The notes beneath the pieces were generated by a model. It was not told the DNA's origin. It saw only the letters and a list, made by a program, of their open reading frames with translations, and did no database searches. 64,000 nt of DNA from Anaerocolumna chitinilytica (GTDB lineage Bacteria; Bacillota; Clostridia; Lachnospirales; Lachnospiraceae): positions 2,732,001 to 2,796,000 of the forward strand of contig NZ_AP023368.1 in NCBI RefSeq assembly GCF_014218355.1. Direction: 5' to 3'. This document shows positions 1 through 64,000 of this stretch, in pieces (positions within the stretch are counted from its first letter, which is position 1; every line of letters starts with the position of its first letter). The translations under genes were made by a program, and so were the position numbers.

Positions 1-1280
1 TGGAAGCAAATGACAGATATGCGAGAGAAGGATTACGTGTACTTGCAGTTGCCTACAGACTGCTTCACAAAGAAGATAATCTGCCGAAAGCAATGAGTGC
101 TTATACTCCCGATATTATTGAGCAGGATTTGGTATTTGTCGGACTTGTAGTTATGGCTGACCCGCCGCGTCCTGAAGTTGCGGCTGCTGTTGAAGAGTGC
201 CGGAGGGCCGGAATCCGTATTATTATGATAACCGGAGATTATGGTCTGACAGCAGAAAGTATAGCCAAGCGAATCGGTATAGTAAAAGGAACAAATCCAA
301 GGGTAATTTCAGGACTTGAATTGGAGCAGCTCTCTGATGACACCTTAAAACAATACTTAAAAGACGAAGTTATTTTTGCACGTGTTGCACCGGAGCAGAA
401 ATTAAGAGTAGTAACCAATCTTCAAGAAATGGGTGAAATTGTAGCTGTAACCGGAGACGGAGTAAATGATTCTCCAGCCCTTAAAAAAGCAGATATCGGT
501 GTTGCCATGGGTATTGCCGGAACTGACGTGGCAAAAGAAGCAGCGGATATGATTCTAACAGATGATAACTTTGCATCCATAGTTCATGCCATTGAAGAAG
601 GAAGAGCTGTATACAGCAATATCAGAAAGTTCCTGCTGTATATTTTAAACTCAAATATGCCGGAAGCTGTACCATCAGCACTGTTCTTGTTTTCAAGAGG
701 TGCTATACCACTGCCCTTAACGGTTATGCAGATACTTACGATTGACCTGGGAACTGATATGCTTCCAGCTCTGGGACTTGGAACAGAACACCCGGAACCG
801 GGAATTATGGATAAACCGCCAAGAAACTTAAAGGAGCCTTTATTAAACAAAAAGCTTGTAATAAAAGCCTTTTTATGGTATGGCTTATTAGGCTCTCTTT
901 TCTCTGTACTGTCCTATCTGTTTGTAAATATACAGAATGGATGGCCTAATGTTCCTCTGGCAGGGGGCAATGACCCTATTTATATCAAGGCAACAACAAT
1001 GAGTCTTGCTGCCATTGTTTTTTGTCAGATTGGCGCGGTTTTTAACTGCAGGACTGAAAAGCAATCGGTATTTAAAATCGGTCTTTTCTCAAATAAGCGT
1101 GTTAATCTCGGTATTGTTGTAGAAATTATATTGATTGTTTTACTGGTATACCTGCCGCCGTTACAGAAAGTATTCCATACAGCTCCTTTGGGCATTGCAG
1201 ATTGGCTGATTCTTTGCATATGGCCACCTATTGTTCTGTTGGTAGAAGAGATAAGAAAAGCATTTCTGCGTAGAAAATAA
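1..1280 (+). CDS. Cation-transporting P-type ATPase, C-terminal part (Na+/K+-ATPase-like, P2)
   Basis: This is the 3' part of an ion-pumping P-type ATPase of the cytoplasmic membrane. The frame is open to the window edge (first full codon at 3), so the phosphorylation (DKTG) and actuator domains lie upstream. Seen: the hinge motif TGDGVND at 450-470, then C-terminal membrane helices. Helix M5 carries SNMPE (651-665) and M6 carries IDLGTD (741-758). From memory of the family, SN-PE in M5 and IDLGTD in M6 are typical of Na+/K+- and H+/K+-ATPases, while bacterial Ca2+ pumps more often have INLVTD. A role in Na+/K+ homeostasis is therefore inferred and fits the two TrkA-type genes just downstream, probably in the same operon. 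The pump family is near certain; the ion is not. Confidence 0.9.
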   Translation, partial: EANDRYAREGLRVLAVAYRLLHKEDNLPKAMSAYTPDIIEQDLVFVGLVVMADPPRPEVAAAVEECRRAGIRIIMITGDYGLTAESIAKRIGIVKGTNPRVISGLELEQLSDDTLKQYLKDEVIFARVAPEQKLRVVTNLQEMGEIVAVTGDGVNDSPALKKADIGVAMGIAGTDVAKEAADMILTDDNFASIVHAIEEGRAVYSNIRKFLLYILNSNMPEAVPSALFLFSRGAIPLPLTVMQILTIDLGTDMLPALGLGTEHPEPGIMDKPPRNLKEPLLNKKLVIKAFLWYGLLGSLFSVLSYLFVNIQNGWPNVPLAGGNDPIYIKATTMSLAAIVFCQIGAVFNCRTEKQSVFKIGLFSNKRVNLGIVVEIILIVLLVYLPPLQKVFHTAPLGIADWLILCIWPPIVLLVEEIRKAFLRRK

Positions 1281-1305
1281 AATTTTAAATAGAGAGGTGA
1301 AGGAC

Positions 1306-1956
1306 ATGAAAGTTATTGTAGTGGGACTTGGACGAATGGGTACGGGACTGACCTTAAACCTGGTGAAAAAAGGCCATACAGTTACCGTAATTGATTCGAA
1401 TCCGGAAGCATTTGAAGGCTTGGGGAAGAATTTCAATGGAGCAAAAGTTGTAGGTATCGGGTTTGACAAAGATGTGCTCAGTAAGGCAAAAATAGACAAG
1501 GTTGATGCTGTAGTGTCCTGTACTGCCAGCGATGAAGCCAATGCTGTTATTGCCAGAATTGCAAGAAATATCTATCACGTTCCTAGAGTTATAGCAAGAC
1601 TTTACGATGCAAGAAAAGCAGAAATATATCACAGAATCGGAATACAGACTATCTCCACCACAACCTGGGGGATTGAGAGAGCAACGGAATTCATCACTCA
1701 TAATCATCTTGATAGCGTATACGAGATGGGTAACGGCAGTGTAAATATGCTGCGTATTGAAGTTCCAGCTCTTTTAGTTGGGCATCAGGTAAAGGAAATC
1801 AGTGCAATCGGTGAAATTCAGGTGGTTTCCATCAGTCGTGGCAGCAAGACTTTTATGCCGACTTTAGGGACTGTTCTGGAGGCAGAAGATATATTATATC
1901 TTTCTGTCATGGGCAATGCAACCAGTAAACTGAAATCAATGCTTGGTCTTGGCTGA
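1306..1956 (+). CDS. TrkA/KtrA-type RCK protein (first of a pair)
   Basis: A cytosolic NAD-binding regulatory protein of the TrkA/RCK type, about 216 aa. An N-terminal Rossmann fold with GLGRMGTGL and an acidic residue after the second strand (VTVID) forms the TrkA-N domain (about residues 1-120). A TrkA-C-like domain follows (about 135-216). Such proteins gate K+ channels or transporters by binding nucleotides. The start is set at ATG 1306 because the in-frame GTG at 1297 lies inside the ribosome binding site (GAGGTG). The gene follows the P-type ATPase by 25 nt and precedes a second RCK gene by 15 nt. No membrane Trk/Ktr subunit is visible here; it may lie upstream or elsewhere. Confidence 0.88.
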   Translation: MKVIVVGLGRMGTGLTLNLVKKGHTVTVIDSNPEAFEGLGKNFNGAKVVGIGFDKDVLSKAKIDKVDAVVSCTASDEANAVIARIARNIYHVPRVIARLYDARKAEIYHRIGIQTISTTTWGIERATEFITHNHLDSVYEMGNGSVNMLRIEVPALLVGHQVKEISAIGEIQVVSISRGSKTFMPTLGTVLEAEDILYLSVMGNATSKLKSMLGLG

Positions 1957-1971
1957 AAGGAGTGAGGAAAG

Positions 1972-2631
1972 ATGAAGATAGTAGTAATAGGCGGAGGACA
2001 GGTAGGTTCTTATCTTGCTAATCTTTTATTGTCCAATGGTCATGAGGTAAAGGTGATAGAGCACAGAGAAGGTGTATATGCTAAACTAGAAAAGGAACTT
2101 CCCAGTGATGCATTAGTTTTCGGGAACGGTTCTGATCCCGTAATCTTAGAAAAAGCCGGAATCTTTGATGCTGAGGTCGTAGCTGCAGTTACCGGAGCAG
2201 ATGAAGTAAATCTGGTAGTTTCAACCCTTGCGAAGATGGAATTTGGTATACCTCGTGTGGTAGCCCGTGTGAATAATCCTAAGAATGCTTGGCTCTATAA
2301 TGCTACAATGGGTGTGGATGTAGGAATTAATCAGGCGGATATTATGGCGCATTTCGTAGTAGATGAAATGGATTTAAAAAGTATGTTTACCTTATTTAAA
2401 TTAAACAGGGGAGACTATTCCATTGTTCAGATAAAAGTATCGGCTGAAGCGAAAGCAGCAGAGAAACATGTGAAAGATCTATCCATACCCAAAAAAGCTG
2501 TTCTTATAGCTATTAAAAGGGATGATAAGACTATTATACCAAAAGGTGATACCTTAATTCAGGCTGAGGATGAAATTCTGCTTTTAACGGACGAAACAAG
2601 CAGAAAAGTACTCAATGATCTTTTTGATTAA
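1972..2631 (+). CDS. TrkA/KtrA-type RCK protein (second of a pair)
   Basis: A second TrkA-family protein of 219 aa. Seen: the Rossmann motif GGGQVGSYL near the N terminus, an acidic end of strand 2 (VKVIEHRE), then a TrkA-C-like domain from about residue 135 ending in LLLTDE. It probably partners the preceding RCK protein in a hetero-oligomeric ring that controls K+ transport, or possibly the neighbouring P-type pump; that role is inferred. The ribosome binding site GGAGTGAGG precedes the ATG. An intrinsic terminator follows at 2664, closing the operon. Confidence 0.88.
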   Translation: MKIVVIGGGQVGSYLANLLLSNGHEVKVIEHREGVYAKLEKELPSDALVFGNGSDPVILEKAGIFDAEVVAAVTGADEVNLVVSTLAKMEFGIPRVVARVNNPKNAWLYNATMGVDVGINQADIMAHFVVDEMDLKSMFTLFKLNRGDYSIVQIKVSAEAKAAEKHVKDLSIPKKAVLIAIKRDDKTIIPKGDTLIQAEDEILLLTDETSRKVLNDLFD

Positions 2632-2663
2632 TATTTTTGCTAATTATAATTATTTAATTGAAA

Positions 2664-2706
2664 AAACGGCGCAGTTGTTTATAATAAAACTGTGCCGTTT
2701 CGTCTA
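2664..2706 (+). terminator. Intrinsic terminator after the ATPase/RCK operon
   Basis: A 13-bp stem with one G:T pair (AAACGGCGCAGTT at 2664-2676, AACTGTGCCGTTT at 2688-2700) whose 3' arm ends in TTT and runs into TCGTCT. It lies 33 nt after the second RCK gene. Confidence 0.8.
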
Positions 2707-2710
2707 TCCA

Positions 2711-2739
2711 TTGACAAAAACTTCCCTTGGTAGTAAAAT
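2711..2739 (+). promoter_or_regulatory. Sigma-A-type promoter for the oligopeptide transporter operon
   Basis: TTGACA at 2711-2716, a 17-nt spacer, and TAAAAT at 2734-2739. It lies just past the terminator and about 75 nt upstream of the binding-protein gene. Confidence 0.75.
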
Positions 2740-2814
2740 CAAATACAATTAATTTATAGTAAACATATATGAATTAGAGAATACAATATTCTATACTAAT
2801 CAGGAGGATGACTT

Positions 2815-4476
2815 ATGAAAAGAAATTTTATTCCAAGAAAAGCAGTAAAAAGAATGACAGCATTGCTGTTAAGCATGCTGCTTCTAACACTGACTGCCTG
2901 CGGCAGTAACGGAAACAATACAAAGACCGGAGATGCTAAAGATACCCAGCAAACTTCCGGAAAAGAGAAAATTGTTAATATCGGTATGACAGACACACTG
3001 ACAAGTGTAAATCCGCTTTTAATGGATGCAACAGAGATTTTAAAATATTCTCTGGCTTTTGAATTTCTACCATTGGTAGAACTTAACAGCAAATTGGAAT
3101 TCCAGGGAATGTTGGCTTCCTCTATTACTACAGAGGATAACAGGAATTTTGTTGTAAACATTGATAAGAATGCGGTATGGTCCGACGGTACTCCTGTTAC
3201 AGCTGACGATGTGGTATTTACCGTATTAAAGCTTGCCAGTCCTAAGCTTGCTAATGCCAGTATGGCATTATATGCTTTTGAAGGGGTAGGAGATGATGGC
3301 TTTGTAACCGAAGGTGCTACAGAGATTAAAGGTGTAAAAGCAGTTGATGATAAGACGGTTCAATTTACTACAAAATATGATATGGCACTTACCACCTTTG
3401 AAAATACTTATGGAAGATATATTCTGACAATACCAAAACACATATTAAAGGATGTACCGGAAGATCAGTTAGCTTCATATAGCTGGTTTAATGCACCAAC
3501 AGTTGTAGACGGTCCATATAAGCTCTCAGCAGTAGATTTACAGCATTACGCATCTTATGAAGCCAATGATAAGTACTTTAAAGGTGCACCGAAGATTCAG
3601 AAATTAAATATTAAGATTGTTACAGCTGCCCAGCTCCTTACAGGATTGCAGTCCGGAGAGATTGATTTTGTACAGCAGACCACAGGCGGTATCCTTCAAG
3701 AGGATTATAAGAGTGTAGAAGGCTTATCAAATGTTACCGTGAATTATGGTGCTCCGGTAACGAACCAGTCTATTTTCTTTAATACCACATCCGTTACTGA
3801 TTCCCGCATCCGTCAGGCTATTCTTTATAGTATCGACCGTAATAAATTAGTTAGTGGTTTTATGAATGGCAAGGGTGAAGTAGTAGATGGTTTCCTTTCC
3901 AGTGCCAGTCCTTTCTATGATGCTTCCGTGGTGCCGACGGAGTACAATCCCGATAAAGCCAAAGAGTTAGTAAAAGAGGCTGAAAATGATGGCTGGGATT
4001 CATCTAAAGTTCTTCAATTTTATGTGAACAGTGGTGATACTACCTTTACCCAGGCAGCAGACTATATTACGGCAAGTCTTGCAGATATCGGTATTAAATT
4101 ACAGGTTAACACGGTTGACCTTGCTACCTTGATGTCAAAGGCCGGAAGTAAGGAATTTGATCTTATGGCGGTTCAATATACTTATGCGCCTGTTGATCCC
4201 TATCCGGATGTTAACTGGCTGCTTTCAGCAGATGGGTGGACCGGTTATGCTAACCCTGAGATAACGGATGCATTGGCTGCTACCCAAAAGACAAGTGATG
4301 TGAATGAGATTAAGAAACAATATTTAACCATCGACAATCTTATGCAGCAGGATGTGCCTATGATTTCAGCTTATGTGATCAGTGCCATGGGTGCCGTAAA
4401 TAAGAGATTAACAGGTGCCACCCCTGATGTGTACGGGTCCTTTATTAATGTAAATGAATGGGATGTGACAAAATGA
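2815..4476 (+). CDS. Oligopeptide/dipeptide ABC transporter substrate-binding lipoprotein (SBP family 5)
   Basis: An extracellular solute-binding protein of the OppA/DppA family, 553 aa. The N terminus is a lipoprotein signal: a basic start, a Leu-rich core, and a lipobox LTAC with Cys29. The SBP_bac_5 domain starts at about residue 60 with NIGMTDTLTSVNPL and has the typical WSDGTPVTADDVVF segment near 122-135 and ITASLADIGIKLQ towards the C terminus. It captures peptides (possibly nickel chelates or similar) and delivers them to the two permeases encoded downstream. The strong ribosome binding site AGGAGG precedes ATG 2815. Its stop overlaps the next start (ATGA), so the operon order is SBP-D-F-B-C. 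Peptide as the substrate is inferred from the family. Confidence 0.93.
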   Translation: MKRNFIPRKAVKRMTALLLSMLLLTLTACGSNGNNTKTGDAKDTQQTSGKEKIVNIGMTDTLTSVNPLLMDATEILKYSLAFEFLPLVELNSKLEFQGMLASSITTEDNRNFVVNIDKNAVWSDGTPVTADDVVFTVLKLASPKLANASMALYAFEGVGDDGFVTEGATEIKGVKAVDDKTVQFTTKYDMALTTFENTYGRYILTIPKHILKDVPEDQLASYSWFNAPTVVDGPYKLSAVDLQHYASYEANDKYFKGAPKIQKLNIKIVTAAQLLTGLQSGEIDFVQQTTGGILQEDYKSVEGLSNVTVNYGAPVTNQSIFFNTTSVTDSRIRQAILYSIDRNKLVSGFMNGKGEVVDGFLSSASPFYDASVVPTEYNPDKAKELVKEAENDGWDSSKVLQFYVNSGDTTFTQAADYITASLADIGIKLQVNTVDLATLMSKAGSKEFDLMAVQYTYAPVDPYPDVNWLLSADGWTGYANPEITDALAATQKTSDVNEIKKQYLTIDNLMQQDVPMISAYVISAMGAVNKRLTGATPDVYGSFINVNEWDVTK

Positions 4477-5441
4477 AACCTTTACTTGAAGTAAAGAATC
4501 TTGAAGTAAACTTTCGCGAGGGGAAGAATATATTTACAGGAGTATCCGATGTAAGCTTTCAGGTTGCTGAAGGTGAAATCCTATGTATTGTAGGAGAATC
4601 AGGATCAGGCAAGAGCATAACTACACTATCTCTTATGGGGCTTCTCGGGAAAAATGGAGCTGCCGATAAAGGCAGTATCTTATTTGAAGGGGAGGAACTT
4701 TTTGGTAAGAGTGAAAAGGACCTTGATACAATAAGAGGTAAAAAAATCGCTATGATATTTCAGGATGCACTTACCAGCTTGAATCCTGTATTTACAATCG
4801 GCAACCAGATGATAGAAGCTATCAGAAGTCATTCTATAGTTTCTAAAAAGGAAGCGGAAGAAAAATCAGAATACCTTCTTAATAAAGTCGGTTTGTCGGA
4901 TGCAAAAGCTCTCCTCAAAAAATATCCTCATACATTATCCGGTGGTATGCGGCAAAGGGTCATGATTGCTATGGCCCTTGCCGGAGAACCCAAACTATTA
5001 ATAGCCGATGAACCTACCACTGCACTTGATGTTACTATTCAGGCCCAAATAATGGAGCTCCTAAGAAAGCTTAACAGAGAACTCTCTATGTCCGTAATTC
5101 TCATTACCCATGATATGGGGGTTGTAGCGGAAATGGCTGACAGGGTTATGGTGATGTACGCAGGAGAGGTTGTTGAAGAAGCACCTGTAAATCTCCTTTT
5201 TCATAATCCGGGCCATCCTTATACCAAAGCTCTTCTTCGTTCTATTCCGGGAACCGGGAGTGAAGGAGAGAAACTTATTCCTATAGAAGGTGCGGTGCCT
5301 GAGGACTATGATAAGATTGAAGGATGCCGATTTGCAAACCGTTGTGCTTTTGCTGTCAAGGAATGTAAGGTACCCCAAAGACTTAGAAAAGCAACTGATG
5401 AGGAGCATTATATCCGGTGCTGCCGATATGAAAATATATAA
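4473..5441 (+). CDS. Oligopeptide ABC transporter ATP-binding protein, OppD/DppD type
   Basis: The first of two ATPase subunits of the peptide importer, 322 aa. Seen: Walker A GESGSGKS (residues 41-48), signature LSGGMRQR (about 155), Walker B LLIADEPTT (about 176), H-loop ILITHDMG. A C-terminal oligopeptide/dipeptide extension with spaced Cys residues (CRFANRCAFAVKEC) is typical of OppD/OppF. The start is taken at ATG 4473, which overlaps the TGA of the binding-protein gene and gives the expected MKPLLEV N terminus; an in-frame ATG at 4458 has no better ribosome binding site. Translational coupling to the upstream gene is likely. Confidence 0.93.
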   Translation: MKPLLEVKNLEVNFREGKNIFTGVSDVSFQVAEGEILCIVGESGSGKSITTLSLMGLLGKNGAADKGSILFEGEELFGKSEKDLDTIRGKKIAMIFQDALTSLNPVFTIGNQMIEAIRSHSIVSKKEAEEKSEYLLNKVGLSDAKALLKKYPHTLSGGMRQRVMIAMALAGEPKLLIADEPTTALDVTIQAQIMELLRKLNRELSMSVILITHDMGVVAEMADRVMVMYAGEVVEEAPVNLLFHNPGHPYTKALLRSIPGTGSEGEKLIPIEGAVPEDYDKIEGCRFANRCAFAVKECKVPQRLRKATDEEHYIRCCRYENI

Positions 5442-5509
5442 TTTAATTAAATTCTAAACATAAATGGTCTACAATAGAAACATATCAGTTAAACGGAAGG
5501 AAGACGCAG

Positions 5510-6520
5510 ATGGGATTAATGGAACGACCCCTAATAAAGGTTTCCGGCCTCAAAAAGTATTATCCTGTCAGAGGAGGAATTATCCCTCATACGATTGGTT
5601 CACTTAAGGCTGTGGATGGGGTTGATTTTACAATATATGAAGGAGAAACTCTCGGTCTGGTAGGAGAATCCGGTTGCGGTAAATCCACTATCGGTAAGCA
5701 GCTCGCTGTTCTCGAGAAGCCTACAGATGGGAAAGTATTTTATAAAGAAATAGATATAACATCCGATAAACCTGCCTTGCCGAAAGAACTTCGCAGAGAG
5801 GTTCAGATGGTCTTTCAGGACCCGTATTCTTCCTTGAATCCAAGAAAAAGCATCGGAGATATTTTATCAGCACCTATGTTATATCATAAACTGGCCACAA
5901 GGGCAGAACTTGAGAATAAGATATGCAAGCTTTTAGATATGGTCGGATTACCGGCTAATGCAAGATACAAATATCCTTTGGAATTCTCGGGAGGACAGAG
6001 GCAGCGAATTGGTATTGCTAGGGCATTGTCACTGAATCCCAGACTGATTATTTGTGATGAACCGGTAAGTGCTTTGGATGTATCCATACAGGCACAGGTA
6101 CTTAATCTCTTAGTAGATCTGCAAAAAGAACTCAAGCTTACGTATCTCTTTATCGGTCATGGACTTGAAGCAGTAAAATATGTAAGCAATCGGATTGCAG
6201 TGATGTATTTGGGAAGAATTGTTGAAATCGCAGATGCAAAAGAACTGTTTACCAATCCCATTCATCCTTATACAAAAGCCTTGGTGAGTGCTGCTCCGGT
6301 ACCTGATCCGGATGTAAGAGACAGAGAACGTTTGGTTTTAAAAGGGGAAATTCCTTCTTTAAATCATGTCCCTTCCGGCTGCCATTTTCATCCAAGATGC
6401 CCTTTTGCCAGAGAAGAATGCAGAGTAACAGATCCGGCACTGCTTGCAGTTCCGAATCAGAATGGCCATCATGTGGCATGTCCTGTTCTGATGAATGGAG
6501 AGGAGGCTAAGGATGCTTAA
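5510..6520 (+). CDS. Oligopeptide ABC transporter ATP-binding protein, OppF/DppF type
   Basis: The second ATPase subunit, 336 aa. Seen: Walker A GESGCGKS (52-59), Q-loop [12 protein letters not shown], signature FSGGQRQR (about 159), Walker [13 protein letters not shown], and the Cys-containing C-terminal extension ([14 protein letters not shown]). These are OppF hallmarks. The H-loop reads FIGHGLEA where FISHDLSV-type sequences are usual; the His is kept but the following Asp is Gly. The ribosome binding site GGAAGG sits 8 nt upstream of the ATG. It forms a heterodimer with the preceding subunit and its end overlaps the permease start. Confidence 0.93.
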
Positions 6521-7460
6521 ATATATTATCAAAAGGCTTCTGATTGCTATTCCGGTTCTATTGGGTATTACGATAATTGATTTCTTCCTGATGAGTCTGG
6601 CGGGAAATCCTCTGCAGATGTTGCAGGGTGCCAGGGTATCACAAGAAGCCGTTGAGATTAAAAGGATTGCCCTTGGACTTAATCAACCTGTTTATATTCA
6701 GTACTTTATGTGGTTGAAGCAATTGCTTCATGGAAATTTGGGAGAATCTATGAAAAATTATCAACCGGTTGCCGGCATGATAAAGACTTATATAGGACCA
6801 ACTCTTTTACTGATGGGTACATCTTTATTAGTAAGTATGATTATTGCAATACCGGCAGGAATCTACAGCGCTGTAAAGCAATATTCTGCAGGAGATTATA
6901 CTGTAGTAACCCTTTCCTTTCTTGGAACCAGTGTTCCGGGATTTTTTCTGGCATTAATTTTAATTTATGTATTTACCATTAAGCTTAAGGTACTGCCATC
7001 CAGCGGTATGACCACTTTGGGAAGTGAGAGCAGTGCCTGGGATGTAATAAAGCATATGATTATGCCAGTAATTGTACTTGCTGCTTCCATGGCAGGTAAT
7101 AATATTCGTTATATCAGAAGCTCTATGTTAGAAATTTTGGACAAAGAATATCTAAGAACAGCAAAGGCTAAGGGAATCGGAAGATTTAAGGTAATCAACA
7201 AACATGGTTTGCGTAATGCCCTTCTTCCTGTTATTACGGTCTTAGGTATGGAAATCCCGGTATTGTTCGGAGGAGCAATTATTATTGAACAGGTATTTAG
7301 CTGGCCGGGGCTTGGATTGATGACTATGAGTGCCATAATAAATAGAGATTATCCGGTAATTATGGGGGTATGTCTCATCTCGGCACTTGTTGTTCTGGCA
7401 GCCAATCTGCTGACCGATATTCTTTATGCTCTTGCTGACCCGACAATTCAGTATAAATAG
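6513..7460 (+). CDS. Peptide ABC transporter permease, OppB/DppB type
   Basis: An integral membrane subunit of 315 aa with six predicted helices. Seen: the OppB-like N terminus ([19 protein letters not shown]), the DppB-type SSGM segment before the coupling region, and the EAA-type loop with YLRTAKAKGIGRFKV. The start is ATG 6513, placed after GGAGAGGAGG, rather than the in-frame ATG at 6495 that lies upstream of that ribosome binding site. It overlaps the OppF gene by 8 nt. It pairs with the next gene to form the channel. Confidence 0.92.
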   Translation: MLKYIIKRLLIAIPVLLGITIIDFFLMSLAGNPLQMLQGARVSQEAVEIKRIALGLNQPVYIQYFMWLKQLLHGNLGESMKNYQPVAGMIKTYIGPTLLLMGTSLLVSMIIAIPAGIYSAVKQYSAGDYTVVTLSFLGTSVPGFFLALILIYVFTIKLKVLPSSGMTTLGSESSAWDVIKHMIMPVIVLAASMAGNNIRYIRSSMLEILDKEYLRTAKAKGIGRFKVINKHGLRNALLPVITVLGMEIPVLFGGAIIIEQVFSWPGLGLMTMSAIINRDYPVIMGVCLISALVVLAANLLTDILYALADPTIQYK

Positions 7461-7551
7461 CAGAAAGTCTTATTTATAGCCATTCATAATTCCATATATA
7501 GTTTTAGATTTGTATATACACATATTAATCTCTGGATGAAAGAGGAACAGG

Positions 7552-8424
7552 ATGAAGAGAAAGAAAACTGATAACAGTGGAAAGAAAGCAATTCGTGGAA
7601 GGGTCCTAAAGCGTTTTTTCAGGCATAAGCTTGCGGCAATAGGCTTAGTATTTATTGTTACTGCCGTTCTTTTTGCTGTATTTGCACCCCTTATAGCTCC
7701 ATTTAATCCTAATAAGGTGGTAGGTGATTTCGGAGCACCACCTACAAAGTCCTTTCTTCTTGGAACAGACCAGGTCGGCAGGGATGTTTTTAGCAGATTG
7801 TTATATGGTATGAGAATTTCTCTTTTTGTTGGTATAACGGCAACCTTGCTTTCAACGGTAATCGGTGTCGTGTTAGGACTTTTATCAGGGTATTTTGGCG
7901 GGGCTCTGGACAACATAATAATGCGTTTTACTGATATGGTTATGTCCTTTCCTTACATACTCTTAGTACTTGTAGCTGCGGCAATCTTTAAACCGGGACT
8001 TACTACCATTGTCTTAATCCTGGGGTTTGTTGATTGGCCGGGAGTAGCAAGGCTTGTTCGCGGAAATGTACTCTCGATAAGGGAGAAGCCCTATATCCAG
8101 GCAGATATAGTAGCAGGAATGCCAAAACGGTATATACTATTTTCGGAGATACTTCCCAATACAATAGCTCCAATATTAGTTTATGCAACCTCAGTTATCG
8201 CAATCTCCATGCTGGATGAGGCAGCTCTGAGCTTTTTGGGAATGGGAATTCAACCTCCAACTGCAAGCCTCGGCAATATGTTAAACGGAGCTCAGTCCCT
8301 TTCCATACTTACCTCAAAGCCTTGGCTGTGGCTGCCGCCGGGGATTGTAATTATACTTCTGGTTATTAGCATTAACTTTGTAGGAGATGCATTAAGAGAT
8401 GCCTTTGATCCATCCGGCAAATAA
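7552..8424 (+). CDS. Peptide ABC transporter permease, OppC/DppC type
   Basis: The second permease, 290 aa. Seen: an N-terminal cytosolic tail with a hydrophobic helix (FFRHKLAAIGLVFIV), the OppC_N-type LLGTDQVGRDVFSRLLYG segment, several helices, and an EAA-like loop (YIQADIVAGMPKRYI). The C terminus DALRDAFDP is typical of DppC. It follows the first permease after 91 nt with no terminator visible between them. It completes the importer with the four preceding genes. Confidence 0.92.
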   Translation: MKRKKTDNSGKKAIRGRVLKRFFRHKLAAIGLVFIVTAVLFAVFAPLIAPFNPNKVVGDFGAPPTKSFLLGTDQVGRDVFSRLLYGMRISLFVGITATLLSTVIGVVLGLLSGYFGGALDNIIMRFTDMVMSFPYILLVLVAAAIFKPGLTTIVLILGFVDWPGVARLVRGNVLSIREKPYIQADIVAGMPKRYILFSEILPNTIAPILVYATSVIAISMLDEAALSFLGMGIQPPTASLGNMLNGAQSLSILTSKPWLWLPPGIVIILLVISINFVGDALRDAFDPSGK

Positions 8425-8457
8425 TTATACGCTAAAGCACATCACATGGAGAATAAT

Positions 8458-9081
8458 ATGAAAAATAGATTAAGTTATCAGACCTCAGAATATGACTGCG
8501 GGCCAACGACCCTTTTAAATGCTATGCGGTATCTGTTTGAAAGGGAAGAAATTGTACCGGATATTTTAAAAGCTATCTCTTTATATACCTTGGATGAATA
8601 TAACAGTGAAGGAGAATCCGGTAAAAGTGGTACTTCCCGCATGGCAATGATGTATTTGTCAAAATGGTTTAACCAGTTTGGAGAAACGAAGCGTTTTCCC
8701 ATCTATACAGAGATGCTTCTGGATGACCAGGTATGGATTAAACAAAATAGTGGAATAGCAGGCTGCCTTCAACAGGAAGGGGTAGCAATCATCAGATGCT
8801 GGCTGGACGGCTATCAGCATTACATTCTGCTAACAGGTATTGAAGAGGAGTATATCTGTTTATTTGATCCTTATGATTATGAGAAGCCAATAGATGGGAT
8901 TAATGTTATAAAAGTCGATGACCAGCCAAAGAAGATGAACCGTAAAGTAAAAATGGATATTTTTAATGAGGAAAGTACGAAAACTTATGCCTTTGGTAAG
9001 GTTGAAAACAGAGAAGCAATGCTTTTATATAACAGTAAGTTAAGGAAGACCCCTGAGAAGTCAATTGAATATTTTATATAA
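8458..9081 (+). CDS. C39-like cysteine peptidase-family protein
   Basis: A small cytosolic protein of about 207 aa without signal peptide or membrane segment. The N terminus has YDCGPTTLLNAM, which matches the catalytic-Cys motif of C39-like peptidases (double-glycine leader peptidase fold). A His in HYILLTGI and an Asp in LFDPYD can supply the rest of a Cys-His-Asp triad. ATG 8458 is preferred over 8446 because GGAG sits 6 nt before it. It lies 33 nt behind the peptide permease gene and is probably cotranscribed, so a role in handling imported peptides, or an amidase/deamidase-like reaction, is possible but inferred. No ABC exporter domain is attached. Confidence 0.7.
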   Translation: MKNRLSYQTSEYDCGPTTLLNAMRYLFEREEIVPDILKAISLYTLDEYNSEGESGKSGTSRMAMMYLSKWFNQFGETKRFPIYTEMLLDDQVWIKQNSGIAGCLQQEGVAIIRCWLDGYQHYILLTGIEEEYICLFDPYDYEKPIDGINVIKVDDQPKKMNRKVKMDIFNEESTKTYAFGKVENREAMLLYNSKLRKTPEKSIEYFI

Positions 9082-9117
9082 AAGGAGCAATGTTTTTGTA
9101 TTAATTATGCTGCCTAC

Positions 9118-9146
9118 TTGAAAAGACACCCACTTTTTACTATAAT
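9118..9146 (+). promoter_or_regulatory. Sigma-A-type promoter for the GH3 gene
   Basis: TTGAAA at 9118-9123, a 17-nt spacer, and a perfect TATAAT at 9141-9146. It is 31 nt upstream of the GH3 start codon, so the 5' untranslated region would be short. Confidence 0.8.
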
Positions 9147-9176
9147 AGTTGTAAATTATTAGTATAGGAGAAGAGA

Positions 9177-11102
9177 ATGGGGAAGATAAAAACAAGTGTG
9201 GCAGCATTTTTGTGTGTTGCTCTTATAGGCCTATTAGCAGGCTGTAGCAGCGGACAAAATAAGGAAATGACAATTCCGGATACCAATGTCATAACAGAGG
9301 AAGGGCCCTCAGCAAGTACGACAGCAGAGCCTACGGCAGTGGATTCCATAAATAAAGGATATTTGGACACAACAAAATCAATAGATGAGAGAGCAGAAAT
9401 ATTATTGAATCAAATGACACTGGAGGAAAAAGCAGGTCAGATGCTTCAAGCAGAGAGAAATACCGTAAAGGAAAGTGAAGTAACGAAACTGGCTTTAGGG
9501 TCTGTTCTTAGCGGAGGAGGTTCTTATCCTGGAAACAACTCTATATCTGACTGGAACAATATGATACATAATCTACAGGAAGCTGCAATGAAGTCAAGAC
9601 TTGGTATACCGCTTTTATATGGTATTGATGCTGTACATGGACAGAATCTGTTAAAGGGAGCAGTCGTTTATCCTCATAATGTCGGGTTAGGAGCGGCAAA
9701 TGATGCTGATCTTATGTATCAGATGGGTGCGGCTGTTGCAGAGGAAATGAAGCTGACAGGGACTTTATGGAATTTTGCACCATGTGTTGCAGTCGGCCAG
9801 GATCCCAGATGGGGAAGGACCTATGAGAGTTTTTCATCTGATCCTAAAATTGTAACAACTTTATCTTCTGCTTATTTAAAAGGTTTGCAAACCCATGGTG
9901 TAGTCGGTACAGCCAAACACTATGTAGGAGATGGCGGAACCAGTTACGGAAGTGGAATTATAAATGGCATCTTGGACCGTGGTGATGTGGTAGTTTCAGA
10001 GAAAGAACTTCGTAAGATTCATCTGGCTCCCTACAAAGAACTGATAAAAGACGGGGCAAAAATAGTTATGGCATCTTTTAGTTCCTATAAAGGGACTAAA
10101 ATGCACGAAAATAAATACCTTCTGACAGATGTTCTAAAGAACGAATTAGGCTTTAAAGGCTTTGTAGTATCTGATTGGGAAGCAGTAAAGGATCTGGAAG
10201 GTGAATCCTTTGAAGCAAATATTGCATTTGCTGTTAACGCCGGAGTGGATATGCTTATGGAACCTTTCAACTATGATGAAGCTATAAAAGATATCATAGC
10301 AAACGTTAATAAAGGCACGATTGCAATGGCAAGAATTGATGATGCGGTAAGGAGAATACTGAAAGTAAAACTCGAGATGGGATTATTCGAAGATCCTTAT
10401 ATGGAAAAGCTTAACCATGATGTAAAAAAACTTGGCAGTGATGAATACAAGAGTCTTGCAAAACAATTGGTTGAAAAATCCCTTGTACTTTTAAAGAACG
10501 AAAAAAAGACACTGCCCTTAAAAAAAGGCTCCACTATCTTAGTCATTGGCCCCGCAGCAGATGATATGGGTGTACAATGCGGCGGCTGGATGACAACATG
10601 GCAAGGCTTTGCGGATAGTGATGGTAAGAGAGCGGCAGAAGGCTTGACTATTTTAGAAGGTTTAGAAGAATATGCAAAGCAGTATGATCTTACCATTATT
10701 ACAGATAAAGATAAAGCATCACAGGCAGATGCTGTTATACTTGCAGTGGGTGAAATGCCTTATGCAGAGTATGAAGGTGATACTACCGATTTATCCATAA
10801 CCGGAAAGAAAGGGTTGGAGGGTAACAAGGATGCCATCGAATATGCTAAGAGTCTTGGAAAACCTACAGTTGCTCTTATTGTAGCCGGAAGAAATGTATT
10901 GATTACTAATTATATGAAAGATTGGGATAGTATTGTGATGTGTTATCTGCCAGGTACAGAGGGGGATGGAGTAGCCTCCGTCTTAACAGGAGAAACTTCT
11001 TTTACCGGGAAGCTTGCAATGCCTTATTATAAGCATACAAAGGATATTGGAAGTAAAAAATCAAGTTTATTATTTCCTTTAGGCTATGGACTGACATATT
11101 AA
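9177..11102 (+). CDS. Glycoside hydrolase family 3 beta-glucosidase, lipoprotein
   Basis: A surface-anchored GH3 enzyme of 641 aa that should release glucose from beta-glucan oligosaccharides. Seen: a lipoprotein signal with LAGC (Cys23), a Thr/Ser/Pro-rich linker, the (beta/alpha)8 domain from about residue 65, KHYVGDGGT at 247-255, and VVSDWEAV with the likely nucleophile Asp333. A C-terminal alpha/beta-sandwich domain runs from about 435 to the end. KHYVGDGGT resembles the exo-1,3/1,4-beta-glucosidase branch (barley ExoI-like). It lacks the fibronectin III-like tail of larger GH3 enzymes. With the GH16 glucanase at 46621 it suggests beta-1,3-glucan breakdown, although the two genes are far apart. 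Confidence 0.93.
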   Translation: MGKIKTSVAAFLCVALIGLLAGCSSGQNKEMTIPDTNVITEEGPSASTTAEPTAVDSINKGYLDTTKSIDERAEILLNQMTLEEKAGQMLQAERNTVKESEVTKLALGSVLSGGGSYPGNNSISDWNNMIHNLQEAAMKSRLGIPLLYGIDAVHGQNLLKGAVVYPHNVGLGAANDADLMYQMGAAVAEEMKLTGTLWNFAPCVAVGQDPRWGRTYESFSSDPKIVTTLSSAYLKGLQTHGVVGTAKHYVGDGGTSYGSGIINGILDRGDVVVSEKELRKIHLAPYKELIKDGAKIVMASFSSYKGTKMHENKYLLTDVLKNELGFKGFVVSDWEAVKDLEGESFEANIAFAVNAGVDMLMEPFNYDEAIKDIIANVNKGTIAMARIDDAVRRILKVKLEMGLFEDPYMEKLNHDVKKLGSDEYKSLAKQLVEKSLVLLKNEKKTLPLKKGSTILVIGPAADDMGVQCGGWMTTWQGFADSDGKRAAEGLTILEGLEEYAKQYDLTIITDKDKASQADAVILAVGEMPYAEYEGDTTDLSITGKKGLEGNKDAIEYAKSLGKPTVALIVAGRNVLITNYMKDWDSIVMCYLPGTEGDGVASVLTGETSFTGKLAMPYYKHTKDIGSKKSSLLFPLGYGLTY

Positions 11103-11135
11103 CAAAAGAATTTAACATTATTTACAAAAAAACAC

Positions 11136-11164
11136 TTGATTTCTACACGGTTTTATGTTACTAT
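11136..11164 (+). promoter_or_regulatory. Putative promoter of a short leader before the GpsA-like gene
   Basis: TTGATT at 11136-11141, a 17-nt spacer, and TACTAT at 11159-11164. It lies after the GH3 stop and directly before a terminator hairpin, so transcripts from it would meet that hairpin after about 60 nt. Confidence 0.5.
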
Positions 11165-11188
11165 AACAATAGTTATTAAAGCATCCCC

Positions 11189-11237
11189 AGAGCCGATTCT
11201 CAAAACAATTGTTTAGAGGTTAATCGGCTCTTTTTAT
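11189..11237 (+). terminator. Intrinsic terminator or attenuator before the GpsA-like gene
   Basis: A 10-bp perfect stem (AGAGCCGATT at 11189-11198, AATCGGCTCT at 11222-11231) with a 23-nt loop and a TTTTT tract. It ends transcription from the GH3 gene. Because a promoter-like element precedes it, it may also act as an attenuator for the gene at 11300. Confidence 0.8.
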
Positions 11238-11299
11238 TGTTCTATATATAGAAATTAACCAAAATTCAAAAATTCAAAAGAAAGGTATAGGATACTAAA

Positions 11300-12256
11300 A
11301 TGAATATTACAGTAATAGGTTGTGGCAGATGGGGCTCTTTTATTGCCTGGTATTTAGATAAAATAGGCCAAACAGTAACATTATATGGCAGGAGTTCGTC
11401 AAAACATATGCAAGATTTTTATAATACCAGAAGTAATGGCCTTCTGACCTTGAAGGACAGTGTTTGTCTGATCAGTAAACTGGATTCAGTAAAACTAGCT
11501 CAAGTTATTGTTATATCAATAAATGCCCAGGGATTAAGGGATTTGATGGAGGAATTAAAAGAATATTCTCTTAAGAATAAGATCATAGTTTTATGCATGA
11601 AAGGTATTGAGATTGGAAGCGGAAAGCGGCTTTCAGAGATTGCAGAGGAAACCTTGGATGCCTCGAATCACGTGGCTGTATGGCTTGGTCCGGGTCATGT
11701 ACAGGAATACTTAAATAATATCCCGAATTGTATGGTCATTGACAGTGAAAGCGATTCTGTAAAAGAAAAGCTTGTAAAAGAATTTTCAAGTGAGCTGATT
11801 CGATTTTATTATGGCTGTGACCTAACCGGGAATGAGGTTGGAGCAGCAGCTAAAAATGTAATAGGAATTGCTGCCGGAATGTTAGATGGGTTGAAGCTGA
11901 CCACCTTAAAGGGTGCTTTAATGTCAAGAGGAACGAGAGAGATTGCCAGACTCATCAAAGCAATGGGGGGAAGTGAATTATCCGCATATGGGTTATGCCA
12001 TTTGGGGGATTACCAGGCAACCGTATTCTCAGAATTTAGTCATAACCGCAAATATGGAGAATGTTTAGCCAGGGGTGAAAGATATATTGAGTTAGCAGAA
12101 GGTTATTATACGGTAAAAGCACTGATAGAACTTGGAGAACGTTATCAGGTTGAGCTGCCTATATGCAAAGCGGTATACGACATCCTTTATCAGAAGAAGG
12201 ATATTCATACCATTCTGGAACAATTGTTTGAAAGAGATCTAAAAAATGAATTTTAA
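11300..12256 (+). CDS. Divergent NAD(P)-dependent glycerol-3-phosphate dehydrogenase-like protein
   Basis: A Rossmann-fold dehydrogenase of 318 aa resembling GpsA. Seen: GCGRWG at residues 7-12, the cofactor domain to about 180, and a helical C-terminal domain containing EVGAAAKNVIGIAAGMLDG with the expected catalytic-type Lys. The usual GPSFA motif is GPGHVQEY here, and GLAGxGDL-TC is replaced by GLCHLGDYQAT, so it is an outlier. It may reduce dihydroxyacetone phosphate for phospholipid synthesis or act on a related substrate. It is monocistronic between two terminators, with AAAGG as a modest ribosome binding site. Confidence 0.75.
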   Translation: MNITVIGCGRWGSFIAWYLDKIGQTVTLYGRSSSKHMQDFYNTRSNGLLTLKDSVCLISKLDSVKLAQVIVISINAQGLRDLMEELKEYSLKNKIIVLCMKGIEIGSGKRLSEIAEETLDASNHVAVWLGPGHVQEYLNNIPNCMVIDSESDSVKEKLVKEFSSELIRFYYGCDLTGNEVGAAAKNVIGIAAGMLDGLKLTTLKGALMSRGTREIARLIKAMGGSELSAYGLCHLGDYQATVFSEFSHNRKYGECLARGERYIELAEGYYTVKALIELGERYQVELPICKAVYDILYQKKDIHTILEQLFERDLKNEF

Positions 12257-12257
12257 A

Positions 12258-12298
12258 TAAAATATCCGCCTGACTGTTATTATATTCTGTCAGGCGGA
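12258..12298 (-). terminator. Terminator between the GpsA-like and chemoreceptor genes
   Basis: A perfect 10-bp stem (TCCGCCTGAC at 12265-12274, GTCAGGCGGA at 12289-12298). On the minus strand the stem runs into TATTTTATTT, so it best serves the chemoreceptor gene. On the plus strand no T-tract follows. Confidence 0.7.
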
Positions 12299-12331
12299 AT
12301 GATTAAAGATGACTAAAGTGGAGTAATGATT

Positions 12332-14113
12332 CTAGATATTAAAATTACTGATTTCTTTCTTAAGGGTCAAACCACTGGTGTCGGCAGAGGATATAAGATT
12401 TACAACGTCAAAGGATTTATTATTAACATCAGTAACCTTTGCTGCTATATCACTCGTTCCGGAAGCCCCTTCAGAAGCAGCAAGAGATATCTGGTTAACA
12501 GCTAATAAAACATTATGAATAGAAGCTAATAACTGCTCTGCGGTAGCGCTGAAATCTGTTATCATATTGTCCATATAGATAGAATCATCATTATAGTCAT
12601 TGGCGATCAAAAGGAAATTGTTCATGCTATTCTTGATGTCTCCAGATACAAAGGTGAGGAGACTGTTTGCGCTGCCGGAAAGATCATTGACAGCTTCTGT
12701 AACTTTTGAGGTTACCAACTGTATCTGCTCAACCATAGATTTTGACTGTTCTGCTAAATGCCTGATCTCATCTGCTACTACAGAAAACCCTTTTCCGGCT
12801 TCACCAGCTCTGGCGGCTTCAATGGCAGCGTTTAGAGCTAATAGGTTGGTTTGAGATGTAATGTTCATGATTGAGTGGGATAGGATATCAATCTGCTCAA
12901 CAATTTTAGCGCGTTCTACAGCTGCTTCTAAACTGCTGCTGATTTCATGAGATATCTGTGATATCATCTGCTGGGAATTGCTTGCAGTTTCTTTTGTATT
13001 GGCTGCACGCTTATTAATCTCTAGAACCTTCATGCTGCCTTCTTGAGACTTCTCAGCTATATTTCTTGCAGCTGCTTCAATTTCAATAGAGGTTGAATTA
13101 AGTTCTTCGGTAGAGGCTGCTGTTTCTTCCATACCGGCGGCCAGTTCTTGTGTGGTTGCAGATATTTCAAGTAAATTGCTATTCAGAGCTTTCATATTCT
13201 CGTTTGCTTTAGCCACGGAAAGTATAATATCATCGGCTTCCTTTTTGGTATTCAAAAGAAGTGCGCTAACCGAATGTTTCATAGATTCCAGATCTATAGC
13301 CAATAAGCCAAAATCATCTTTTCTGTTCTTAAGACCATCCGGCAGATTTGCACGAAAATCACCTTTTGCAAGTTGTCCTAAGTATATACTGATTGAACGA
13401 AAGTTTTTATTGATTCGCTTAATGATATCGAAGCAGCAAAAAAGTGAAAAAAGGACAGTAATACTTATGATAATAACATCGTTAAACATCGTCTGTTTAA
13501 CTTTCTTTTCCTGTTGAAGAGATAGTTCTTTTATAGTTTTATCGATATAATCAGTGTAATTACCGGTACCGATAACCCAGGAAAACGGTTCGAATGCCTG
13601 GCTATAGCTTCGTTTAGGCAGGGGTTCTGTTTCATTAGGCTTTGGAAACCAGTAATTTGTGAAGCCGCCGCCGTCTATCCCTGTCTGAATAATTGCTTTC
13701 ATAAATTCAAATCCTTTTTTATCTACATTGTTTAACCGATTGGTACCTTCTGTTTTACTGCCAAGGAGTACGACATTCGTTCCATCGTAGGTATCGGCCC
13801 AGAAGTAATTATTATCTCCATAGGACATATTTCGAAGCAAATCAGCACTTATGTTTTTTGCTTCATCCAGGGTATATTCACCTTTCTGATATTTAGCATA
13901 AACATGATTTAGCATAGAGATTGCGCTTTGTACCTGTTCTTTAATATTGTTATCATAGTCAGCACGTATACCTGTTTCTTGTACTTTTAGATCGTTTTCT
14001 AAAGTCTGCTGCTGGTTAATCAGTGATATTGCACCGATTAAGATGGTAGCAATTACTAAAACTGCTGAAAGTATTGCTATTTGTGTTTTCACTTTTAAGT
14101 TTCTAAGTTTCAT
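12332..14113 (-). CDS. Methyl-accepting chemotaxis protein with small Cache sensor
   Basis: A transmembrane chemoreceptor of 593 aa. Seen: a first membrane helix at about 9-30, a periplasmic-type single Cache domain (about 35-195, with [10 protein letters not shown] and the [10 protein letters not shown] segment typical of sCache_2), a second helix near 208-228, a HAMP region to about 285, and a long coiled-coil signalling domain. The signalling tip has [14 protein letters not shown]. It senses a small ligand outside the cell and controls CheA; the ligand cannot be told from sequence. The ribosome binding site GGGAGGG precedes the ATG. It is a stand-alone gene. Confidence 0.95.
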
Positions 14114-14165
14114 ATGTAAACCCTCCCGGTAAAGTAAAATAGATAGCTTTAGAACTGATAAGATA

Positions 14166-14194
14166 TTGTAACTCTTTTTCTTTAAAATTACAAT
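14166..14194 (+). promoter_or_regulatory. Possible promoter for the pyridoxal kinase-like gene
   Basis: TTGTAA at 14166-14171, a 17-nt spacer, and TACAAT at 14189-14194. A short hairpin (AAAACTGG at 14245-14252, CCAGTTTT at 14267-14274) lies between it and the gene; its minus-strand side is followed by a T-run. Confidence 0.4.
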
Positions 14195-14320
14195 ATAATA
14201 TAAATATCGACATTTTTCTTTGAACTGGATAGGCTAAAAAAAGAAAAACTGGAGATTGATATCATACCAGTTTTCCTTTAAGATAGTCCTAATGAAAATA
14301 TACAATCGGAGGAATATAAA

Positions 14321-15175
14321 ATGCAGAAAAGAGTAGCAGCAATTCATGATATATCTTGTTTTGGAAGGTGTTCACTTACCGTTGCACTGCCAATACTTTC
14401 AGCGGCAGGGATTGCGACCAGTATTATCCCAACAGCTGTTTTATCTACTCATACAGGAGGATTTGAAGGTTATACTTTTAGAGATTTAACCGAAGATATT
14501 ATACCGGTGGCAAAGCATTGGAAATCTCTTGACCTGCGGTTTGAAGCAATTTATACCGGTTATTTGGGTTCCTATGCGCAACTTACAATGGTTTCAGAAA
14601 TATTTGATATGTTTCGTGAAGCAGATACCTTAATCTTAGTCGATCCGGTAATGGGTGATAACGGGAAACTTTATACGGCTTTTGATGAAAGCTTTCCTAA
14701 AGGAATGTTTGAGCTATGTGCAAAAGCGGATGTTATTGTACCTAATATTACAGAAGCTGCTCTTTTACTGGGAGAAGATTATAAGGAAGGACCATATACT
14801 AGAGAATATATAGAAGGTTTGTTAAGCAGGCTATCTTCCACAGGAGTTAAGAAAATTGTGCTGACCGGAGTTTATCTGGAAGAAGGTCAAATGGGTGCGG
14901 CAGCTTATGATTGTATTACCAAAAGTGTTAACTATTATTTTAGAGAAAAGATTCCGGGTATGTACCATGGCACCGGTGATGTATTTTCAAGTGTATTGCT
15001 CTCCGGTTTACTATGTAATCAATCATTAGAGCAGTCCATGAAACTGGCAGTTGATTTTACTACAGATGCAATACTTAGAACTTACAATGATAAAACAGAC
15101 ACCAGATATGGTGTTAATTTCGAACAGGGTCTAAGTGCATTTGGAAATCTGTGCCTTAACAATAACAATTGTTGA
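14321..15175 (+). CDS. Pyridoxal/pyridoxamine kinase-like protein (PdxY/PdxK family)
   Basis: A ribokinase-fold vitamin kinase of 284 aa, expected to phosphorylate pyridoxal or pyridoxamine in the B6 salvage pathway. Seen: HDISCFGRCSLTVALPIL at the N terminus, VLSTHTGGF, the central LVDPVMGDNG, PNITEAALLLG, and the C-terminal anion-hole motif GTGDVFSS. These are PdxK/PdxY-type landmarks; ThiD-type hydroxymethylpyrimidine kinases differ in the N-terminal segment. The ribosome binding site GGAGG precedes ATG 14321. It lies between the divergent chemoreceptor and an unknown gene. Confidence 0.88.
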   Translation: MQKRVAAIHDISCFGRCSLTVALPILSAAGIATSIIPTAVLSTHTGGFEGYTFRDLTEDIIPVAKHWKSLDLRFEAIYTGYLGSYAQLTMVSEIFDMFREADTLILVDPVMGDNGKLYTAFDESFPKGMFELCAKADVIVPNITEAALLLGEDYKEGPYTREYIEGLLSRLSSTGVKKIVLTGVYLEEGQMGAAAYDCITKSVNYYFREKIPGMYHGTGDVFSSVLLSGLLCNQSLEQSMKLAVDFTTDAILRTYNDKTDTRYGVNFEQGLSAFGNLCLNNNNC

Positions 15176-15240
15176 AATCAAGTTATGTAAAGGTTCATTC
15201 TCTCATAAATTATAGAAAAGAATAAAGGTGAGCAGAATGT

Positions 15241-16095
15241 ATGAAGCAGGAAGGGTACATTATTCTTATAAATGATACAGATTATGACTGGATTATGACC
15301 CGTAACCTCAGGTATCGCATGAAACAATTTTGTTTCCCTGAATGTATTGGAAAATACTCTGAAGCTGTCGCTTATATAGAATGGGAGGATACGATAGATT
15401 ACTGTGAAGAAAGGCTGGCAGCAGCCATATGCTATGAACTGTCAGGAACTGAGAGTTCTTTTATGCTTATGGCATATGAAACGGGCTTGGATAAAGATAT
15501 AAAAGTATATTTTAAAAATTTATCTGCCAGGGGATTGAATGATAAGGAAACTATTTCTTTAGGCTGGGTGAATGGAGGAACAATGAGGCTTATCCTTTCA
15601 GAACCAGAGGAAGGCGAACTACACAGACTGGAGATTGAATCCAATTATCATGATTTTTTACATAACAAAGAGGAACCCTTTAAAAGCCAAGCAGTCAAAG
15701 GTAATCCAATAAAAGATGTGATGATAGGAAAGACAGAAGGGAAAATCAGAAAAAGTTCTGTAGTCTGGATGGGGAATTTTAACTCCATTGGAAGTATTGA
15801 TAACCTTTCTCTTACGAACGACTGCTACTGGGAAGAATGTGAAATCCTTCTAAAGAGGTATACAGGAAGTATAATTAAGTGTACCTTAACCTTAATAATT
15901 GGCGGGGAAATGAAGGAAATGAGCATAATTGATGACATATATCTGAACACCGGGGAAGAGAAGCATTTATTAATACCGATAAAGAATCAGGTGTCTCTGG
16001 TTCTGGTAGGCACAGTCTCGAATTTAGATGGAGTTGATACCAGAATTGATATCACACTGACAGGAATATGCAGGAACAGTAATCAGGTCGTATAA
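15241..16095 (+). CDS. Hypothetical protein, all-beta; possibly aegerolysin-like in its first half
   Basis: I do not recognise a family with confidence. The 284-aa product has no signal peptide and no membrane segment. It reads as beta-strand-rich in two parts: about 1-125 (YIILINDTDYDWIM, then AAAICYELSG and IKVYFKNL) and about 165-284. The first half has the rhythm of aegerolysin-like or other lipid- or lectin-binding beta-sandwiches (a polar-turn strand, then a W/Y-rich sheet), but this is a weak impression. It precedes a class 3 lipase gene by 55 nt on the same strand, so the two may act on the same lipid or form a pair. The AAAGGTGAG ribosome binding site precedes ATG 15241. Confidence 0.6.
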   Translation: MKQEGYIILINDTDYDWIMTRNLRYRMKQFCFPECIGKYSEAVAYIEWEDTIDYCEERLAAAICYELSGTESSFMLMAYETGLDKDIKVYFKNLSARGLNDKETISLGWVNGGTMRLILSEPEEGELHRLEIESNYHDFLHNKEEPFKSQAVKGNPIKDVMIGKTEGKIRKSSVVWMGNFNSIGSIDNLSLTNDCYWEECEILLKRYTGSIIKCTLTLIIGGEMKEMSIIDDIYLNTGEEKHLLIPIKNQVSLVLVGTVSNLDGVDTRIDITLTGICRNSNQVV

Positions 16096-16150
16096 TCTTT
16101 TCACATCAATTTAATATCTGCAGTTCAAAGCTTGCAGGTTATAGAAAGGC

Positions 16151-17104
16151 ATGGTTAATTTTATGCAGGATAGCAAAGATGTAATGCCTATGTTAGCTGC
16201 CTCCAAACTGGCATATCATATTAAGAATGGGAAATTGCCAGCCACCTGTCGGTTCAGGATTGATGAATGGATTGGAGGAGTACCTTATAACTGGTATCGC
16301 ACGGCAGGTTTTACGAAAGAAGTCTATACCTTTACTGCCGGTATTAACAATATTCATGCAGGCCTTATGGGTATATCTAAGAATAAACTTATTATTGCTC
16401 TAAGGGGTACTGATGGTGATGATACATTAACAGGAAGTATCCTTGATTGGCTGAATAATTTCTTGGCTGTGCAAATACCTTTTTCTTATGGACAGGGGAA
16501 TGTACACGAAGGCTTTTACCTGGCGGCTGAAAGTCTTAAGGGAGAAATGATACCGAAAGCAGAGGAATTGTATAATCAACTAGCAAATCAATATGAAGCA
16601 CCGGAAATAATCCTTACCGGACATAGTAAAGGCGGCGCAGTTGCTACAATTATGGGTGCGATGCTGTCAGAAATCCATGACAGAAAATACAAGGATAAGA
16701 TTACTCTCTATACTTTTGGTGCTCCAAGGGCCGGTGATGAGAAGTTTGCTGATACTTATAGGACATTAACCAATTACCGATATGAAGCGTTTTTAGATAT
16801 CGTATGTCATTTGCCCTTAACAATGCAGGAAATGACTCTTCTTAAACGCCTTGGACCGGTACAGGAGTTATTTGCACAGTGCTTTCAGTTAAAACCATAT
16901 AAATCAGTAGGGGAAGAAATCTGCATTTATAATAGTGTTGATAATTTTGGAAAGTTTCCGCCTGATGGCAAAAATTTAGCAGGTGAAACACTTAATTCTT
17001 TTTGTGCCATTGAACAGATTGTGCGTTATGGAGCTTTTCAGGTATTCGCAGGATGCCACGATAAGGACTACTATCTGCTTGACAAATCCATTCAGTTCCA
17101 TTAA
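16151..17104 (+). CDS. Class 3 lipase-family alpha/beta hydrolase
   Basis: A cytosolic or weakly secreted hydrolase of 317 aa with the lipase_3 pattern. Seen: the oxyanion-strand segment IIALRGTDGDD, a nucleophile elbow GHSKGG with Ser159, the following TLYTFGAPRAGDEKFAD, an Asp in FLDIVCHLP, and a late His in AGCHDKDYY. These complete a Ser-Asp-His triad. No signal peptide is seen. ATG 16151 is used; GAAAGG is only 2 nt before it, so the in-frame ATG 16163 is a plausible alternative start. Substrates could be acylglycerols or other esters. Confidence 0.85.
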   Translation: MVNFMQDSKDVMPMLAASKLAYHIKNGKLPATCRFRIDEWIGGVPYNWYRTAGFTKEVYTFTAGINNIHAGLMGISKNKLIIALRGTDGDDTLTGSILDWLNNFLAVQIPFSYGQGNVHEGFYLAAESLKGEMIPKAEELYNQLANQYEAPEIILTGHSKGGAVATIMGAMLSEIHDRKYKDKITLYTFGAPRAGDEKFADTYRTLTNYRYEAFLDIVCHLPLTMQEMTLLKRLGPVQELFAQCFQLKPYKSVGEEICIYNSVDNFGKFPPDGKNLAGETLNSFCAIEQIVRYGAFQVFAGCHDKDYYLLDKSIQFH

Positions 17105-17297
17105 AGTATTCAGTAAGAATACTCTTGGCTTTTAATTGCCTGCGAATATAGAAGTGTATCTTTCGGTGTATAAAATGCAGTTAATCGGCGGTATGCCCAA
17201 TGCATGTGATACATCGAAATTTTTATGAAGGATAGCCCTTCAATTAGAATAAGTAGAGAAAACTTTAGTAAAAAACGTAAGAAAGGATTTACCAAAA

Positions 17298-18527
17298 ATG
17301 AAAACTTCTACCGTAAAAGGTACCAATGATTATTTACCCAAGGAAGCAGCATTAAGAGACTTTTTAATGGAGGAGATACTTAGAACATACCAGTCCTGCG
17401 GCTTTCAAAGAATAATGACTCCGGTTATCGAAGATATAGAGAATTTGGATAAGAGCGAAGGCGGAGAAAACTTAAATCTAATCTTTAAAGTGTTAAAGAG
17501 GGGCGATAAGCTGGAAAAAGCCTTGGAAGCAAAAGATGAGAAAGAACTTTGTGACATGGGTCTTCGTTATGACTTGACACTTCCTCTTAGCAGATATTAT
17601 GCCAATAATAAAGAAAAACTGCTTTCTCCTTTTAAATGCATTCAGATTGACAGAGTATATCGTGCAGAACGCCCACAAAAAGGCCGTTTAAGAGAGTTCT
17701 ATCAATGTGATATTGATATTATCGGAACTTCATCCCTGACTGCTGAAGTGGAATTAATAACCACCACTGCACAAGCACTTAAGAATATCGGTATTGGTGA
17801 TTTTAAAGTTAAGATTAACAACAGAAAACTTTTAAAAGCAATTCTTATGACCACAGGTTTTCAGCCGGAAGAGTTAGACAGTGTCTGTATATCCATCGAT
17901 AAACTGGATAAGGTCGGACTGGATGGTGTAAAGGATGAGTTAAGTACAAAAGGTTTTAAGTCAGAAAGTATTCATAAATTAGCAGAAGTGTTATCGACTA
18001 AGCCATTCACCTTAGAAGAGGCAGAAAGACTATGCCCCGAGGAAGAGAGTGTTAAGGAGATACGTTTCATACTGGATTCAGTTAAAGCATTAAATAGTGA
18101 ATTTGATGTGGAATATGATATTACCCTTATCCGAGGACAGGGCTATTATACCGGAACCGTATTTGAAGTTGAAAGCACCAAATTCAGAGGTGCCATAGCA
18201 GGCGGTGGTAGGTACGACAATCTGATTGGTAAATTCTTAAATGAGACTGTTCCTGCAGTAGGCTTCTCCATAGGTTTTGAGAGAATCTTTGGGATACTTA
18301 CCGACATAGGATTCCAGATTCCGGATAGGATGAAACAGATTGCGGTTCTCTATGAGGAGAAAGATTTTATCCCGGCCATGGAGTATGCAAAAGAAATCCG
18401 TGGTAAATTTAACGTTGCTATGTATGTGAAACCAAAGAAAACCGGTAAGTTTATTGATAAATTACAGGAACAGGGCTGCGACGGATTTTATATTTTTGGA
18501 CAGTCAGAGGAAATCAATTTCTTATAA
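17298..18527 (+). CDS. hisS: Histidine--tRNA ligase (short, HisS2-like)
   Basis: A class II aminoacyl-tRNA synthetase of 409 aa. Seen: motif 1 region with KGTNDYLP and PVIEDIENLDKSEGGE, GLRYDLTLPLSRY, motif 2 RAERPQKGRLREFYQCDIDI, the HisRS-specific RGQGYYTGTVFEV, and motif 3 near GGGRYDNLIGKF and GFSIGFERIF. The REFYQCD wording resembles the archaeal/eukaryotic or second-copy bacterial type more than the usual R-QFHQ. The anticodon-binding domain is short and stops soon after GQSEEINFL. HisZ, the catalytically inactive relative, is less likely because the HisA motif is intact. A terminator follows at 18547. Confidence 0.88.
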   Translation: MKTSTVKGTNDYLPKEAALRDFLMEEILRTYQSCGFQRIMTPVIEDIENLDKSEGGENLNLIFKVLKRGDKLEKALEAKDEKELCDMGLRYDLTLPLSRYYANNKEKLLSPFKCIQIDRVYRAERPQKGRLREFYQCDIDIIGTSSLTAEVELITTTAQALKNIGIGDFKVKINNRKLLKAILMTTGFQPEELDSVCISIDKLDKVGLDGVKDELSTKGFKSESIHKLAEVLSTKPFTLEEAERLCPEEESVKEIRFILDSVKALNSEFDVEYDITLIRGQGYYTGTVFEVESTKFRGAIAGGGRYDNLIGKFLNETVPAVGFSIGFERIFGILTDIGFQIPDRMKQIAVLYEEKDFIPAMEYAKEIRGKFNVAMYVKPKKTGKFIDKLQEQGCDGFYIFGQSEEINFL

Positions 18528-18546
18528 TATGTTTTAAACAAAAAGT

Positions 18547-18586
18547 AGTTGGCATAACCAGATGGTTTTGCTGGCTATTTTTTTAT
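18547..18586 (+). terminator. Intrinsic terminator after hisS
   Basis: A compound stem: AGTTGGCA (18547-18554) pairs with TGCTGGCT (18569-18576) with some G:U pairs, enclosing an inner AACC/GGTT stem. It is followed by ATTTTTTTA. Confidence 0.8.
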
Positions 18587-18734
18587 GTTCTTATAAATAA
18601 GTGATTTTACACTTACGAGTAATCAAAATCAGATTTGAATTTTTAGTTAGAATGTATGTATCCCTGTTTTAAATAATAATATTAACAATTATTTCAGTAA
18701 CTTGCTTTATAGAGCTCGGTAGTAAAATAAAATA

Positions 18735-18763
18735 TTGACAGATAATGACATATATAGTATTAT
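18735..18763 (+). promoter_or_regulatory. Strong promoter upstream of the secreted-peptide cluster
   Basis: TTGACA at 18735-18740, a 17-nt spacer, and TATTAT at 18758-18763. It is the best promoter in the region and would give a 5' leader of roughly 615 nt before the gene at 19388. Confidence 0.7.
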
Positions 18764-19069
18764 ACAATCATATTATATATGACTACTATAATAGTGCGTT
18801 TTTATGTGTTTTTCCTATGATTTATTTTGGAAGGTATTAATATTAATATTGACATTTATATTATAACAAAAATAATTAAAAACCACTGATAGCTGAATAT
18901 ATAATCGTTTATAATTTTAGGCAATTAATTTCAATTTTGTTAAAAAGTAAGTGGATATTAATATTTCTGCATTAATTAGATTTGGATTAATTGTAGACAA
19001 TGTTCAAAATTCCATTTAAATTACCTAGAATTATAATTATTAAAACAGCTGATTCATTTGCAAGAGGGG

Positions 19070-19112
19070 ATCAATTCATGTATAAAACATTTGTATACAG
19101 GTGAATTGATAG
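19070..19112 (+). other. Leader hairpin before the secreted-peptide gene
   Basis: ATCAATTCA-TGTATA pairs with TATACA-GG-TGAATTGAT, a 15-bp stem broken only by a GG bulge, with an 8-9 nt loop. It has no T-tract. It directly precedes GGGAG and the possible MDKLF leader peptide, so it could influence translation there. Confidence 0.6.
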
Positions 19113-19387
19113 AAGGGAGTGATTCCAATGGACAAGTTATTTTAGCTTTTCAGTTGTTTCGGGATTTATATTCCTTATAAATCATAGGCTTTGTATCCAT
19201 ATATATAATACGTTCCTTGAAAATTACAACTGGGTAGCGTGAACTTGTAATGGAACTATTTGAGCCCCATCAGGGACTAAGAAAAACGCTTGTAGGTATA
19301 TATGAAAACAGCAAGAAGTTTATTTGAGGTTTTACAGAAAACCGTGAAATTATTATAAAACATATAAATAAAGGAGGAAACAACATA

Positions 19388-19807
19388 ATGAAAAAGTTTA
19401 TCTCTATGGCTTTAGCTCTTTGCTTATTAGGTTCTAGTACATTATCTGTAAATGCAGCAACCAACACTACATACGCCAGTACACCTTCTGCAAGTGGTAC
19501 AGGATCAGTAACCTTGGCATCGGTTACTTCTGTTTCAGCTACGGGATCAACCGTTGCTAGTGCTGGTCCTAAAGGTAGTATCAATGGTGTAAGTGTGTCA
19601 GTAACGCTTACCTATGGAGTTGCAAATACAACAAAGACAGTTACTGCAACTGAAAGTGGTCCTGCTAACCAGAAATCCGTAACAGCGACAGCACCTTATA
19701 CATATGTCAACTCAATTTCCGCAACAGGCAGCCACTATTATGCTGCATACAATACGTCAACTGGTATTGGAGAAACTGCCACTTGGAGCAGCTATGTAAC
19801 TCCTTAA
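19388..19807 (+). CDS. Small secreted Ser/Thr/Ala/Val-rich protein, unknown function
   Basis: A 139-aa protein with a clear Sec signal peptide (MKKFISMALALCLLGSSTL, predicted cleavage after SVNA at residue 23). The mature part is about 116 aa, rich in Ser, Thr, Ala, Val and Gly, with no Cys after the signal. It has two SATGS motifs, one in the middle and one near SATGSHYYAAYN, and ends in an aromatic stretch (TATWSSYVTP). It has a very strong ribosome binding site (AAAGGAGG). It is separated from a lipoprotein and an ABC transporter by a stable hairpin, a layout common for an abundant secreted peptide or bacteriocin with an immunity or sensing transporter. A lactococcin 972-like arrangement comes to mind, but I do not see that family's signature. 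Confidence 0.75.
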   Translation: MKKFISMALALCLLGSSTLSVNAATNTTYASTPSASGTGSVTLASVTSVSATGSTVASAGPKGSINGVSVSVTLTYGVANTTKTVTATESGPANQKSVTATAPYTYVNSISATGSHYYAAYNTSTGIGETATWSSYVTP

Positions 19808-19892
19808 TTGAAAAGGAGAGATTGAATGTAAATGCCTCTAAAATTATTTTCATTTAAAAGATTTAATTTTATTTACAAATCAAAAGGAAGAT

Positions 19893-19919
19893 TAAGTGGG
19901 GGATTTAATCCCCCACTTA
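19893..19919 (+). other. Intercistronic hairpin after the secreted-peptide gene
   Basis: A perfect palindrome: TAAGTGGGGGATT (19893-19905) against AATCCCCCACTTA (19907-19919), in practice an 11-bp stem with a five-base loop. No T-tract follows. It lies between the peptide gene and the lipoprotein gene, so it may protect the upstream message or partly stop transcription. Confidence 0.75.
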
Positions 19920-19937
19920 GGAAGCTGAGAGGAATAA

Positions 19938-21152
19938 ATGTTGAAGAATGTTCTAAAAGTGATTTTCTTAATAATGATAGTAGGGATAGTATTGCTATCA
20001 GGATGCTCCCCCAAAATTTTAAATGAAAACCGTTATATAAAAGGTGAAGATTCCCAATTTTATTACTATTGTAGCGCGGATGCACAGCCTATGGCTGAAA
20101 GTGAGAAAGGCTACTATTTTTTTAGCGGTGACTATCTATATTGTGCGGATAAATCGAATATGACGCCTGTTATTGTTTGCGATAAACCAAATTGTCTGCA
20201 CGATGAAGAAACTGATTCCACAAAAAGACTTTATTGCAATGCATTTTTTCAGGGTGCAAAATCCTTATTTTATTATAAGGGATCGCTATATATCTTTGTA
20301 ACTCGCACCACAACAACGAGCGAAAGTGAATTATTGAAGGTCTCGCTTGACGGAACCAAGAGGAAATCTTTATTCAAGGTTGATGGGATTATCAGCGCAG
20401 CTGCTCTACATAGAGGGACAGTGTATTACGCAGCACAAGTATGGGACGCTGATGGACAGTCGACTGTGTGTGTTAATGCTGCTAAGCTAAATGGAAGAAG
20501 TAAGGAAATTTATAAAGATAAATTCGTTTTTGGGAATGTGAGTGACATACTGTGCTATGGGAATTACGTATATATGGATTCTTTTGATTTTACTGAGAAA
20601 GGAAATCTTGATAGGACAGTGAGATATAACACAGTAACCGGAGAAACAAAAGTGCTATTTGACAATCCGGTACTGGTTTCCACCGGTATACCTTCCTTTA
20701 TTAATGATAAAATGTATTTTAGAAAAACGAAGCTGAAGTTTCCTGAAATGTCACTTGAAAACCAGGAAGCGTTTATCGCTGATATTGATGGAAATAATAT
20801 AAAAAGTAGTTTTGACCCCGGATTTCCGGTTGGAGTCAACTCCGATGGACAGTATCTATATGCCCATGACGTGGAATGGAGTCCTTTCAGCAAGCCGGCA
20901 GAAGAGCAACGGCTTACGTTATATACAATTGACGGCAAAGTGGTAGACAGCATTCCGACGGGTTCCTTTGGAAGTATACAGAGCATCATTCCCGGTGGTA
21001 AAGATCATATGTTTTTACAACAACTGGATAATAACTTTTTTACAATTTATTATACGGATAAGAGTCAGATATCTACGGGAAAAATGCAATGGAAGTTATT
21101 ATTTAAAATAGAGCAGGGAAAGATGCGTCCTACAATTAAAAGTACTTCATAA
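19938..21152 (+). CDS. Lipoprotein with beta-propeller-like body and CxKPxC motif
   Basis: A membrane-anchored extracellular protein of 404 aa. Seen: a lipoprotein signal ending LLSGC (Cys23), a CDKPNCLHDEE segment at about 81-91, then repeated strand pairs of the form GTVYYAAQ, YGNYVYMD, INDKMYFRKT, and SDGQYLYAH, each about 40-50 residues apart. This suggests a beta-propeller like the DUF5050 or TolB-type proteins common in Clostridia. Its substrate is unknown; a sensor, a chaperone or an immunity lipoprotein for the upstream secreted protein are options. The ribosome binding site GAGAGGAA precedes the ATG. It is followed after 19 nt by the ABC ATPase gene. Confidence 0.7.
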   Translation: MLKNVLKVIFLIMIVGIVLLSGCSPKILNENRYIKGEDSQFYYYCSADAQPMAESEKGYYFFSGDYLYCADKSNMTPVIVCDKPNCLHDEETDSTKRLYCNAFFQGAKSLFYYKGSLYIFVTRTTTTSESELLKVSLDGTKRKSLFKVDGIISAAALHRGTVYYAAQVWDADGQSTVCVNAAKLNGRSKEIYKDKFVFGNVSDILCYGNYVYMDSFDFTEKGNLDRTVRYNTVTGETKVLFDNPVLVSTGIPSFINDKMYFRKTKLKFPEMSLENQEAFIADIDGNNIKSSFDPGFPVGVNSDGQYLYAHDVEWSPFSKPAEEQRLTLYTIDGKVVDSIPTGSFGSIQSIIPGGKDHMFLQQLDNNFFTIYYTDKSQISTGKMQWKLLFKIEQGKMRPTIKSTS

Positions 21153-21171
21153 GAACCGGGGAGACTCCACA

Positions 21172-22062
21172 ATGATGTTTTCATTTGAAAGTGTATCAAA
21201 AAATTACAAGAATACCATTGCACTAAATAACTTTAGCGCAGACTTATCAGAAGGTGTCTATGCGTTACTTGGGCCAAATGGTGCCGGTAAATCCACATTA
21301 ATGAATATTATCTCAGGCAATATCAATGCCAGTTCGGGAAAATGTTTATGGAACGGTCAAAACATTGAAGATTTGGGAAAAAAGTTCCTGAACATATTAG
21401 GTTATATGCCGCAGCAGCAGAATTTATATCATAATTTCACAGCCAGGCAATTTCTGTGGTATATGGCTGCCTTAAAAGGTCTGACCCGCAGACAAGCATC
21501 AGATAAAATTGACTTTTTATTAGAATTAACCCATTTGCAGAAAGATGCACATAAAAAATTAGGCACATTTTCCGGTGGTATGAGACAGAGGATACTCATT
21601 GCGCAATCACTTCTGAATGACCCGCAGATGCTTATTCTGGATGAACCAACAGCTGGTCTTGACCCGATGGAGAGAGTAAGCATCCGAAATTTTATCAGTG
21701 AGATATCTTTAAGTAAGATAGTAATCTTTGCCACCCATGTAGTCAGTGATATTGAGAATATTGCAAAAGAGATTATCTTTCTTAAGCAGGGACAGCTGGT
21801 CTTAAAGGATTCCCCGCTTAACATTTTACAATCCATGTCCTCTAAGATATGGCAAAGCAGTATCCCTGCAGATGAGCTTGAAGGGATTCGGCAAAAATTT
21901 GCAGTCAGCAGTGTAGTCCCTCAGAGGGATGGTACTCTTTGTGTATATGTAATGTCAGAATCTTGCCCAAAAGATTTTTCGTGGACGGCTGCCGTACCAA
22001 ATTTAGAAAGCGTCTATCTGTACTTATTTAATGAGGATAACAATGAGAATATTTTCAGGTGA
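21172..22062 (+). CDS. ABC transporter ATP-binding protein (ABC-2 exporter type)
   Basis: The ATPase of an ABC-2-type transporter, 296 aa. Seen: Walker A GPNGAGKST at 34-42, signature FSGGMRQR at about 138, Walker B MLILDEPTAGLD, and H-loop IFATHVVSD. Residues after about 215 form the C-terminal extension usual in drug- or peptide-export ATPases. It belongs with the permease gene, which it overlaps by 20 nt. Genes of this form often give self-protection against peptides or export them. The start could be either of two adjacent ATG codons (21172 or 21175). Confidence 0.9.
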   Translation: MMFSFESVSKNYKNTIALNNFSADLSEGVYALLGPNGAGKSTLMNIISGNINASSGKCLWNGQNIEDLGKKFLNILGYMPQQQNLYHNFTARQFLWYMAALKGLTRRQASDKIDFLLELTHLQKDAHKKLGTFSGGMRQRILIAQSLLNDPQMLILDEPTAGLDPMERVSIRNFISEISLSKIVIFATHVVSDIENIAKEIIFLKQGQLVLKDSPLNILQSMSSKIWQSSIPADELEGIRQKFAVSSVVPQRDGTLCVYVMSESCPKDFSWTAAVPNLESVYLYLFNEDNNENIFR

Positions 22063-24427
22063 ATTAATTAAAAATTTTTTTAATAAGGTCATTTGGTTTC
22101 TTTTACTTTTCTTTCTGACATTGTCTATTTTTTTATTTATAAAAGAAGCCCATTCGGTTAATGTGATTCAGAACACTTACATAGATTATTATTCAAACAT
22201 GCCGGTAGACGAAGCCCTTAACACTGCGAGTAGTCGGCGGGAAATAAATGATTTGCGAATGACACTGCAAAATCTCCGCTCGACCTATCAGGATGAGAAA
22301 CTTGCCGAAAAAGCTTTTTTGGATTATGCTAGTACCTTTTATGGGGATGATGTTGAAGCGTTAGCTCTTCTAAAAGATCAAGATAAGATTGATGTGTCCA
22401 GACTCGGGATGGAAAATGAACAACTATATTATTTGATTTCTCAATTAGAGTATATAAAATCTTATGATGTCTTTATTTCCTCCTTGGATCAACGCACGCA
22501 AGCTATGCTAAACTCTTCACTTTTTCGTACGAAAGGATCATTTGCACATCGTAATATAGAAAAAACACAGTCTGATTTTGATAAAATGAAGACTATTAAG
22601 CTGTCGATAGGTAATGATTCCGGTGTTTTGACCATTTCAAAGTTCATATATACTGATGGCTTATTAATAGCCTTTCTGTTTATATTATGTTACTATATTT
22701 TTACTGTGGAACGTGAGAATGGGCTCTTAAAGATACTTAAGGCTACGGTTAAAGGTCATCTGCCCGTTATATTTTCTAAAATTATAGTATTGCTATTGTT
22801 TACGATTCTTGGGGTTACTGTAGTGTATGGAACAGAGCTATATCTGGCGAAGCAAATGCTGGGTTTTGGAGAGTTATCAAGATATATCCAGTCCATAAGT
22901 GCTTTTCGAGATTGTCCTGTTATCCTTACGATAGGCGAATATCTTTTATGCTTTTTTTTCACAAAGCTTGCGGTGATGGTTTTAGTTGCGCTTATTCTTG
23001 CGCTGTTTTTTCAGCTTAGTGAATCTTCTTCATTTATATATTTATTGATTCTTGTATTCTTCTGTGTGGAATATTTATTTTATTTATTGATACATCCTGC
23101 TTCTGTATTTAATCTTTTGAAATATATTAATATTTTTTCCTTTCTTGATACTTTTGGTATGTTTCGGATTTATACGAATATCAACTTGTTTGGGTATCCG
23201 TGTAACAGGATTTTCATCACAGTTGTTTCAATCATAATAGCTTCTATTTTATTGATATTAATTAATCTAAGGCTATTCACTTTGAGATGGCAAGGATTTA
23301 CAAGGCCTCATCTTGTGAACAGGCTCTTTCAACGCAGAAAAAGGTACTTTGGTTCTGTTAGTTTATTGTACCATGAATTCTATAAAACCTTTTTTACGAA
23401 TAAGCGATTTCTTGTTGTTTTAGCATTAGGGTTTATTTTGTATTGTTCTATCGATCAAACTCCTTTGTATGTTAACAGAGAAACTTCAAGTTATCTAACT
23501 TTTATTAACAAGTATGAGGGTATACTGACAGAAGATAAAAACAGTTTAATCCAGGCAGAAATAAATGATATCAATAGTATTCCGGACAAGATGGTTGCAA
23601 TTAGTGAAAAATACAAAAATGGTACTAGTTCAAAAGAAGAATATCAGAACGAATTCAATTCTCTGCAATTTGACATTGAGAAAAACGTCGGTTTTTCGCG
23701 TTTTGAAAAGCAATTCGAGTATCTTACGTCGCTAAAACTTTCATCAAAGCCCGGGATTGTATCTGAGGTATCCTCAGACTATTTGTTTGATAACGAAAAA
23801 CGAGATTATATATATGCCATTTATATCGTCGTATTAATTATCGTCTGCATTAGCTGTATTTTTCCAGTAGATTCCCAAAGTGGGATGGAAAATATTTTAC
23901 GCTGTACAGTAGGCGGAGAGAAGAAGCTTTTCTATATAAAAACTATTGTGGCAACTTTATTTTCATCCATCCTATTTATCTTGATTTCTTTTATGAGTTA
24001 TATAAATATGTTTCTTAAATATAGAATTTCCGATGTAAAACTGCCGATACAAAGCATACAAAAATACGCAAATCTGACCATTGAGTTTAGCATTATAGGC
24101 TTTATTATCTTTGCTATATTCTTAACATTATTGACAGTTGTAATGATAACCCAGATAGTTATATTGCAGTCTCTGTTATTAAGAAAACAATCATTAGTAA
24201 TATTGTGCTCATCAGTACTTTTCCTATTCCCTTTATTTCTAGGGTATATTGGAGTTACAACATTAAACTTTTTAAGTATCAATAACTCGTTTCAACTATT
24301 TCAGACTATGTCAGATAATTCGAACATGAAAGAGAACATCCTGTATTTTATCGCAGTCGTTGTAATAACATTGGGAGTTACTTTCATTAATGTTAGAATT
24401 TATAGAAAAAAGATAATCTTTATTTGA
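22043..24427 (+). CDS. Large ABC permease built from two tandem ABC-2-like halves
   Basis: An integral membrane protein of 794 aa. ATG 22043 is preferred over 22031 because GAGG lies 6 nt before it. The two halves look alike: an N-terminal helix (about 12-32 and about 447-465), a long extracytoplasmic loop of 115-170 residues, then a helix ending in a charged ENGLLKILKATVKGH-type segment (near 222 in half one) matched by QSGMENILRCTVGGE (near 605 in half two), followed by several helices. This suggests a fusion or duplication of an ABC-2 permease, so one chain may replace the usual dimer. Its partner ATPase is encoded just upstream. Confidence 0.82.
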   Translation: MRIFSGELIKNFFNKVIWFLLLFFLTLSIFLFIKEAHSVNVIQNTYIDYYSNMPVDEALNTASSRREINDLRMTLQNLRSTYQDEKLAEKAFLDYASTFYGDDVEALALLKDQDKIDVSRLGMENEQLYYLISQLEYIKSYDVFISSLDQRTQAMLNSSLFRTKGSFAHRNIEKTQSDFDKMKTIKLSIGNDSGVLTISKFIYTDGLLIAFLFILCYYIFTVERENGLLKILKATVKGHLPVIFSKIIVLLLFTILGVTVVYGTELYLAKQMLGFGELSRYIQSISAFRDCPVILTIGEYLLCFFFTKLAVMVLVALILALFFQLSESSSFIYLLILVFFCVEYLFYLLIHPASVFNLLKYINIFSFLDTFGMFRIYTNINLFGYPCNRIFITVVSIIIASILLILINLRLFTLRWQGFTRPHLVNRLFQRRKRYFGSVSLLYHEFYKTFFTNKRFLVVLALGFILYCSIDQTPLYVNRETSSYLTFINKYEGILTEDKNSLIQAEINDINSIPDKMVAISEKYKNGTSSKEEYQNEFNSLQFDIEKNVGFSRFEKQFEYLTSLKLSSKPGIVSEVSSDYLFDNEKRDYIYAIYIVVLIIVCISCIFPVDSQSGMENILRCTVGGEKKLFYIKTIVATLFSSILFILISFMSYINMFLKYRISDVKLPIQSIQKYANLTIEFSIIGFIIFAIFLTLLTVVMITQIVILQSLLLRKQSLVILCSSVLFLFPLFLGYIGVTTLNFLSINNSFQLFQTMSDNSNMKENILYFIAVVVITLGVTFINVRIYRKKIIFI

Positions 24428-24739
24428 TGAAACATTAAGGGTAAGTAAAACAAAGGAGCTTCATCCATAAAAATGAAGGAGCTATTAATAAGGCTAAAAG
24501 AAATATATAAAATATGCTGAGATATATCCCTCAAGAGTAGATATGATAAATGACTAAACCTACCTTTGAGGGATTTTCAATGTTAAGAATGTCTAAATAC
24601 TGTTAATATTTATTTTGGCACATTTTATAATCAATAGATTATGAGATGAAACTGGTAATTATAAAAAATGCATAAAATTATGAAGTAAAAATATACAATA
24701 TGTATAATAAAATTTTAACAATATTTAAGAGCATTTTTT
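24428..24739 (+). other. Intergenic region with hairpins between two ABC operons
   Basis: About 310 nt without a gene. It contains an imperfect hairpin at 24457-24483 (AGCTTCAT with ATGAAGGAGCT) and a terminator-like stem at 24528-24572. The remainder is AT-rich; I see nothing more until the promoter at 24740. Confidence 0.6.
24528..24578 (+). terminator. Probable terminator after the tandem-permease gene
   Basis: CCCTCAAGAGTAG at 24528-24540 pairs with CTACCTTTGAGGG at 24560-24572 apart from a two-base mismatch. The stem is followed by ATTTTC. The T-tract is modest. Confidence 0.55.
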
Positions 24740-24768
24740 TTGACTTATAACCGCCTCCTTTGTATAAT
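24740..24768 (+). promoter_or_regulatory. Sigma-A-type promoter for the MacB-like transporter
   Basis: TTGACT at 24740-24745, a 17-nt spacer, and a perfect TATAAT at 24763-24768, 46 nt before the TTG start codon. Confidence 0.8.
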
Positions 24769-24814
24769 GGCATGAATACAGCAGGATACTTAATGTATAA
24801 GGAGGAGAAAAAAA

Positions 24815-27166
24815 TTGCTGGAGTTAATAAATATAAAAAGAAGTTATAATGTCGGTGGCATAGAAACAAGAGCGTTGGACGGAATCAGTGTGGCCTTCAG
24901 GCAAAAAGAATTCGTTGCAATTCTTGGTTCCAGTGGGTCCGGAAAGACTACCTGTCTTAATATTATTGGTGGACTTGACCGCTATGATTCGGGTGAACTT
25001 GTTATTAAGGGAAAGAAAACTGCGGATTTTAGTGAAAGAGATTGGGATGCGTACCGGAATAATTCTATCGGTTTTGTATTTCAAAGTTATAATTTAATTA
25101 TGCATCTAAGCATTGTAGCAAACGTTGAGCTTGGTATGACCTTAAGCGGTGTGTCCGCAGAAGAAAAGCATAAGAAAGCACTAGAGGTACTGGAAAAGGT
25201 CGGCTTAAAAGAGCATCTGCATAAGAAGCCTAATCAATTATCCGGAGGACAGATGCAGCGTGTTGCTATTGCACGAGCCTTAGCAAATAATCCGGAGATT
25301 CTACTTTGTGATGAACCTACAGGTGCACTGGATAGCACTACCAGTATACAGATTATGGAACTGATTAAGGAAGTTGCCAAGGAACGTTTGGTTATTATGG
25401 TTACGCATAATCCGGAGCTTGCTGAAAACTATGCTGATCGTATTATCCGTTTTCAGGATGGTAAAATCATATCTGACTCTCATCCTCATAAGGAAAGGCC
25501 GAAGGCTGATGAATTCAAGCTGAAAAAGACAAGTATGAATTTTCTTACAGCCCTTCGATTATCCTTTAATAATATTCGTACGAAAAAGGGCAGAACCATT
25601 CTTACTGCTTTTGCATCCAGTATCGGGATTATTGGTATTGCGGTGATTTTAAGCTTATCATCAGGCTTTCAGACTCAAATTGATAAATTTCAGAGAGATG
25701 CCATGGCAGAATTTCCTATTATCATATCACAAACTGCCGCAACAATCGATGCAGAAAGCATGCAAAAGATGAGAGCCGACAATAAGGAGGAGAAGAGTGC
25801 CTATGCTGCCACTGATAAAGTTACACTCTATGATCCGACAGATACCCAAATAAGTCATAAGAACATTTTTACACAGGATTATCTTGATTACCTGAATAAG
25901 ATTGATCCCAATATCTGCAGCAGTATTGGTTATACCAGATTAGTCTCTATGAATATGGTACGTAAAGTGGATGAAAAGGTTATACCGGTTACCTTAAGCA
26001 GTAAAGACAGCACATCAGGAAATGGACAATCCCAGGGCGGCGGTTTGGCTTCTGCAATGGGTCTATCTTCTTATCCCAAACAGCTAAAAGCAGATGAGGA
26101 GTCCTATCTTACGAAGAATTATGACCTTATGGCAGGTGCATATCCTACCAGTGCGACAGATCTGGTACTAGTTATAGATGAGAATAACAAGTTGGACTAT
26201 AACATCCTAAAAAACCTTGGGTTTGATACAGAAGGGAAAAAGAACATCAATTTTAGCGATATTATAGGTACAGAGTTTAAGATAATTCCGAACAATGTTT
26301 ATTATACTAAGACACCGGTGGGAACCTATCTACCCGGAAGTGATTATCAGGCAATGTATGATGCAGGAGAAGATATCTCGGTTAAAATTGCAGGAGTGGT
26401 AAGGCAGAAAGAAGATGTAGCAATGGCGCTTCTAAATCCCGGCATTGCATACAGTGATGAGCTATCTGACATGGTAATTAAAAATGCTAAAACTTCTGAT
26501 ATTGTTAAGGCCCAGGAAAAAAGTGATTTGAATATAATTACAAATGAGAAACTGAACGAAGAAACGAAAGATACTTTTCTTTCTTATCTTGGTGGAAATG
26601 CCACTCCTTATGTTATAATGGTATACCCATATAATTTTAATGATAAGGACGCTGTTACGGATTATTTGGATCAGTATAACAAAGGAAAAGATACAAAGGA
26701 TCAAGTGGTATATACGGATCTTGCAGCAACTATGTCAAGCCTAACCAGCGGTATTATGGATGGAATAACGATTGTCCTAATTGCTTTTGCAGGAATATCA
26801 CTTGTGGTGAGTCTTATTATGATATCTATTATAACTTATACCTCAGTACTGGAAAGAACAAAAGAAATCGGGATACTCAGAGCATTAGGTGCCAGAAAAA
26901 AAGATATTACCCGTGTATTTGATGCAGAGACTACAATACTTGGCGTATTCTCCGGAATTCTTGGAGTGGTGTTAGCATGGCTGTTAACTTTCCCTATTAA
27001 TTCGATTCTTTATAAGATGACAGAACTTAATAATGTAGCCCATCTTGAAATCGAGCATGCTGTCCTATTAGTAGCAATTAGTACAATACTAACAGTACTG
27101 GGAGGACATATACCAGCAAAGATGGCTTCCAGAAAAAATGCAATAGAAGCTTTGCGTTCCGAATAA
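24815..27166 (+). CDS. MacB-type ABC transporter, fused ATPase and permease
   Basis: A one-chain ABC transporter of 783 aa. The N-terminal ATPase (1-225) has GSSGSGKTT, LSGGQMQR, and ILLCDEPTGALD, all of the LolD/MacB class. Then follow one helix (about 262-284), a large extracytoplasmic domain (about 290-645), and three helices at the end with the FtsX/MacB core (ERTKEIGILRALGARKKDI, then two helices and AKMASRKNAIEALRSE). Such proteins export or sense peptides and antibiotics, or control cell-envelope enzymes, by mechanotransmission. The start is TTG 24815, placed 7 nt after GGAGGAG; no ATG fits. It is a single-gene operon with its own promoter and terminator. Confidence 0.92.
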   Translation: MLELINIKRSYNVGGIETRALDGISVAFRQKEFVAILGSSGSGKTTCLNIIGGLDRYDSGELVIKGKKTADFSERDWDAYRNNSIGFVFQSYNLIMHLSIVANVELGMTLSGVSAEEKHKKALEVLEKVGLKEHLHKKPNQLSGGQMQRVAIARALANNPEILLCDEPTGALDSTTSIQIMELIKEVAKERLVIMVTHNPELAENYADRIIRFQDGKIISDSHPHKERPKADEFKLKKTSMNFLTALRLSFNNIRTKKGRTILTAFASSIGIIGIAVILSLSSGFQTQIDKFQRDAMAEFPIIISQTAATIDAESMQKMRADNKEEKSAYAATDKVTLYDPTDTQISHKNIFTQDYLDYLNKIDPNICSSIGYTRLVSMNMVRKVDEKVIPVTLSSKDSTSGNGQSQGGGLASAMGLSSYPKQLKADEESYLTKNYDLMAGAYPTSATDLVLVIDENNKLDYNILKNLGFDTEGKKNINFSDIIGTEFKIIPNNVYYTKTPVGTYLPGSDYQAMYDAGEDISVKIAGVVRQKEDVAMALLNPGIAYSDELSDMVIKNAKTSDIVKAQEKSDLNIITNEKLNEETKDTFLSYLGGNATPYVIMVYPYNFNDKDAVTDYLDQYNKGKDTKDQVVYTDLAATMSSLTSGIMDGITIVLIAFAGISLVVSLIMISIITYTSVLERTKEIGILRALGARKKDITRVFDAETTILGVFSGILGVVLAWLLTFPINSILYKMTELNNVAHLEIEHAVLLVAISTILTVLGGHIPAKMASRKNAIEALRSE

Positions 27167-27180
27167 TAAATAAAAATAAT

Positions 27181-27252
27181 AAATAAAAGCCCTATGACAA
27201 TCAACAGCTCACATATAACGATAAGTTGTTGAAGGCATAGGGCTTTTATTTT
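27181..27252. terminator. Bidirectional terminator between MacB-like and beta-helix genes
   Basis: AAATAAAAGCCCTATG (27181-27196) pairs with CATAGGGCTTTTATTT (27236-27251), 16 bp. T-rich ends on both strands serve the convergent genes on either side. Confidence 0.85.
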
Positions 27253-27260
27253 AATAATAG

Positions 27261-29105
27261 CTAGCTTTGCCAAATACTATTATCAAATGTATTGTCGAAT
27301 AGTTTACTTCCATTGCTTCTGCTGTCCAGGAAGATTGAATATTCTGTTGTTTTTGTAATTGTATTTGTCTCAATTAAACTATTGCTTGCATTGACATATA
27401 TTCCGTACCTGTTGGTAGAATTGATATAGTTATTCTTTAGAGTAAAGGTATTATCAATATCTTTTACACCCTGTATATGAATACCATCTTTATCTTTGCT
27501 GATGTTACCATAAATTTCATTCTGACTGATGTCAGCAGAAGCCGTATCATAAGCAAAGATTCCATTAAGATTATAACCGGAAATAAAGTTACCATAAATA
27601 ACTGTATTATCACTATTGCTGTATGTTGCGATACCATTACCTCCAGAAGAATATATTACATTACCCGAAACATTACAGGAACTGCTCTTACTGGTCAGAT
27701 AAATTCCATTCTTAGCAGGAGAAGTAATAGTATTTTTTGTTATTGTAGTATTATTCGTACCTAATAACCCTATCCCGGCAGCATTTCCACCTGAACTTCC
27801 AATCTTATCCATGTTATTGTCTTGAATATTGGAATTATCGCAGCCGTTCATCAAATAGATACCTGTACTGGCAGTCGAGTTAATCTTGTTCTTAACAATC
27901 GTACTGTTAGGTGCCTTTTCTATAAATATACCATAGCGTTTAGTAGCACTTATTGTATTATTCTCAATTGTAACGCCTGCCATAGGACGTTGGTAGGTAC
28001 CGATAACCCTTATTGCATCTCCCCAGCTTGTGACAGCTGTAGAAGGCGCTTTATGTATGTCTGATATGGTATTATTCGAAATTTTAATATTATAATTATC
28101 CGGAAGCGGTTCTTGGGTTGTGGTACTTAAAGCATCCAAATAGTGATTGGATTCGTTGTTAATATAAGTATAAGCTAGAACACCTACTCCGACATTTGAT
28201 ATATCGTTATTACTGATTTCAAGATTCTCATAATTGTAGGCTTTAATTCCTGCTTCTGTCAAATCATGCAGTGTATTTCCGGTAATCGTAATATTTTTAT
28301 GAAATACCCCTTTTATAGAGGTATGAGAGCCGATAGCTCTCGGATAATCGTAGATCTCATTACCGCGAATTATAATTCCATCGCAGGGAAGGTCATCATA
28401 TTTGATGTATTTTGACTGGTTAGATGGTACAACAACATTGTTATGGACAATATCTAACTGGATAGCCTCCTTGGGAGCCGCACCATCATAGCCGTGGATT
28501 TTACAATTCTCAATTAAACCATTTTTGATACCAGCAAAGGTAATTAAATGACTGTTAACAGGTACATTACATATTTCTGCATCTTTTACGGTTACATTAG
28601 TAGCATGAATAAAGCGGAAGCTTTCAGTACCTTTATTCTTATCCGCTATGGGAGAGGAATCCCACACACCGCCACTGATAGTAATATTGTAAGAGGTATT
28701 ATAACCTCCTTGGTCTTTGCTCACATCATTCGCAAGGAAAGAGCCTCTTTGATGATTTTTATAAATCACTGCATCTTTGTCCGCCAAAATGGTTGTATTA
28801 CTGTAGATCCTTAATTCTTTTGTAGTGATATATTTTCCCGCAGGAATATGTACCGTAAGCTGATATTTACCGTCTTTGTTATAATCTAGAAGACTTTGGA
28901 GTTCAGTTGAGGTATAACCAGGAGCAGCAGAAACCTCTTTGGGTTCAAGTGATTCCGAAACATTTGATTCCGAATCATTTGTTTCGTAAGCAGCAGTTAC
29001 GGAATCAATCCCGGTACTTGAATAAGCCAGTCCATGATATGCAGGAGGGGAGAGAAGAGCTGTCATTGCAATTGATGATAATGCGATTATAAATTTTTTT
29101 TTCAT
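27261..29105 (-). CDS. Secreted right-handed parallel beta-helix protein (NosD/pectate lyase-like)
   Basis: A secreted 614-aa protein with a Sec signal peptide (about 1-27) and a linker rich in Asp, Glu and Ser. From about residue 65 it starts like pectate-lyase-3 domains (LTVHIPAGKYITTKELRIYS), then shows many PbH1-type repeats such as ITGNTLHDLTEAGIKAYN and VKNKINSTASTGIYL. These stack into a beta-helix. The fold is used by polysaccharide lyases, glycoside hydrolases and epimerases; I cannot assign a reaction or catalytic residues. No cell-wall anchor is seen. It is a lone gene with its terminator shared with the convergent transporter gene. Confidence 0.82.
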   Translation of the reverse strand: MKKKFIIALSSIAMTALLSPPAYHGLAYSSTGIDSVTAAYETNDSESNVSESLEPKEVSAAPGYTSTELQSLLDYNKDGKYQLTVHIPAGKYITTKELRIYSNTTILADKDAVIYKNHQRGSFLANDVSKDQGGYNTSYNITISGGVWDSSPIADKNKGTESFRFIHATNVTVKDAEICNVPVNSHLITFAGIKNGLIENCKIHGYDGAAPKEAIQLDIVHNNVVVPSNQSKYIKYDDLPCDGIIIRGNEIYDYPRAIGSHTSIKGVFHKNITITGNTLHDLTEAGIKAYNYENLEISNNDISNVGVGVLAYTYINNESNHYLDALSTTTQEPLPDNYNIKISNNTISDIHKAPSTAVTSWGDAIRVIGTYQRPMAGVTIENNTISATKRYGIFIEKAPNSTIVKNKINSTASTGIYLMNGCDNSNIQDNNMDKIGSSGGNAAGIGLLGTNNTTITKNTITSPAKNGIYLTSKSSSCNVSGNVIYSSGGNGIATYSNSDNTVIYGNFISGYNLNGIFAYDTASADISQNEIYGNISKDKDGIHIQGVKDIDNTFTLKNNYINSTNRYGIYVNASNSLIETNTITKTTEYSIFLDSRSNGSKLFDNTFDNSIWQS

Positions 29106-29270
29106 ATCAAAACCCTTTCATTATGACTGTTCATCCTGTTGTGATTTTATCTGCCGGAACAGCCACTTTTACTATGTATATCAGATATTCTATTAGTGTA
29201 TCCCAAACAATGTGGATTGTAAATATTATGTATAGAAACTTAAAGAAATTGTAATCTTTTATACAAATAA

Positions 29271-29309
29271 AAACAGCAGCAATAGTTAAAGAACTATTCG
29301 CTGCTGTTT
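29271..29309 (-). terminator. Intrinsic terminator after secDF
   Basis: AAACAGCAGC-AATAGTT (29271-29287) pairs with AACTATT-CG-CTGCTGTTT (29292-29309) apart from one bulge. On the minus strand the stem is followed by TTATTTG. Confidence 0.8.
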
Positions 29310-29339
29310 GTTATCGGGAACTAAAATATCTGATTCTAA

Positions 29340-30317
29340 CTATCTTCTTACTTCTGCCTTCTTTGCCTTATGTTTCTGCCACATTACCCAAAGCGGACCA
29401 GCAATGCAAATAGTGGAGTAACATCCGCTTACAGAACCGATGGCCATAGGAAGAGCAAAGCTTTGTATTGAATCAATACTATTAATATGAGCCATAACGT
29501 ATACAAGAGTTACACTTAAAAATACTGCAAAGTTAGTATTTAAAGATCTTGTAATTGACTGTGATATGGATAAGTCTGTAAGAGTATCTACCTCTAATTT
29601 AGGATGAAGATCATGGTTCTCACGTATACGGTCATAAATAACGATAGTATCATTTACAGAGTAACCTATAATACTTAATGCGACCGCAACAAAAGAATCA
29701 CCAATGGGAATTCTGAATACAACGCAGGTGAAAAATACGACTAAAACATCGTGTACTAAAGCTACGATAGCCATAAAACCTGCGGAGAGACCACCAATTT
29801 TCTTAAAGCGGATCCATACATATACTAATACCAAAGAGAATGAGAGTACTATAGCAATAACACCATTGGTCAGGAATTTATGCCCAAAAAATGGTTCAAC
29901 CATGGAGGATTCACTAAGCTCTAATTTGTTATCGGGGAATTTAGCTTTTAATGCATCGTCAAATTTAACCTGATCTTTGGCATCTACACCATAATTACCG
30001 GCAATATTAAGAACAAGACGCTTATCACCGGTTCTCATATCTTCGGTTATATTGGAAGATACAGGCCTTCCGAGAATTTCAGATGCCACATTATCAGCAT
30101 CATCAGCGCTGATATCACCGGTATAGGTGTATTTCAGCATGGCTCCACCTTTGAATTGTATATCTAATTGTACACCTTCCGTTGCAAGAGTGATAAGGCC
30201 GATAATCATAATGGTCAGTGAAAATGCAAAATAAATGAAACGTTTACTGAAAAAATGTATGATTTTACCGGTAGTAGGAGCAATGGTTAAGGAAGCATTG
30301 TTGTTTTCGTTATTCAT
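29340..30317 (-). CDS. secF: Protein translocase subunit SecF
   Basis: A membrane subunit of the SecDF complex, which uses the proton motive force to help pull secreted proteins across the membrane; 325 aa. Seen: the first helix (FIYFAFSLTIMIIGLITLA), the Tsec motif region (VQLDIQFKGGAMLKYTYTG), and the C-terminal five-helix block with GYSVNDTIVIYDRIREN and the RSLNTN motif. ATG 30317 overlaps the secD stop in an ATGA, and GGAGGAG sits 7 nt upstream. The in-frame ATG at 30341 is not needed. The many secreted and lipoprotein genes nearby depend on this pathway. Confidence 0.95.
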   Translation of the reverse strand: MNNENNNASLTIAPTTGKIIHFFSKRFIYFAFSLTIMIIGLITLATEGVQLDIQFKGGAMLKYTYTGDISADDADNVASEILGRPVSSNITEDMRTGDKRLVLNIAGNYGVDAKDQVKFDDALKAKFPDNKLELSESSMVEPFFGHKFLTNGVIAIVLSFSLVLVYVWIRFKKIGGLSAGFMAIVALVHDVLVVFFTCVVFRIPIGDSFVAVALSIIGYSVNDTIVIYDRIRENHDLHPKLEVDTLTDLSISQSITRSLNTNFAVFLSVTLVYVMAHINSIDSIQSFALPMAIGSVSGCYSTICIAGPLWVMWQKHKAKKAEVRR

Positions 30318-31582
30318 AGTGTTCTCCTCCTTGAAAAGCAAGTATAAAGTGAAGGCTTTCTTAATGCATCGTACTCACTTAAGGAGCGTATCATAAGCCT
30401 TGATGCTGTAACACCAGCTACGAAGTTAAAGAAGATACCAGTAAGTAGTGAGTAAGCAAAGGAAAGTAAAGCACCTGAACCAAATATCATAAGGATTACA
30501 CCAACGATTAACACGGTGATATTACCATCAAATACGGATGAAAAAGCACCTTTGAAACCAGCAGAAATAGCAGAGCGAACGGTCTTACCGGAACGGATTT
30601 CTTCATTAATACGTTCAGATACGATAACGTTTGCATCTACACCCATACCGATGGAGAGGATTACACCTGCAATACCGGGAAGAGTCAGTGTCATCTGAGG
30701 GATGGAAAGAGCAAGTATCTGACCGGAGGTCTGAATTAAAAGGGAGATACATGCTACAACTCCGGGTACTCTATAGTAACCCATAAGTAGTAAACAAATA
30801 ATTGCAAATGCAAGGATACCTGCTTCAAGCATAACATCGAGAGCACCGGAACCAAGGGTAGGGCTTATGGTATTATGATTCTTAGTGATCAATGAGAAAG
30901 GAAGAGCACCGGAATTGATCTTATCAGATAGTGCTTTCGCAGAATCATAAGTAAAATGACCGGAAATCTGAGCTTTACCACTTGGAATAGATTCATTTAC
31001 AACAGCTGTCTGGATAAGTGTATCATCCATATAAATACTGATGTTTTTTCCTACAAGCTTTGCAGTAGCATCAGCAAAAAGCTTTGTTCCTTTTTCGTCA
31101 AAGGTAAGGCTGACTACATATTGGTTTGTCTGCTTGTCAAGCTCAGGAGCACTGTTGCTTATATGAGAACCTTCTACTAATATATTTTTGTCATCATCAC
31201 GGAAAGTTAAAAGAGCAGTCTCACCTAATTCTGCAATCGCATTATCGGGATCGAAGTTCTTCTCATCGGATTTCCAGGGGAAACGTACAATAATATATCC
31301 GTTTTGCTTATCAATTGTTACATCACGGTCAAGAATATTCTTATTATCAAGTCTTGTTTCAATAACGGAACGAGCGGCTTCTAATTCTCTAGGAGTAGGC
31401 TTGCGGTCTAAATTAGCTGCCTGGAAAGCTGCTTCAACACCACCGCGAATATCGATACCGAAACGGATATCCGGAGCGCCTTTAATTTTAAAAGAGCCAA
31501 TTTGCAAACCGAATGCTGCCAGGTATGCCATTGCTACGGCTACTAATAAAACAATAAAAAATACGGGTTTCTTGTTCTTCAT
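30314..31582 (-). CDS. secD: Protein translocase subunit SecD
   Basis: The larger SecDF subunit, 422 aa, translationally coupled to secF. Seen: an N-terminal helix, IRFGIDIRGGVEAAFQA (the conserved D-x-x-GG region), a P1-like extracytoplasmic domain to about 240, and the C-terminal helices with GIAGVILSIGMGVDANVIVSERINEEI. The protein is shorter than Gram-negative SecD, as is normal in Clostridia. The last residues (after about 405) are Arg-rich. The ribosome binding site GAAAGGA precedes ATG 31582. No yajC gene is seen directly upstream. Confidence 0.95.
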   Translation of the reverse strand: MKNKKPVFFIVLLVAVAMAYLAAFGLQIGSFKIKGAPDIRFGIDIRGGVEAAFQAANLDRKPTPRELEAARSVIETRLDNKNILDRDVTIDKQNGYIIVRFPWKSDEKNFDPDNAIAELGETALLTFRDDDKNILVEGSHISNSAPELDKQTNQYVVSLTFDEKGTKLFADATAKLVGKNISIYMDDTLIQTAVVNESIPSGKAQISGHFTYDSAKALSDKINSGALPFSLITKNHNTISPTLGSGALDVMLEAGILAFAIICLLLMGYYRVPGVVACISLLIQTSGQILALSIPQMTLTLPGIAGVILSIGMGVDANVIVSERINEEIRSGKTVRSAISAGFKGAFSSVFDGNITVLIVGVILMIFGSGALLSFAYSLLTGIFFNFVAGVTASRLMIRSLSEYDALRKPSLYTCFSRRRTL

Positions 31583-31711
31583 TTCTGAATCCTTTCTTTA
31601 TGCATATTAATAATTATGCCTGCGCTATTACGCAGAGTGAACCTGTACCGGAAGTTCCCGTATCCAGCCAGGGAATGAAAACAGTAAAACATTCATTCTT
31701 TATTCACATTT

Positions 31712-32137
31712 TTATGATAGACTAAGTATAAGTCCATCCTTAGGTGGCCCGTGCCCCCCAAAGGGTAAGAGAGAATACAATCTGGGCTTGTCCGCTTTCG
31801 GCAGCCGAAAATACAGGAAAGCTAATACAAACGATATGGAGAAGGTACTGGTTAAAAATGTATGAAGCATACCGATTGCATTTCCCAGACGGTATGTAAA
31901 TAGTCGGTACGGAACCTTATAGAGAGTATTGGCATATTCTTCTTCTAAAGGCATAGAAGGAAGATGGGCATAGAATACATAAGGACCGCTGCGTGGCATA
32001 GCATTTGGATTAAGTCGCATATCATTGCTGCCGGCAGAGGAGGTTATGGTATAAGAATAATCGGAGAAGGAAGAATAAGTAATAATCAGGACAATAATTA
32101 AAATAGCCTGATGAAAGCTGCAATGCTTTTTTTTCAT
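31712..32137 (-). CDS. Hypothetical small membrane protein
   Basis: A 141-aa protein I do not recognise. Seen: an N-terminal hydrophobic stretch (AILIIVLIITYSSF, about 11-25), an external-looking polar part, a second membrane segment (about 95-113, STFSISFVLAFLYF), and a Pro/Gly-rich tail. It has a very good ribosome binding site (AGGAGAGGG), which supports it as a real gene. It lies upstream of secD on the same strand, divergent from the HD-domain gene. Confidence 0.6.
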   Translation of the reverse strand: MKKKHCSFHQAILIIVLIITYSSFSDYSYTITSSAGSNDMRLNPNAMPRSGPYVFYAHLPSMPLEEEYANTLYKVPYRLFTYRLGNAIGMLHTFLTSTFSISFVLAFLYFRLPKADKPRLYSLLPFGGHGPPKDGLILSLS

Positions 32138-32298
32138 AAAATCCCTCTCCTTTTCCCTGACTTAAGTCATATTATTGCATGACACTACTATTATAAAATA
32201 CCACAATTAAAGACATTTGTATATTAATTTTTGTAGGATTTCATAAAAGATGATTTCCAAAAGCCCAATGATTATTCTTAGAAGGGAATGACATCAAT

Positions 32299-32805
32299 AT
32301 GGAAGTACGGAGTAAAGATACCGAGGACTTAATCCTCCGTAAAATATTATGGCTTATTAATGTAGGAGATTATAGCCTGCTAAACAGAAATATACAGCAT
32401 AATTCAACCAGTTGTTTTTGGCACAGTATTGCGGTTGCATATTATAGTGTAAAGTTTGCCGGAATGTTGGGAATTAAATGCAATTACGAATACCTTATTG
32501 TAGGAGCGCTGCTCCACGATTATGTATTTTATGACTGGCATGTAAAAGACAAGAGTCATAGATTGCATGGTTTCAGACATCCGAAACTTGCCTGGCATAA
32601 TGCCCTAAAAATCAAGAATCTGGATAAGGTAGAAGATGATATCATAAGAAAACATATGTTTCCGCTTACACCTTGTCCTCCAATTTATCGTGAAAGTATT
32701 ATCGTATGTATCATCGATAAAGCATGTTCGGTGTATGAGGTATTTAATAGCAGAGCATATTTAAATATTATGAAGAAATATTCAGTGCATCTAAACATGG
32801 TATAA
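32299..32805 (+). CDS. HD-domain protein (predicted metal-dependent phosphohydrolase)
   Basis: A cytosolic protein of 168 aa. The HD signature is seen as His42 (SCFWHSIAVAYY) and HD at 73-74 (ALLHDY), with later His and Asp residues (HRLHGFRHP, IIDKACSV) that can complete metal binding. HD proteins hydrolyse nucleotides or phosphoesters; this one resembles short phosphohydrolases of unknown substrate. It is monocistronic, with GAAGGG upstream and a strong terminator 55 nt downstream. Confidence 0.8.
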   Translation: MEVRSKDTEDLILRKILWLINVGDYSLLNRNIQHNSTSCFWHSIAVAYYSVKFAGMLGIKCNYEYLIVGALLHDYVFYDWHVKDKSHRLHGFRHPKLAWHNALKIKNLDKVEDDIIRKHMFPLTPCPPIYRESIIVCIIDKACSVYEVFNSRAYLNIMKKYSVHLNMV

Positions 32806-32859
32806 AAACCCATTGATAAAAAAATGATAAGTTTTCAAATTAAATTAAAAGGCCTTCTT

Positions 32860-32908
32860 AAGCTGCCGGAAAATCCTTAGAAAAATCAAGGGGTTTCGGC
32901 AGCTTTTT
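32860..32908 (+). terminator. Intrinsic terminator after the HD gene
   Basis: AAGCTGCCGGAAAATCCTT (32860-32878) pairs with AAGGGGTTTCGGCAGCTT (32888-32905), with small internal mismatches. The T-run TTTTTAT follows. Confidence 0.85.
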
Positions 32909-33381
32909 ATTGTTCCTGTATATTCCATAACTCCAATCAGCATTTAAGAACTTTGATAAATAAAAAACAATTTTATATATAAATAAGGATGTTGTGATAA
33001 TATACAAATATAATACCAATATATTCTTCTAAAGTATAATTATTTTAAACTATACGAGACAATCATTAAAATGACTAAACATTAATCATGTATAAATCGT
33101 ATTCTGAAAGATTAGCATTAATAAAAACTGTAATATATGTATTAAAAAAAGCATATTAATATAGTTTATAGCAACATAATTACAGTATCAAAAATATATA
33201 AAAACGTATTTACCATACTAAATGTTATAATATGGGATATTATAATATATAGAATTAGAATTTAAAAGATAAATGACATATAAAATTAAAATATGCACAA
33301 TTACAACCACGTCAAATGAAATAAAATAGATAATATATATAATTTAAAATATAAAAAACGAAATAAAAATGTTTTTATGTA
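32909..33381 (+). other. Very AT-rich intergenic region before the glucan locus
   Basis: About 470 nt, extremely AT-rich, with no credible ORF. The one candidate site is a near-palindrome TAAAAACGTATTTA at 33199-33212, the general shape of a LacI-family operator. I see no other structure. Confidence 0.5.
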
Positions 33382-33410
33382 TTGAAAAATATAAAATCTT
33401 ATATTATAAT
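33382..33410 (+). promoter_or_regulatory. Sigma-A-type promoter of the glucan transport locus
   Basis: TTGAAA at 33382-33387, a 17-nt spacer, and a perfect TATAAT at 33405-33410. It is 43 nt from the first gene of the locus. Confidence 0.8.
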
Positions 33411-33452
33411 CAGCTTGTAGTTTAAAACTATATATTATGTGGAGGGAACGAC

Positions 33453-35066
33453 ATGAAAAAGTTAAAAGCGTTAGTACTCGTATTTTTGCTACTTGCAGTA
33501 ATGGTAATACCAGGCTGCGGAAAGAAATACGAAAAGCTGGATACGGGAATATCGGGTGATATTTCAGTTATGGTATGGTCCGGTTCGGGACAGTATATGG
33601 AGGACATCGGGCATAAAGACTTAACCGCAGCAGATTTTACGGGACAAAATGAAGCAGCCATTTATGCAATGGCGAAAGAATTTAATAAGACCTATCCCAA
33701 TATTAAGATTAATGTATATGCCAAGGTTGGGGATCCAAACGGAAACGATAAACCTTGGAGCCAGGAACTTGAAGATTTTAAAGCGGAACATGGAAAATAT
33801 CCGGATATCTATGCGTCCACTGATCTTGCAGGTGATGTGGCAAGAGGTATGATAGCAGACCTTTCTGTTTTCTCTGACGACCCGGTTTACAAATCTTTTA
33901 ATCCTTCGGTTATGAAGATGATGAATTATTATGGTTTCCAGGCAGGATTACCTCAGTTCATCCAGCCCTGGGGTGTATATGTAAACAAAGAATTAGCAGA
34001 ACAGAATAATATCGATGTTCCGCCGGTTGATTGGAATATTGATGAATACACAGCATTTGCAACTTCAGGAGATAATAAAAAGTTCTGGGGAGCTATGGAT
34101 ATTCCGTTAAGCTTTATTAATACAGGAACCAAAGATATTAATTATTCTCTTTTTAATTATAAGGGTACAGGAGATCATATCAATCTGACTTCTGAAGCTG
34201 TAACAGATTTACTTTCCTATGTTCCTACTTGGGTAAAATCCTGTATCTGGGCACAAAATGATGTTGCTGCAGTACCGAAAGAAATTATGGAAGCCAATGG
34301 AAACTGGGGATATAACTTCTTTATTAACAACTATTGCCTTTCCTATGATGGTGATCCCTGGATGATGGGCGCCGCTGCTGATCCTACGGAAGGCTTCTGG
34401 GGAACTGTTAAATCTAGTGATTGGGATATTTATCCCAGACCCAGTACAAAGTATCAGGAAAATACAATTGGTATAGTTCTTGATCCTATGGCTTTACATA
34501 ACTATGCAATGGATGACGGCAAACCTGAATGGACAGATGCAGAGAAGAATAACCTTAAAGTTGCTTATACTTTTGCTTCCTTCTGGGCAGGCAGTACTGA
34601 TGGTATGCAGGCAAGAGCAAATCAGAACTTCACTGATCAAGGCGTAGAAAAAACCTGCTTAAATGACTCTTTCCCTCTGGTAACCGGAGATGAATTCTCT
34701 AAGCAGATGGATATCTGGTACTCAACAACTACACACCAGCGTTATAAGGATAAAGATAAGATGCCTGGCTTCCAGAAAGTAGTAGAGCTTTGGGAGAAGG
34801 GTCAATTCTGGGATGTATCCGATAAGGCATATCCTTATTATATAACGGAAGACGGTACCAAAAAGGCCTGCAACTATGAATGGTCCAATTATTATAATAA
34901 AGATATAACCGGTGCTTTTAGAGTAGATGCCAACTGGCTCGATCAGATCAAAGCAAAACTTCCTGACTGGAATACAACAATAAACGCCCGTTTTGTTGAA
35001 TCTGAAAATCAATTAAAAGACGGACTGAAGAATTACTACGGTTATACCGACGACAAGTTCAAATAA
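33453..35066 (+). CDS. Carbohydrate ABC transporter substrate-binding lipoprotein (SBP family 1-like)
   Basis: An extracellular sugar-binding lipoprotein of 537 aa. Seen: a signal with VIPGC (Cys22), then ISVMVWSGSGQYM opening the first lobe, a YPNIKINVYAKVG segment, PDIYASTDLAGDVARG in the hinge region, and a Trp/Tyr-rich second lobe that would suit oligosaccharide binding. It is longer than the usual 420-450 aa, as are several Lachnospiraceae binding proteins for large glycans. The ribosome binding site GTGGAGGG is strong. A pair of hairpins separates it from the next gene, so it is probably the most expressed gene of the locus. The ligand (beta-glucan fragments) is inferred from the GH16 gene. 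Confidence 0.9.
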   Translation: MKKLKALVLVFLLLAVMVIPGCGKKYEKLDTGISGDISVMVWSGSGQYMEDIGHKDLTAADFTGQNEAAIYAMAKEFNKTYPNIKINVYAKVGDPNGNDKPWSQELEDFKAEHGKYPDIYASTDLAGDVARGMIADLSVFSDDPVYKSFNPSVMKMMNYYGFQAGLPQFIQPWGVYVNKELAEQNNIDVPPVDWNIDEYTAFATSGDNKKFWGAMDIPLSFINTGTKDINYSLFNYKGTGDHINLTSEAVTDLLSYVPTWVKSCIWAQNDVAAVPKEIMEANGNWGYNFFINNYCLSYDGDPWMMGAAADPTEGFWGTVKSSDWDIYPRPSTKYQENTIGIVLDPMALHNYAMDDGKPEWTDAEKNNLKVAYTFASFWAGSTDGMQARANQNFTDQGVEKTCLNDSFPLVTGDEFSKQMDIWYSTTTHQRYKDKDKMPGFQKVVELWEKGQFWDVSDKAYPYYITEDGTKKACNYEWSNYYNKDITGAFRVDANWLDQIKAKLPDWNTTINARFVESENQLKDGLKNYYGYTDDKFK

Positions 35067-35084
35067 TATTGAGAGTTTAAGGGT

Positions 35085-35152
35085 AAATATCCCTTGAACA
35101 GGATAATTTATCAGGGACTGCTGCAGGAACTAAGGCCTTGCGGCAGTCCCTG
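35085..35152 (+). other. Double hairpin between the binding-protein gene and the rest of the locus
   Basis: A small stem (AAGGG/CCCTT, about 35085-35101) is followed by a 14-bp stem with one G:U pair (CAGGGACTGCTGCA at 35112-35125, TGCGGCAGTCCCTG at 35139-35152). Neither has a T-tract, so it more likely protects or tunes the message than fully stops transcription. Confidence 0.7.
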
Positions 35153-35188
35153 AACAGTAGATGCGAGAGTTTATGCAAGGGAGCTTCC

Positions 35189-38140
35189 ATGAAAAAGAAA
35201 AAGATAATCATATCCGTAGCAGCTATTGCAGTGATAGCAGTACTTGCGGCTGCCTTTTATATCATACGCAATAAAACAGATTATGCAGAAAAGGTGGATG
35301 ATAAGAAAGCAGAGGCTGCCTACCAACTATTAAATGATTCCTTAAGCAGTAAGTCAGTAAAATATACTGATCTTTACGAGGAGCATAGGGAAACGGGAAC
35401 AGGGGAAGCCAAGAGCTACCCTGAAAATGGAATTAACGAAGAAAATTATCCGGGAAAATACGTTTCTTTAAAATATAATGAATCTGCTGAATATATAATC
35501 AATGCAGAGAAAGAGGGAGTTTATAATATTTATCTCGATTATAAGCCAACGGGAAATTCTCTCTCTGATTTCATTGCTTCCATGGAGATAAATGGTGAAG
35601 TTCAGTTCTCAGAGATGGACAATATTGCATTTCCTCTTTATTGGAAGGATAGTACAAAGAGCTATCCGGAAGACCGTTATGGAGATCAGGTTGCTCCGGA
35701 ACAGATAAGAATAGAGGAATGGAGAAATCTGCCTCTGTATAACTATACTTATGTTTCAGCTTTGCCTTTGGAATTCAAATTAAAAAAGGGAATTAATACA
35801 ATCATTATAAAGAATGCATCTTCTGACGGGCTTGCACTTGGCGAGATGACCATTAAAGCACCTGAGCAGAATATTATGAATTATGAGGATTACAAGAATA
35901 ATTACAGTGGTGACCTGGTAAAAGGATTATATAAAGTTAATTCCAATGATTATCTTTATAAAAATTCATCTCAGGCAATTTACTCCGCTATCAATAATCC
36001 TGCACTATCACCGCAAAACAGTAAACGAAAATTAATCAATACTTTGTCATGGAACATGCCCGGTACGGAAGTAACCTATGAATTTGAGGCACCGGCGGAA
36101 GGCTTTTATCATTTGGCTTTACACTACCAAAATAAAAAAGAAGAAATGGCGGTATTTGATTCAATTCGAATAGATGGAAAGGTACCATTTAAAGAATTGT
36201 TAAACTATGCATTTCCATCCACTTCCGGGAAATGGGCAAATGAAGTATTGTCAGATAAAAATGGAACTCCTTATGAAATATATCTGACGAAAGGGAAGCA
36301 TACGATTACAATTCGTTCTGAGCAGGATCCTATTTCGGTTATAGAACGTTATTCTAAACTTATTTCGGAACATGTTACCCAGTTTGAATTAGAAATCACA
36401 AAGATTACAGGTTCAACAAATGATAAGAACAGAACCTGGAAGATGACAAAATACATACCTCAGATAACTGACTATCTGGATGCTTATGAAACATTAATTC
36501 ATTATATTCAATATCATTTACAGGATTATACAGAGAGAGGGATTAAGTCTGCTATTATGTCTGATTTAAGCAAATCTCTTGCTTTAATCCATAAAATGCA
36601 GAAATATCCTGATGAGATATCTCTGTACAGAGATGATTTGACTGGAAATGATAATTCTGTTTTAAAAGCAATGGGTAACTTTTCATCTATGTTGTCAGAA
36701 CAGGATTTTTCACTGGATATGATATATTTTTATGGAGATAAAAAGCTTCCAAAGCCAAATTCCAATCTTTTAAAAGCATTAGCAAACAATTTGAAGACTG
36801 TTGGGAATACCTTCGTTTCCAGCAAGTATTCTACCAAAAATGAAGAAGACTGTTTAAATATTTGGGTTAATCGTGCTGTTACCCATACCGACCTTATGCA
36901 AAAGATGGCAGATACAGAGTTTACAGCGAAAACAGGAATTAAAGTTAAGGTATCTGTTATGACGGATGTAAATAAACTGACTCTGGCTGCTTCTTCCGGT
37001 AAGACTCCGGATATTGCACTGGGATTAGGGTCTTATGTACCTTTTGACCTCGCAAGCCGTGGGGCACTGTATGATTTGACTAATTTTGATGATTTCTGGA
37101 AGGTTGCAGGAAGGTCTGTACCTGGTGCTTATGTTTCCTATGTATTTAACGAAGGAGTATATGCAGTTCCAGAGACCTTAAATTTCAATACCCTCATATA
37201 CCGCACAGATATTTTTGATAAGCTGAAGCTTACACCTCCGGATACCTGGCAGGAGGTAATAAACATGCTTCCGACTTTACAAAGGTACGGTATGAATTTT
37301 TATCATAATATATCAAGTGGTGTTGGATATAAATGGTTCTATCAGACTTCTCCTTTAATATACCAAAATAATGGAAAGTTCTATACGGAGGATGGTATGC
37401 ATACGGCTATTGACCAACCGGATGCTGTAAAGGGAATTCAGGAACTTGGAGACCTGTTTATTGCTTATTCTCTTGATACCCAGGTGGGCTCCTTCTTTAA
37501 TTCCTTCCGCTATGGTGTACTACCTGTAGGCATTGTTACCTTGGATGATTATCTCCTTATAAAAAATGGAGCCCCGGAACTGGAGGGACAGTGGAAATTA
37601 GCACCGTTACCAGGTACGGTTCAAGAGGATGGTTCCATCAGCAGATGGTTTATATCCAATGGTATGGGTGGGATCATTTTTAAGAATTCGAAGCAAAAAG
37701 AAGATGCCTGGGAATTTTTAAAGTGGTGGACAGATTATAAGACGCAGGTAGATTACACCTATACACTGCAATCAACCTATGGAAAGCAATTCGTATGGTT
37801 ATCCTCTAATTTAGAAGCTTTAAAGGATTCGCCTATTGAACAACAGGATAAGAATGTTATCGTAGATCAGGTTCAATGGTTAAGGGATGTACCTCGTACT
37901 CCCGGACAATACCTGTTAGAGAGGTCCATATCCGATATCTGGAACACTATGGTATTTGATGGCACCTCGGCTCAGGTAGCAGTAGATGAGAAAGTTATCG
38001 CCATCAATCGTGAGATAAGGAGAAAAATGATGGAAATCGGATACTGTGACAGCCAGGGAAATCTTTTAAAACCCTATGTTATCAGAGATGTTGATTGGAT
38101 AACGGAACATATAGAACAGGCAGAAAGGGAAGGTAAGTAA
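35189..38140 (+). CDS. Membrane-anchored fusion: two carbohydrate-binding-like beta-domains plus a family 1 substrate-binding domain
   Basis: A 983-aa protein with an N-terminal signal anchor (about 5-24). Two similar beta-sandwich units follow, about 87-230 ([19 protein letters not shown]) and about 281-412 ([19 protein letters not shown]). Each pairs a strand-rich body with a MEINGEV or IRIDGKV segment, as in CBM6/35-type modules. A helical linker runs to about 550. A C-terminal SBP_bac_1-like domain then spans about 553-960 ([33 protein letters not shown]). ATG 35189 is chosen for its AAGGGAG; the longer frame from 35138 overlaps a hairpin. A binding protein tethered with glycan-binding modules could grip polymer while feeding the permeases; this is inferred. 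Confidence 0.82.
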
Positions 38141-38142
38141 GA

Positions 38143-39081
38143 ATGGCATTCTATAATCGTGTAGCTTCCCCAAAGGGTTCAGGTTTGAAAAAACGGGCAT
38201 CAAGAGATAAACTTTCCACGTTCTTTCTTTTGCTTCCCTATGGATTATTGTTTTTTACTTTCATCGCGGTACCGGTAGGAATGGCAATCGGACTTTCCTT
38301 TACCTATTTTGATTCCATCAATCCACCTAGGTTTGACGGATTACTGAATTATATCACTCTTATTACGCAGGATGAGGTTTTCTTAAAATATGTTTTGCCT
38401 AACACATTAGAGTATGCCATTATCGTTGGCCCTGGCGGATATGTACTTTCGTTTCTCTTAGCGTGGATGCTGGCTCAGATACAACCTATTCCAAGAACTC
38501 TGCTATCCCTGGCACTTTATACGCCTTCCATGGTCGGACAGGTATTTATCGGTGTTATCTGGACTACGATTTTCTCCGGTGACCAGAGAGGTATATTGAA
38601 TCATATTCTGATACAGTTGGGAATGATTAACCAGCCAATTCAGTTTCTCTTATCAGCTGATTATATTATGCAGGTTATGATCTTTGTATCCTTATGGTCC
38701 TCCATGGGAATTGGCTTTTTAGCTATGATATCCGGTATTTTAAATATCAATGAAGAACTTTATGAAGCTGCTTATGTAGATGGGCTTAAGAACCGTTTCC
38801 AGGAGATTATCTATATAACGATTCCCTCCATGAAGCCTCAAATGCTCTTTGGTGCAGTTATGGCTATCGTAAATGCTTTTAATATGGGCTGGATTGGTGT
38901 GAAGTTATCAGGCAGTAATCCTACACCTGGTTATGCCGGACAGTTAATTACGAATCATATTGATGATTACGGTTTTCTCAGGTATGAAATGGGATATGCA
39001 GCGGCGGCATCTGTAGTATTACTATTAATTGTAACGCTGTTCTCAAAGGTTGCTCATAGCCTTTTTGGTGAGAAAGAATAG
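38143..39081 (+). CDS. Sugar ABC transporter permease, MalF/UgpA type (pair 1)
   Basis: An integral membrane protein of 312 aa with six predicted helices. Seen: [20 protein letters not shown] as the first helix and the EAA-type loop [20 protein letters not shown]. It starts 3 nt after the preceding stop with GGAAGG upstream. With the next gene it forms one import channel, fed by the 33453 or 35189 binding proteins. The ATPase that drives it is not encoded in the window. Confidence 0.92.
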
Positions 39082-39094
39082 GAAAGGAGTTAAA

Positions 39095-39964
39095 ATGTCT
39101 AATTTTCAAGGTTCTAAGATTAATCCAAAAAGATTTTCTGTATCGCAGCTTAAGTTTTATGTTATTTTGATTCCTTTGGCAGTGTTTATGCTTCTGCCGG
39201 TTGTTTTTATCATAAATCAGGCTTTTAAGCCTCTGGGAGAATTATTCGCATTCCCACCGAAAATTTTTGTTAGCAATCCGACTATGAATAATTTTAAAGA
39301 CCTCTTTTCCTTAGTAGGTCTGACAGGAGTACCAATGGCCAGGTATCTCCTGAATTCCCTTTTTATAACTACAGTAACGGTAATCTTAAATATAATTGTT
39401 ACAATCAGTGCGGCATATGTCTTTTCGAAAAAGAAATTCAAAATAAAGAATTCTCTTTTTCAGATAAATCAGATGGCATTGATGTTTGTAGAGACAGCGG
39501 TATTGGTACCAAGATATATAGTAATAGAGCATCTTGGACTTATTAATAACTGGCTTGCTCATATTCTTCCGGCTATTGCAATGCCTGTTGGTCTATTTTT
39601 GGTAAAACAATTCGTAGACCAGATTCCAGACGCCTTGATTGAAGCAGCAATAATGGATGGAGCTAAGGATGGCAAGATAATCCAGAAAGTTATTGTACCC
39701 CTAACAAAGCCTGCAATAGCAACCTCTGTTGTTTTAACCTTTCAGACAATTTGGAATGCTACGGAGGCATCGAACAATTATATGAATAGTGAGACCATGC
39801 GAACACTTGCATTTTATTTGAACTCCATTGCAACGAATAATACAGTGGCAGCATCCGGTATGGTAGCGGCAGCCTCAGTCATTCTTTTTGTTCCCAATCT
39901 GATTATTTTTATTTGTATGCAGTCACAGGTTATGAACACTATGACACATTCAGGAATTAAATAA
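39095..39964 (+). CDS. Sugar ABC transporter permease, MalG/UgpE type (pair 1)
   Basis: The partner permease, 289 aa. Seen: the first helix (KFYVILIPLAVFMLLPVVFI), a long loop with FKPLGELFAFPP, and the EAA loop DALIEAAIMDGAKDGKI. The start is ATG 39095, 5 nt after AAAGGAG; the longer frame from 39050 overlaps the previous gene without support. It lies 13 nt behind the MalF-type gene. Confidence 0.92.
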   Translation: MSNFQGSKINPKRFSVSQLKFYVILIPLAVFMLLPVVFIINQAFKPLGELFAFPPKIFVSNPTMNNFKDLFSLVGLTGVPMARYLLNSLFITTVTVILNIIVTISAAYVFSKKKFKIKNSLFQINQMALMFVETAVLVPRYIVIEHLGLINNWLAHILPAIAMPVGLFLVKQFVDQIPDALIEAAIMDGAKDGKIIQKVIVPLTKPAIATSVVLTFQTIWNATEASNNYMNSETMRTLAFYLNSIATNNTVAASGMVAAASVILFVPNLIIFICMQSQVMNTMTHSGIK

Positions 39965-40141
39965 TTGAATGAATGAAAAAGTATGTAAAGCATGAACCCT
40001 TAGGGTAATGTTGAAAAGAGGTAATATAGTTTTTAATTACATATTCAGGAATTTTAAATCTAAGATTTGATACCTGCTGTCTTTCGTTAACATATTGAGG
40101 GATATCAAATGGAAGGTTTGACATTCGCGAAAGGGAATAGA

Positions 40142-42214
40142 ATGAAAAAGGAAAATCGAATTATGAGAATAAGGCGTAACCTTTTGGCTGTCAGGATAGC
40201 AGCAATGGCAATGATTAGCCTTATACTTACAGGCTGCTTGCTGCCTCCGATTACGGTATCGGCTTCCCAGGCAACCAGTTATACTTATACTTTAAATGAA
40301 AAGGGCCATTATGTAAGGACTCAGGATGCATATCTGCCGGATAAGACAATAACTGATTTGGGTCTTATGAAGCCGGAAGATATATATATTGATGGGAACG
40401 ACATGCTCTATATTGCCGATACCCAGAACAAGAGGATTGTAAAGTATAATATTCAGGAAGGAAAGATTTCTGATATCCTGAGTTTTAAGGAGTTTACTAC
40501 CCCAAAAGGTGTTTTTGTAACGGAGAATGGTGACATCTATGTAGCGGATGTCGGAGCTAAAAAAGTATTTCATTTTGATAAAAACTTTAATTTAATTGAA
40601 AGTATCGGAAGGCCGGAGGCACCATCCTTTTCCGATACTCCCTTTGAACCATCTAAGATTGCAGTGGATAAGAGCGGTAATATGTATATAATCGGTGAAG
40701 GTGTATACAACGGAGTTATTCAGCTTAGCATTGCCGGTGAATTTCTTGGTTACTTTACTGTAAATAAAACAAAGCTGACTTTTATGCAAGCAATGCAGAA
40801 TGCTATTTTCACCAGAGCTCAGCTGGAAAATCTGATACCAAGAGTTCCAACTACCTTTTCCAATATCTTTTTGGATAATAAAGGTATTGTTTATACAACG
40901 ACCATAGGTTCCAATAATGATGGCTTAAAGAAGCATAATACTGCCGGAGGCAATATGTTTAAAGACCCGGTATGGAGTTACGATTCTTTAACAGACGTGT
41001 TTGTTGATAACCAGGGAATCATCTATACCAGTAACAGCTATGGTTACATTGATGTTTATTCCTCCAGTGGAGAGTTGATTTTTGAGTTCGGCTCTTTCAT
41101 ATCAGATCTAGATATATCGGGTCTCTATACATCACTGCCTTCCATAGCAGTGGACAGAGAGGGAGATATCTGGACCATTGACGGTGATAAAGGATATGTA
41201 CAATCGTTTAAGCCTACCGATTATGCCAAAATGGTATACAATTCCATAGGTCTATACGAAAAAGGATTATATAAAGAAGCTTTGGATAAATGGAATGAGG
41301 TATTAAAATTAAATGAAATGTCTGTACTGGCCCATAACGGAGTCGGTAAAGCATATTTGCATGCCGGACAATATAAAGATGCTATGGAGCATTTTAAAGT
41401 AGCAGGTAATCGTAAGTACTATTCGGAAGCTTTCTGGGAAGTACGTAATACCTGGATACAGGAAAGACTAAAGTATTTTGTCGGAGTTATCTTTACTCTA
41501 TGGCTGATATCTTTTATTGTGAAGAATATAGATAAAAAGAAAAGAGTACGTGAAATCCGCAGGAATTTCTGGAGTAAAATCAGCAGTAATCATTATTTAA
41601 GAGGTATCCTATATGGATTTAGAGTACCAAGGCATCCCCTGGACAGATATTATGATATTAGAGTAAAACGGGGAGGAAGTGTATTCGGTGCAACTATACT
41701 GTATCTCCTTATGTTTATATCATTTATGGCGTATCAAACGAAGAAAGGTTTTGTTTATCAATTCAAAGCTGTTGAAGATATGGATATTAATGCTATCGTA
41801 ATCGGATTCTTTTTTCTGCTCTTTTTGTTTATTGTGAGCAATTACTTGGTTACTTCTATAAAAGAGGGTGACGGAAGTTTCAAGCAGGTATATATGATAC
41901 CGGCTTATAGTATGATACCGGTGATTACGTCGATGGTTAGTATTACAGCATTATCTTATTTTCTGACTACCAATGAAGCCTTTATATTGACTATTATATT
42001 GTACATAGGCGTTGTCTGGAGCATTATTCTAATATTTATAGGATTTTTGACAGTACATGACTATACCTTCAGAGAAAATGTCATGAGTCTGATTTTAACC
42101 TTTATATTTATGATTATAGCGGCAATTATGCTGTTAATTATCATTATTATGTGGGAACGCTTATGGCAGTTCCTCCTGACATTAGGAAAGGAGATAACAC
42201 AAAATGTTCTGTAA
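40142..42214 (+). CDS. NHL-repeat/TPR lipoprotein with C-terminal Yip1-like membrane domain
   Basis: A 690-aa protein made of three parts. A lipoprotein-type signal (LILTGC, Cys32) is followed by NHL-type beta-propeller repeats at about 60-350 (PEDIYIDGNDMLYIADT, PKGVFVTENGDIYVADV). A pair of TPR-like helices lies at about 372-430 (KEALDKWNEVLKLNEMSVLA). One helix at about 446 and five more follow, resembling a Yip1 domain. The start is taken at ATG 40142 after AAAGGGA; ATG 40109 with GAGGG is an alternative. Its place between permease pairs suggests a membrane-bound accessory for glycan capture or importer assembly. That role is inference; I know of no proven function. Confidence 0.78.
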   Translation: MKKENRIMRIRRNLLAVRIAAMAMISLILTGCLLPPITVSASQATSYTYTLNEKGHYVRTQDAYLPDKTITDLGLMKPEDIYIDGNDMLYIADTQNKRIVKYNIQEGKISDILSFKEFTTPKGVFVTENGDIYVADVGAKKVFHFDKNFNLIESIGRPEAPSFSDTPFEPSKIAVDKSGNMYIIGEGVYNGVIQLSIAGEFLGYFTVNKTKLTFMQAMQNAIFTRAQLENLIPRVPTTFSNIFLDNKGIVYTTTIGSNNDGLKKHNTAGGNMFKDPVWSYDSLTDVFVDNQGIIYTSNSYGYIDVYSSSGELIFEFGSFISDLDISGLYTSLPSIAVDREGDIWTIDGDKGYVQSFKPTDYAKMVYNSIGLYEKGLYKEALDKWNEVLKLNEMSVLAHNGVGKAYLHAGQYKDAMEHFKVAGNRKYYSEAFWEVRNTWIQERLKYFVGVIFTLWLISFIVKNIDKKKRVREIRRNFWSKISSNHYLRGILYGFRVPRHPLDRYYDIRVKRGGSVFGATILYLLMFISFMAYQTKKGFVYQFKAVEDMDINAIVIGFFFLLFLFIVSNYLVTSIKEGDGSFKQVYMIPAYSMIPVITSMVSITALSYFLTTNEAFILTIILYIGVVWSIILIFIGFLTVHDYTFRENVMSLILTFIFMIIAAIMLLIIIIMWERLWQFLLTLGKEITQNVL

Positions 42215-44609
42215 CCTACGGAAAAAGAAAGCAGTAATCCTGATTGCAGTACTTATACTGCTGTTTGTTTCCTACAGTCAGGCAAATGGTGCATACCTTA
42301 CAACGAACAGGGATACAAAACCGGCACCGGATAAGGTAACATATGATATTGTAAGTATGAATGAGTATCAACTTCTCTATGAGACAAACACGGTGGCTTA
42401 TTATTACAGAGAAGACAGAGATATATTAGCTATACAGGACAAGAGGACCGGCTATACCTGGAAAACAGGTCTTGATATTCCTTTTAATGCCGTGATAGAC
42501 CAGCAGATTAGGGATGCTGCAACTCCGGAGGAGGCTAAAAAGCTGGCAGTTCCGGAAGAAGCAAAAATGAATACTACCTATATTGGCATTGCTAATTCCT
42601 TGATAACAGTGGAATATTACGAAGCTGAATCTCTAAAGAATATCTCCTCCGCCTCCAAGGATGGGGTAGATTCCACTCTTATGACCTTAAATGATAACCC
42701 AGCAACCAGAAGGCTGGATATTAATTTTAAGACCATTGAGCTTGAAATGAAGGTATACATTACCTTTGGAGAAGATTCCATTACCTATAAGATCCCTTAT
42801 GAAGAAATAACCGGTAAGGGAAAGAGTACACTGGTATCCGTAGATATTTCACCTTTCCTGGGAGCCAACGGCGGTAAGAATAAAATTTATAACAAGGATT
42901 CCGGTATGTATGATATTGAAGTGGAGAAATACAAAATTCCCGGTTATGTCATGGTACCTGACGGCAGCGGAAGCTTGATTCGTTTCCAGGATAATTCCGT
43001 ATCCTTTTCCAATTACGCAGGAGATGTCTATGGCATGGATTATTCCCAGGCTCCTTATTATCAATCCAAACTTACGGATGCTATTCCTTTAAAACAGCCG
43101 GTAATGCCGGTGTTTGGTATCGCTCATGGCAACGGCCAGGCCGCCTTTGTAGCCTATGCAGATAAAGGTGGGGAATATATGGAGGTTGCAGTTCGACCGG
43201 AAGAGAATATGACCTATTATAACTGGGCTTATCCAAGATTCGTTTATAATGTGAATTATTTTCAGGTATATAACAAGAAGGGTGACGGCTATTTCACTTT
43301 GATGAAGGAACCTAATAAGATTGACATTGAGATGACCTATTCTTTTCTGGCAGGTGATGGAAAAGACGGTACACCAGCAGCTGATTATACCGGTATGGCT
43401 AAAGTATACAGAGACCATCTTATAAAAACAGGTGTCCTGAAAGAAAAAGAAACCGCTGGAGATATTCCTATTCGTCTTGATTTTATGATGGCAGATTCCA
43501 AGAAAAGTATTGTAGGTACGGAACAGGTAGTTACAACCACCGCGAACGATGTAAAAGAGATGCTAAACACTTTATTGTCAGATGGTATCAAGAATATAAA
43601 CAGCGGTCTTTATGGATGGCAAAAGAATGGGGAAACTCTGGCGAAACCATATAAGGACAAATATTCAAAGAGCATCGGAAGCAGGAAGGAGTTTCAGAAG
43701 CTTATTCAGGAATTTAAAGATAAGAATATTGATATCTCTCAGGCAGTTGATTATACAACCATTAATAAACTGATGCTGAATTACAATGGAACAGCGGCAA
43801 GACATGTAAATTCCTGGTATCTGGAATTTGATAAAGGAGCATTATATGAAAATAATGTCCCTGTTGATAATTTTGGCTTTGCAACACCTGAAAAAAGCGC
43901 TCAGTGGTTCACTACTCAGTTTAAGCGCTTTTCTAAGTATTCAGAGTCTATGACAGTGGGAGGAATTTCAAATACATTATTATCCGGTTACTCCAGCAAC
44001 GGACTTGAAACTTCTGTTACGGATACGATTGCACTCTACGAGAAAACCTTTGAGAAGACCGAGGGTAAAGTAAAGTTTAATATGGAAGCTCCTAATATGT
44101 ATCTTTGGAAATATACTGACAGATATCTTCAAAGTCCTGTCGGCACTTCCCAATATGTATTTGAGACCGACGCTGTACCTTTTCTGCAGTTAGTTTTAAA
44201 CGGTACCATGGAAATGTATGCACCTTATTCAAACTTCTCCTTCTATACCCAGTCGGATATTTTAAGGATGATAGATTATAATCTGTACCCATCTTTCATT
44301 GTAACAAAAGAACCTTCTTATAATCTGGCTTCAACTGCTTCATCCGATTTATATTCTACGGAGTTTGCACAATACAGAGGTCTGATTAAATCTGTTTATG
44401 ATAAGGTGAATGTGATATTAAGCCAGGTAAATGGATTTGAATGGGTAAATAGAAGTGTGATACAGGATGGGGTGATTCTAAACAGCTATCAAAAGAATGG
44501 AGCAGTAAAAAATATTGTGATTAATTATACAGAGGATACCGTTAATGTAAAAGCTGTAAGTATACCTCCGCTAAGCGCAGTAATTATTCCAGAGGGAGGC
44601 GAAAAGTAA
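42204..44609 (+). CDS. DUF5696-type secreted or anchored protein
   Basis: An 801-aa protein with an N-terminal signal or anchor (about 9-28). It matches the DUF5696 type: an N-terminal beta-rich part (AYYYREDRDILAIQDKRTGY, VMVPDGSGSLIRF) and a C-terminal part from about 410 that reads as a TIM-barrel-like alpha/beta series (IPIRLDFMMADSKK, INSGLYGWQKNG, IDISQAVDYTTI). A glycan-active or glycan-binding role is plausible because such genes sit beside sugar permeases, but no catalytic pair could be assigned. It overlaps the preceding gene by 11 nt and the next by 1 nt, so it is tightly coupled to both. Confidence 0.82.
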   Translation: MFCNLRKKKAVILIAVLILLFVSYSQANGAYLTTNRDTKPAPDKVTYDIVSMNEYQLLYETNTVAYYYREDRDILAIQDKRTGYTWKTGLDIPFNAVIDQQIRDAATPEEAKKLAVPEEAKMNTTYIGIANSLITVEYYEAESLKNISSASKDGVDSTLMTLNDNPATRRLDINFKTIELEMKVYITFGEDSITYKIPYEEITGKGKSTLVSVDISPFLGANGGKNKIYNKDSGMYDIEVEKYKIPGYVMVPDGSGSLIRFQDNSVSFSNYAGDVYGMDYSQAPYYQSKLTDAIPLKQPVMPVFGIAHGNGQAAFVAYADKGGEYMEVAVRPEENMTYYNWAYPRFVYNVNYFQVYNKKGDGYFTLMKEPNKIDIEMTYSFLAGDGKDGTPAADYTGMAKVYRDHLIKTGVLKEKETAGDIPIRLDFMMADSKKSIVGTEQVVTTTANDVKEMLNTLLSDGIKNINSGLYGWQKNGETLAKPYKDKYSKSIGSRKEFQKLIQEFKDKNIDISQAVDYTTINKLMLNYNGTAARHVNSWYLEFDKGALYENNVPVDNFGFATPEKSAQWFTTQFKRFSKYSESMTVGGISNTLLSGYSSNGLETSVTDTIALYEKTFEKTEGKVKFNMEAPNMYLWKYTDRYLQSPVGTSQYVFETDAVPFLQLVLNGTMEMYAPYSNFSFYTQSDILRMIDYNLYPSFIVTKEPSYNLASTASSDLYSTEFAQYRGLIKSVYDKVNVILSQVNGFEWVNRSVIQDGVILNSYQKNGAVKNIVINYTEDTVNVKAVSIPPLSAVIIPEGGEK

Positions 44610-45520
44610 TGGGCACGAAGCAACTTGAAAAAACACTGAAACCCAAGAAGATGAAATCCTTTAAACAACGACAGAATAAAAGAGGATATCTCTTCATGCT
44701 TCCATGGATTATAGGTTTTATCGTATTTACTGCTATCCCTTTTATTTTTACAATTGTATTGAGTTTTACAGAGGTAAAGCAGACAGTAGTTGGTTTTGAG
44801 ATAAAATTTATCGGGCTGGATAATTATGTAATGACCTTCTTCGAAAATGTTGATTTTACTCCTGCTATGTTAGCATTTTTGCGGATGGTTATTCCCTACA
44901 CATTTGTTATTGTTATCGTAGCATTCATATTGGCATATCTGTTAAACCATATTACCTTTTTAAAGGGAGCGTTGCGTACAATCTATTTCCTTCCGGTTAT
45001 TATTTTATCAGGACCGGTTATGTACCAGCTTGTTGATTCTACCACGAAAGCAAACCAATTAGCCCAGATAGGAGAGTATAACAACATTTTTATTCTCCAG
45101 ATGATCAGTGCCTATTCCAGATCTGCAGCAGAAGTGCTCATCGGAATTTTCAGAGAGTTATCTATTATTCTGTGGTTTACGGGAATACCCATTATTCTGT
45201 TTATTAACGGATTACAAAAGATCAATCCAAATCTATATGAGGCTGCTCAGATAGATTCGGCCAATGCCTGGCAGACCCTGTGGAAGATTACTATCCCAAT
45301 TATCAAACCTATTGCGTTGGTAGTAACAATCTTTACCATAGCACAGCTTGGTACTTTTTCAACGAATCCGGTATATACACTGATAAAAACTGCGATGGAA
45401 AATACCAGCGGCGGACTTGGCATCGCTGCAACCTATGCTTGGATTTACAGCTTTACGGTATTGCTTATCATTGGCCTTGCATTTTTAATGTTCCGTGATA
45501 AGAAGGAAAGGAGGCACTGA
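44609..45520 (+). CDS. Sugar ABC transporter permease, MalF/UgpA type (pair 2)
   Basis: A second MalF-type permease in the locus, 303 aa. Seen: the first helix with YLFMLPWIIGFIVFTAIPF, and the EAA loop NPNLYEAAQIDSANAWQ. It has a MalF-like extended loop between helices 3 and 4. Its start overlaps the stop of the DUF5696 gene (TAATG), so translation is coupled. It differs from the first permease gene, pointing to a second importer rather than a duplicate. Confidence 0.92.
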   Translation: MGTKQLEKTLKPKKMKSFKQRQNKRGYLFMLPWIIGFIVFTAIPFIFTIVLSFTEVKQTVVGFEIKFIGLDNYVMTFFENVDFTPAMLAFLRMVIPYTFVIVIVAFILAYLLNHITFLKGALRTIYFLPVIILSGPVMYQLVDSTTKANQLAQIGEYNNIFILQMISAYSRSAAEVLIGIFRELSIILWFTGIPIILFINGLQKINPNLYEAAQIDSANAWQTLWKITIPIIKPIALVVTIFTIAQLGTFSTNPVYTLIKTAMENTSGGLGIAATYAWIYSFTVLLIIGLAFLMFRDKKERRH

Positions 45521-45522
45521 GA

Positions 45523-46479
45523 TTGAAAGCAGATTTAGGTAATATGAAACTTAAAAGAAAATTTCGGAGATTCCTCCATAACGGTAAGTTTAAGACCTTC
45601 TTAAAGATTTGTATTTATTTTGTACTTATCTGTATCAGTTACATATATCTGGAACCGATTATACGTATGATTTCCATGGCTTTTATGTCCGGAAATGATG
45701 TTATTGACCCTTCTGTGGAATGGGTGCCTAAACATCCTTCCTTTCACAATCTAAAAGTTGCCATTGACGTTCTTGATATTAAGAAGACCTTGTTTAATTC
45801 CATATGGTTTTCTTCACTTTTAGCCATTGCGCAAACTGTTGTTTCAGCTTTGACGGGCTTTGCACTCTCCAGATATGAATTCAAAGGAAAGCGTATTTGG
45901 TTTGTTATGATACTCATTGCTTTTATCATACCGGTACCGCTGCTTATGATTCCAAGACTTATGATATTCATATCAGCCCAGAACCTTTTAGGCTTTAACC
46001 TGATAGGTACACCAATTCCTCAGATATTAATGTCTATCACCGGTCAAGGAGTTTATTCAACTGTTTTAATTCTGATATTTTATAATTTCTTTAACTTGAT
46101 ACCTCATTCTTTGGATGAAGCTGCCATGATTGATGGTGCAAGTCCAAGACAGGTATTTGTGGAAATTGTAATGAAGCTTTCATCTACTACTGTCCTGGTG
46201 GTATTTCTGTTCTCACTGGTTTGGAACTGGAATGAAACCTACATAACCGGAACTTTGGTAAGAAGTAGTATTGATCTGCTGCCGGCGAAGCTAAATATCT
46301 TTGACAGTGTGTTTCAGGCGTATGCCAATGCTGGCCCGGCTACGGCAGAATTCAGGATAAATGAAGCTTATAAAATGTCAGCTACATTAATATCCATAAC
46401 ACCACTCTTGATACTCTACGCCTTTGTTCAAAAGCAATTTATACAGGGTATTGAAAATACCGGAATAACTGGAGAGTAG
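45523..46479 (+). CDS. Sugar ABC transporter permease, MalG/UgpE type (pair 2)
   Basis: The partner of the preceding permease, 318 aa. Seen: the first helix near 28-46 (ICIYFVLICISYIYLEPI), a loop with DPSVEWVPKHPSFHNLKV, and the EAA loop HSLDEAAMIDGASPRQVF. The start is a TTG at 45523 with GGAGG 8-9 nt upstream; ATG 45544 lacks a ribosome binding site. Two hairpins follow its stop. Confidence 0.9.
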   Translation: MKADLGNMKLKRKFRRFLHNGKFKTFLKICIYFVLICISYIYLEPIIRMISMAFMSGNDVIDPSVEWVPKHPSFHNLKVAIDVLDIKKTLFNSIWFSSLLAIAQTVVSALTGFALSRYEFKGKRIWFVMILIAFIIPVPLLMIPRLMIFISAQNLLGFNLIGTPIPQILMSITGQGVYSTVLILIFYNFFNLIPHSLDEAAMIDGASPRQVFVEIVMKLSSTTVLVVFLFSLVWNWNETYITGTLVRSSIDLLPAKLNIFDSVFQAYANAGPATAEFRINEAYKMSATLISITPLLILYAFVQKQFIQGIENTGITGE

Positions 46480-46545
46480 CAGGAAAAATAAAAAGCAATT
46501 TTTCCTGCACAAGTATGTGCCTGCGAAATCCTCGGCACATACTTG
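46480..46545 (+). other. Two intercistronic hairpins before the GH16 gene
   Basis: A first perfect stem CAGGAAAAAT/ATTTTTCCTG (46480-46489, 46498-46507) is followed by a second, 12 bp, CAAGTATGTGCC/GGCACATACTTG (46510-46521, 46534-46545). No T-tract follows either on the plus strand. They separate the permease pair from the glucanase gene. Confidence 0.8.
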
Positions 46546-46620
46546 AGGTTTGCTGAGGAAGGGCAAGAAGCGAATTTGGAAAATACAAAAAGATGGATAT
46601 CGGTGATGGAGGTTAGCTAG

Positions 46621-47568
46621 ATGGGATATAATAAGGGGATAAAAATAATGATACTTATGCTTTCACTTAGTGCAGTCCTTTCCGGTTGTCAGAAGGAGAA
46701 TTCATATCCGGTTGGAAGCATGGCATCAGATGCTTACGTAAATCCCGAGACAGCAAAAGAGGAGGAAAACTACGAGGTGAAGGCAAAAGGATATAATTAT
46801 GATGAAAACAGCTTAGATTATAAGCTTGTCTGGTCCGATGAATTTGATAAAGACGGAGCTCCTGACGAAGAGAAATGGGGCTATGATATTGGTGGCAGCG
46901 GATGGGGCAATAATGAATTGCAATATTATACGCAGGAAGATAATGCCTGGGTTAAGGATGGTAAGCTTATTATAGAAGCCAGGAAAGAAGAGAAGGAGGG
47001 GATGAAGTATACCTCCGCCAGAATGGTGACCAAAAATAAGGCTGACTGGTTGTATGGCAAGATTGAAGTATGTGCTAAGCTTCCACAAGGAATAGGAACC
47101 TGGCCGGCTATCTGGATGCTGCCTACAGACTGGGAATATGGGTCCTGGCCGGCTTCCGGAGAAATTGACATTATGGAGCATGTGGGGTATAATCAGGATA
47201 CAATTCATGCCTCCGTACATACTCAGTCTTATAATCATACAATAAATACCCAAAAAACTGCTACAAAGTATTTAAAAGGTGTCAGTGAGGATTTTCATAT
47301 TTACACTCTAATCTGGCTTCCGGATAAGATAGAGATTCAAATGGATGGTGATACTTACTTTACTTTTATGCCTGCAGATTACAAAGAGAATCCAAGTTAT
47401 AAGGAATGGCCCTTTGATAAGAAAATGCATCTATTGTTGAATATAGCAGTAGGAGGCAACTGGGGCGGAGTAAAAGGCGTTGATACTTCTATTTTTCCTC
47501 AGCGTATGGAAGTGGATTATGTAAGGGTTTATCAAAGTGATGAAATTAACAGCCTTGTCGGCAAATAG
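46621..47568 (+). CDS. GH16 endo-beta-1,3(4)-glucanase (laminarinase-like), lipoprotein
   Basis: An extracellular, membrane-anchored GH16 enzyme of 315 aa. Seen: a lipoprotein signal with LSGC (Cys23), a linker, LVWSDEFDKDGAPDEEKW at the start of the domain, WGNNELQYYT, the catalytic motif GEIDIMEHVG with nucleophile Glu181, Asp183 and acid/base Glu186, and IAVGGNWGG near the C terminus. The E-I-D-I-M-E form with the extra Met is that of laminarinases and lichenases active on beta-1,3 linkages. It should cut beta-1,3-glucan outside the cell into oligosaccharides taken up by the adjacent importers and trimmed by GH3 enzymes. Confidence 0.95.
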   Translation: MGYNKGIKIMILMLSLSAVLSGCQKENSYPVGSMASDAYVNPETAKEEENYEVKAKGYNYDENSLDYKLVWSDEFDKDGAPDEEKWGYDIGGSGWGNNELQYYTQEDNAWVKDGKLIIEARKEEKEGMKYTSARMVTKNKADWLYGKIEVCAKLPQGIGTWPAIWMLPTDWEYGSWPASGEIDIMEHVGYNQDTIHASVHTQSYNHTINTQKTATKYLKGVSEDFHIYTLIWLPDKIEIQMDGDTYFTFMPADYKENPSYKEWPFDKKMHLLLNIAVGGNWGGVKGVDTSIFPQRMEVDYVRVYQSDEINSLVGK

Positions 47569-47649
47569 CCAATGCTGTCGTTAGCAGAGACAGCTAATAG
47601 CTGACACATTACTTGGAATAATTTTGGAAAGGCGAATGGAGAAACCATA

Positions 47650-48651
47650 ATGGTAACAATAAAGGATGTGGCCAAAGAAGCAGGAGTAGCAATATCTACG
47701 GTATCCAATGTTCTTAACAATGTGGATGTAGTAAGCGAAGAAACCCGTGTGAAGGTGCTGGATGCGGCTGAGAAGCTTCACTATGTTCCAAATATGAATG
47801 CAAAATTTTTAAAGTCGAATAAAAAGAACTCTATCGGTTTATTTTTGACCAGTATTCAGGGCGATTTCTATAAGGACTTGATACAGGCAATACATTTACA
47901 ATGTAAGATTAAAGGATATCAGCTGAATATCTACATTAGCAATGAAAATACCAGTGAAGAAATCTACAGTATGATAATTTCCTCAGGCGTAGAGGGTGCG
48001 ATTGTTTTAAATGAGCATTTATCTCAGGAGTATATTAACAGACTTGCTATGGCTCACATGCCGCTTGTATTTATTGATCGTGAATACAGTGCTGAGCATA
48101 TGTCCAGTGTTATCATAGACAGCATGGAGGGAGCTACTCTTGCTATGGAGTACTTGATTAAACAAGGACACAGAAGAATTGGTTACTTCCATGGAATTTA
48201 TAATTTTGATGATGAATGCCGTTATAGTGCTTATGTGAATGTCTTAAAAAAATATAATCTCCCTATTGACGAATCAATAATCTTAAAAGGTTATTTTGAA
48301 GAAGCCTTAGCTTACAGTGAGATGAGGGTATTTTTACTAAAAGGTATAAAATTACCGGAAGCTTTCTTCTGTGGTAATGATGAAATGGCCTGGGGATGTG
48401 TAAGAGCTCTTATGGAAGGAGGAATTCGGGTACCGGATGATATCAGCGTGGTCGGATTTGATGACAATGCGGTTGCCAGATATAATACCCCCTCTATTAC
48501 TACAGTTCACAGTCCTGTAGCCGAGCTTGGAACCTATGCAACAACTGAGATTATAAGATTAATGCAAAGCGATGAGAGTGAGCAGGGAGGAGTTTTCCGC
48601 TTGTCCCCTACTCTGGTAATTAGAGACTCCTGTAAGCTTCGTATTGGTTAA
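47650..48651 (+). CDS. LacI-family transcriptional regulator
   Basis: A 333-aa repressor with an N-terminal helix-turn-helix (TIKDVAKEAGVAISTVSNVL), the hinge helix region to about 58, and a periplasmic-binding-protein-like sensor domain (SIGLFLTSIQGDFYKDL; VVGFDDNAVARYNTPSITTV). It follows the GH16 gene and probably controls the whole locus in response to a glucan-derived sugar. A near-palindrome at 33199 could be an operator, but that is weak. A terminator ends the operon at 48691. Confidence 0.94.
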   Translation: MVTIKDVAKEAGVAISTVSNVLNNVDVVSEETRVKVLDAAEKLHYVPNMNAKFLKSNKKNSIGLFLTSIQGDFYKDLIQAIHLQCKIKGYQLNIYISNENTSEEIYSMIISSGVEGAIVLNEHLSQEYINRLAMAHMPLVFIDREYSAEHMSSVIIDSMEGATLAMEYLIKQGHRRIGYFHGIYNFDDECRYSAYVNVLKKYNLPIDESIILKGYFEEALAYSEMRVFLLKGIKLPEAFFCGNDEMAWGCVRALMEGGIRVPDDISVVGFDDNAVARYNTPSITTVHSPVAELGTYATTEIIRLMQSDESEQGGVFRLSPTLVIRDSCKLRIG

Positions 48652-48690
48652 GAATATGAGGTATACCGGCTATTAAGATAGCTAGTCAAT

Positions 48691-48730
48691 AAAAAGTAAC
48701 CGGGGTTTTATTAACACCGGTTACTTTTTT
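48691..48730. terminator. Bidirectional terminator between lacI-type and coiled-coil genes
   Basis: AAAAAGTAACCGG (48691-48703) pairs with CCGGTTACTTTTT (48717-48729). A/T tails on both sides serve both convergent genes. Confidence 0.85.
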
Positions 48731-48731
48731 A

Positions 48732-49673
48732 TTATATTGTATTCTTAATAAAATTATCCAGCTCTTGTTTAGCCTGAGCCAAAGAAGCTTCACTGGATGT
48801 CTTTGCTCCATGCAACTGGTATATTACTCTGTCAACTTTCGTTTCCAGATCAGAAACCGATTGTATGGAAGAATTTATTTTTGATTGGACCATCCAATCG
48901 GAAAAGATTCCGTCAAAGAAAAAGTCTGCGAATTTCGTAAAGCCTTCTATTTGAATACTGATATTTTCATTAATCTGTATATCTGCCAGTTCTGAATGAA
49001 ACTGATGCAAAAGAGACTGAACTTCATCTATCAATTCCTGAGCATCATCTAGATGAGAATGCTTCATCATATCACTTAATAGTCCGCCACCTAATAAATC
49101 AAAAGTGCCCCATCCATGTGCATCATCGAGGCTTTTACGTACTTCTGTAATTTTATCATGTACTAAACGGCCGGCTCTTAGAGCTTCCTCTATTTCTGTT
49201 AGATTTTTTGTATGGAAATTAATTTCCTCTTCAAGGGCTTTCATTTTTTCTGTATTTTCAGGATTGCTTTCTGATAAAAGTCTATATTTTTCTGTATAAA
49301 GTTTATGATAAATACCTTCACATTCGGAGTATTGAACCCTTTCCTCCTCCAGACTTCGTATGGACAATAAGATATTTGCAACCTGTTTTTCAGCCTCATC
49401 AAGCTTTAATTTAGCTGTAACAACATCCTGATATTCTTTTGTTTCTTTTTTCTCTTTTTTATTAAGTAAATCCAAGACAAGATTATTTAGGTTCTTTTTA
49501 AACAAACTGTCGTATTCTTCTTCCTCTTTGGTAAGTTGCTGCTGTAGGTTATAGCGCTTTACCTCCAGTTCCTCCAATTGTTTTCTGTAATCTGCCAGTT
49601 TACTGCCAAGACGCTGGTATCTATCCATTCCCTTTCGGTTTTCCTCCAGCTTTTGATTAATAGTATCAAACAT
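48732..49673 (-). CDS. Coiled-coil protein of unknown function
   Basis: A cytosolic protein of 313 aa with no signal peptide. Two long coiled-coil stretches (about 8-75 and 100-180, rich in Glu, Lys, Leu and Gln) are followed by a conserved-looking module with GWGTFDLLGGGLLSDMMKHS and then another amphipathic region with FADFFFDGIFSDWMV. I have seen the GWGT-DLLGGG-KHSH motif in uncharacterised Firmicutes proteins but know no function. The start is ATG 49673 with AAAGGGTG upstream; the frame continues to 49736 without a good ribosome binding site. Confidence 0.7.
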   Translation of the reverse strand: MFDTINQKLEENRKGMDRYQRLGSKLADYRKQLEELEVKRYNLQQQLTKEEEEYDSLFKKNLNNLVLDLLNKKEKKETKEYQDVVTAKLKLDEAEKQVANILLSIRSLEEERVQYSECEGIYHKLYTEKYRLLSESNPENTEKMKALEEEINFHTKNLTEIEEALRAGRLVHDKITEVRKSLDDAHGWGTFDLLGGGLLSDMMKHSHLDDAQELIDEVQSLLHQFHSELADIQINENISIQIEGFTKFADFFFDGIFSDWMVQSKINSSIQSVSDLETKVDRVIYQLHGAKTSSEASLAQAKQELDNFIKNTI

Positions 49674-49826
49674 TTTCCTACACCCTTTCCAGTAATATAA
49701 TATCTTTCTCCACAAATATATTCTTGATTCGAACATACTTTTATCTTAACATGAAAAAATTAAAAATACATTAAGTAATGCTGACATTTTGCTAATAAAT
49801 GGAATACAAATGAAAATAAAAATTAC

Positions 49827-49855
49827 TTGACAAAGAGTGGAAGTATATTTATACT
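49827..49855 (+). promoter_or_regulatory. Promoter of the nifH-nifB-nifX-like operon
   Basis: TTGACA at 49827-49832, a 17-nt spacer, and TATACT at 49850-49855. A sigma-A-type site, not the sigma-54 (GG-N10-GC) type used by many nif genes. Confidence 0.75.
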
Positions 49856-49942
49856 ATCAATAAACATATAATCATATATAAATAGTATGATATCTAACCC
49901 TGAATATTGTTTTATGCACTTGTAAGTTGACTAGACAACTAG

Positions 49943-49986
49943 AGACTTCAGAAAACATACCCTGTTTTCTGAGGTCTTTTTCTTTT
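49943..49986 (+). terminator. Attenuator-like intrinsic terminator in the nifH-like leader
   Basis: A 15-bp stem with one G:U pair (AGACTTCAGAAAACA at 49943-49957, TGTTTTCTGAGGTCT at 49963-49977), a five-base loop, then TTTTTCTTTTC. It lies between the promoter and the nifH-like gene, 50 nt before the start codon. Since no gene precedes it on this strand, it must act on the leader transcript. Confidence 0.85.
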
Positions 49987-50035
49987 CTATCAGAAAAGAT
50001 GAAACTTGCATCGTTATACAGAAATGGAGGAAGAT

Positions 50036-50914
50036 ATGGCAAAAAAGGCTAAACAGATTGCAATCTATGGAAAAGGTGGTATTGGCAAGTCTACAACCAC
50101 ATCTAATATTTCTGCCGCATTGGCAGAGATGGGCTATAAGGTGATGCAATTTGGCTGTGATCCGAAAAGTGATTCTACAAACACGCTAAGAAATGGAAAA
50201 TACATACCAACAGTATTAGATTCTTTAAGAGAAAAAAGTACAGTGAAAGCTACCGACGTAATATTTGAAGGGTTTCGGGGGATTTATTGTGTAGAAGCAG
50301 GAGGTCCTGCACCGGGTGTTGGCTGTGCAGGAAGAGGCATTATTACGGCAGTTGAATTATTTAAACAACAGAAAACCTTTGAAGAGCTGGAATTGGACTA
50401 TGTAATCTATGATGTACTGGGGGATGTAGTCTGCGGGGGCTTTGCAGTTCCGATTAGGGAGGGTATAGCAGAACATGTTTTTACGGTATCTTCTGCTGAT
50501 TTTATGTCTGTTTACGCTTCTAATAACTTGTTTAAAGGCATCTATAAGTATTCCAATTCCGGAGGAGCGCTCCTGGGAGGAGTGATTGCGAATTCTATTA
50601 ATGCTCCTTATGCAAAAGAAATCATTGATGATTTTGTTAAACAGACAAATACCCGGGTAGTGGAATATGTACCCCGTTCTGTTACGGTGACCCAAAGTGA
50701 GCTTCAGGGTAAGACTACCATTGAAGCGGCACCAAAATCTGCTCAGGCGGATGTTTATCGTTCTCTTGCAAGTAAAATAGCGGCACATACCACATCTCAA
50801 ATCCCGGCACCACTGGCCACCAATGAATTAAGAGAATGGGCTGCCAGGTGGGGGGACTATCTCCTGGCATTAGAGACAGGAACGGTCAGAACAGAAAATG
50901 CAGTGAATCTATAG
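50036..50914 (+). CDS. nifH: NifH-family iron protein (nitrogenase reductase-like), orphan operon
   Basis: An ATP-dependent reductase of the NifH family, 292 aa. Seen: P-loop GKGGIGKS at 12-19, switch I CDPKSDST, VGCAGRG with Cys97 and the Arg100 used for ADP-ribosylation in classic NifH, and DVLGDVVCGGFA with Cys133. The two Cys residues would bind the bridging [4Fe-4S] cluster of a homodimer. The C-terminal third differs from classic NifH (FTVSSADFMSVYASNN, EWAARWGDYLL). ATG 50036 follows GGAGG; upstream frame extension is unsupported. It is the first gene of an operon with nifB-like and nifX-like genes but no nifDK. It may reduce a nitrogenase-like partner elsewhere, or serve cofactor maturation. 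Confidence 0.9.
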   Translation: MAKKAKQIAIYGKGGIGKSTTTSNISAALAEMGYKVMQFGCDPKSDSTNTLRNGKYIPTVLDSLREKSTVKATDVIFEGFRGIYCVEAGGPAPGVGCAGRGIITAVELFKQQKTFEELELDYVIYDVLGDVVCGGFAVPIREGIAEHVFTVSSADFMSVYASNNLFKGIYKYSNSGGALLGGVIANSINAPYAKEIIDDFVKQTNTRVVEYVPRSVTVTQSELQGKTTIEAAPKSAQADVYRSLASKIAAHTTSQIPAPLATNELREWAARWGDYLLALETGTVRTENAVNL

Positions 50915-50940
50915 CCTATCATGTTATTAAGGGGGTAAGT

Positions 50941-51810
50941 ATGGATAATTACATGAATTTAAAGAATTCCCATCCCTGTTTTGGAGGTAATAAAATCAAT
51001 AAGGGCCGTATTCATCTGCCGGTCAGTCCTTCTTGTAACATTGCCTGTAAATTTTGCGACAGAAAATTCAATGAAACAGAAGATAGGCCGGGTGTTGCAA
51101 AGGCAATACTAAAGGAAGAGGAAGCCATAGAGACTATTAGAAGAGCATTGCAGCTTTGTCCGGAGATTTCAGTGGCAGGAATAGCGGGTCCCGGTGATAC
51201 ACTTGCTTCACCCCATGCATTGAATACATTTAGAACTTTGGCGGTCGAATTCCCGGATCTGCTCAAATGTATGAGCACCAACGGGCTGTTACTCTATGAA
51301 ATGGCTGAGGAGATTATCACTGTTGGTATTGACAGCCTCACTGTTACCGTAAATGCTGTCGATCCGGTTATTGAAGCAAATCTTTGCTCTGGAATCAGTT
51401 ATCATGGAAGGTTCTATGAAGGGGAAGAAGGAGCAGCTATACTTATCACTAACCAATTAAAGGGAATAAGAAAAGTAGCCAGTTCAGGAATCACCGTTAA
51501 AGTGAATACGGTCTTAGTACCGGGAATAAATGATGAACATATTGAAGCAATTGCAAAAGCTGTCAGCGAAGCCGGGGCTTCAATATATAATATTATCCCG
51601 CTTATCCCCCAACATGCTTTAAAGGCTGCTAAAGCTCCAGGTTGTGCGGAGATTGAGAGGGCCAGGCAACAAGCTGGTAAGTATATAGATGTTTTCAGGC
51701 ATTGCCAAAGATGCCGAGCAGATGCGGTCGGAATACCGGGAGTAAAGGAATATGCCGAGCAGATATACTTTGGCAAATTGACTGCAAAGGAGACTTTTTC
51801 TCATGGTTAA
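50941..51810 (+). CDS. nifB: NifB-like radical SAM protein
   Basis: A radical SAM enzyme of 289 aa resembling the core domain of NifB, which fuses two [4Fe-4S] clusters and inserts carbon to make NifB-co. Seen: HPCF near residue 11, RIHLPVSPSCNIACKFC with Cys32, Cys36 and Cys39, DRPGVA at 48-53, VAGIAGPGDTLA, a TVTVNAVDP segment, and a C-terminal CQRCRADAVG. These are NifB landmarks. The additional Cys that in classic NifB follows the third SAM Cys (R-K-Y/F-D-C) is absent: the sequence reads RKFNETEDRPG. There is no fused NifX domain; a separate nifX-like gene follows. The ribosome binding site GGGGG precedes ATG 50941. Confidence 0.88.
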   Translation: MDNYMNLKNSHPCFGGNKINKGRIHLPVSPSCNIACKFCDRKFNETEDRPGVAKAILKEEEAIETIRRALQLCPEISVAGIAGPGDTLASPHALNTFRTLAVEFPDLLKCMSTNGLLLYEMAEEIITVGIDSLTVTVNAVDPVIEANLCSGISYHGRFYEGEEGAAILITNQLKGIRKVASSGITVKVNTVLVPGINDEHIEAIAKAVSEAGASIYNIIPLIPQHALKAAKAPGCAEIERARQQAGKYIDVFRHCQRCRADAVGIPGVKEYAEQIYFGKLTAKETFSHG

Positions 51811-51834
51811 TGGTTAAAAGAAGAAGGGGGCATA

Positions 51835-52185
51835 ATGTTATATAAAATCGCAGTAGCAAGCAGTGATGGAAAAGTTATTAATCAGCATTTTGGAAGAACA
51901 GAGACTTTTTACATCAGTGAAGTAAATGACAATCGGTCATATCATTTATTGGAAGAACGAAGGATAAGAGCAATCTGTATGGGAGGGGAACATGATGCCA
52001 GTGCATTAAATACAATAGCAGATAAACTTGCGGATTGTAAATATGTCTTGGTAAGCCAGATTGGGCCTGGTGCAGAATATGTATTAAATCAAAAAGGTGT
52101 TACGGTATTGGTAATAAGAGATTATTTTGATAATGCCATACAAAAATTGATGGAATATGATGAGAAAGTAAATTTCATATATTAA
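51835..52185 (+). CDS. NifX/NafY-like iron-molybdenum cofactor-binding domain protein
   Basis: A 116-aa protein of the dinitrogenase iron-molybdenum cofactor family (NifX, NafY, NifB C-terminal domain). Seen: KIAVASSDGKVINQHFGRTE, the hallmark N-terminal segment with the likely ligand His in NQHFG, and a mixed alpha/beta rest. It should bind or carry an iron-sulfur cofactor such as NifB-co. In many NifB proteins this domain is fused to the C terminus; here it is a separate gene directly behind nifB, supporting a shared pathway. GAAGGGGGC precedes the ATG, and a terminator follows. Confidence 0.9.
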   Translation: MLYKIAVASSDGKVINQHFGRTETFYISEVNDNRSYHLLEERRIRAICMGGEHDASALNTIADKLADCKYVLVSQIGPGAEYVLNQKGVTVLVIRDYFDNAIQKLMEYDEKVNFIY

Positions 52186-52194
52186 TTTTAGTAC

Positions 52195-52234
52195 TTAAAA
52201 GGTTGTTACCCAATTTAGAGTAACAACCTTTTAA
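52195..52234. terminator. Terminator between the nifX-like and CBS genes
   Basis: A perfect 15-bp stem (TTAAAAGGTTGTTAC at 52195-52209, GTAACAACCTTTTAA at 52220-52234). Both outer sides are T-rich within the stem; it can serve both converging genes. Confidence 0.75.
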
Positions 52235-52294
52235 GGTATTAAGGTATTACAATAAGAATATAAAAAATTTAGCTGCTAATACATGTGGTGCTGA

Positions 52295-52720
52295 TTAGTG
52301 AAAATGATTCGGCTTTGAGATATCATGCAGAGTATCCTCTGCTCGGTCTGAAAGCGATGGCTCCAGAGAAATATCGCTAAGAGCTACTATTCCTACAAGG
52401 GAATTGTTTTCTACGATGGGTAGTCTCCTAATCTGTTCTCTGCTCATGATTTCAGCAGCATCCCTAACATTCATATCCGGGTTACCTAAAGAAGGATTTT
52501 TTGTCATAACATCAGATACTTTCTGATTCTTCCAATCCTGTCCTTCAGCAATGCTGCGCAGGGTTAAGTCACGGTCTGTAACAATTCCTACAACTTTTTT
52601 CTCCTCGCATACAGGAATAGAACCCACATCATGTTGCTTCATCAGCTGAGCACATTTCTCAACGGTATCATCACAGCAAACACTTGCTATATCTGTTGAC
52701 ATAATATCTTTTACTTTCAT
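52295..52720 (-). CDS. CBS-domain pair protein
   Basis: A small cytosolic protein of 141 aa with two CBS domains. Seen: VKDIMSTDIASVCCDD opening the first, GIVTDRDLTLRS, VSDVMTKNPSLG opening the second, and GIVALSDISLE at its end. CBS pairs bind adenosine nucleotides or S-adenosylmethionine and regulate partners; no effector domain is attached here. A His-rich tail (NHFH) ends the protein. The ribosome binding site AAAGGAG precedes ATG 52720. Confidence 0.92.
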   Translation of the reverse strand: MKVKDIMSTDIASVCCDDTVEKCAQLMKQHDVGSIPVCEEKKVVGIVTDRDLTLRSIAEGQDWKNQKVSDVMTKNPSLGNPDMNVRDAAEIMSREQIRRLPIVENNSLVGIVALSDISLEPSLSDRAEDTLHDISKPNHFH

Positions 52721-52860
52721 AATGAACTCCTTTCAAAATGGTTTTCTGGATAAATCATCAGTTCTTATTTCATATAATATCTTGGATCATAAATTCTCGT
52801 AAATGAATCTAAAGTGAATTATTCCTATCTTAGAATGCCCATAGAAGGATTGTTTTATAA

Positions 52861-52890
52861 TTGGATAATGAAGCTAAGTTATGTTATAAT
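52861..52890 (+). promoter_or_regulatory. Putative promoter of the YgjP/ArsC-like gene pair
   Basis: TTGGAT at 52861-52866, an 18-nt spacer, and a perfect TATAAT at 52885-52890, about 70 nt before the proposed CTG start. Confidence 0.55.
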
Positions 52891-52960
52891 AACTACATTC
52901 TAAAAACAGAATATACAGTACAATTATCAAGTATTTTTACATCCAAGGAGGTGGAAAAAA

Positions 52961-53716
52961 CTGCTGACAGAGGTTAAATTTTCAATTGAAGGTAATGAAA
53001 TTCCTGTACAAGTGGTATATTCAAAACGAAAAACCATCAGCCTGGAGATTAAAGCAGAAGGCAGGATAATCGCCAGAATACCAAATTTATTACCGGATAA
53101 AGAAATCAGGAGAATTATAGAAATAAATAAATCAAAATTATATTCTAAATACAAAGAATATTACATGGAGGGGAATCATCAGCTCTTAGGAGCAAAAGGA
53201 TATGGTGATATCTATTACAACGGTGCAACCCTTCCCTTTGTACTGGGAGATATAAAGCTTATCCTTGAAAAAGGCCATGGGATAGAAGATTCAAAAATTT
53301 ATTATCGGAGGCTTACGGATGGAAGCAGAACTCTTACGGTCATTACTGATTCGGAGGATTTTGACTTCATACGAAATTGCATCACCAACTGGTATCGGAA
53401 ATATGCCAAGGAAACCTTGGCCAAAAAGACTGTTTATTACAGCAAGCTAATGCAGACGAGTTACAACAGACTCACAGTAAAAGAGCAGAAAACCAGATGG
53501 GGCAGCTGCAGCAGTAAAGGCAATCTGAATTTCAACTGGAAATTAATGATGATGCCTGAGGCAGCCATAGACTATGTTGTTGTTCATGAATTGGCGCATC
53601 GGAAGCATATGAATCATTCGTCTTCTTTTTGGAGAGAAGTCGAGAAAACACTGCCGGATTACAGAGATAGAAGAGAATGGCTTAAGAAAAACGGACGATA
53701 TTTTTCAATCTACTAA
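52961..53716 (+). CDS. YgjP/SprT-like metallopeptidase-fold protein (DUF45, M48-related)
   Basis: A zinc-metallopeptidase-like cytosolic protein of about 251 aa. Seen: RKTISLEIKAEGRIIARIPN (the YgjP N-terminal sheet), TRWGSCSSKGNLNFNW, and the zinc site HELAHRKHMNHS. The conserved N-terminal sheet begins upstream of the first usual start codon (GTG 53012, no ribosome binding site). CTG 52961 sits 9 nt after a strong AAGGAGG and would restore the missing 17 residues (LLTEVKFSIEGNEIPVQ). CTG 52964 is an alternative. A protease or peptide-related role is presumed; YgjP-like proteins have been linked to nucleic-acid-associated proteolysis only loosely. Confidence 0.8.
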   Translation: MLTEVKFSIEGNEIPVQVVYSKRKTISLEIKAEGRIIARIPNLLPDKEIRRIIEINKSKLYSKYKEYYMEGNHQLLGAKGYGDIYYNGATLPFVLGDIKLILEKGHGIEDSKIYYRRLTDGSRTLTVITDSEDFDFIRNCITNWYRKYAKETLAKKTVYYSKLMQTSYNRLTVKEQKTRWGSCSSKGNLNFNWKLMMMPEAAIDYVVVHELAHRKHMNHSSSFWREVEKTLPDYRDRREWLKKNGRYFSIY

Positions 53717-53733
53717 TAGATAAGGAGATAGTG

Positions 53734-54081
53734 ATGCTATTTTTATGGTACCCCAAATGTACAACATGTCAGAAAGCAAAGAAGTGGTTAGATGACAATA
53801 ATATTATATATGAAGCAAGAGATATAAAAACAGACAATCCTACGGCTGTAGAATTAAAAGAATGGCACAAAATAAGCGGTATGCCGCTAAAACGATTTTT
53901 TAATACCAGCGGAATGCTGTATAAGGAATATGGATTAAAAGACAAGCTGCCAGATATGAAAGAGGAAGAACAGATAGATATCCTTGCCTCAGATGGGATG
54001 CTTGTTAAAAGACCATTGATTATTGATGGAGATAAGGTATTAATAGGATTTAAGGAAGAGGATTGGATTGTATTGAAGTAG
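53734..54081 (+). CDS. ArsC/Spx-family thioredoxin-like protein
   Basis: A small protein of 115 aa with the ArsC/Spx/YffB fold. Seen: YPKCTTCQKAKKWLDDNN with a CxxC pair at the start, an ARDIKTDNPTAVELKEWH segment, and VKRPLIIDGDKVLIGFKEEDW with the conserved Arg and cis-Pro. Such proteins are arsenate reductase relatives or transcription regulators of the Spx type. Position behind YgjP (18 nt) suggests cotranscription. The start is ATG 53734, 6 nt after AAGGAG; the adjacent GTG 53731 is less likely. Confidence 0.88.
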   Translation: MLFLWYPKCTTCQKAKKWLDDNNIIYEARDIKTDNPTAVELKEWHKISGMPLKRFFNTSGMLYKEYGLKDKLPDMKEEEQIDILASDGMLVKRPLIIDGDKVLIGFKEEDWIVLK

Positions 54082-54082
54082 G

Positions 54083-54134
54083 AAAAAGGCCTTTTATAAG
54101 AAATTATATTAATTCTTATAAAGGGCCTTTTTAA
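54083..54134. terminator. Intrinsic terminator after the ArsC/Spx-like gene
   Basis: AAAAAGGCCTTTTATAAGAA (54083-54102) pairs with TTCTTATAAAGGGCCTTTTT (54113-54132) apart from a bulge. It ends in TTTTT on the plus strand and AAAAA on the other side, so it can serve both directions. Confidence 0.85.
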
Positions 54135-54239
54135 CGAGTCCTTAGAGATAATTCTTTATTCTACAAATGACGAACAATTAATTCTATTTCAGTAGAATGA
54201 ATTTATAAGCCTTTATACCTCTTAAATATTGCTTCTGAA

Positions 54240-56312
54240 TCAGGTACCGGAACCATTGTCAGTGCTGTTTGAATTATCACTGTTATTTGGGGCACTTTCC
54301 CCGCTGCCATCGCTGCTGCCACCAAATTTTCCACCAGGACCTTCATTACCAGGGCCGCCTTTGCCGCCGCCAAAACCTCCGGGTCCTCCGGTAGTTTGAA
54401 GGGTTGTATTGGCATTTACAGTGTTAGTGACAGTAAAGGTATATAAGCTGTTTTTGCCTGAATATAAGGTGTATTTATTATCCTTTTCTAATTGAGGAGA
54501 GGATATCATAATATACTGATAATTCTTATCAGGTGTATAGGATAGAAGTTCTTCACCGCTGGCATCCTTTAAGGTTATCTCTGTGCCGCCTGACTGCACA
54601 TTATCAAAGACATAAGCAACGGAATATTGCTTGGAATCCTCGGAAGGAGCCTGTGCCATACCGGAGCTTCCGGCTGCTATTATTGTTCCACCATTCATTG
54701 CAAAGGTAGTATCATAATCAAGGGGGCCGTTGCCGTCATTGGTGGGACCAGATACATATACAGTTCCGTCATTCATGGTAATTGAGCCGTTAGCGTCAAG
54801 ACCGTCTCCTTCAGCGTTTACGGTTATTATTCCGCCATTAATAATAAGTACCCCGTTCCCGCTCGATCCAAAACCTCTCTGGCTGCTGTCTGCAGAAGTA
54901 TTTTCACTGCTGCTGGAAGCATTTAATCCGTCATCGCTGGATACTATAGTAATATTACCGCTGTTTATATTAATTGCTGCACTTTCGATTCCTTCATAAC
55001 TTTTCTTAATATCGAGCTTATTAACGGAAAGGTTAAGTTCTGAATCTGCATGTATACCGTCATCACCGGATGAAATGGTATAAATTCCATCTGTCATAGT
55101 TAAAGTCCCATTGCTATGGAAACTGTCATCCGCACTGTCTGTCGTAAAAGTACCGCCATTAACAGTTAGGACAGAACCTGATTTAAAAGCTTTAGCACTG
55201 GTACTTTCGTTTTCGATAGAACTAGTAGAACCTCCCTGAGAGTTTTGCGGGGAAGTTGCACTGGAAGTACCATCGGTTTCAGAATTTGAATCAGAATTAC
55301 TATCGCCGAAGGACGGTCTTTGTCTGCTATCACCACCAAACCCTCCTCCAAAGTCACTATTTGCTTTCGGGGCAGCATTTTTACTTCCACCGCCTGTTGT
55401 GATCTGAAATTCTCCGTTATTTACAATCAGGCTAGTTTCTGCCTGAAAGCCGTCAGCTCCGCTGGTTATATAAAATGCACCGTCGTCAATGATAAGATAG
55501 CCTTTACTGGAGTCTTCTGAATTAGTGGACTTTATGGCATCACCTGTTGCATTTACGGTTATATTTCCGCTTTTAATGGATACGGAATCTTTTCCGATGA
55601 TTCCATCGTCCACTGAAGTTACATTAATTGTTCCAGCTATAATCTTTAAATCATCTTTAGATTGTATGGCATTGTTATAGTTTGCAGTGACATTCAGACT
55701 GCCGTTGCCATTGATGGTTAAGTCTGCCTTTGAAAAGATAGCAGCACTTGGCTCGTCAGTGGAATCGTCTTCATAGACATAGTTGGCTGCATCAGTTATA
55801 GTATTAGTGCTTGAGTCTGCTAATGTAATATATACATTTTTAGCATTCTTAACGTAAATAGGTGCAGTAGTACTGCTTGAGATTGAAGCATTATTTAATA
55901 CAAGCTTGACATTATCATTATCACCGGCTTCCACTACTATATTTCCATCGGTTAAGGTGCCGCTTAGCACATAAGTACCTGCTTTGGTAATGGTAACAGT
56001 ATTATCTTTTACATTAACACTGCTGTCGCTCCCTGTTATGTTCTTATTCTCAAAGGTAATCTTTACGGCAGATGCTCCGTCCCAGGAAGCATCTAAATCC
56101 TTTTCGCTATATTCACCGGTTGTTTGCGTTACAGTGCTAGTGATAACAGCTTTTGTATCAGATTTGGGAGTTGTATTGGCATCTCTATCAGATGTTTTAT
56201 TAGAGCTATTGGCTATTGAGCTGCTATTTTTATTGGAGCACCCGGTAAATAGTATTAGGCATAGTATGATTACCAAACTTAAGCTTTTTTGAACTCTATT
56301 TCGTTTTGTCAT
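54240..56312 (-). CDS. Cthe_2159-like carbohydrate-binding lipoprotein
   Basis: A 690-aa extracellular lipoprotein (LFTGC, Cys25). A Ser/Asn/Thr-rich linker leads to a long beta-helix-like body with repeats such as KADLTINGNGSLNVTANYNN, DDGIIGKDSVSIKSGNITVN, SADGFQAETSLIVNNGEF, and DDGIHADSELNL. The pattern matches the Cthe_2159 family of Clostridium thermocellum, reported to bind acidic and cellulosic polysaccharides. A low-complexity Ser/Asn insert lies near 310-370, and the tail (about 640-690) is Gly-, Pro- and Ser-rich. It is last in an operon with a DUF4956 and a VTC-domain protein, a grouping common in Clostridia. Confidence 0.85.
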   Translation of the reverse strand: MTKRNRVQKSLSLVIILCLILFTGCSNKNSSSIANSSNKTSDRDANTTPKSDTKAVITSTVTQTTGEYSEKDLDASWDGASAVKITFENKNITGSDSSVNVKDNTVTITKAGTYVLSGTLTDGNIVVEAGDNDNVKLVLNNASISSSTTAPIYVKNAKNVYITLADSSTNTITDAANYVYEDDSTDEPSAAIFSKADLTINGNGSLNVTANYNNAIQSKDDLKIIAGTINVTSVDDGIIGKDSVSIKSGNITVNATGDAIKSTNSEDSSKGYLIIDDGAFYITSGADGFQAETSLIVNNGEFQITTGGGSKNAAPKANSDFGGGFGGDSRQRPSFGDSNSDSNSETDGTSSATSPQNSQGGSTSSIENESTSAKAFKSGSVLTVNGGTFTTDSADDSFHSNGTLTMTDGIYTISSGDDGIHADSELNLSVNKLDIKKSYEGIESAAININSGNITIVSSDDGLNASSSSENTSADSSQRGFGSSGNGVLIINGGIITVNAEGDGLDANGSITMNDGTVYVSGPTNDGNGPLDYDTTFAMNGGTIIAAGSSGMAQAPSEDSKQYSVAYVFDNVQSGGTEITLKDASGEELLSYTPDKNYQYIMISSPQLEKDNKYTLYSGKNSLYTFTVTNTVNANTTLQTTGGPGGFGGGKGGPGNEGPGGKFGGSSDGSGESAPNNSDNSNSTDNGSGT

Positions 56313-56365
56313 ATATTTTACCTTTCAAAGCCTGTAAATTGTTACAGACCTTTACCTTTCCTTGT

Positions 56366-57043
56366 TTATAATTCCATGTTAAGTGTCTGCTGGATTCTGC
56401 CGCAGATTATAGTAAGGTTGCCATTTCGGCAGCGGATATCATCAATCATTTCTTTTTCTTTTACGATATCTAAAAGCTCAATTTCATAATATAATTCATA
56501 CATGCTGCCAAGATTAGTTGTTTTTACTTTGGTAAGAGCAGCTCCTTTTGTATACCTATTAAAGATATCATCGAATATTTCAGTATAATCAAGATTCTCA
56601 GGTATCGTAATGCGAAGTTCTTTCTGAGTGTTTTTCTTTTCACCAAAACTGAAACGGGATAATAGGAATAGAGCGAGTCCTACAATCACTGTAATTAAAA
56701 CAGCGTAAGTAATATAACCCATTCCGGTTGCTAGACCTACTACCATTGCAAAGAAGATACTGCTGATTTCTTTTGAGCTACCAGGAATAGAACGGAAGCG
56801 TACAAGACTGAAAGCCCCCATAACTGCCACACCGGCACCAAGATTACCGTTAACAACCATAATTACAGCCTGTACCAATGCCGGTAACAGGATAAGTGTT
56901 AAGATAAAGTTCTTAGTATAAGTGCCTTGAGTCATATAGATTGCAGCTATAATACCTCCTAATACCAGTGATGTTATTGTGCATATTAAGGCCGTTTCTA
57001 TTGTAAGGCTTCCTGTAACAGAAGCTATAATGCTTGTAAACAT
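56366..57043 (-). CDS. DUF4956-family membrane protein
   Basis: A 225-aa protein with four or five membrane helices in its first 130 residues (SLTIETALICTITSLVLGGI; TYTKNFILTLILLPALVQAV; GAFSLVRFRSIPGSSKEISS between helices) and a cytosolic beta-rich C-terminal domain. The RFRSIPGSSKEI loop is typical of DUF4956. It overlaps the VTC-domain gene by 19 nt and precedes the Cthe_2159-like gene. A function with VTC-type enzymes in polymer synthesis or transport at the membrane has been suggested by gene context only. Confidence 0.88.
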   Translation of the reverse strand: MFTSIIASVTGSLTIETALICTITSLVLGGIIAAIYMTQGTYTKNFILTLILLPALVQAVIMVVNGNLGAGVAVMGAFSLVRFRSIPGSSKEISSIFFAMVVGLATGMGYITYAVLITVIVGLALFLLSRFSFGEKKNTQKELRITIPENLDYTEIFDDIFNRYTKGAALTKVKTTNLGSMYELYYEIELLDIVKEKEMIDDIRCRNGNLTIICGRIQQTLNMEL

Positions 57044-57753
57044 AAGCTTTCATTCCTTTCATCGATTAATTGATTTTTATAAACATTACCATATTTTGAA
57101 AAAGAAACAGGGTAGATTTCTAAATCTGATAAGACACCGGCAAGCCATAAAGGATAGGCATAGGGAACTTTTATTTCCATTAGTACATCACCTTTACGAA
57201 GGAGATATTTACCGCTATCGCCTTCACTTAAGTCAAGTTCAGTCATTCGGCTTCTAATATTTTGGTCAAAAGTAATTCGGATTTCGGAATCTTCTATACC
57301 AAAGAGTGCAATTCGGTCATAAGCCAGATAAACTTTCGGAATTGGTTTGTGGAAACGTAAGAAGTAGTCAATTTCTCTTAGAATCTGACTGTCTGAAGCG
57401 GGTTTTATTCCATGATTTAAATATCTTGCAGATTCTTCTAAGGTCATGGATACCCTTCTTTTGTAAACAATCCCCTTGTATTTCTTCTTGATTTCCAGAA
57501 AAACCGGGGAATCATTATCTGGTACACCATAACTTCGAAGGCGAAGCTTTTCTTTATAAACTGGACCTTCAATGGAGGTTCGTACCAGCTCATAGTCTTC
57601 GGTGTCATAATAGATATTGCAGATGGTATGTAGTCCGTATTGGTCCATTTCCATATAGGGTAGTAATCTTTCTCTTAGTAATTCATACTTCATAACGGTT
57701 AACAGGTATTTTTTTTCTACCCGTTCGAAAATATTATTTTTTATCTGGTTCAT
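57025..57753 (-). CDS. VTC-domain protein (polyphosphate polymerase-like)
   Basis: A 242-aa cytosolic protein of the VTC/CYTH (triphosphate tunnel) type. Seen: IFERVEKKYLLTVMKYELL at the start, NIYYDTEDYELVR, EKLRLRSYG, FLEIKKKYKGIVYKRR, and LLRKGDVLMEIKVPYAYP near the end. The repeated basic and acidic residues on alternating strands form the tunnel. Family members in yeast make polyphosphate; in Clostridia the substrate is not proven. ATG 57753 is chosen 7-8 nt after AAGGAG; the long upstream frame to 57906 reads as untranslated leader. It is first in the operon with DUF4956 and Cthe_2159-like genes. Confidence 0.88.
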   Translation of the reverse strand: MNQIKNNIFERVEKKYLLTVMKYELLRERLLPYMEMDQYGLHTICNIYYDTEDYELVRTSIEGPVYKEKLRLRSYGVPDNDSPVFLEIKKKYKGIVYKRRVSMTLEESARYLNHGIKPASDSQILREIDYFLRFHKPIPKVYLAYDRIALFGIEDSEIRITFDQNIRSRMTELDLSEGDSGKYLLRKGDVLMEIKVPYAYPLWLAGVLSDLEIYPVSFSKYGNVYKNQLIDERNESLCLQAL

Positions 57754-57867
57754 AAACATTGCTCCTTCCTTAAGAAAATGATAAGCTAAAAAAATGTTTC
57801 GTTTGTGTAAAAAGCATGTAAATTCTATGAATTTTATATTTATTAAAAAACATAATTTAACAAAAAG

Positions 57868-57920
57868 ACATAAAAATAAGGATAGCCTAGATTGTGTTAT
57901 TATCACAATCTAAACTATCC
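57868..57920 (-). terminator. Intrinsic terminator after larE
   Basis: GGATAG-CCT-AGATTGTG (57880-57896) pairs with CACAATCT-AAA-CTATCC (57904-57920) around a small internal loop. On the minus strand it runs into TTATTTTTATG. Confidence 0.75.
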
Positions 57921-57951
57921 TCATGTTTTGTATAAATATTAAGTATTTATT

Positions 57952-58755
57952 CTATAATGTCTCGTTCATACTACCTGTTCTGTATCCTTTTAAATCTAAA
58001 GCTGTATAGGAAAAACCAAGACTTTTAAAATACTCCTGAACTTCCTTCATAAGTTCTAAATTCAGGAATTTTTCCATTTCCGGCTGTCCAACTTCAATCC
58101 TTCCGATATCGCCATGATGCCTTACACGTACCTGGCGGAAACCATGATCTAATAGGAATTGCTCAGCCTTATCTACCATCGCAAGCTTTTCTCTGGTTAT
58201 CTTCTGACCATAGGGAAATCTTGAGGAGAGACAGGCAAAGGCAGGTTTATTCCAGGTGGGGAGTCCCATTTCTTTCGATAATATACGGATTTCTTCTTTC
58301 GTAAGTTCAGCCTGACGAAGAGGGCTTAACACTTTATGTTCAGAGACAGCTGTTAGTCCAGGACGATAATCCCCTAAATCATCTATGTTAGAGCCTTCCG
58401 CTATATAAGAGATTCCCTTCGTTTTTGCAATATCGCTAATTTTATCAAACAGTTCATTCTTACATAAATAGCAGCGGTTAACCGGGTTATCTGAAAAACC
58501 GTCTACATCAAGTTCTTCAGACAGGATAACTTCATGAGGAATACCGTATTTGGCAGTAAATTCAACTGCTTCTTTGTATTCTCTCTCCGGATAAGTGGAA
58601 GAGCGGGCAGTGATAGCCAGAACCTTATCACCTAAAACATCAAAAGCTGCTTTTAATAAAAAGGTAGAATCTACACCGCCGGAGAAGGCAATACAAAGAC
58701 TGTCAAGAGCTGAAAGATTCTTCTTTAATAATTCAAATTTTTCTTGTAATTCCAT
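57952..58755 (-). CDS. larE: ATP-dependent sacrificial sulfur transferase LarE
   Basis: A PP-loop enzyme of 267 aa that adenylates the pyridinium dicarboxylate precursor and gives its own sulfur to build the nickel-pincer nucleotide cofactor. Seen: SGGVDST at 25-31 (PP-loop), RCYLCKNELF (Cys95 and Cys98), EGSNIDDLGDYRPG, and ACLSSRFPYGQ with Cys175, which corresponds to the sacrificial Cys176 of Lactobacillus plantarum LarE by my recollection. ATG 58755 sits after AAAGGAG. The other lar genes (larB, larC) and a lactate racemase or similar enzyme are not in this window. Confidence 0.93.
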   Translation of the reverse strand: MELQEKFELLKKNLSALDSLCIAFSGGVDSTFLLKAAFDVLGDKVLAITARSSTYPEREYKEAVEFTAKYGIPHEVILSEELDVDGFSDNPVNRCYLCKNELFDKISDIAKTKGISYIAEGSNIDDLGDYRPGLTAVSEHKVLSPLRQAELTKEEIRILSKEMGLPTWNKPAFACLSSRFPYGQKITREKLAMVDKAEQFLLDHGFRQVRVRHHGDIGRIEVGQPEMEKFLNLELMKEVQEYFKSLGFSYTALDLKGYRTGSMNETL

Positions 58756-58916
58756 ATGAACTCCTTTCATGCGTCATAATTGATTTATTATTATACAACT
58801 ATGAATTGTCAACAATCTAATAGTATAACAGCTTATCAGGTCTTGTCAACAGACAGATTAAAGTGTACAGGATATGACATGAGAAGACTACCTATGGAAA
58901 TGTTTTAGCAGAGAAT

Positions 58917-59825
58917 TTATTTTTCTGGGAAATTATCCTTCTGATATTTACAAATCTTTTCAGGGCCCCGAACTATAGTTCTTACGATATTAAGAGCACC
59001 ATCATCATCTGCTTTTATTCTCCATTCAACCAAATTGATGGTATCATTAATGATTTCGATGCCTGTTAAACCCTTTGAGTGGATACAGCAGCCGGTATTG
59101 TAATAAGGCAGTTCCTTCGCTTTTGGAAAATGCGGTCTGTGTGTGTGTCCGCAGATTAGCATTCGTTTATTATTCCGGATCCAAACCTTATAATTTTTCT
59201 CGATTTTATGTCTCTTATAAAGATTCTTTGCAGGACTGGCAGGATTGTGTAAACCGACTACGTGGAGAAAGCGCCAGATATAACGTAACATTATCATGGA
59301 GATAAACCATAACTGGTCGTTCATTAAGTCCCCCTGATGCCCATGTACCACAAGTATTTCCTGACCGGATTCTCTATGCTTAAGTACAATTGCTTCATAG
59401 GGGGTCAGGTCAGTGAAAAGACTCGTTCGTTTCTGATTATACTCATCATAAAAGCTGTAGTAATTTTTCCTGACATACTTATTTTTCCTCAGATAAATAT
59501 TGTGATTTCCAAATAGGAAGAGCAGCCTTCCCTCATTTGCAAATTTCTTCATACCAAGAAACACATCACTGTGAGCCAGACGAATATGATTAAAGTCTGT
59601 ATATTCCCATAATTCATCTCCGTCACCAACTTCGACGTAGGTGTATCCATTGTTGTAATAGTAATCCAAGGCATGTAAGAAAACATGCTGATTCTTGGCG
59701 AATTCATCGGAAGCGCTGTCATCTCCTCGATGACAGTCACTAAAAAATATATATTTGGAGTTTTTATCAAAATACTCCACTTTAGCTGTTTTATAAGCCT
59801 GTGTAAGGCGCTGTTCGGTAAACAT
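58917..59825 (-). CDS. Calcineurin-type metallophosphoesterase
   Basis: A cytosolic phosphoesterase of 302 aa with the full motif set: FFSDCHRGDD, GDGDELWEY, GNHNIYL, VHGHQGD, and CGHTHRPHF. These bind a two-metal centre. The family resembles UDP-2,3-diacylglucosamine hydrolase-like and related metallophosphoesterases, but the substrate is unknown. ATG 59825 is preceded by AAAGGAG. The frame extends to 60140, but that part overlaps the divergent radical SAM gene and lacks a ribosome binding site. Confidence 0.9.
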   Translation of the reverse strand: MFTEQRLTQAYKTAKVEYFDKNSKYIFFSDCHRGDDSASDEFAKNQHVFLHALDYYYNNGYTYVEVGDGDELWEYTDFNHIRLAHSDVFLGMKKFANEGRLLFLFGNHNIYLRKNKYVRKNYYSFYDEYNQKRTSLFTDLTPYEAIVLKHRESGQEILVVHGHQGDLMNDQLWFISMIMLRYIWRFLHVVGLHNPASPAKNLYKRHKIEKNYKVWIRNNKRMLICGHTHRPHFPKAKELPYYNTGCCIHSKGLTGIEIINDTINLVEWRIKADDDGALNIVRTIVRGPEKICKYQKDNFPEK

Positions 59826-59978
59826 AATAACTCCTTTCGCGAATAATCTATCTTTGTACGTTTTAATCAGGTAAAAGCATGGACAAAAGTTTTGGAATCT
59901 GATACTCTTAATTCTGTACAATCCTGACCGGTTTATGCCGCAAAAGGAAAAAAGTTGATATTGGAATGTGAGAAAGTC

Positions 59979-60881
59979 ATGAAAAGGTTTAAAAAGATTT
60001 ATATAGAGATTACAAATATCTGTAATTTGAATTGCGAATTCTGTCCTAAAACACAAAGGCAGAAGGCTATTCTGACAAAAGAAGAGTTCCAACATATTAT
60101 GAAAGAGATTCAGCCCTATACGGATTATGTTTATTTTCATGTGAAAGGAGAACCTTTACTGCATCCGGAACTTGGTGTATTTTTGGATATCTGCAAGGAT
60201 TATAGTTTAAAGGTCAACATTACTACAAATGGTACTTTATTAATGAAAGTCTTGCCAGAGTTAAAGGGAAAGGAAGCACTAAGACAGGTTAATATTTCTC
60301 TTCACAGCTTCGGCGGAAGGGAAGAGGACAAAGAAAACTACCTTCTGGATATCCTAAAAGCTTCGAAGGAATTGTTAAATACGACAAAGGCAAATATATC
60401 TTACCGCTTTTGGAATCTAAGTAAAGAGGATGATACGATTATAACTGGTACAGAACATAAATTAGAAAGCACAATACAAGAGGATACGGACAAATATTTA
60501 AGAATCCTGGAAAATGAATATGCAATAGAAGGTTCTTTAAACAATATGGTTGCCCCCGGAAGAGGTTTAAAACTTACGGATAGGGTCTACATCAGCAGAG
60601 ATTATCAATTTACCTGGCCGTCCCTTATAGAAGAAGAGGATGAAGGAAAAGGATTTTGCTATGGGTTACGAAGCCATTTGGGTATCTTATCAGATGGAAC
60701 TTTAATTCCCTGCTGCCTTGACGGAGAAGGCGTGATATCTCTTGGAAACATATATGAGGAGTCTTTTGAAAGTATAATTAACAGTCCCCGTGCTATTAGA
60801 ATCTATGAAGGGTTCTCTAATAGAAAAGCAGTGGAAGAGCTCTGCAGAAAATGTGGGTACCGTAAAAAGTTCGGAGTATAA
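59979..60881 (+). CDS. Radical SAM/SPASM-type protein
   Basis: A radical SAM enzyme of 300 aa. Seen: IEITNICNLNCEFCPKT with Cys15, Cys19 and Cys22 for the SAM cluster, VKGEPLLHPEL (the GGEP-type motif in the form KGEP), NITTNGTLL, and a C-terminal Cys cluster (IPCCLDGEGVISLGN, then LCRKCGYRKKFG) that suits a SPASM or twitch auxiliary cluster. The substrate is unknown; peptide modification is common for SPASM proteins, but no precursor peptide is visible next to it. The start may be ATG 59979 or TTG 59955, which has the better ribosome binding site (AAAGGA). Confidence 0.85.
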   Translation: MKRFKKIYIEITNICNLNCEFCPKTQRQKAILTKEEFQHIMKEIQPYTDYVYFHVKGEPLLHPELGVFLDICKDYSLKVNITTNGTLLMKVLPELKGKEALRQVNISLHSFGGREEDKENYLLDILKASKELLNTTKANISYRFWNLSKEDDTIITGTEHKLESTIQEDTDKYLRILENEYAIEGSLNNMVAPGRGLKLTDRVYISRDYQFTWPSLIEEEDEGKGFCYGLRSHLGILSDGTLIPCCLDGEGVISLGNIYEESFESIINSPRAIRIYEGFSNRKAVEELCRKCGYRKKFGV

Positions 60882-60885
60882 AAAG

Positions 60886-60966
60886 GAGCAGTTAATTTCT
60901 GCTTTCACAACCTTTAAGGAATTGACTGGTTCGTGTGAAAGGTAATTAACTGCTCTAATTTTATTT
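60886..60966. terminator. Bidirectional terminator between radical SAM and WG-repeat genes
   Basis: An outer stem GAGCAGTTAATT/AATTAACTGCTC (60886-60897, 60945-60956) and an inner stem CTTTCACA/TGTGAAAG. T-rich ends follow on both strands, so it can terminate both convergent genes. Confidence 0.8.
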
Positions 60967-60977
60967 ATATAATAATT

Positions 60978-62690
60978 TTAATTTTGCGGATGCAAAGCTT
61001 TCCAGAAGTCACCTTCTATGTTAATGATACTGCCAATACTGTTAAAAGGTATTTTAAATTCAGGGAATCCAGCGGCATAAGGCGCAATATCATAAGGATA
61101 GAAATACAGGTATAGATTATTTTCATCCACATAAAAATACTGGTTATCACTAATGGATTTAAAGGTATCATCAAAATACATGGACTCTTTGTTCTTTTTA
61201 TCAGCATTGATATCTTTTGTAATTATTTTACTTAAAGCATCAACATAATTACTGTTTTTTCTAAATAGATCTTTTAACTTAAAGGTTTCACCGTTTTTAA
61301 GATTATAGAGATAATAATCATTAATTGGCATACCATGGGCTGCGCCGAAGGAATAATCGTAACCAAGTCTATTTACAAGTAATAGATTATTAATTACTTT
61401 GCCTGTAAAAGAATCCTCTACTGAAAAATTATCTTCTTTCTTTAAATCCCCTCTGGATTCTACAAAATTTTTATAAAGGTTATCATTAATCTTTTTTTCA
61501 ACGGTACTATCAGAGAGACCGGTAAGAACAGGATAATAAATAAGGGCATATTTATTCGGCTTTACCTTTTTTGCTTTTAAGCTGAGAGTATCATTTAATT
61601 TCACATCATCTGAGGTCTGGTAGAAGATTTTTCCGTCAGTTGTTTCATAAATCAATATATCGTCTACCTCTGCCTTGATGACATTACCCATTAAAGTTAG
61701 AGTACCTCTTCCATTAAATTTGGGTAAAGTATCAGATATCTTGCCGGCAGTATCAATGAAGTAAGTAGTAGTATCATCAGTTGCCGAAGCAAATCCATCG
61801 TTATATTTACTCAAGTCATAAAAAATATAATCCGAAAGTTGTTTTCCTTTGGCATCAAAGAGCGCATATGGAGTTGTATATGTTGAAGAATAATCCTCTG
61901 TATCACTTTTCTTCATTACAGCAAATATGTCGTTACCAAGGTACATCAGATTACCATATCCGGTATAATCCTTAGATACATTACTTGGAAGCGGCAGTTT
62001 CTTACCTTCATAAGTCATTGCTTCCATAATACTGTCACCAACACTGTTATAAACTATATAACCGTCACGAAAGTCGGAAATGTAGATGTCATTTTTATCA
62101 ATCTCATAGCTCTTAAGTACTTTTCCGGTAGGGTCAATTTGTTGTATTTCCTTGCCTGTATATACATAAGCCGTTCCGTTTTGAAAAATAGATGCTTTGT
62201 CATAAATGGCAGGTAAAACAATTGTCCCAGTGGTATCAATATAACCTTCCATGGTTTTACCGTCTTTGAAATCATCAAAAACAGCCATTCCTTCATGAAA
62301 ATCCCCAATAGCATAGGAACTCTTATAGATGCTCTTACCTGTCGTATCAATAACACTATATTCATTATCCTCAGAGGTATATACGACAGCATAACCTTCG
62401 CTGAACTCGGAAGCCTGGTCATAGACAGGACTAATTACAAAAACACCGGTTTCATCAATATAACCGTATTTTTTTTCATTCTGGTCTGTAATATAGGCTG
62501 AATATAGTCTCTCAACACCTTTGTCAGTGGTAGCTTTTAATGTATTTTCATCTGCATCAGCCGTAATTACATCTGTTCGGCTTGCTGCATTATCAACATT
62601 CTTTATCACTTGTTCATCCTTATTTTGTCTGCTGCAGCCGCTTGCCGCAAGAACTGTAAGCAGCAGTATAAGAAATCTGATTTTATTCAT
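60978..62690 (-). CDS. WG-repeat lipoprotein with C-terminal DUF3298-like domain
   Basis: An extracellular lipoprotein of 570 aa (AASGC, Cys19). WG-type repeats cover about 70-330 (KYGYIDETGVFVISPVYDQA, MEGYIDTTGTIVLPAIYDKA), each with a G-Y-I-D-T/E-x-G core. The C-terminal part (about 370-565) resembles DUF3298/DUF4163, the domain found in RsiV-type proteins (YYPVLTGLSD, FGAAHGMPINDYYLYNL, LYFYPYDIAPYAAGFPEFKI). It may sense wall or lysozyme-like stress or bind a surface ligand; this is inferred from the domain. It is monocistronic with a good promoter. Confidence 0.85.
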   Translation of the reverse strand: MNKIRFLILLLTVLAASGCSRQNKDEQVIKNVDNAASRTDVITADADENTLKATTDKGVERLYSAYITDQNEKKYGYIDETGVFVISPVYDQASEFSEGYAVVYTSEDNEYSVIDTTGKSIYKSSYAIGDFHEGMAVFDDFKDGKTMEGYIDTTGTIVLPAIYDKASIFQNGTAYVYTGKEIQQIDPTGKVLKSYEIDKNDIYISDFRDGYIVYNSVGDSIMEAMTYEGKKLPLPSNVSKDYTGYGNLMYLGNDIFAVMKKSDTEDYSSTYTTPYALFDAKGKQLSDYIFYDLSKYNDGFASATDDTTTYFIDTAGKISDTLPKFNGRGTLTLMGNVIKAEVDDILIYETTDGKIFYQTSDDVKLNDTLSLKAKKVKPNKYALIYYPVLTGLSDSTVEKKINDNLYKNFVESRGDLKKEDNFSVEDSFTGKVINNLLLVNRLGYDYSFGAAHGMPINDYYLYNLKNGETFKLKDLFRKNSNYVDALSKIITKDINADKKNKESMYFDDTFKSISDNQYFYVDENNLYLYFYPYDIAPYAAGFPEFKIPFNSIGSIINIEGDFWKALHPQN

Positions 62691-62786
62691 ACAGCTTCTC
62701 CTTGTAGTCTTTTCATTTTTTCTTTATCCTTCAATTTGAGTTAATATTTGAATCAACAATATCAATGGACTTTATTTGCTAAGTAT

Positions 62787-62815
62787 ATTATACCAGCGAT
62801 ACAGGCAGGTTTCAA
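62787..62815 (-). promoter_or_regulatory. Sigma-A-type promoter of the WG-repeat gene
   Basis: On the minus strand, TTGAAA (62815-62810), a 17-nt spacer, and TATAAT (62792-62787). It lies about 97 nt upstream of the start codon at 62690 and just past the AraC-type gene's stop. Confidence 0.8.
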
Positions 62816-62838
62816 ATTAAGTTTGTGTGACAAAATCA

Positions 62839-63678
62839 TTACATACTATTGCGGTAATCACCTGGGGTACAGCCAAAAGCTTTGTAGAAGGCACGGTAAA
62901 AAGTCCTAGTACTGTCAAAGCCGCAGGAGAGGGCTATATCTGTAACTGTATCATTGGTATCCTGTAAAAGCTTTAGAGCGTGCCTGCTTCTTAGTCCGTT
63001 AATATAATCTACCAGAGAACAATCAAAATATTCATTAAAAATATGAGAAAAGCGGCTCTTACTATAGCCAAAATGTGCTGCAGTTTCCTCTAATTTAAGC
63101 GGTTTCAGATAATTATCCTGCAAATATATAAGAATTTCTTGCGCCAGAGAGATTGTTCGGCTGCTTTCGGTTTCAGTTAATCCGCTTTCTTTTATCAAAA
63201 GCCCTAAGAGTGCATAAGAATAACCTTTTCGAATACCGGCTGTTATCGCTTCATTACTATTTACATCATATAAACTTAAGGTCTTAAAAAGATGAAGTAA
63301 TTCTTGAGTATTAGGTGAATTATCAATTAAAGGCTTTACAAAAGTTTTTTTTGCAAGCTGTGTCTTGTAAGAGGGAACAGAATCCAGGGGAATAATTGCA
63401 ATATACGCCTTTGAATAATAATCCGTATCATAGCTGTGGATATAATAACTTGGAATAATGAAAATCTGGTTCTCCTGAAGACAATAGAGCTGGCTGTTCA
63501 GAGTAACTTTTAATTCTCCTTCTGTTACATAGATTAATTCGATACTACTGTGAAAATGAGGCCAGAACTTATTATTGACGACCTCCCAGCAGTTAAAGGT
63601 TTGTTTGCTGTCTCTCATATATTCATAGGAGGAATCACCGCGGTATCGGTTTACTTTACTGTTGGTTTTTTCTTTCAT
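62839..63678 (-). CDS. AraC-family transcriptional regulator
   Basis: A 279-aa regulator with an N-terminal cupin-type ligand domain (HFHSSIELIYVTEGELKV, IFIIPSYYIHSYD) and a C-terminal pair of helix-turn-helix motifs (KLEETAAHFGYSKSRFSHIF; VTDIALSCGFDSTRTFYRAF). The end GCTPGDYRN is typical. It is divergent from a sugar-phosphate isomerase/epimerase-like gene at 63874, so it may control that gene in response to a sugar. The ribosome binding site AAAGGGA lies 10 nt upstream. Confidence 0.93.
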   Translation of the reverse strand: MKEKTNSKVNRYRGDSSYEYMRDSKQTFNCWEVVNNKFWPHFHSSIELIYVTEGELKVTLNSQLYCLQENQIFIIPSYYIHSYDTDYYSKAYIAIIPLDSVPSYKTQLAKKTFVKPLIDNSPNTQELLHLFKTLSLYDVNSNEAITAGIRKGYSYALLGLLIKESGLTETESSRTISLAQEILIYLQDNYLKPLKLEETAAHFGYSKSRFSHIFNEYFDCSLVDYINGLRSRHALKLLQDTNDTVTDIALSCGFDSTRTFYRAFYKAFGCTPGDYRNSM

Positions 63679-63873
63679 TGGAACATTCCCTTTGCAGCAT
63701 TTTTTGACATAAGAATACCATCATCTGGCACGACATATAACTTTTATACTATTATAATGTATTCGTGAACATAATACAAATAGTTATATACAGCAATAAC
63801 TGACATAATCATATTGACTGTGGAAGTGATATTTTTCTTTCCGGCAGCAAATTAATGAAGGAGGATTTGTAAA

Positions 63874-64000
63874 ATGCAAAAGGGTTTACAATTATATACG
63901 ATTCGAGACTCTTATAAAAATGGTGAAGAGTTTAAAGGGGTTCTTAAGGCGGTGAAAGAGCTTGGATATGAGCAGGTGGAATTTGCCGGCTTTTCCGACC
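63874..64000 (+). CDS. Sugar phosphate isomerase/epimerase-like protein, 5' end only
   Basis: The first 42 codons of a gene cut by the window edge. The start, QKGLQLYTIRDSYKNG, then VLKAVKELGYEQVEFAGF, is typical of xylose-isomerase-like TIM-barrel proteins (sugar phosphate isomerase/epimerase). GAAGGAGG precedes ATG 63874. It lies divergent to the AraC-type regulator, which probably controls it. Confidence 0.8.
   Translation, partial: MQKGLQLYTIRDSYKNGEEFKGVLKAVKELGYEQVEFAGFSD

Follow-up and report, generated by a model that had tools for sequence, protein, structure and literature searches.

Among nitrogenase-like (Nfl) enzymes, only methylthio-alkane reductase (Mar) has been described with the large cofactors of nitrogenase (PMC12552129, section 4), and its hallmark is an arginine, Arg428, beside the cofactor ligand His429 (PMC12552129). 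[Fe8S9C] clusters have also been noted in the activation complex of methyl-coenzyme M reductase (PMC12552129, section 12). Isethionate reductase (Isr, IsrBHDK), a group IV enzyme that serves sulfonate assimilation, has a radical SAM partner, IsrB, that is BciD-like and unrelated to NifB, and its IsrD is without Cys275 and two of the three P-cluster Cys (PMC11423573). Other group IV pairs, with a Cys275 equivalent, adjoin cysteine synthase or O-acetylhomoserine sulfhydrylase; Dos Santos et al. (2012) suggested a sulfur role for them and took their cofactor ligands as incomplete, with no His442 (PMC3464626). The link between component-1 pairs and cysteine synthase is thus already published (PMC3464626).

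Here we describe a three-gene operon, H-B-X, in a 64,000-nucleotide stretch of the Anaerocolumna chitinilytica genome (the window), with the following features:

49827..49855, + strand: sigma-A-like promoter TTGACA-N17-TATACT (11 of 12 consensus matches)
49864..49890, + strand: promoter-proximal, operator-like element ACATATAAT(n)CATATATnnnnAGTATGA
49926..49946, + strand: leader hairpin with an asymmetric internal loop, a proposed antiterminator (genome model match)
49941..49979, + strand: intrinsic terminator (attenuator) that shares bases with the leader hairpin; 17 pairs, 5-base loop, T tail
50036..50914, + strand: H, gene of a marH-type Fe protein, the electron donor of component 1 (292 aa)
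50941..51810, + strand: B, radical SAM gene of nifB/marB type, predicted to serve synthesis of the [Fe8S9C] precursor (289 aa)
51835..52185, + strand: X, nifX-like gene (predicted carrier of cofactor precursor; 116 aa, PF02579 at 64.5 bits)
about 52197-52232, + strand: closing intrinsic terminator (stem about 13 bp, T tail; read from sequence)

A preliminary description had proposed a compact nifH/nifB/nifX-like operon closed by a terminator, and its account of the parts agrees with our results. The three frames are intact and lie on one strand with spacers of 26 and 24 bp, each preceded by a purine-rich, ribosome-binding-like stretch. H keeps the P-loop and both cluster Cys (97 and 133) and scores 406 bits against TIGR01287 nifH (cut-off 394). 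B matches TIGR01290 with 262 bits (E = 6.6e-78), under the curated cut-off of 344; its CxxxCxxC motif and four other Cys are kept in 43/43 rows covering them, and it stops short of a NifX domain, X being encoded separately. The closing terminator is missing from the list of our terminator scan (3 found versus 1.7 expected), by our reading because its loop exceeds the length that the scan permits.

The Fe protein resembles that of Mar. H scored 486.7 bits against Rhodospirillum rubrum MarH (PDB 9fmg_D) compared with 281.9 bits against Clostridium pasteurianum NifH, and was 76.5% identical to MarH over 281 aligned residues but only 48.7% identical over 269 residues to the genome's own classic NifH. 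Trees likewise placed H with MarH-type proteins and outside the NifH group. The alignment to MarH spans residues 2-282 of 292, which fits the earlier remark that the C-terminal third is unlike classic NifH. Judged by sequence, H-B-X are not classic nitrogenase genes and their Fe protein is MarH-type.

A classic nif cluster does exist in this genome, complete at C1:769657-778397 and 2 Mb away. It shares Pfam families and ligand cysteines with the system described here but differs in its H group, its His442 loop and its own NifEN-B. The trio lies outside this cluster and H is MarH-type, so the finding that would have refuted the preliminary description, namely that the three genes are ordinary members of a complete nif cluster with a classic NifH, is not what the genome shows. 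It is scarcely credible that they provide a spare NifH, NifB and NifX for the classic nitrogenase present in the genome: besides the low identity between the two Fe proteins, the classic cluster owns a NifH and a NifN-B fusion with a NifX domain, and nifH-like and nifD-like genes of Paenibacillus sabinae failed to complement nif mutants (PMC4246453). In a genome of this kind, an isolated nifH gene should not be read as a sign of nitrogen fixation.

All six PF00148 matches in the genome fall outside the window, so that the trio is an orphan locally, as previously claimed, but not genome-wide. Apart from the classic cluster, the search recovered one further component-1 pair, K and D (C1:3233450-3236195), located 450 kb from the trio. 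This pair, DK, is the genome's only component 1 without an adjoining NifH or NifB. Its companions are a cysteine synthase (CysK; TIGR01139, 441.9 bits, above cut-off), a NifX, a sulfonate-type ABC transporter (SsuABC-like) and an OscA-like protein (PF10055). The best-scoring solved relatives of D and K were MarD and MarK, the identity of D to MarD (31.7%) and to the genome's own NifD (29.5%) being barely different; with K beside D, the arrangement is not that of CfbCD, which has H and D only. We consider it probable that the trio and the distant DK are the separated halves of one Mar-like [Fe8S9C] reductase that acts on organic sulfur. The preliminary description had offered a component-1 partner elsewhere or a nitrogenase-like system with another substrate as alternatives; this was partly right, in that both appear to hold together: a component-1 partner does lie elsewhere, and a nitrogenase-like system acting on a different substrate is the most likely reading.

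Gene linkage in relatives is consistent with this pairing. In Anaerocolumna aminovalerica and others, trio-type and DK genes occupy one cluster, and one locus (L035) reads OscA-B-X-H-K-D-CysK-X-SsuCBA. Counting within fetched loci of 3 to 21 kb, 20 of 80 had H and B together with D (11 of the 39 whose flanks were complete), and CysK lay ≤1.2 kb from D/K in 61 of 80. H was found somewhere in all 23 DK-carrying genomes chosen from the 80 loci, and in 18 of the 23 its identity to the H of the trio was 78% or more. The H-B-X order recurs in relatives, namely Clostridium sp. KNHs205 (L139) and an Anaerocolumna MAG (L140); in the latter the B frame is only 209 aa and may therefore be broken or misassembled.

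The two proteins of the trio differ in their affiliations. H falls outside the lineage of the in-cluster Anaerocolumna H, and its closest kin beyond trio carriers include two proteins (L141 and L142) whose genes adjoin MarD-like genes, so Mar may be the system for which this Fe protein arose. Together with the short B frame in L140, this grouping is what might be expected if the trio were the remnant of a Mar operon after marDK loss, idle or repurposed, with DK independent of it. We regard this as very unlikely, because B falls with its counterparts in the DK clusters of relatives (support 98) rather than with the B adjoining Mar-type genes, the frames are intact here, the trio occurs with its leader in KNHs205 as well, and DK would otherwise be left with the classic H and NifN-B only.

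On another view, the distant DK is a plain methylthio-alkane reductase: H-B-X would complete a marBHDK set, and the enzyme would reduce methylthio compounds, yielding methanethiol together with a hydrocarbon. Several features of Mar (MarBHDK, R. rubrum, PDB 9fmg/9d9u) are indeed present, including the MarH-type Fe protein, a NifB-like radical SAM enzyme (assigned with TIGR01290) and all six P-cluster Cys with both D ligands. The P-cluster Cys and the cofactor ligands Cys270 and His429 each occurred in 82/82 D-type rows, and Cys12, Cys37 and Cys102 of the window genome's own K were kept in 74, 74 and 75 of 76 K-type rows. In the numbering of the own D, Cys60, Cys85, Cys152, Cys286 and His435 were invariant across 78 aligned sequences (10 Mar-type). 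The surroundings of the active site are nevertheless altered. Arg428 was missing from 82/82 D-type rows, Tyr replaced Phe199 in 82/82 and Trp195 was kept in only 6/82, whereas Mar-type rows kept all three (15/15); row types were set by whichever of the own D or MarD scored higher, so these labels are not independent of sequence. His375 was changed about half the time, and extra conserved Cys were present (Cys46 of the own D, Cys57 of the own K). In a tree from a quick search with long-branch warnings, D and Mar-type sequences formed separate groups (82 versus 16 rows; SH-aLRT 96 and 98). By sequence, then, DK belongs to an uncharacterised clade that is sister to MarDK.

Genomic context also departs from Mar, with CysK in the operon, two NifX-like genes and two genomic sites. 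The substrate of CysK is sulfide rather than methanethiol, and a Mar-type D coexists with the other D type in 13 of 80 loci. Taken with the tree and the altered residues, these observations make a plain methylthio-alkane reductase unlikely. DK also lacks the classic nitrogenase combination of NifD Cys275 and loop II His442: the Cys is present, but the position of His442 is occupied by Phe in the own D (by reading of the alignment), while the genome's NifD has the classic loop. Compared with the pairs of Dos Santos et al. (2012), we found an invariant His equivalent to MarD His429, and H/B partners and a common leader are identified here. An AlphaFold2 model of D built from 14 sequences was poor (pLDDT 62).

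The two operons share upstream signals. Promoter-like sites were hardly enriched (11 observed versus 8.7 expected by shuffling), with the one at 49827-49855 scoring best, and the DK operon has an identical TTGACA-N17-TATACT promoter. The element ACATATAAT(n)CATATATnnnnAGTATGA, a pattern built from the trio and DK promoters themselves, had exact matches at those two sites only in the 5.6-Mb genome (reversed control, 0). A model of the leader hairpin, applied to 150 of the 1904 first-look candidates, gave three genome matches with E ≤4e-4 (the next at 17.2 bits), of which one precedes H and two lie within the DK operon; one of the three (L017 12310-12330) is missed by the leader counts in loci. 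The attenuator had a fold z-score of -4.5, and the predicted fold is the terminator, not the small hairpin. Outside this genome, 14 of 24 leader matches lay at phage, DUF4430 or other genes (by reading), and the hairpin is not exclusive to trio and DK genes. A pattern match at 5311722 (2 mismatches) was absent from the model search and was dropped.

BglG/LicT-type ribonucleic antiterminators are small hairpins with an asymmetric internal loop that overlap an intrinsic terminator. The trio leader has the same layout but differs in that no Rfam family matched the window, L017 or L018 at gathering score; matches at loose thresholds were judged to be chance, and bglG-cis-reg, at E = 3, carries no weight. 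LoaP was rejected as the binder: it recognizes a UNCG-type hairpin (PMC12691694), and NusG-domain proteins are represented by one match only in this genome. Both operons appear to be co-activated, probably at low sulfur, through the common promoter element and attenuator hairpin.

In the split reductase that we favor, the trio would supply the Fe protein, NifB-type enzyme and NifX carrier to the DK encoded elsewhere. B would make the [Fe8S9C] precursor and X would carry it for insertion into D, with Cys286 and His435 as ligands; ATP-driven H would then pass electrons via the P-cluster to the D cofactor site. Cleavage of the C-S bond at that site, in an organosulfur compound taken up through the SsuABC-type transporter, would free sulfur for cysteine synthase to trap as cysteine. 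This is a concrete, testable claim on sulfur acquisition by some anaerobes.

The transporter beside DK could also suggest an Isr system releasing sulfite, since Isr is likewise a group IV enzyme that acts on a sulfonate and is accompanied by a radical SAM protein and a transporter of the Ssu type (PMC11423573). Membership is refuted, however, by the NifB-type B and by a D that retains the Cys275 equivalent and P-cluster Cys missing from IsrD; cofactor ligands, too, are present here but not in IsrD. Moreover, PF01077 sulfite reductase had no match in this genome (the control was positive in 11 of 14), and an isethionate reductase is highly improbable. As 18 of 23 relatives carrying this DK have a PF01077 protein, sulfite is a possible product in them, and the lack of a PF01077 match here is weaker support for sulfide. 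A product at the level of sulfide, rather than methanethiol or sulfite, is a tentative assignment about which we are slightly more doubtful than confident.

Rather doubtful, but of broader consequence, is the idea that the D/K clade is a further [Fe8S9C] class beside Mar, reducing imported sulfonate or organosulfur to sulfide with interchangeable parts and an antiterminator hairpin outside Rfam. If true, sulfonate to sulfide would be an eight-electron reaction usable by anaerobes without any sulfite reductase, and Fe proteins and maturases would have been swapped between Mar and the D/K class. A clade that is sister to Mar and shares its ligands, but with altered active-site surroundings, would broaden the known chemistry of these large cofactors and be relevant to how nitrogenase originated; members of the D group were seen in Bacillota, Spirochaetota, Myxococcota and Thermodesulfobacteriota.

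The trio in the window comprises three genes, as the preliminary description had held; we found all of them intact, with a promoter and an attenuator in front of them:

Window 49827-49855: promoter, TTGACA-N17-TATACT
Window 49941-49979: attenuator terminator
Window 50036-52185, forward strand: H, an Fe protein; B, a NifB-like radical SAM protein; and X, a NifX-like protein; all intact

H retains the P-loop and both cluster cysteines, and B lacks a NifX domain, X being a separate NifX-like protein. The radical SAM CxxxCxxC motif and four other cysteines of B were present in 43/43 aligned rows covering them. One further cysteine of classic NifB, counted by eye, was present in 12 of the 43 rows, all classic-looking NifB, and absent from 31, comprising B itself (50941-51810) and 30 NifB-like proteins of relatives. 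We take this residue to be a K1-cluster ligand of methanogen NifB; if so, the precursor cluster would have one ligand fewer in the NifB-like proteins of these systems.

The host genome is a single contig (C1) of 5,621,910 bases, 99.99% complete, and contains six matches to PF00148:

C1:771376-777062, NifB part to 778397: classic nif cluster with D, K, E and N(-B); four PF00148 matches
C1:3233450-3236195: further component-1 pair, K and D (DK); two PF00148 matches
DK operon (locus L017), minus strand, in gene order: OscA/DUF2292-like gene, leader, pyridoxamine-oxidase-like gene, leader, K, D, cysteine synthase (CysK), NifX-like gene, ABC permease, ATPase and binding protein

NifH and NifB each had two strong matches, namely the classic-cluster NifH and H for the former, and the NifN-B fusion and B for the latter, so no H or B adjoins the extra pair and no component 1 adjoins the window's H and B. 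The suggestion that a component-1 partner might lie elsewhere was thus borne out by the free pair. A complete nif cluster does exist at C1:769657-778397, but the trio does not belong to it, as it has its own NifH and NifN-B.

Assignment of the apparently orphan trio to DK, part of an uncharacterised sister clade of methylthio-alkane reductase (Mar), is well supported: DK is the sole free component 1 in the genome, H, B and DK are linked in relatives, H co-occurs with DK in the tested genomes, and a leader and a promoter element are common to both operons. Scanning a species-genome collection with the D alignment yielded 170 relatives, and we retained the best 80. H and B were both present in 20 of these 80 fetched loci (11 of the 39 with full flanks), and CysK lay within 1.2 kb of D or K in 61, many of the misses being short contigs. 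Anaerocolumna aminovalerica (L035) and another Anaerocolumna (L057) have the order OscA, B, X, H, K, D, CysK, X, SsuC, SsuB, SsuA. All 23 DK-carrying genomes tested contained an H; in 18 its identity to the window's H was 78% or more, and the other five had only a classic-like H (49-54%). In the host genome the leader model scored at least 29.7 bits at three places, one before H and two in the DK operon, and 17.2 bits at the next (scoring covered 150 of 1904 first-look candidates, and the model's alignment includes two of the three top sequences). A 27-28 base element follows both promoters and has no exact match elsewhere in the genome; as the pattern was made from these two sites, only its absence elsewhere counts as a test. 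The trio also recurs in Clostridium sp. KNHs205 (L139) and in an Anaerocolumna MAG (L140), the closest relatives, which share the H-B-X order and the leader; there too, neither H nor B lies within 10 kb of DK. The B frame in L140 is only 209 aa (about 805-1434), which could reflect either gene breakage or misassembly.

In a search against every sequence with a solved structure, H matched Rhodospirillum rubrum MarH best (9fmg_D, 486.7 bits, residues 2-282; Clostridium pasteurianum NifH, 281.9), and D and K matched MarD (205 bits) and MarK (266 bits) best (9d9u/9fmg). H, described earlier as unlike classic NifH in its C-terminal third, is indeed not classic: it is MarH-type by score and groups with H beside MarD-like genes. 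R. rubrum MarD served as the reference for 82 D-type proteins (among them own D) and 15 Mar-type proteins of the fetched loci, each labeled by whether own D or MarD scored higher. As in Mar, the three P-cluster cysteines and the equivalents of Cys270 and His429, described as ligands of the [Fe8S9C] cluster (PMC12552129), were present in 82/82 D-type proteins. Unlike in Mar, Arg428, the proposed Mar hallmark (PMC12552129), was found in 0/82 D-type versus 15/15 Mar-type proteins, and Phe199, kept in 15/15 Mar-type, was Tyr in 82/82 D-type. Trp195 (6/82) and His375 (38/82) were each present in 15/15 Mar-type proteins. Numbered as in own D, the residues Cys60, Cys85, Cys152, Cys286 and His435 were invariant in an alignment of 78 sequences, 10 of them Mar-type, and an extra K cysteine (own Cys57) occurred in 74/76 K-type and 0/18 MarK-type rows. 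A 100-row tree (quick search, SH-aLRT supports only, long-branch warnings) placed the 82 D-type proteins in one group (support 96) and 16 Mar-type proteins in another (98), with own NifD and NifE outside both. On the kept ligands and separate groups, the DK clade is a sister of Mar that could, judged by ligands, hold the same cofactor. Isethionate reductase is placed in a different group (PMC11423573). Our searches of mostly open-access literature turned up no characterisation of the DK clade and no description of the leader before these genes.

In quick trees, the window's H joined the H of KNHs205 and of the MAG first and those of L141, L142 and L145 next (support 98), and stood apart from the H inside the clusters of Anaerocolumna L035, L036 and L057. 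H is followed by MarD-like genes in L141 and L142, and by CysK and a K-like gene in L145. B, in contrast, grouped with its counterparts in the DK clusters of Lachnospiraceae and Oscillospiraceae (support 98). Since H and B group with different lineages, the simplest reading is that H-B-X is a chimeric operon, probably combining a Mar-lineage Fe protein with DK-system maturase genes. Replacement of the Fe protein seems to have occurred repeatedly, because the DK clusters of Lachnospiraceae L053-L056 and L088, several from rumen by record title, bear a classic-like NifH (52-54% identical to H) instead. L059, L060, L062, L092, L099, L106 and L112 each carry, within a single locus, at least two different nitrogenase-like DK pairs, Mar-type beside DK-clade type.

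By analogy with Mar, H would dock on DK and drive electrons via the P-cluster to an [Fe8S9C] cluster that B would make and X carry. A sulfur role is suggested by the neighbours, namely CysK, an OscA-like protein (PF10055 above cut-off; NCBIfam sulfur_OscA 27.9 bits, below the cut-off of 85) and an ABC transporter of the sulfonate/nitrate/taurine kind. Of the NCBIfam models listed, none for a named sulfonate family was matched at its curated cut-off by a protein of this transporter. Because CysK fixes sulfide and Mar makes methanethiol, we favour sulfide, or a thiol converted to sulfide, as the likely product. The methanethiol of Mar is destined for methionine (PMC12552129). PF01077 sulfite reductase had no match in the host genome (11/14 control genomes matched), which argues against sulfite as the useful product here; it was present in 18 of 23 relatives and absent from five (by record title, MAGs L054, L056 and L058 and isolates L073 and L088). 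Substrate, product and regulation of the DK system are all offered as predictions. Nitrogenase-like pairs with Cys275 were reported commonly to adjoin cysteine synthase or O-acetylhomoserine sulfhydrylase, and a sulfur role was already proposed for them (Dos Santos et al. 2012, PMC3464626); a 2026 spirochete paper describes group IV nifB and nifH apart from nifK and nifD with cysteine synthase (PMC13067680).

The leader is a small hairpin with an asymmetric internal loop that overlaps the attenuator. An explicit-rule script, with the upper stem part of the rule, returned 42 hairpins, spread over 29 of 83 sources, versus 1 in reversed sequences. The next gene was B (7), K (7), pyridoxamine-oxidase-like (7), CysK (3), SsuC (3), MarD (2), H (1), unclassified (11) or none (1); eight of the unclassified genes were annotated, as NMT1-type binding proteins (2), FtsX-type permease, URO-D, aminotransferase, DUF1847, Fer4_16 and alcohol dehydrogenase. 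The 39 distinct hairpins have a lower stem of 3 bp and an upper stem of 4 bp, separated by a GA/A internal loop, with pairing in 98.5% of cells versus 86.6% when shuffled, upper-stem pairing not being independent evidence because it is in the search rule; further pair types did not exceed shuffling (11 versus 11.4). In the lower stem, whose 5' strand is free in the rule and 3' strand partly fixed, the middle pair was CG in 28, UA in 7, UG in 4 and unpaired in 0, and the outer pair failed in 4/39. Its 3' strand is also the terminator's first strand, making hairpin and terminator mutually exclusive, a predicted antiterminator layout. Folded alone, all three host leaders formed the terminator, and the minimum-energy folds held the small hairpin in 1/3 and the lower stem in 0/3; these folds fit termination by default, the alternative fold being a proposal. 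A 2010 premature-terminator study describes an attenuator common to a sulfonate ABC operon and an unknown gene in bacilli (PMC2965389), possibly the same element.

Among 196 Clostridia-class genomes, 16 had leader matches (27 in total, 3 of them the host's own). The 24 non-host matches, classed by eye, comprised 10 at nitrogenase-like or sulfur genes and 14 elsewhere. The former preceded H or NifB directly (L121, L131, L132, L134, L136) or lay at an SsuC-like gene (L130), a Cys/Met PLP enzyme (L122), URO-D (L119), an OscA-like end (L124) or an ABC ATPase after a NifH (L120); the latter lay, among other places, at phage genes or at genes for DUF4430 or Ig-like proteins, some of them downstream of cobalamin riboswitches. 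With 14 of 24 outside nitrogenase-like and sulfur genes, the hairpin is a more general device. In L132 and L134 it precedes classic-looking NifB genes, which suggests that leader control extends to nitrogen-fixation maturation genes too. In L123, L125, L129 and L133 (about position 1500; in L133 also near 2769), hairpins downstream of cobalamin riboswitches (RF00174) precede genes for DUF4430 or unnamed surface-like proteins, outside sulfur metabolism. Near-identical copies precede phage-like genes in L114 (HNHc_6 nuclease by Pfam), L116 and L118 (both phage-like by eye). A fourth, imperfect host copy with 2 mismatches, absent from the covariance-model matches, lies at G000:C1:5311722-5311742 (L032).
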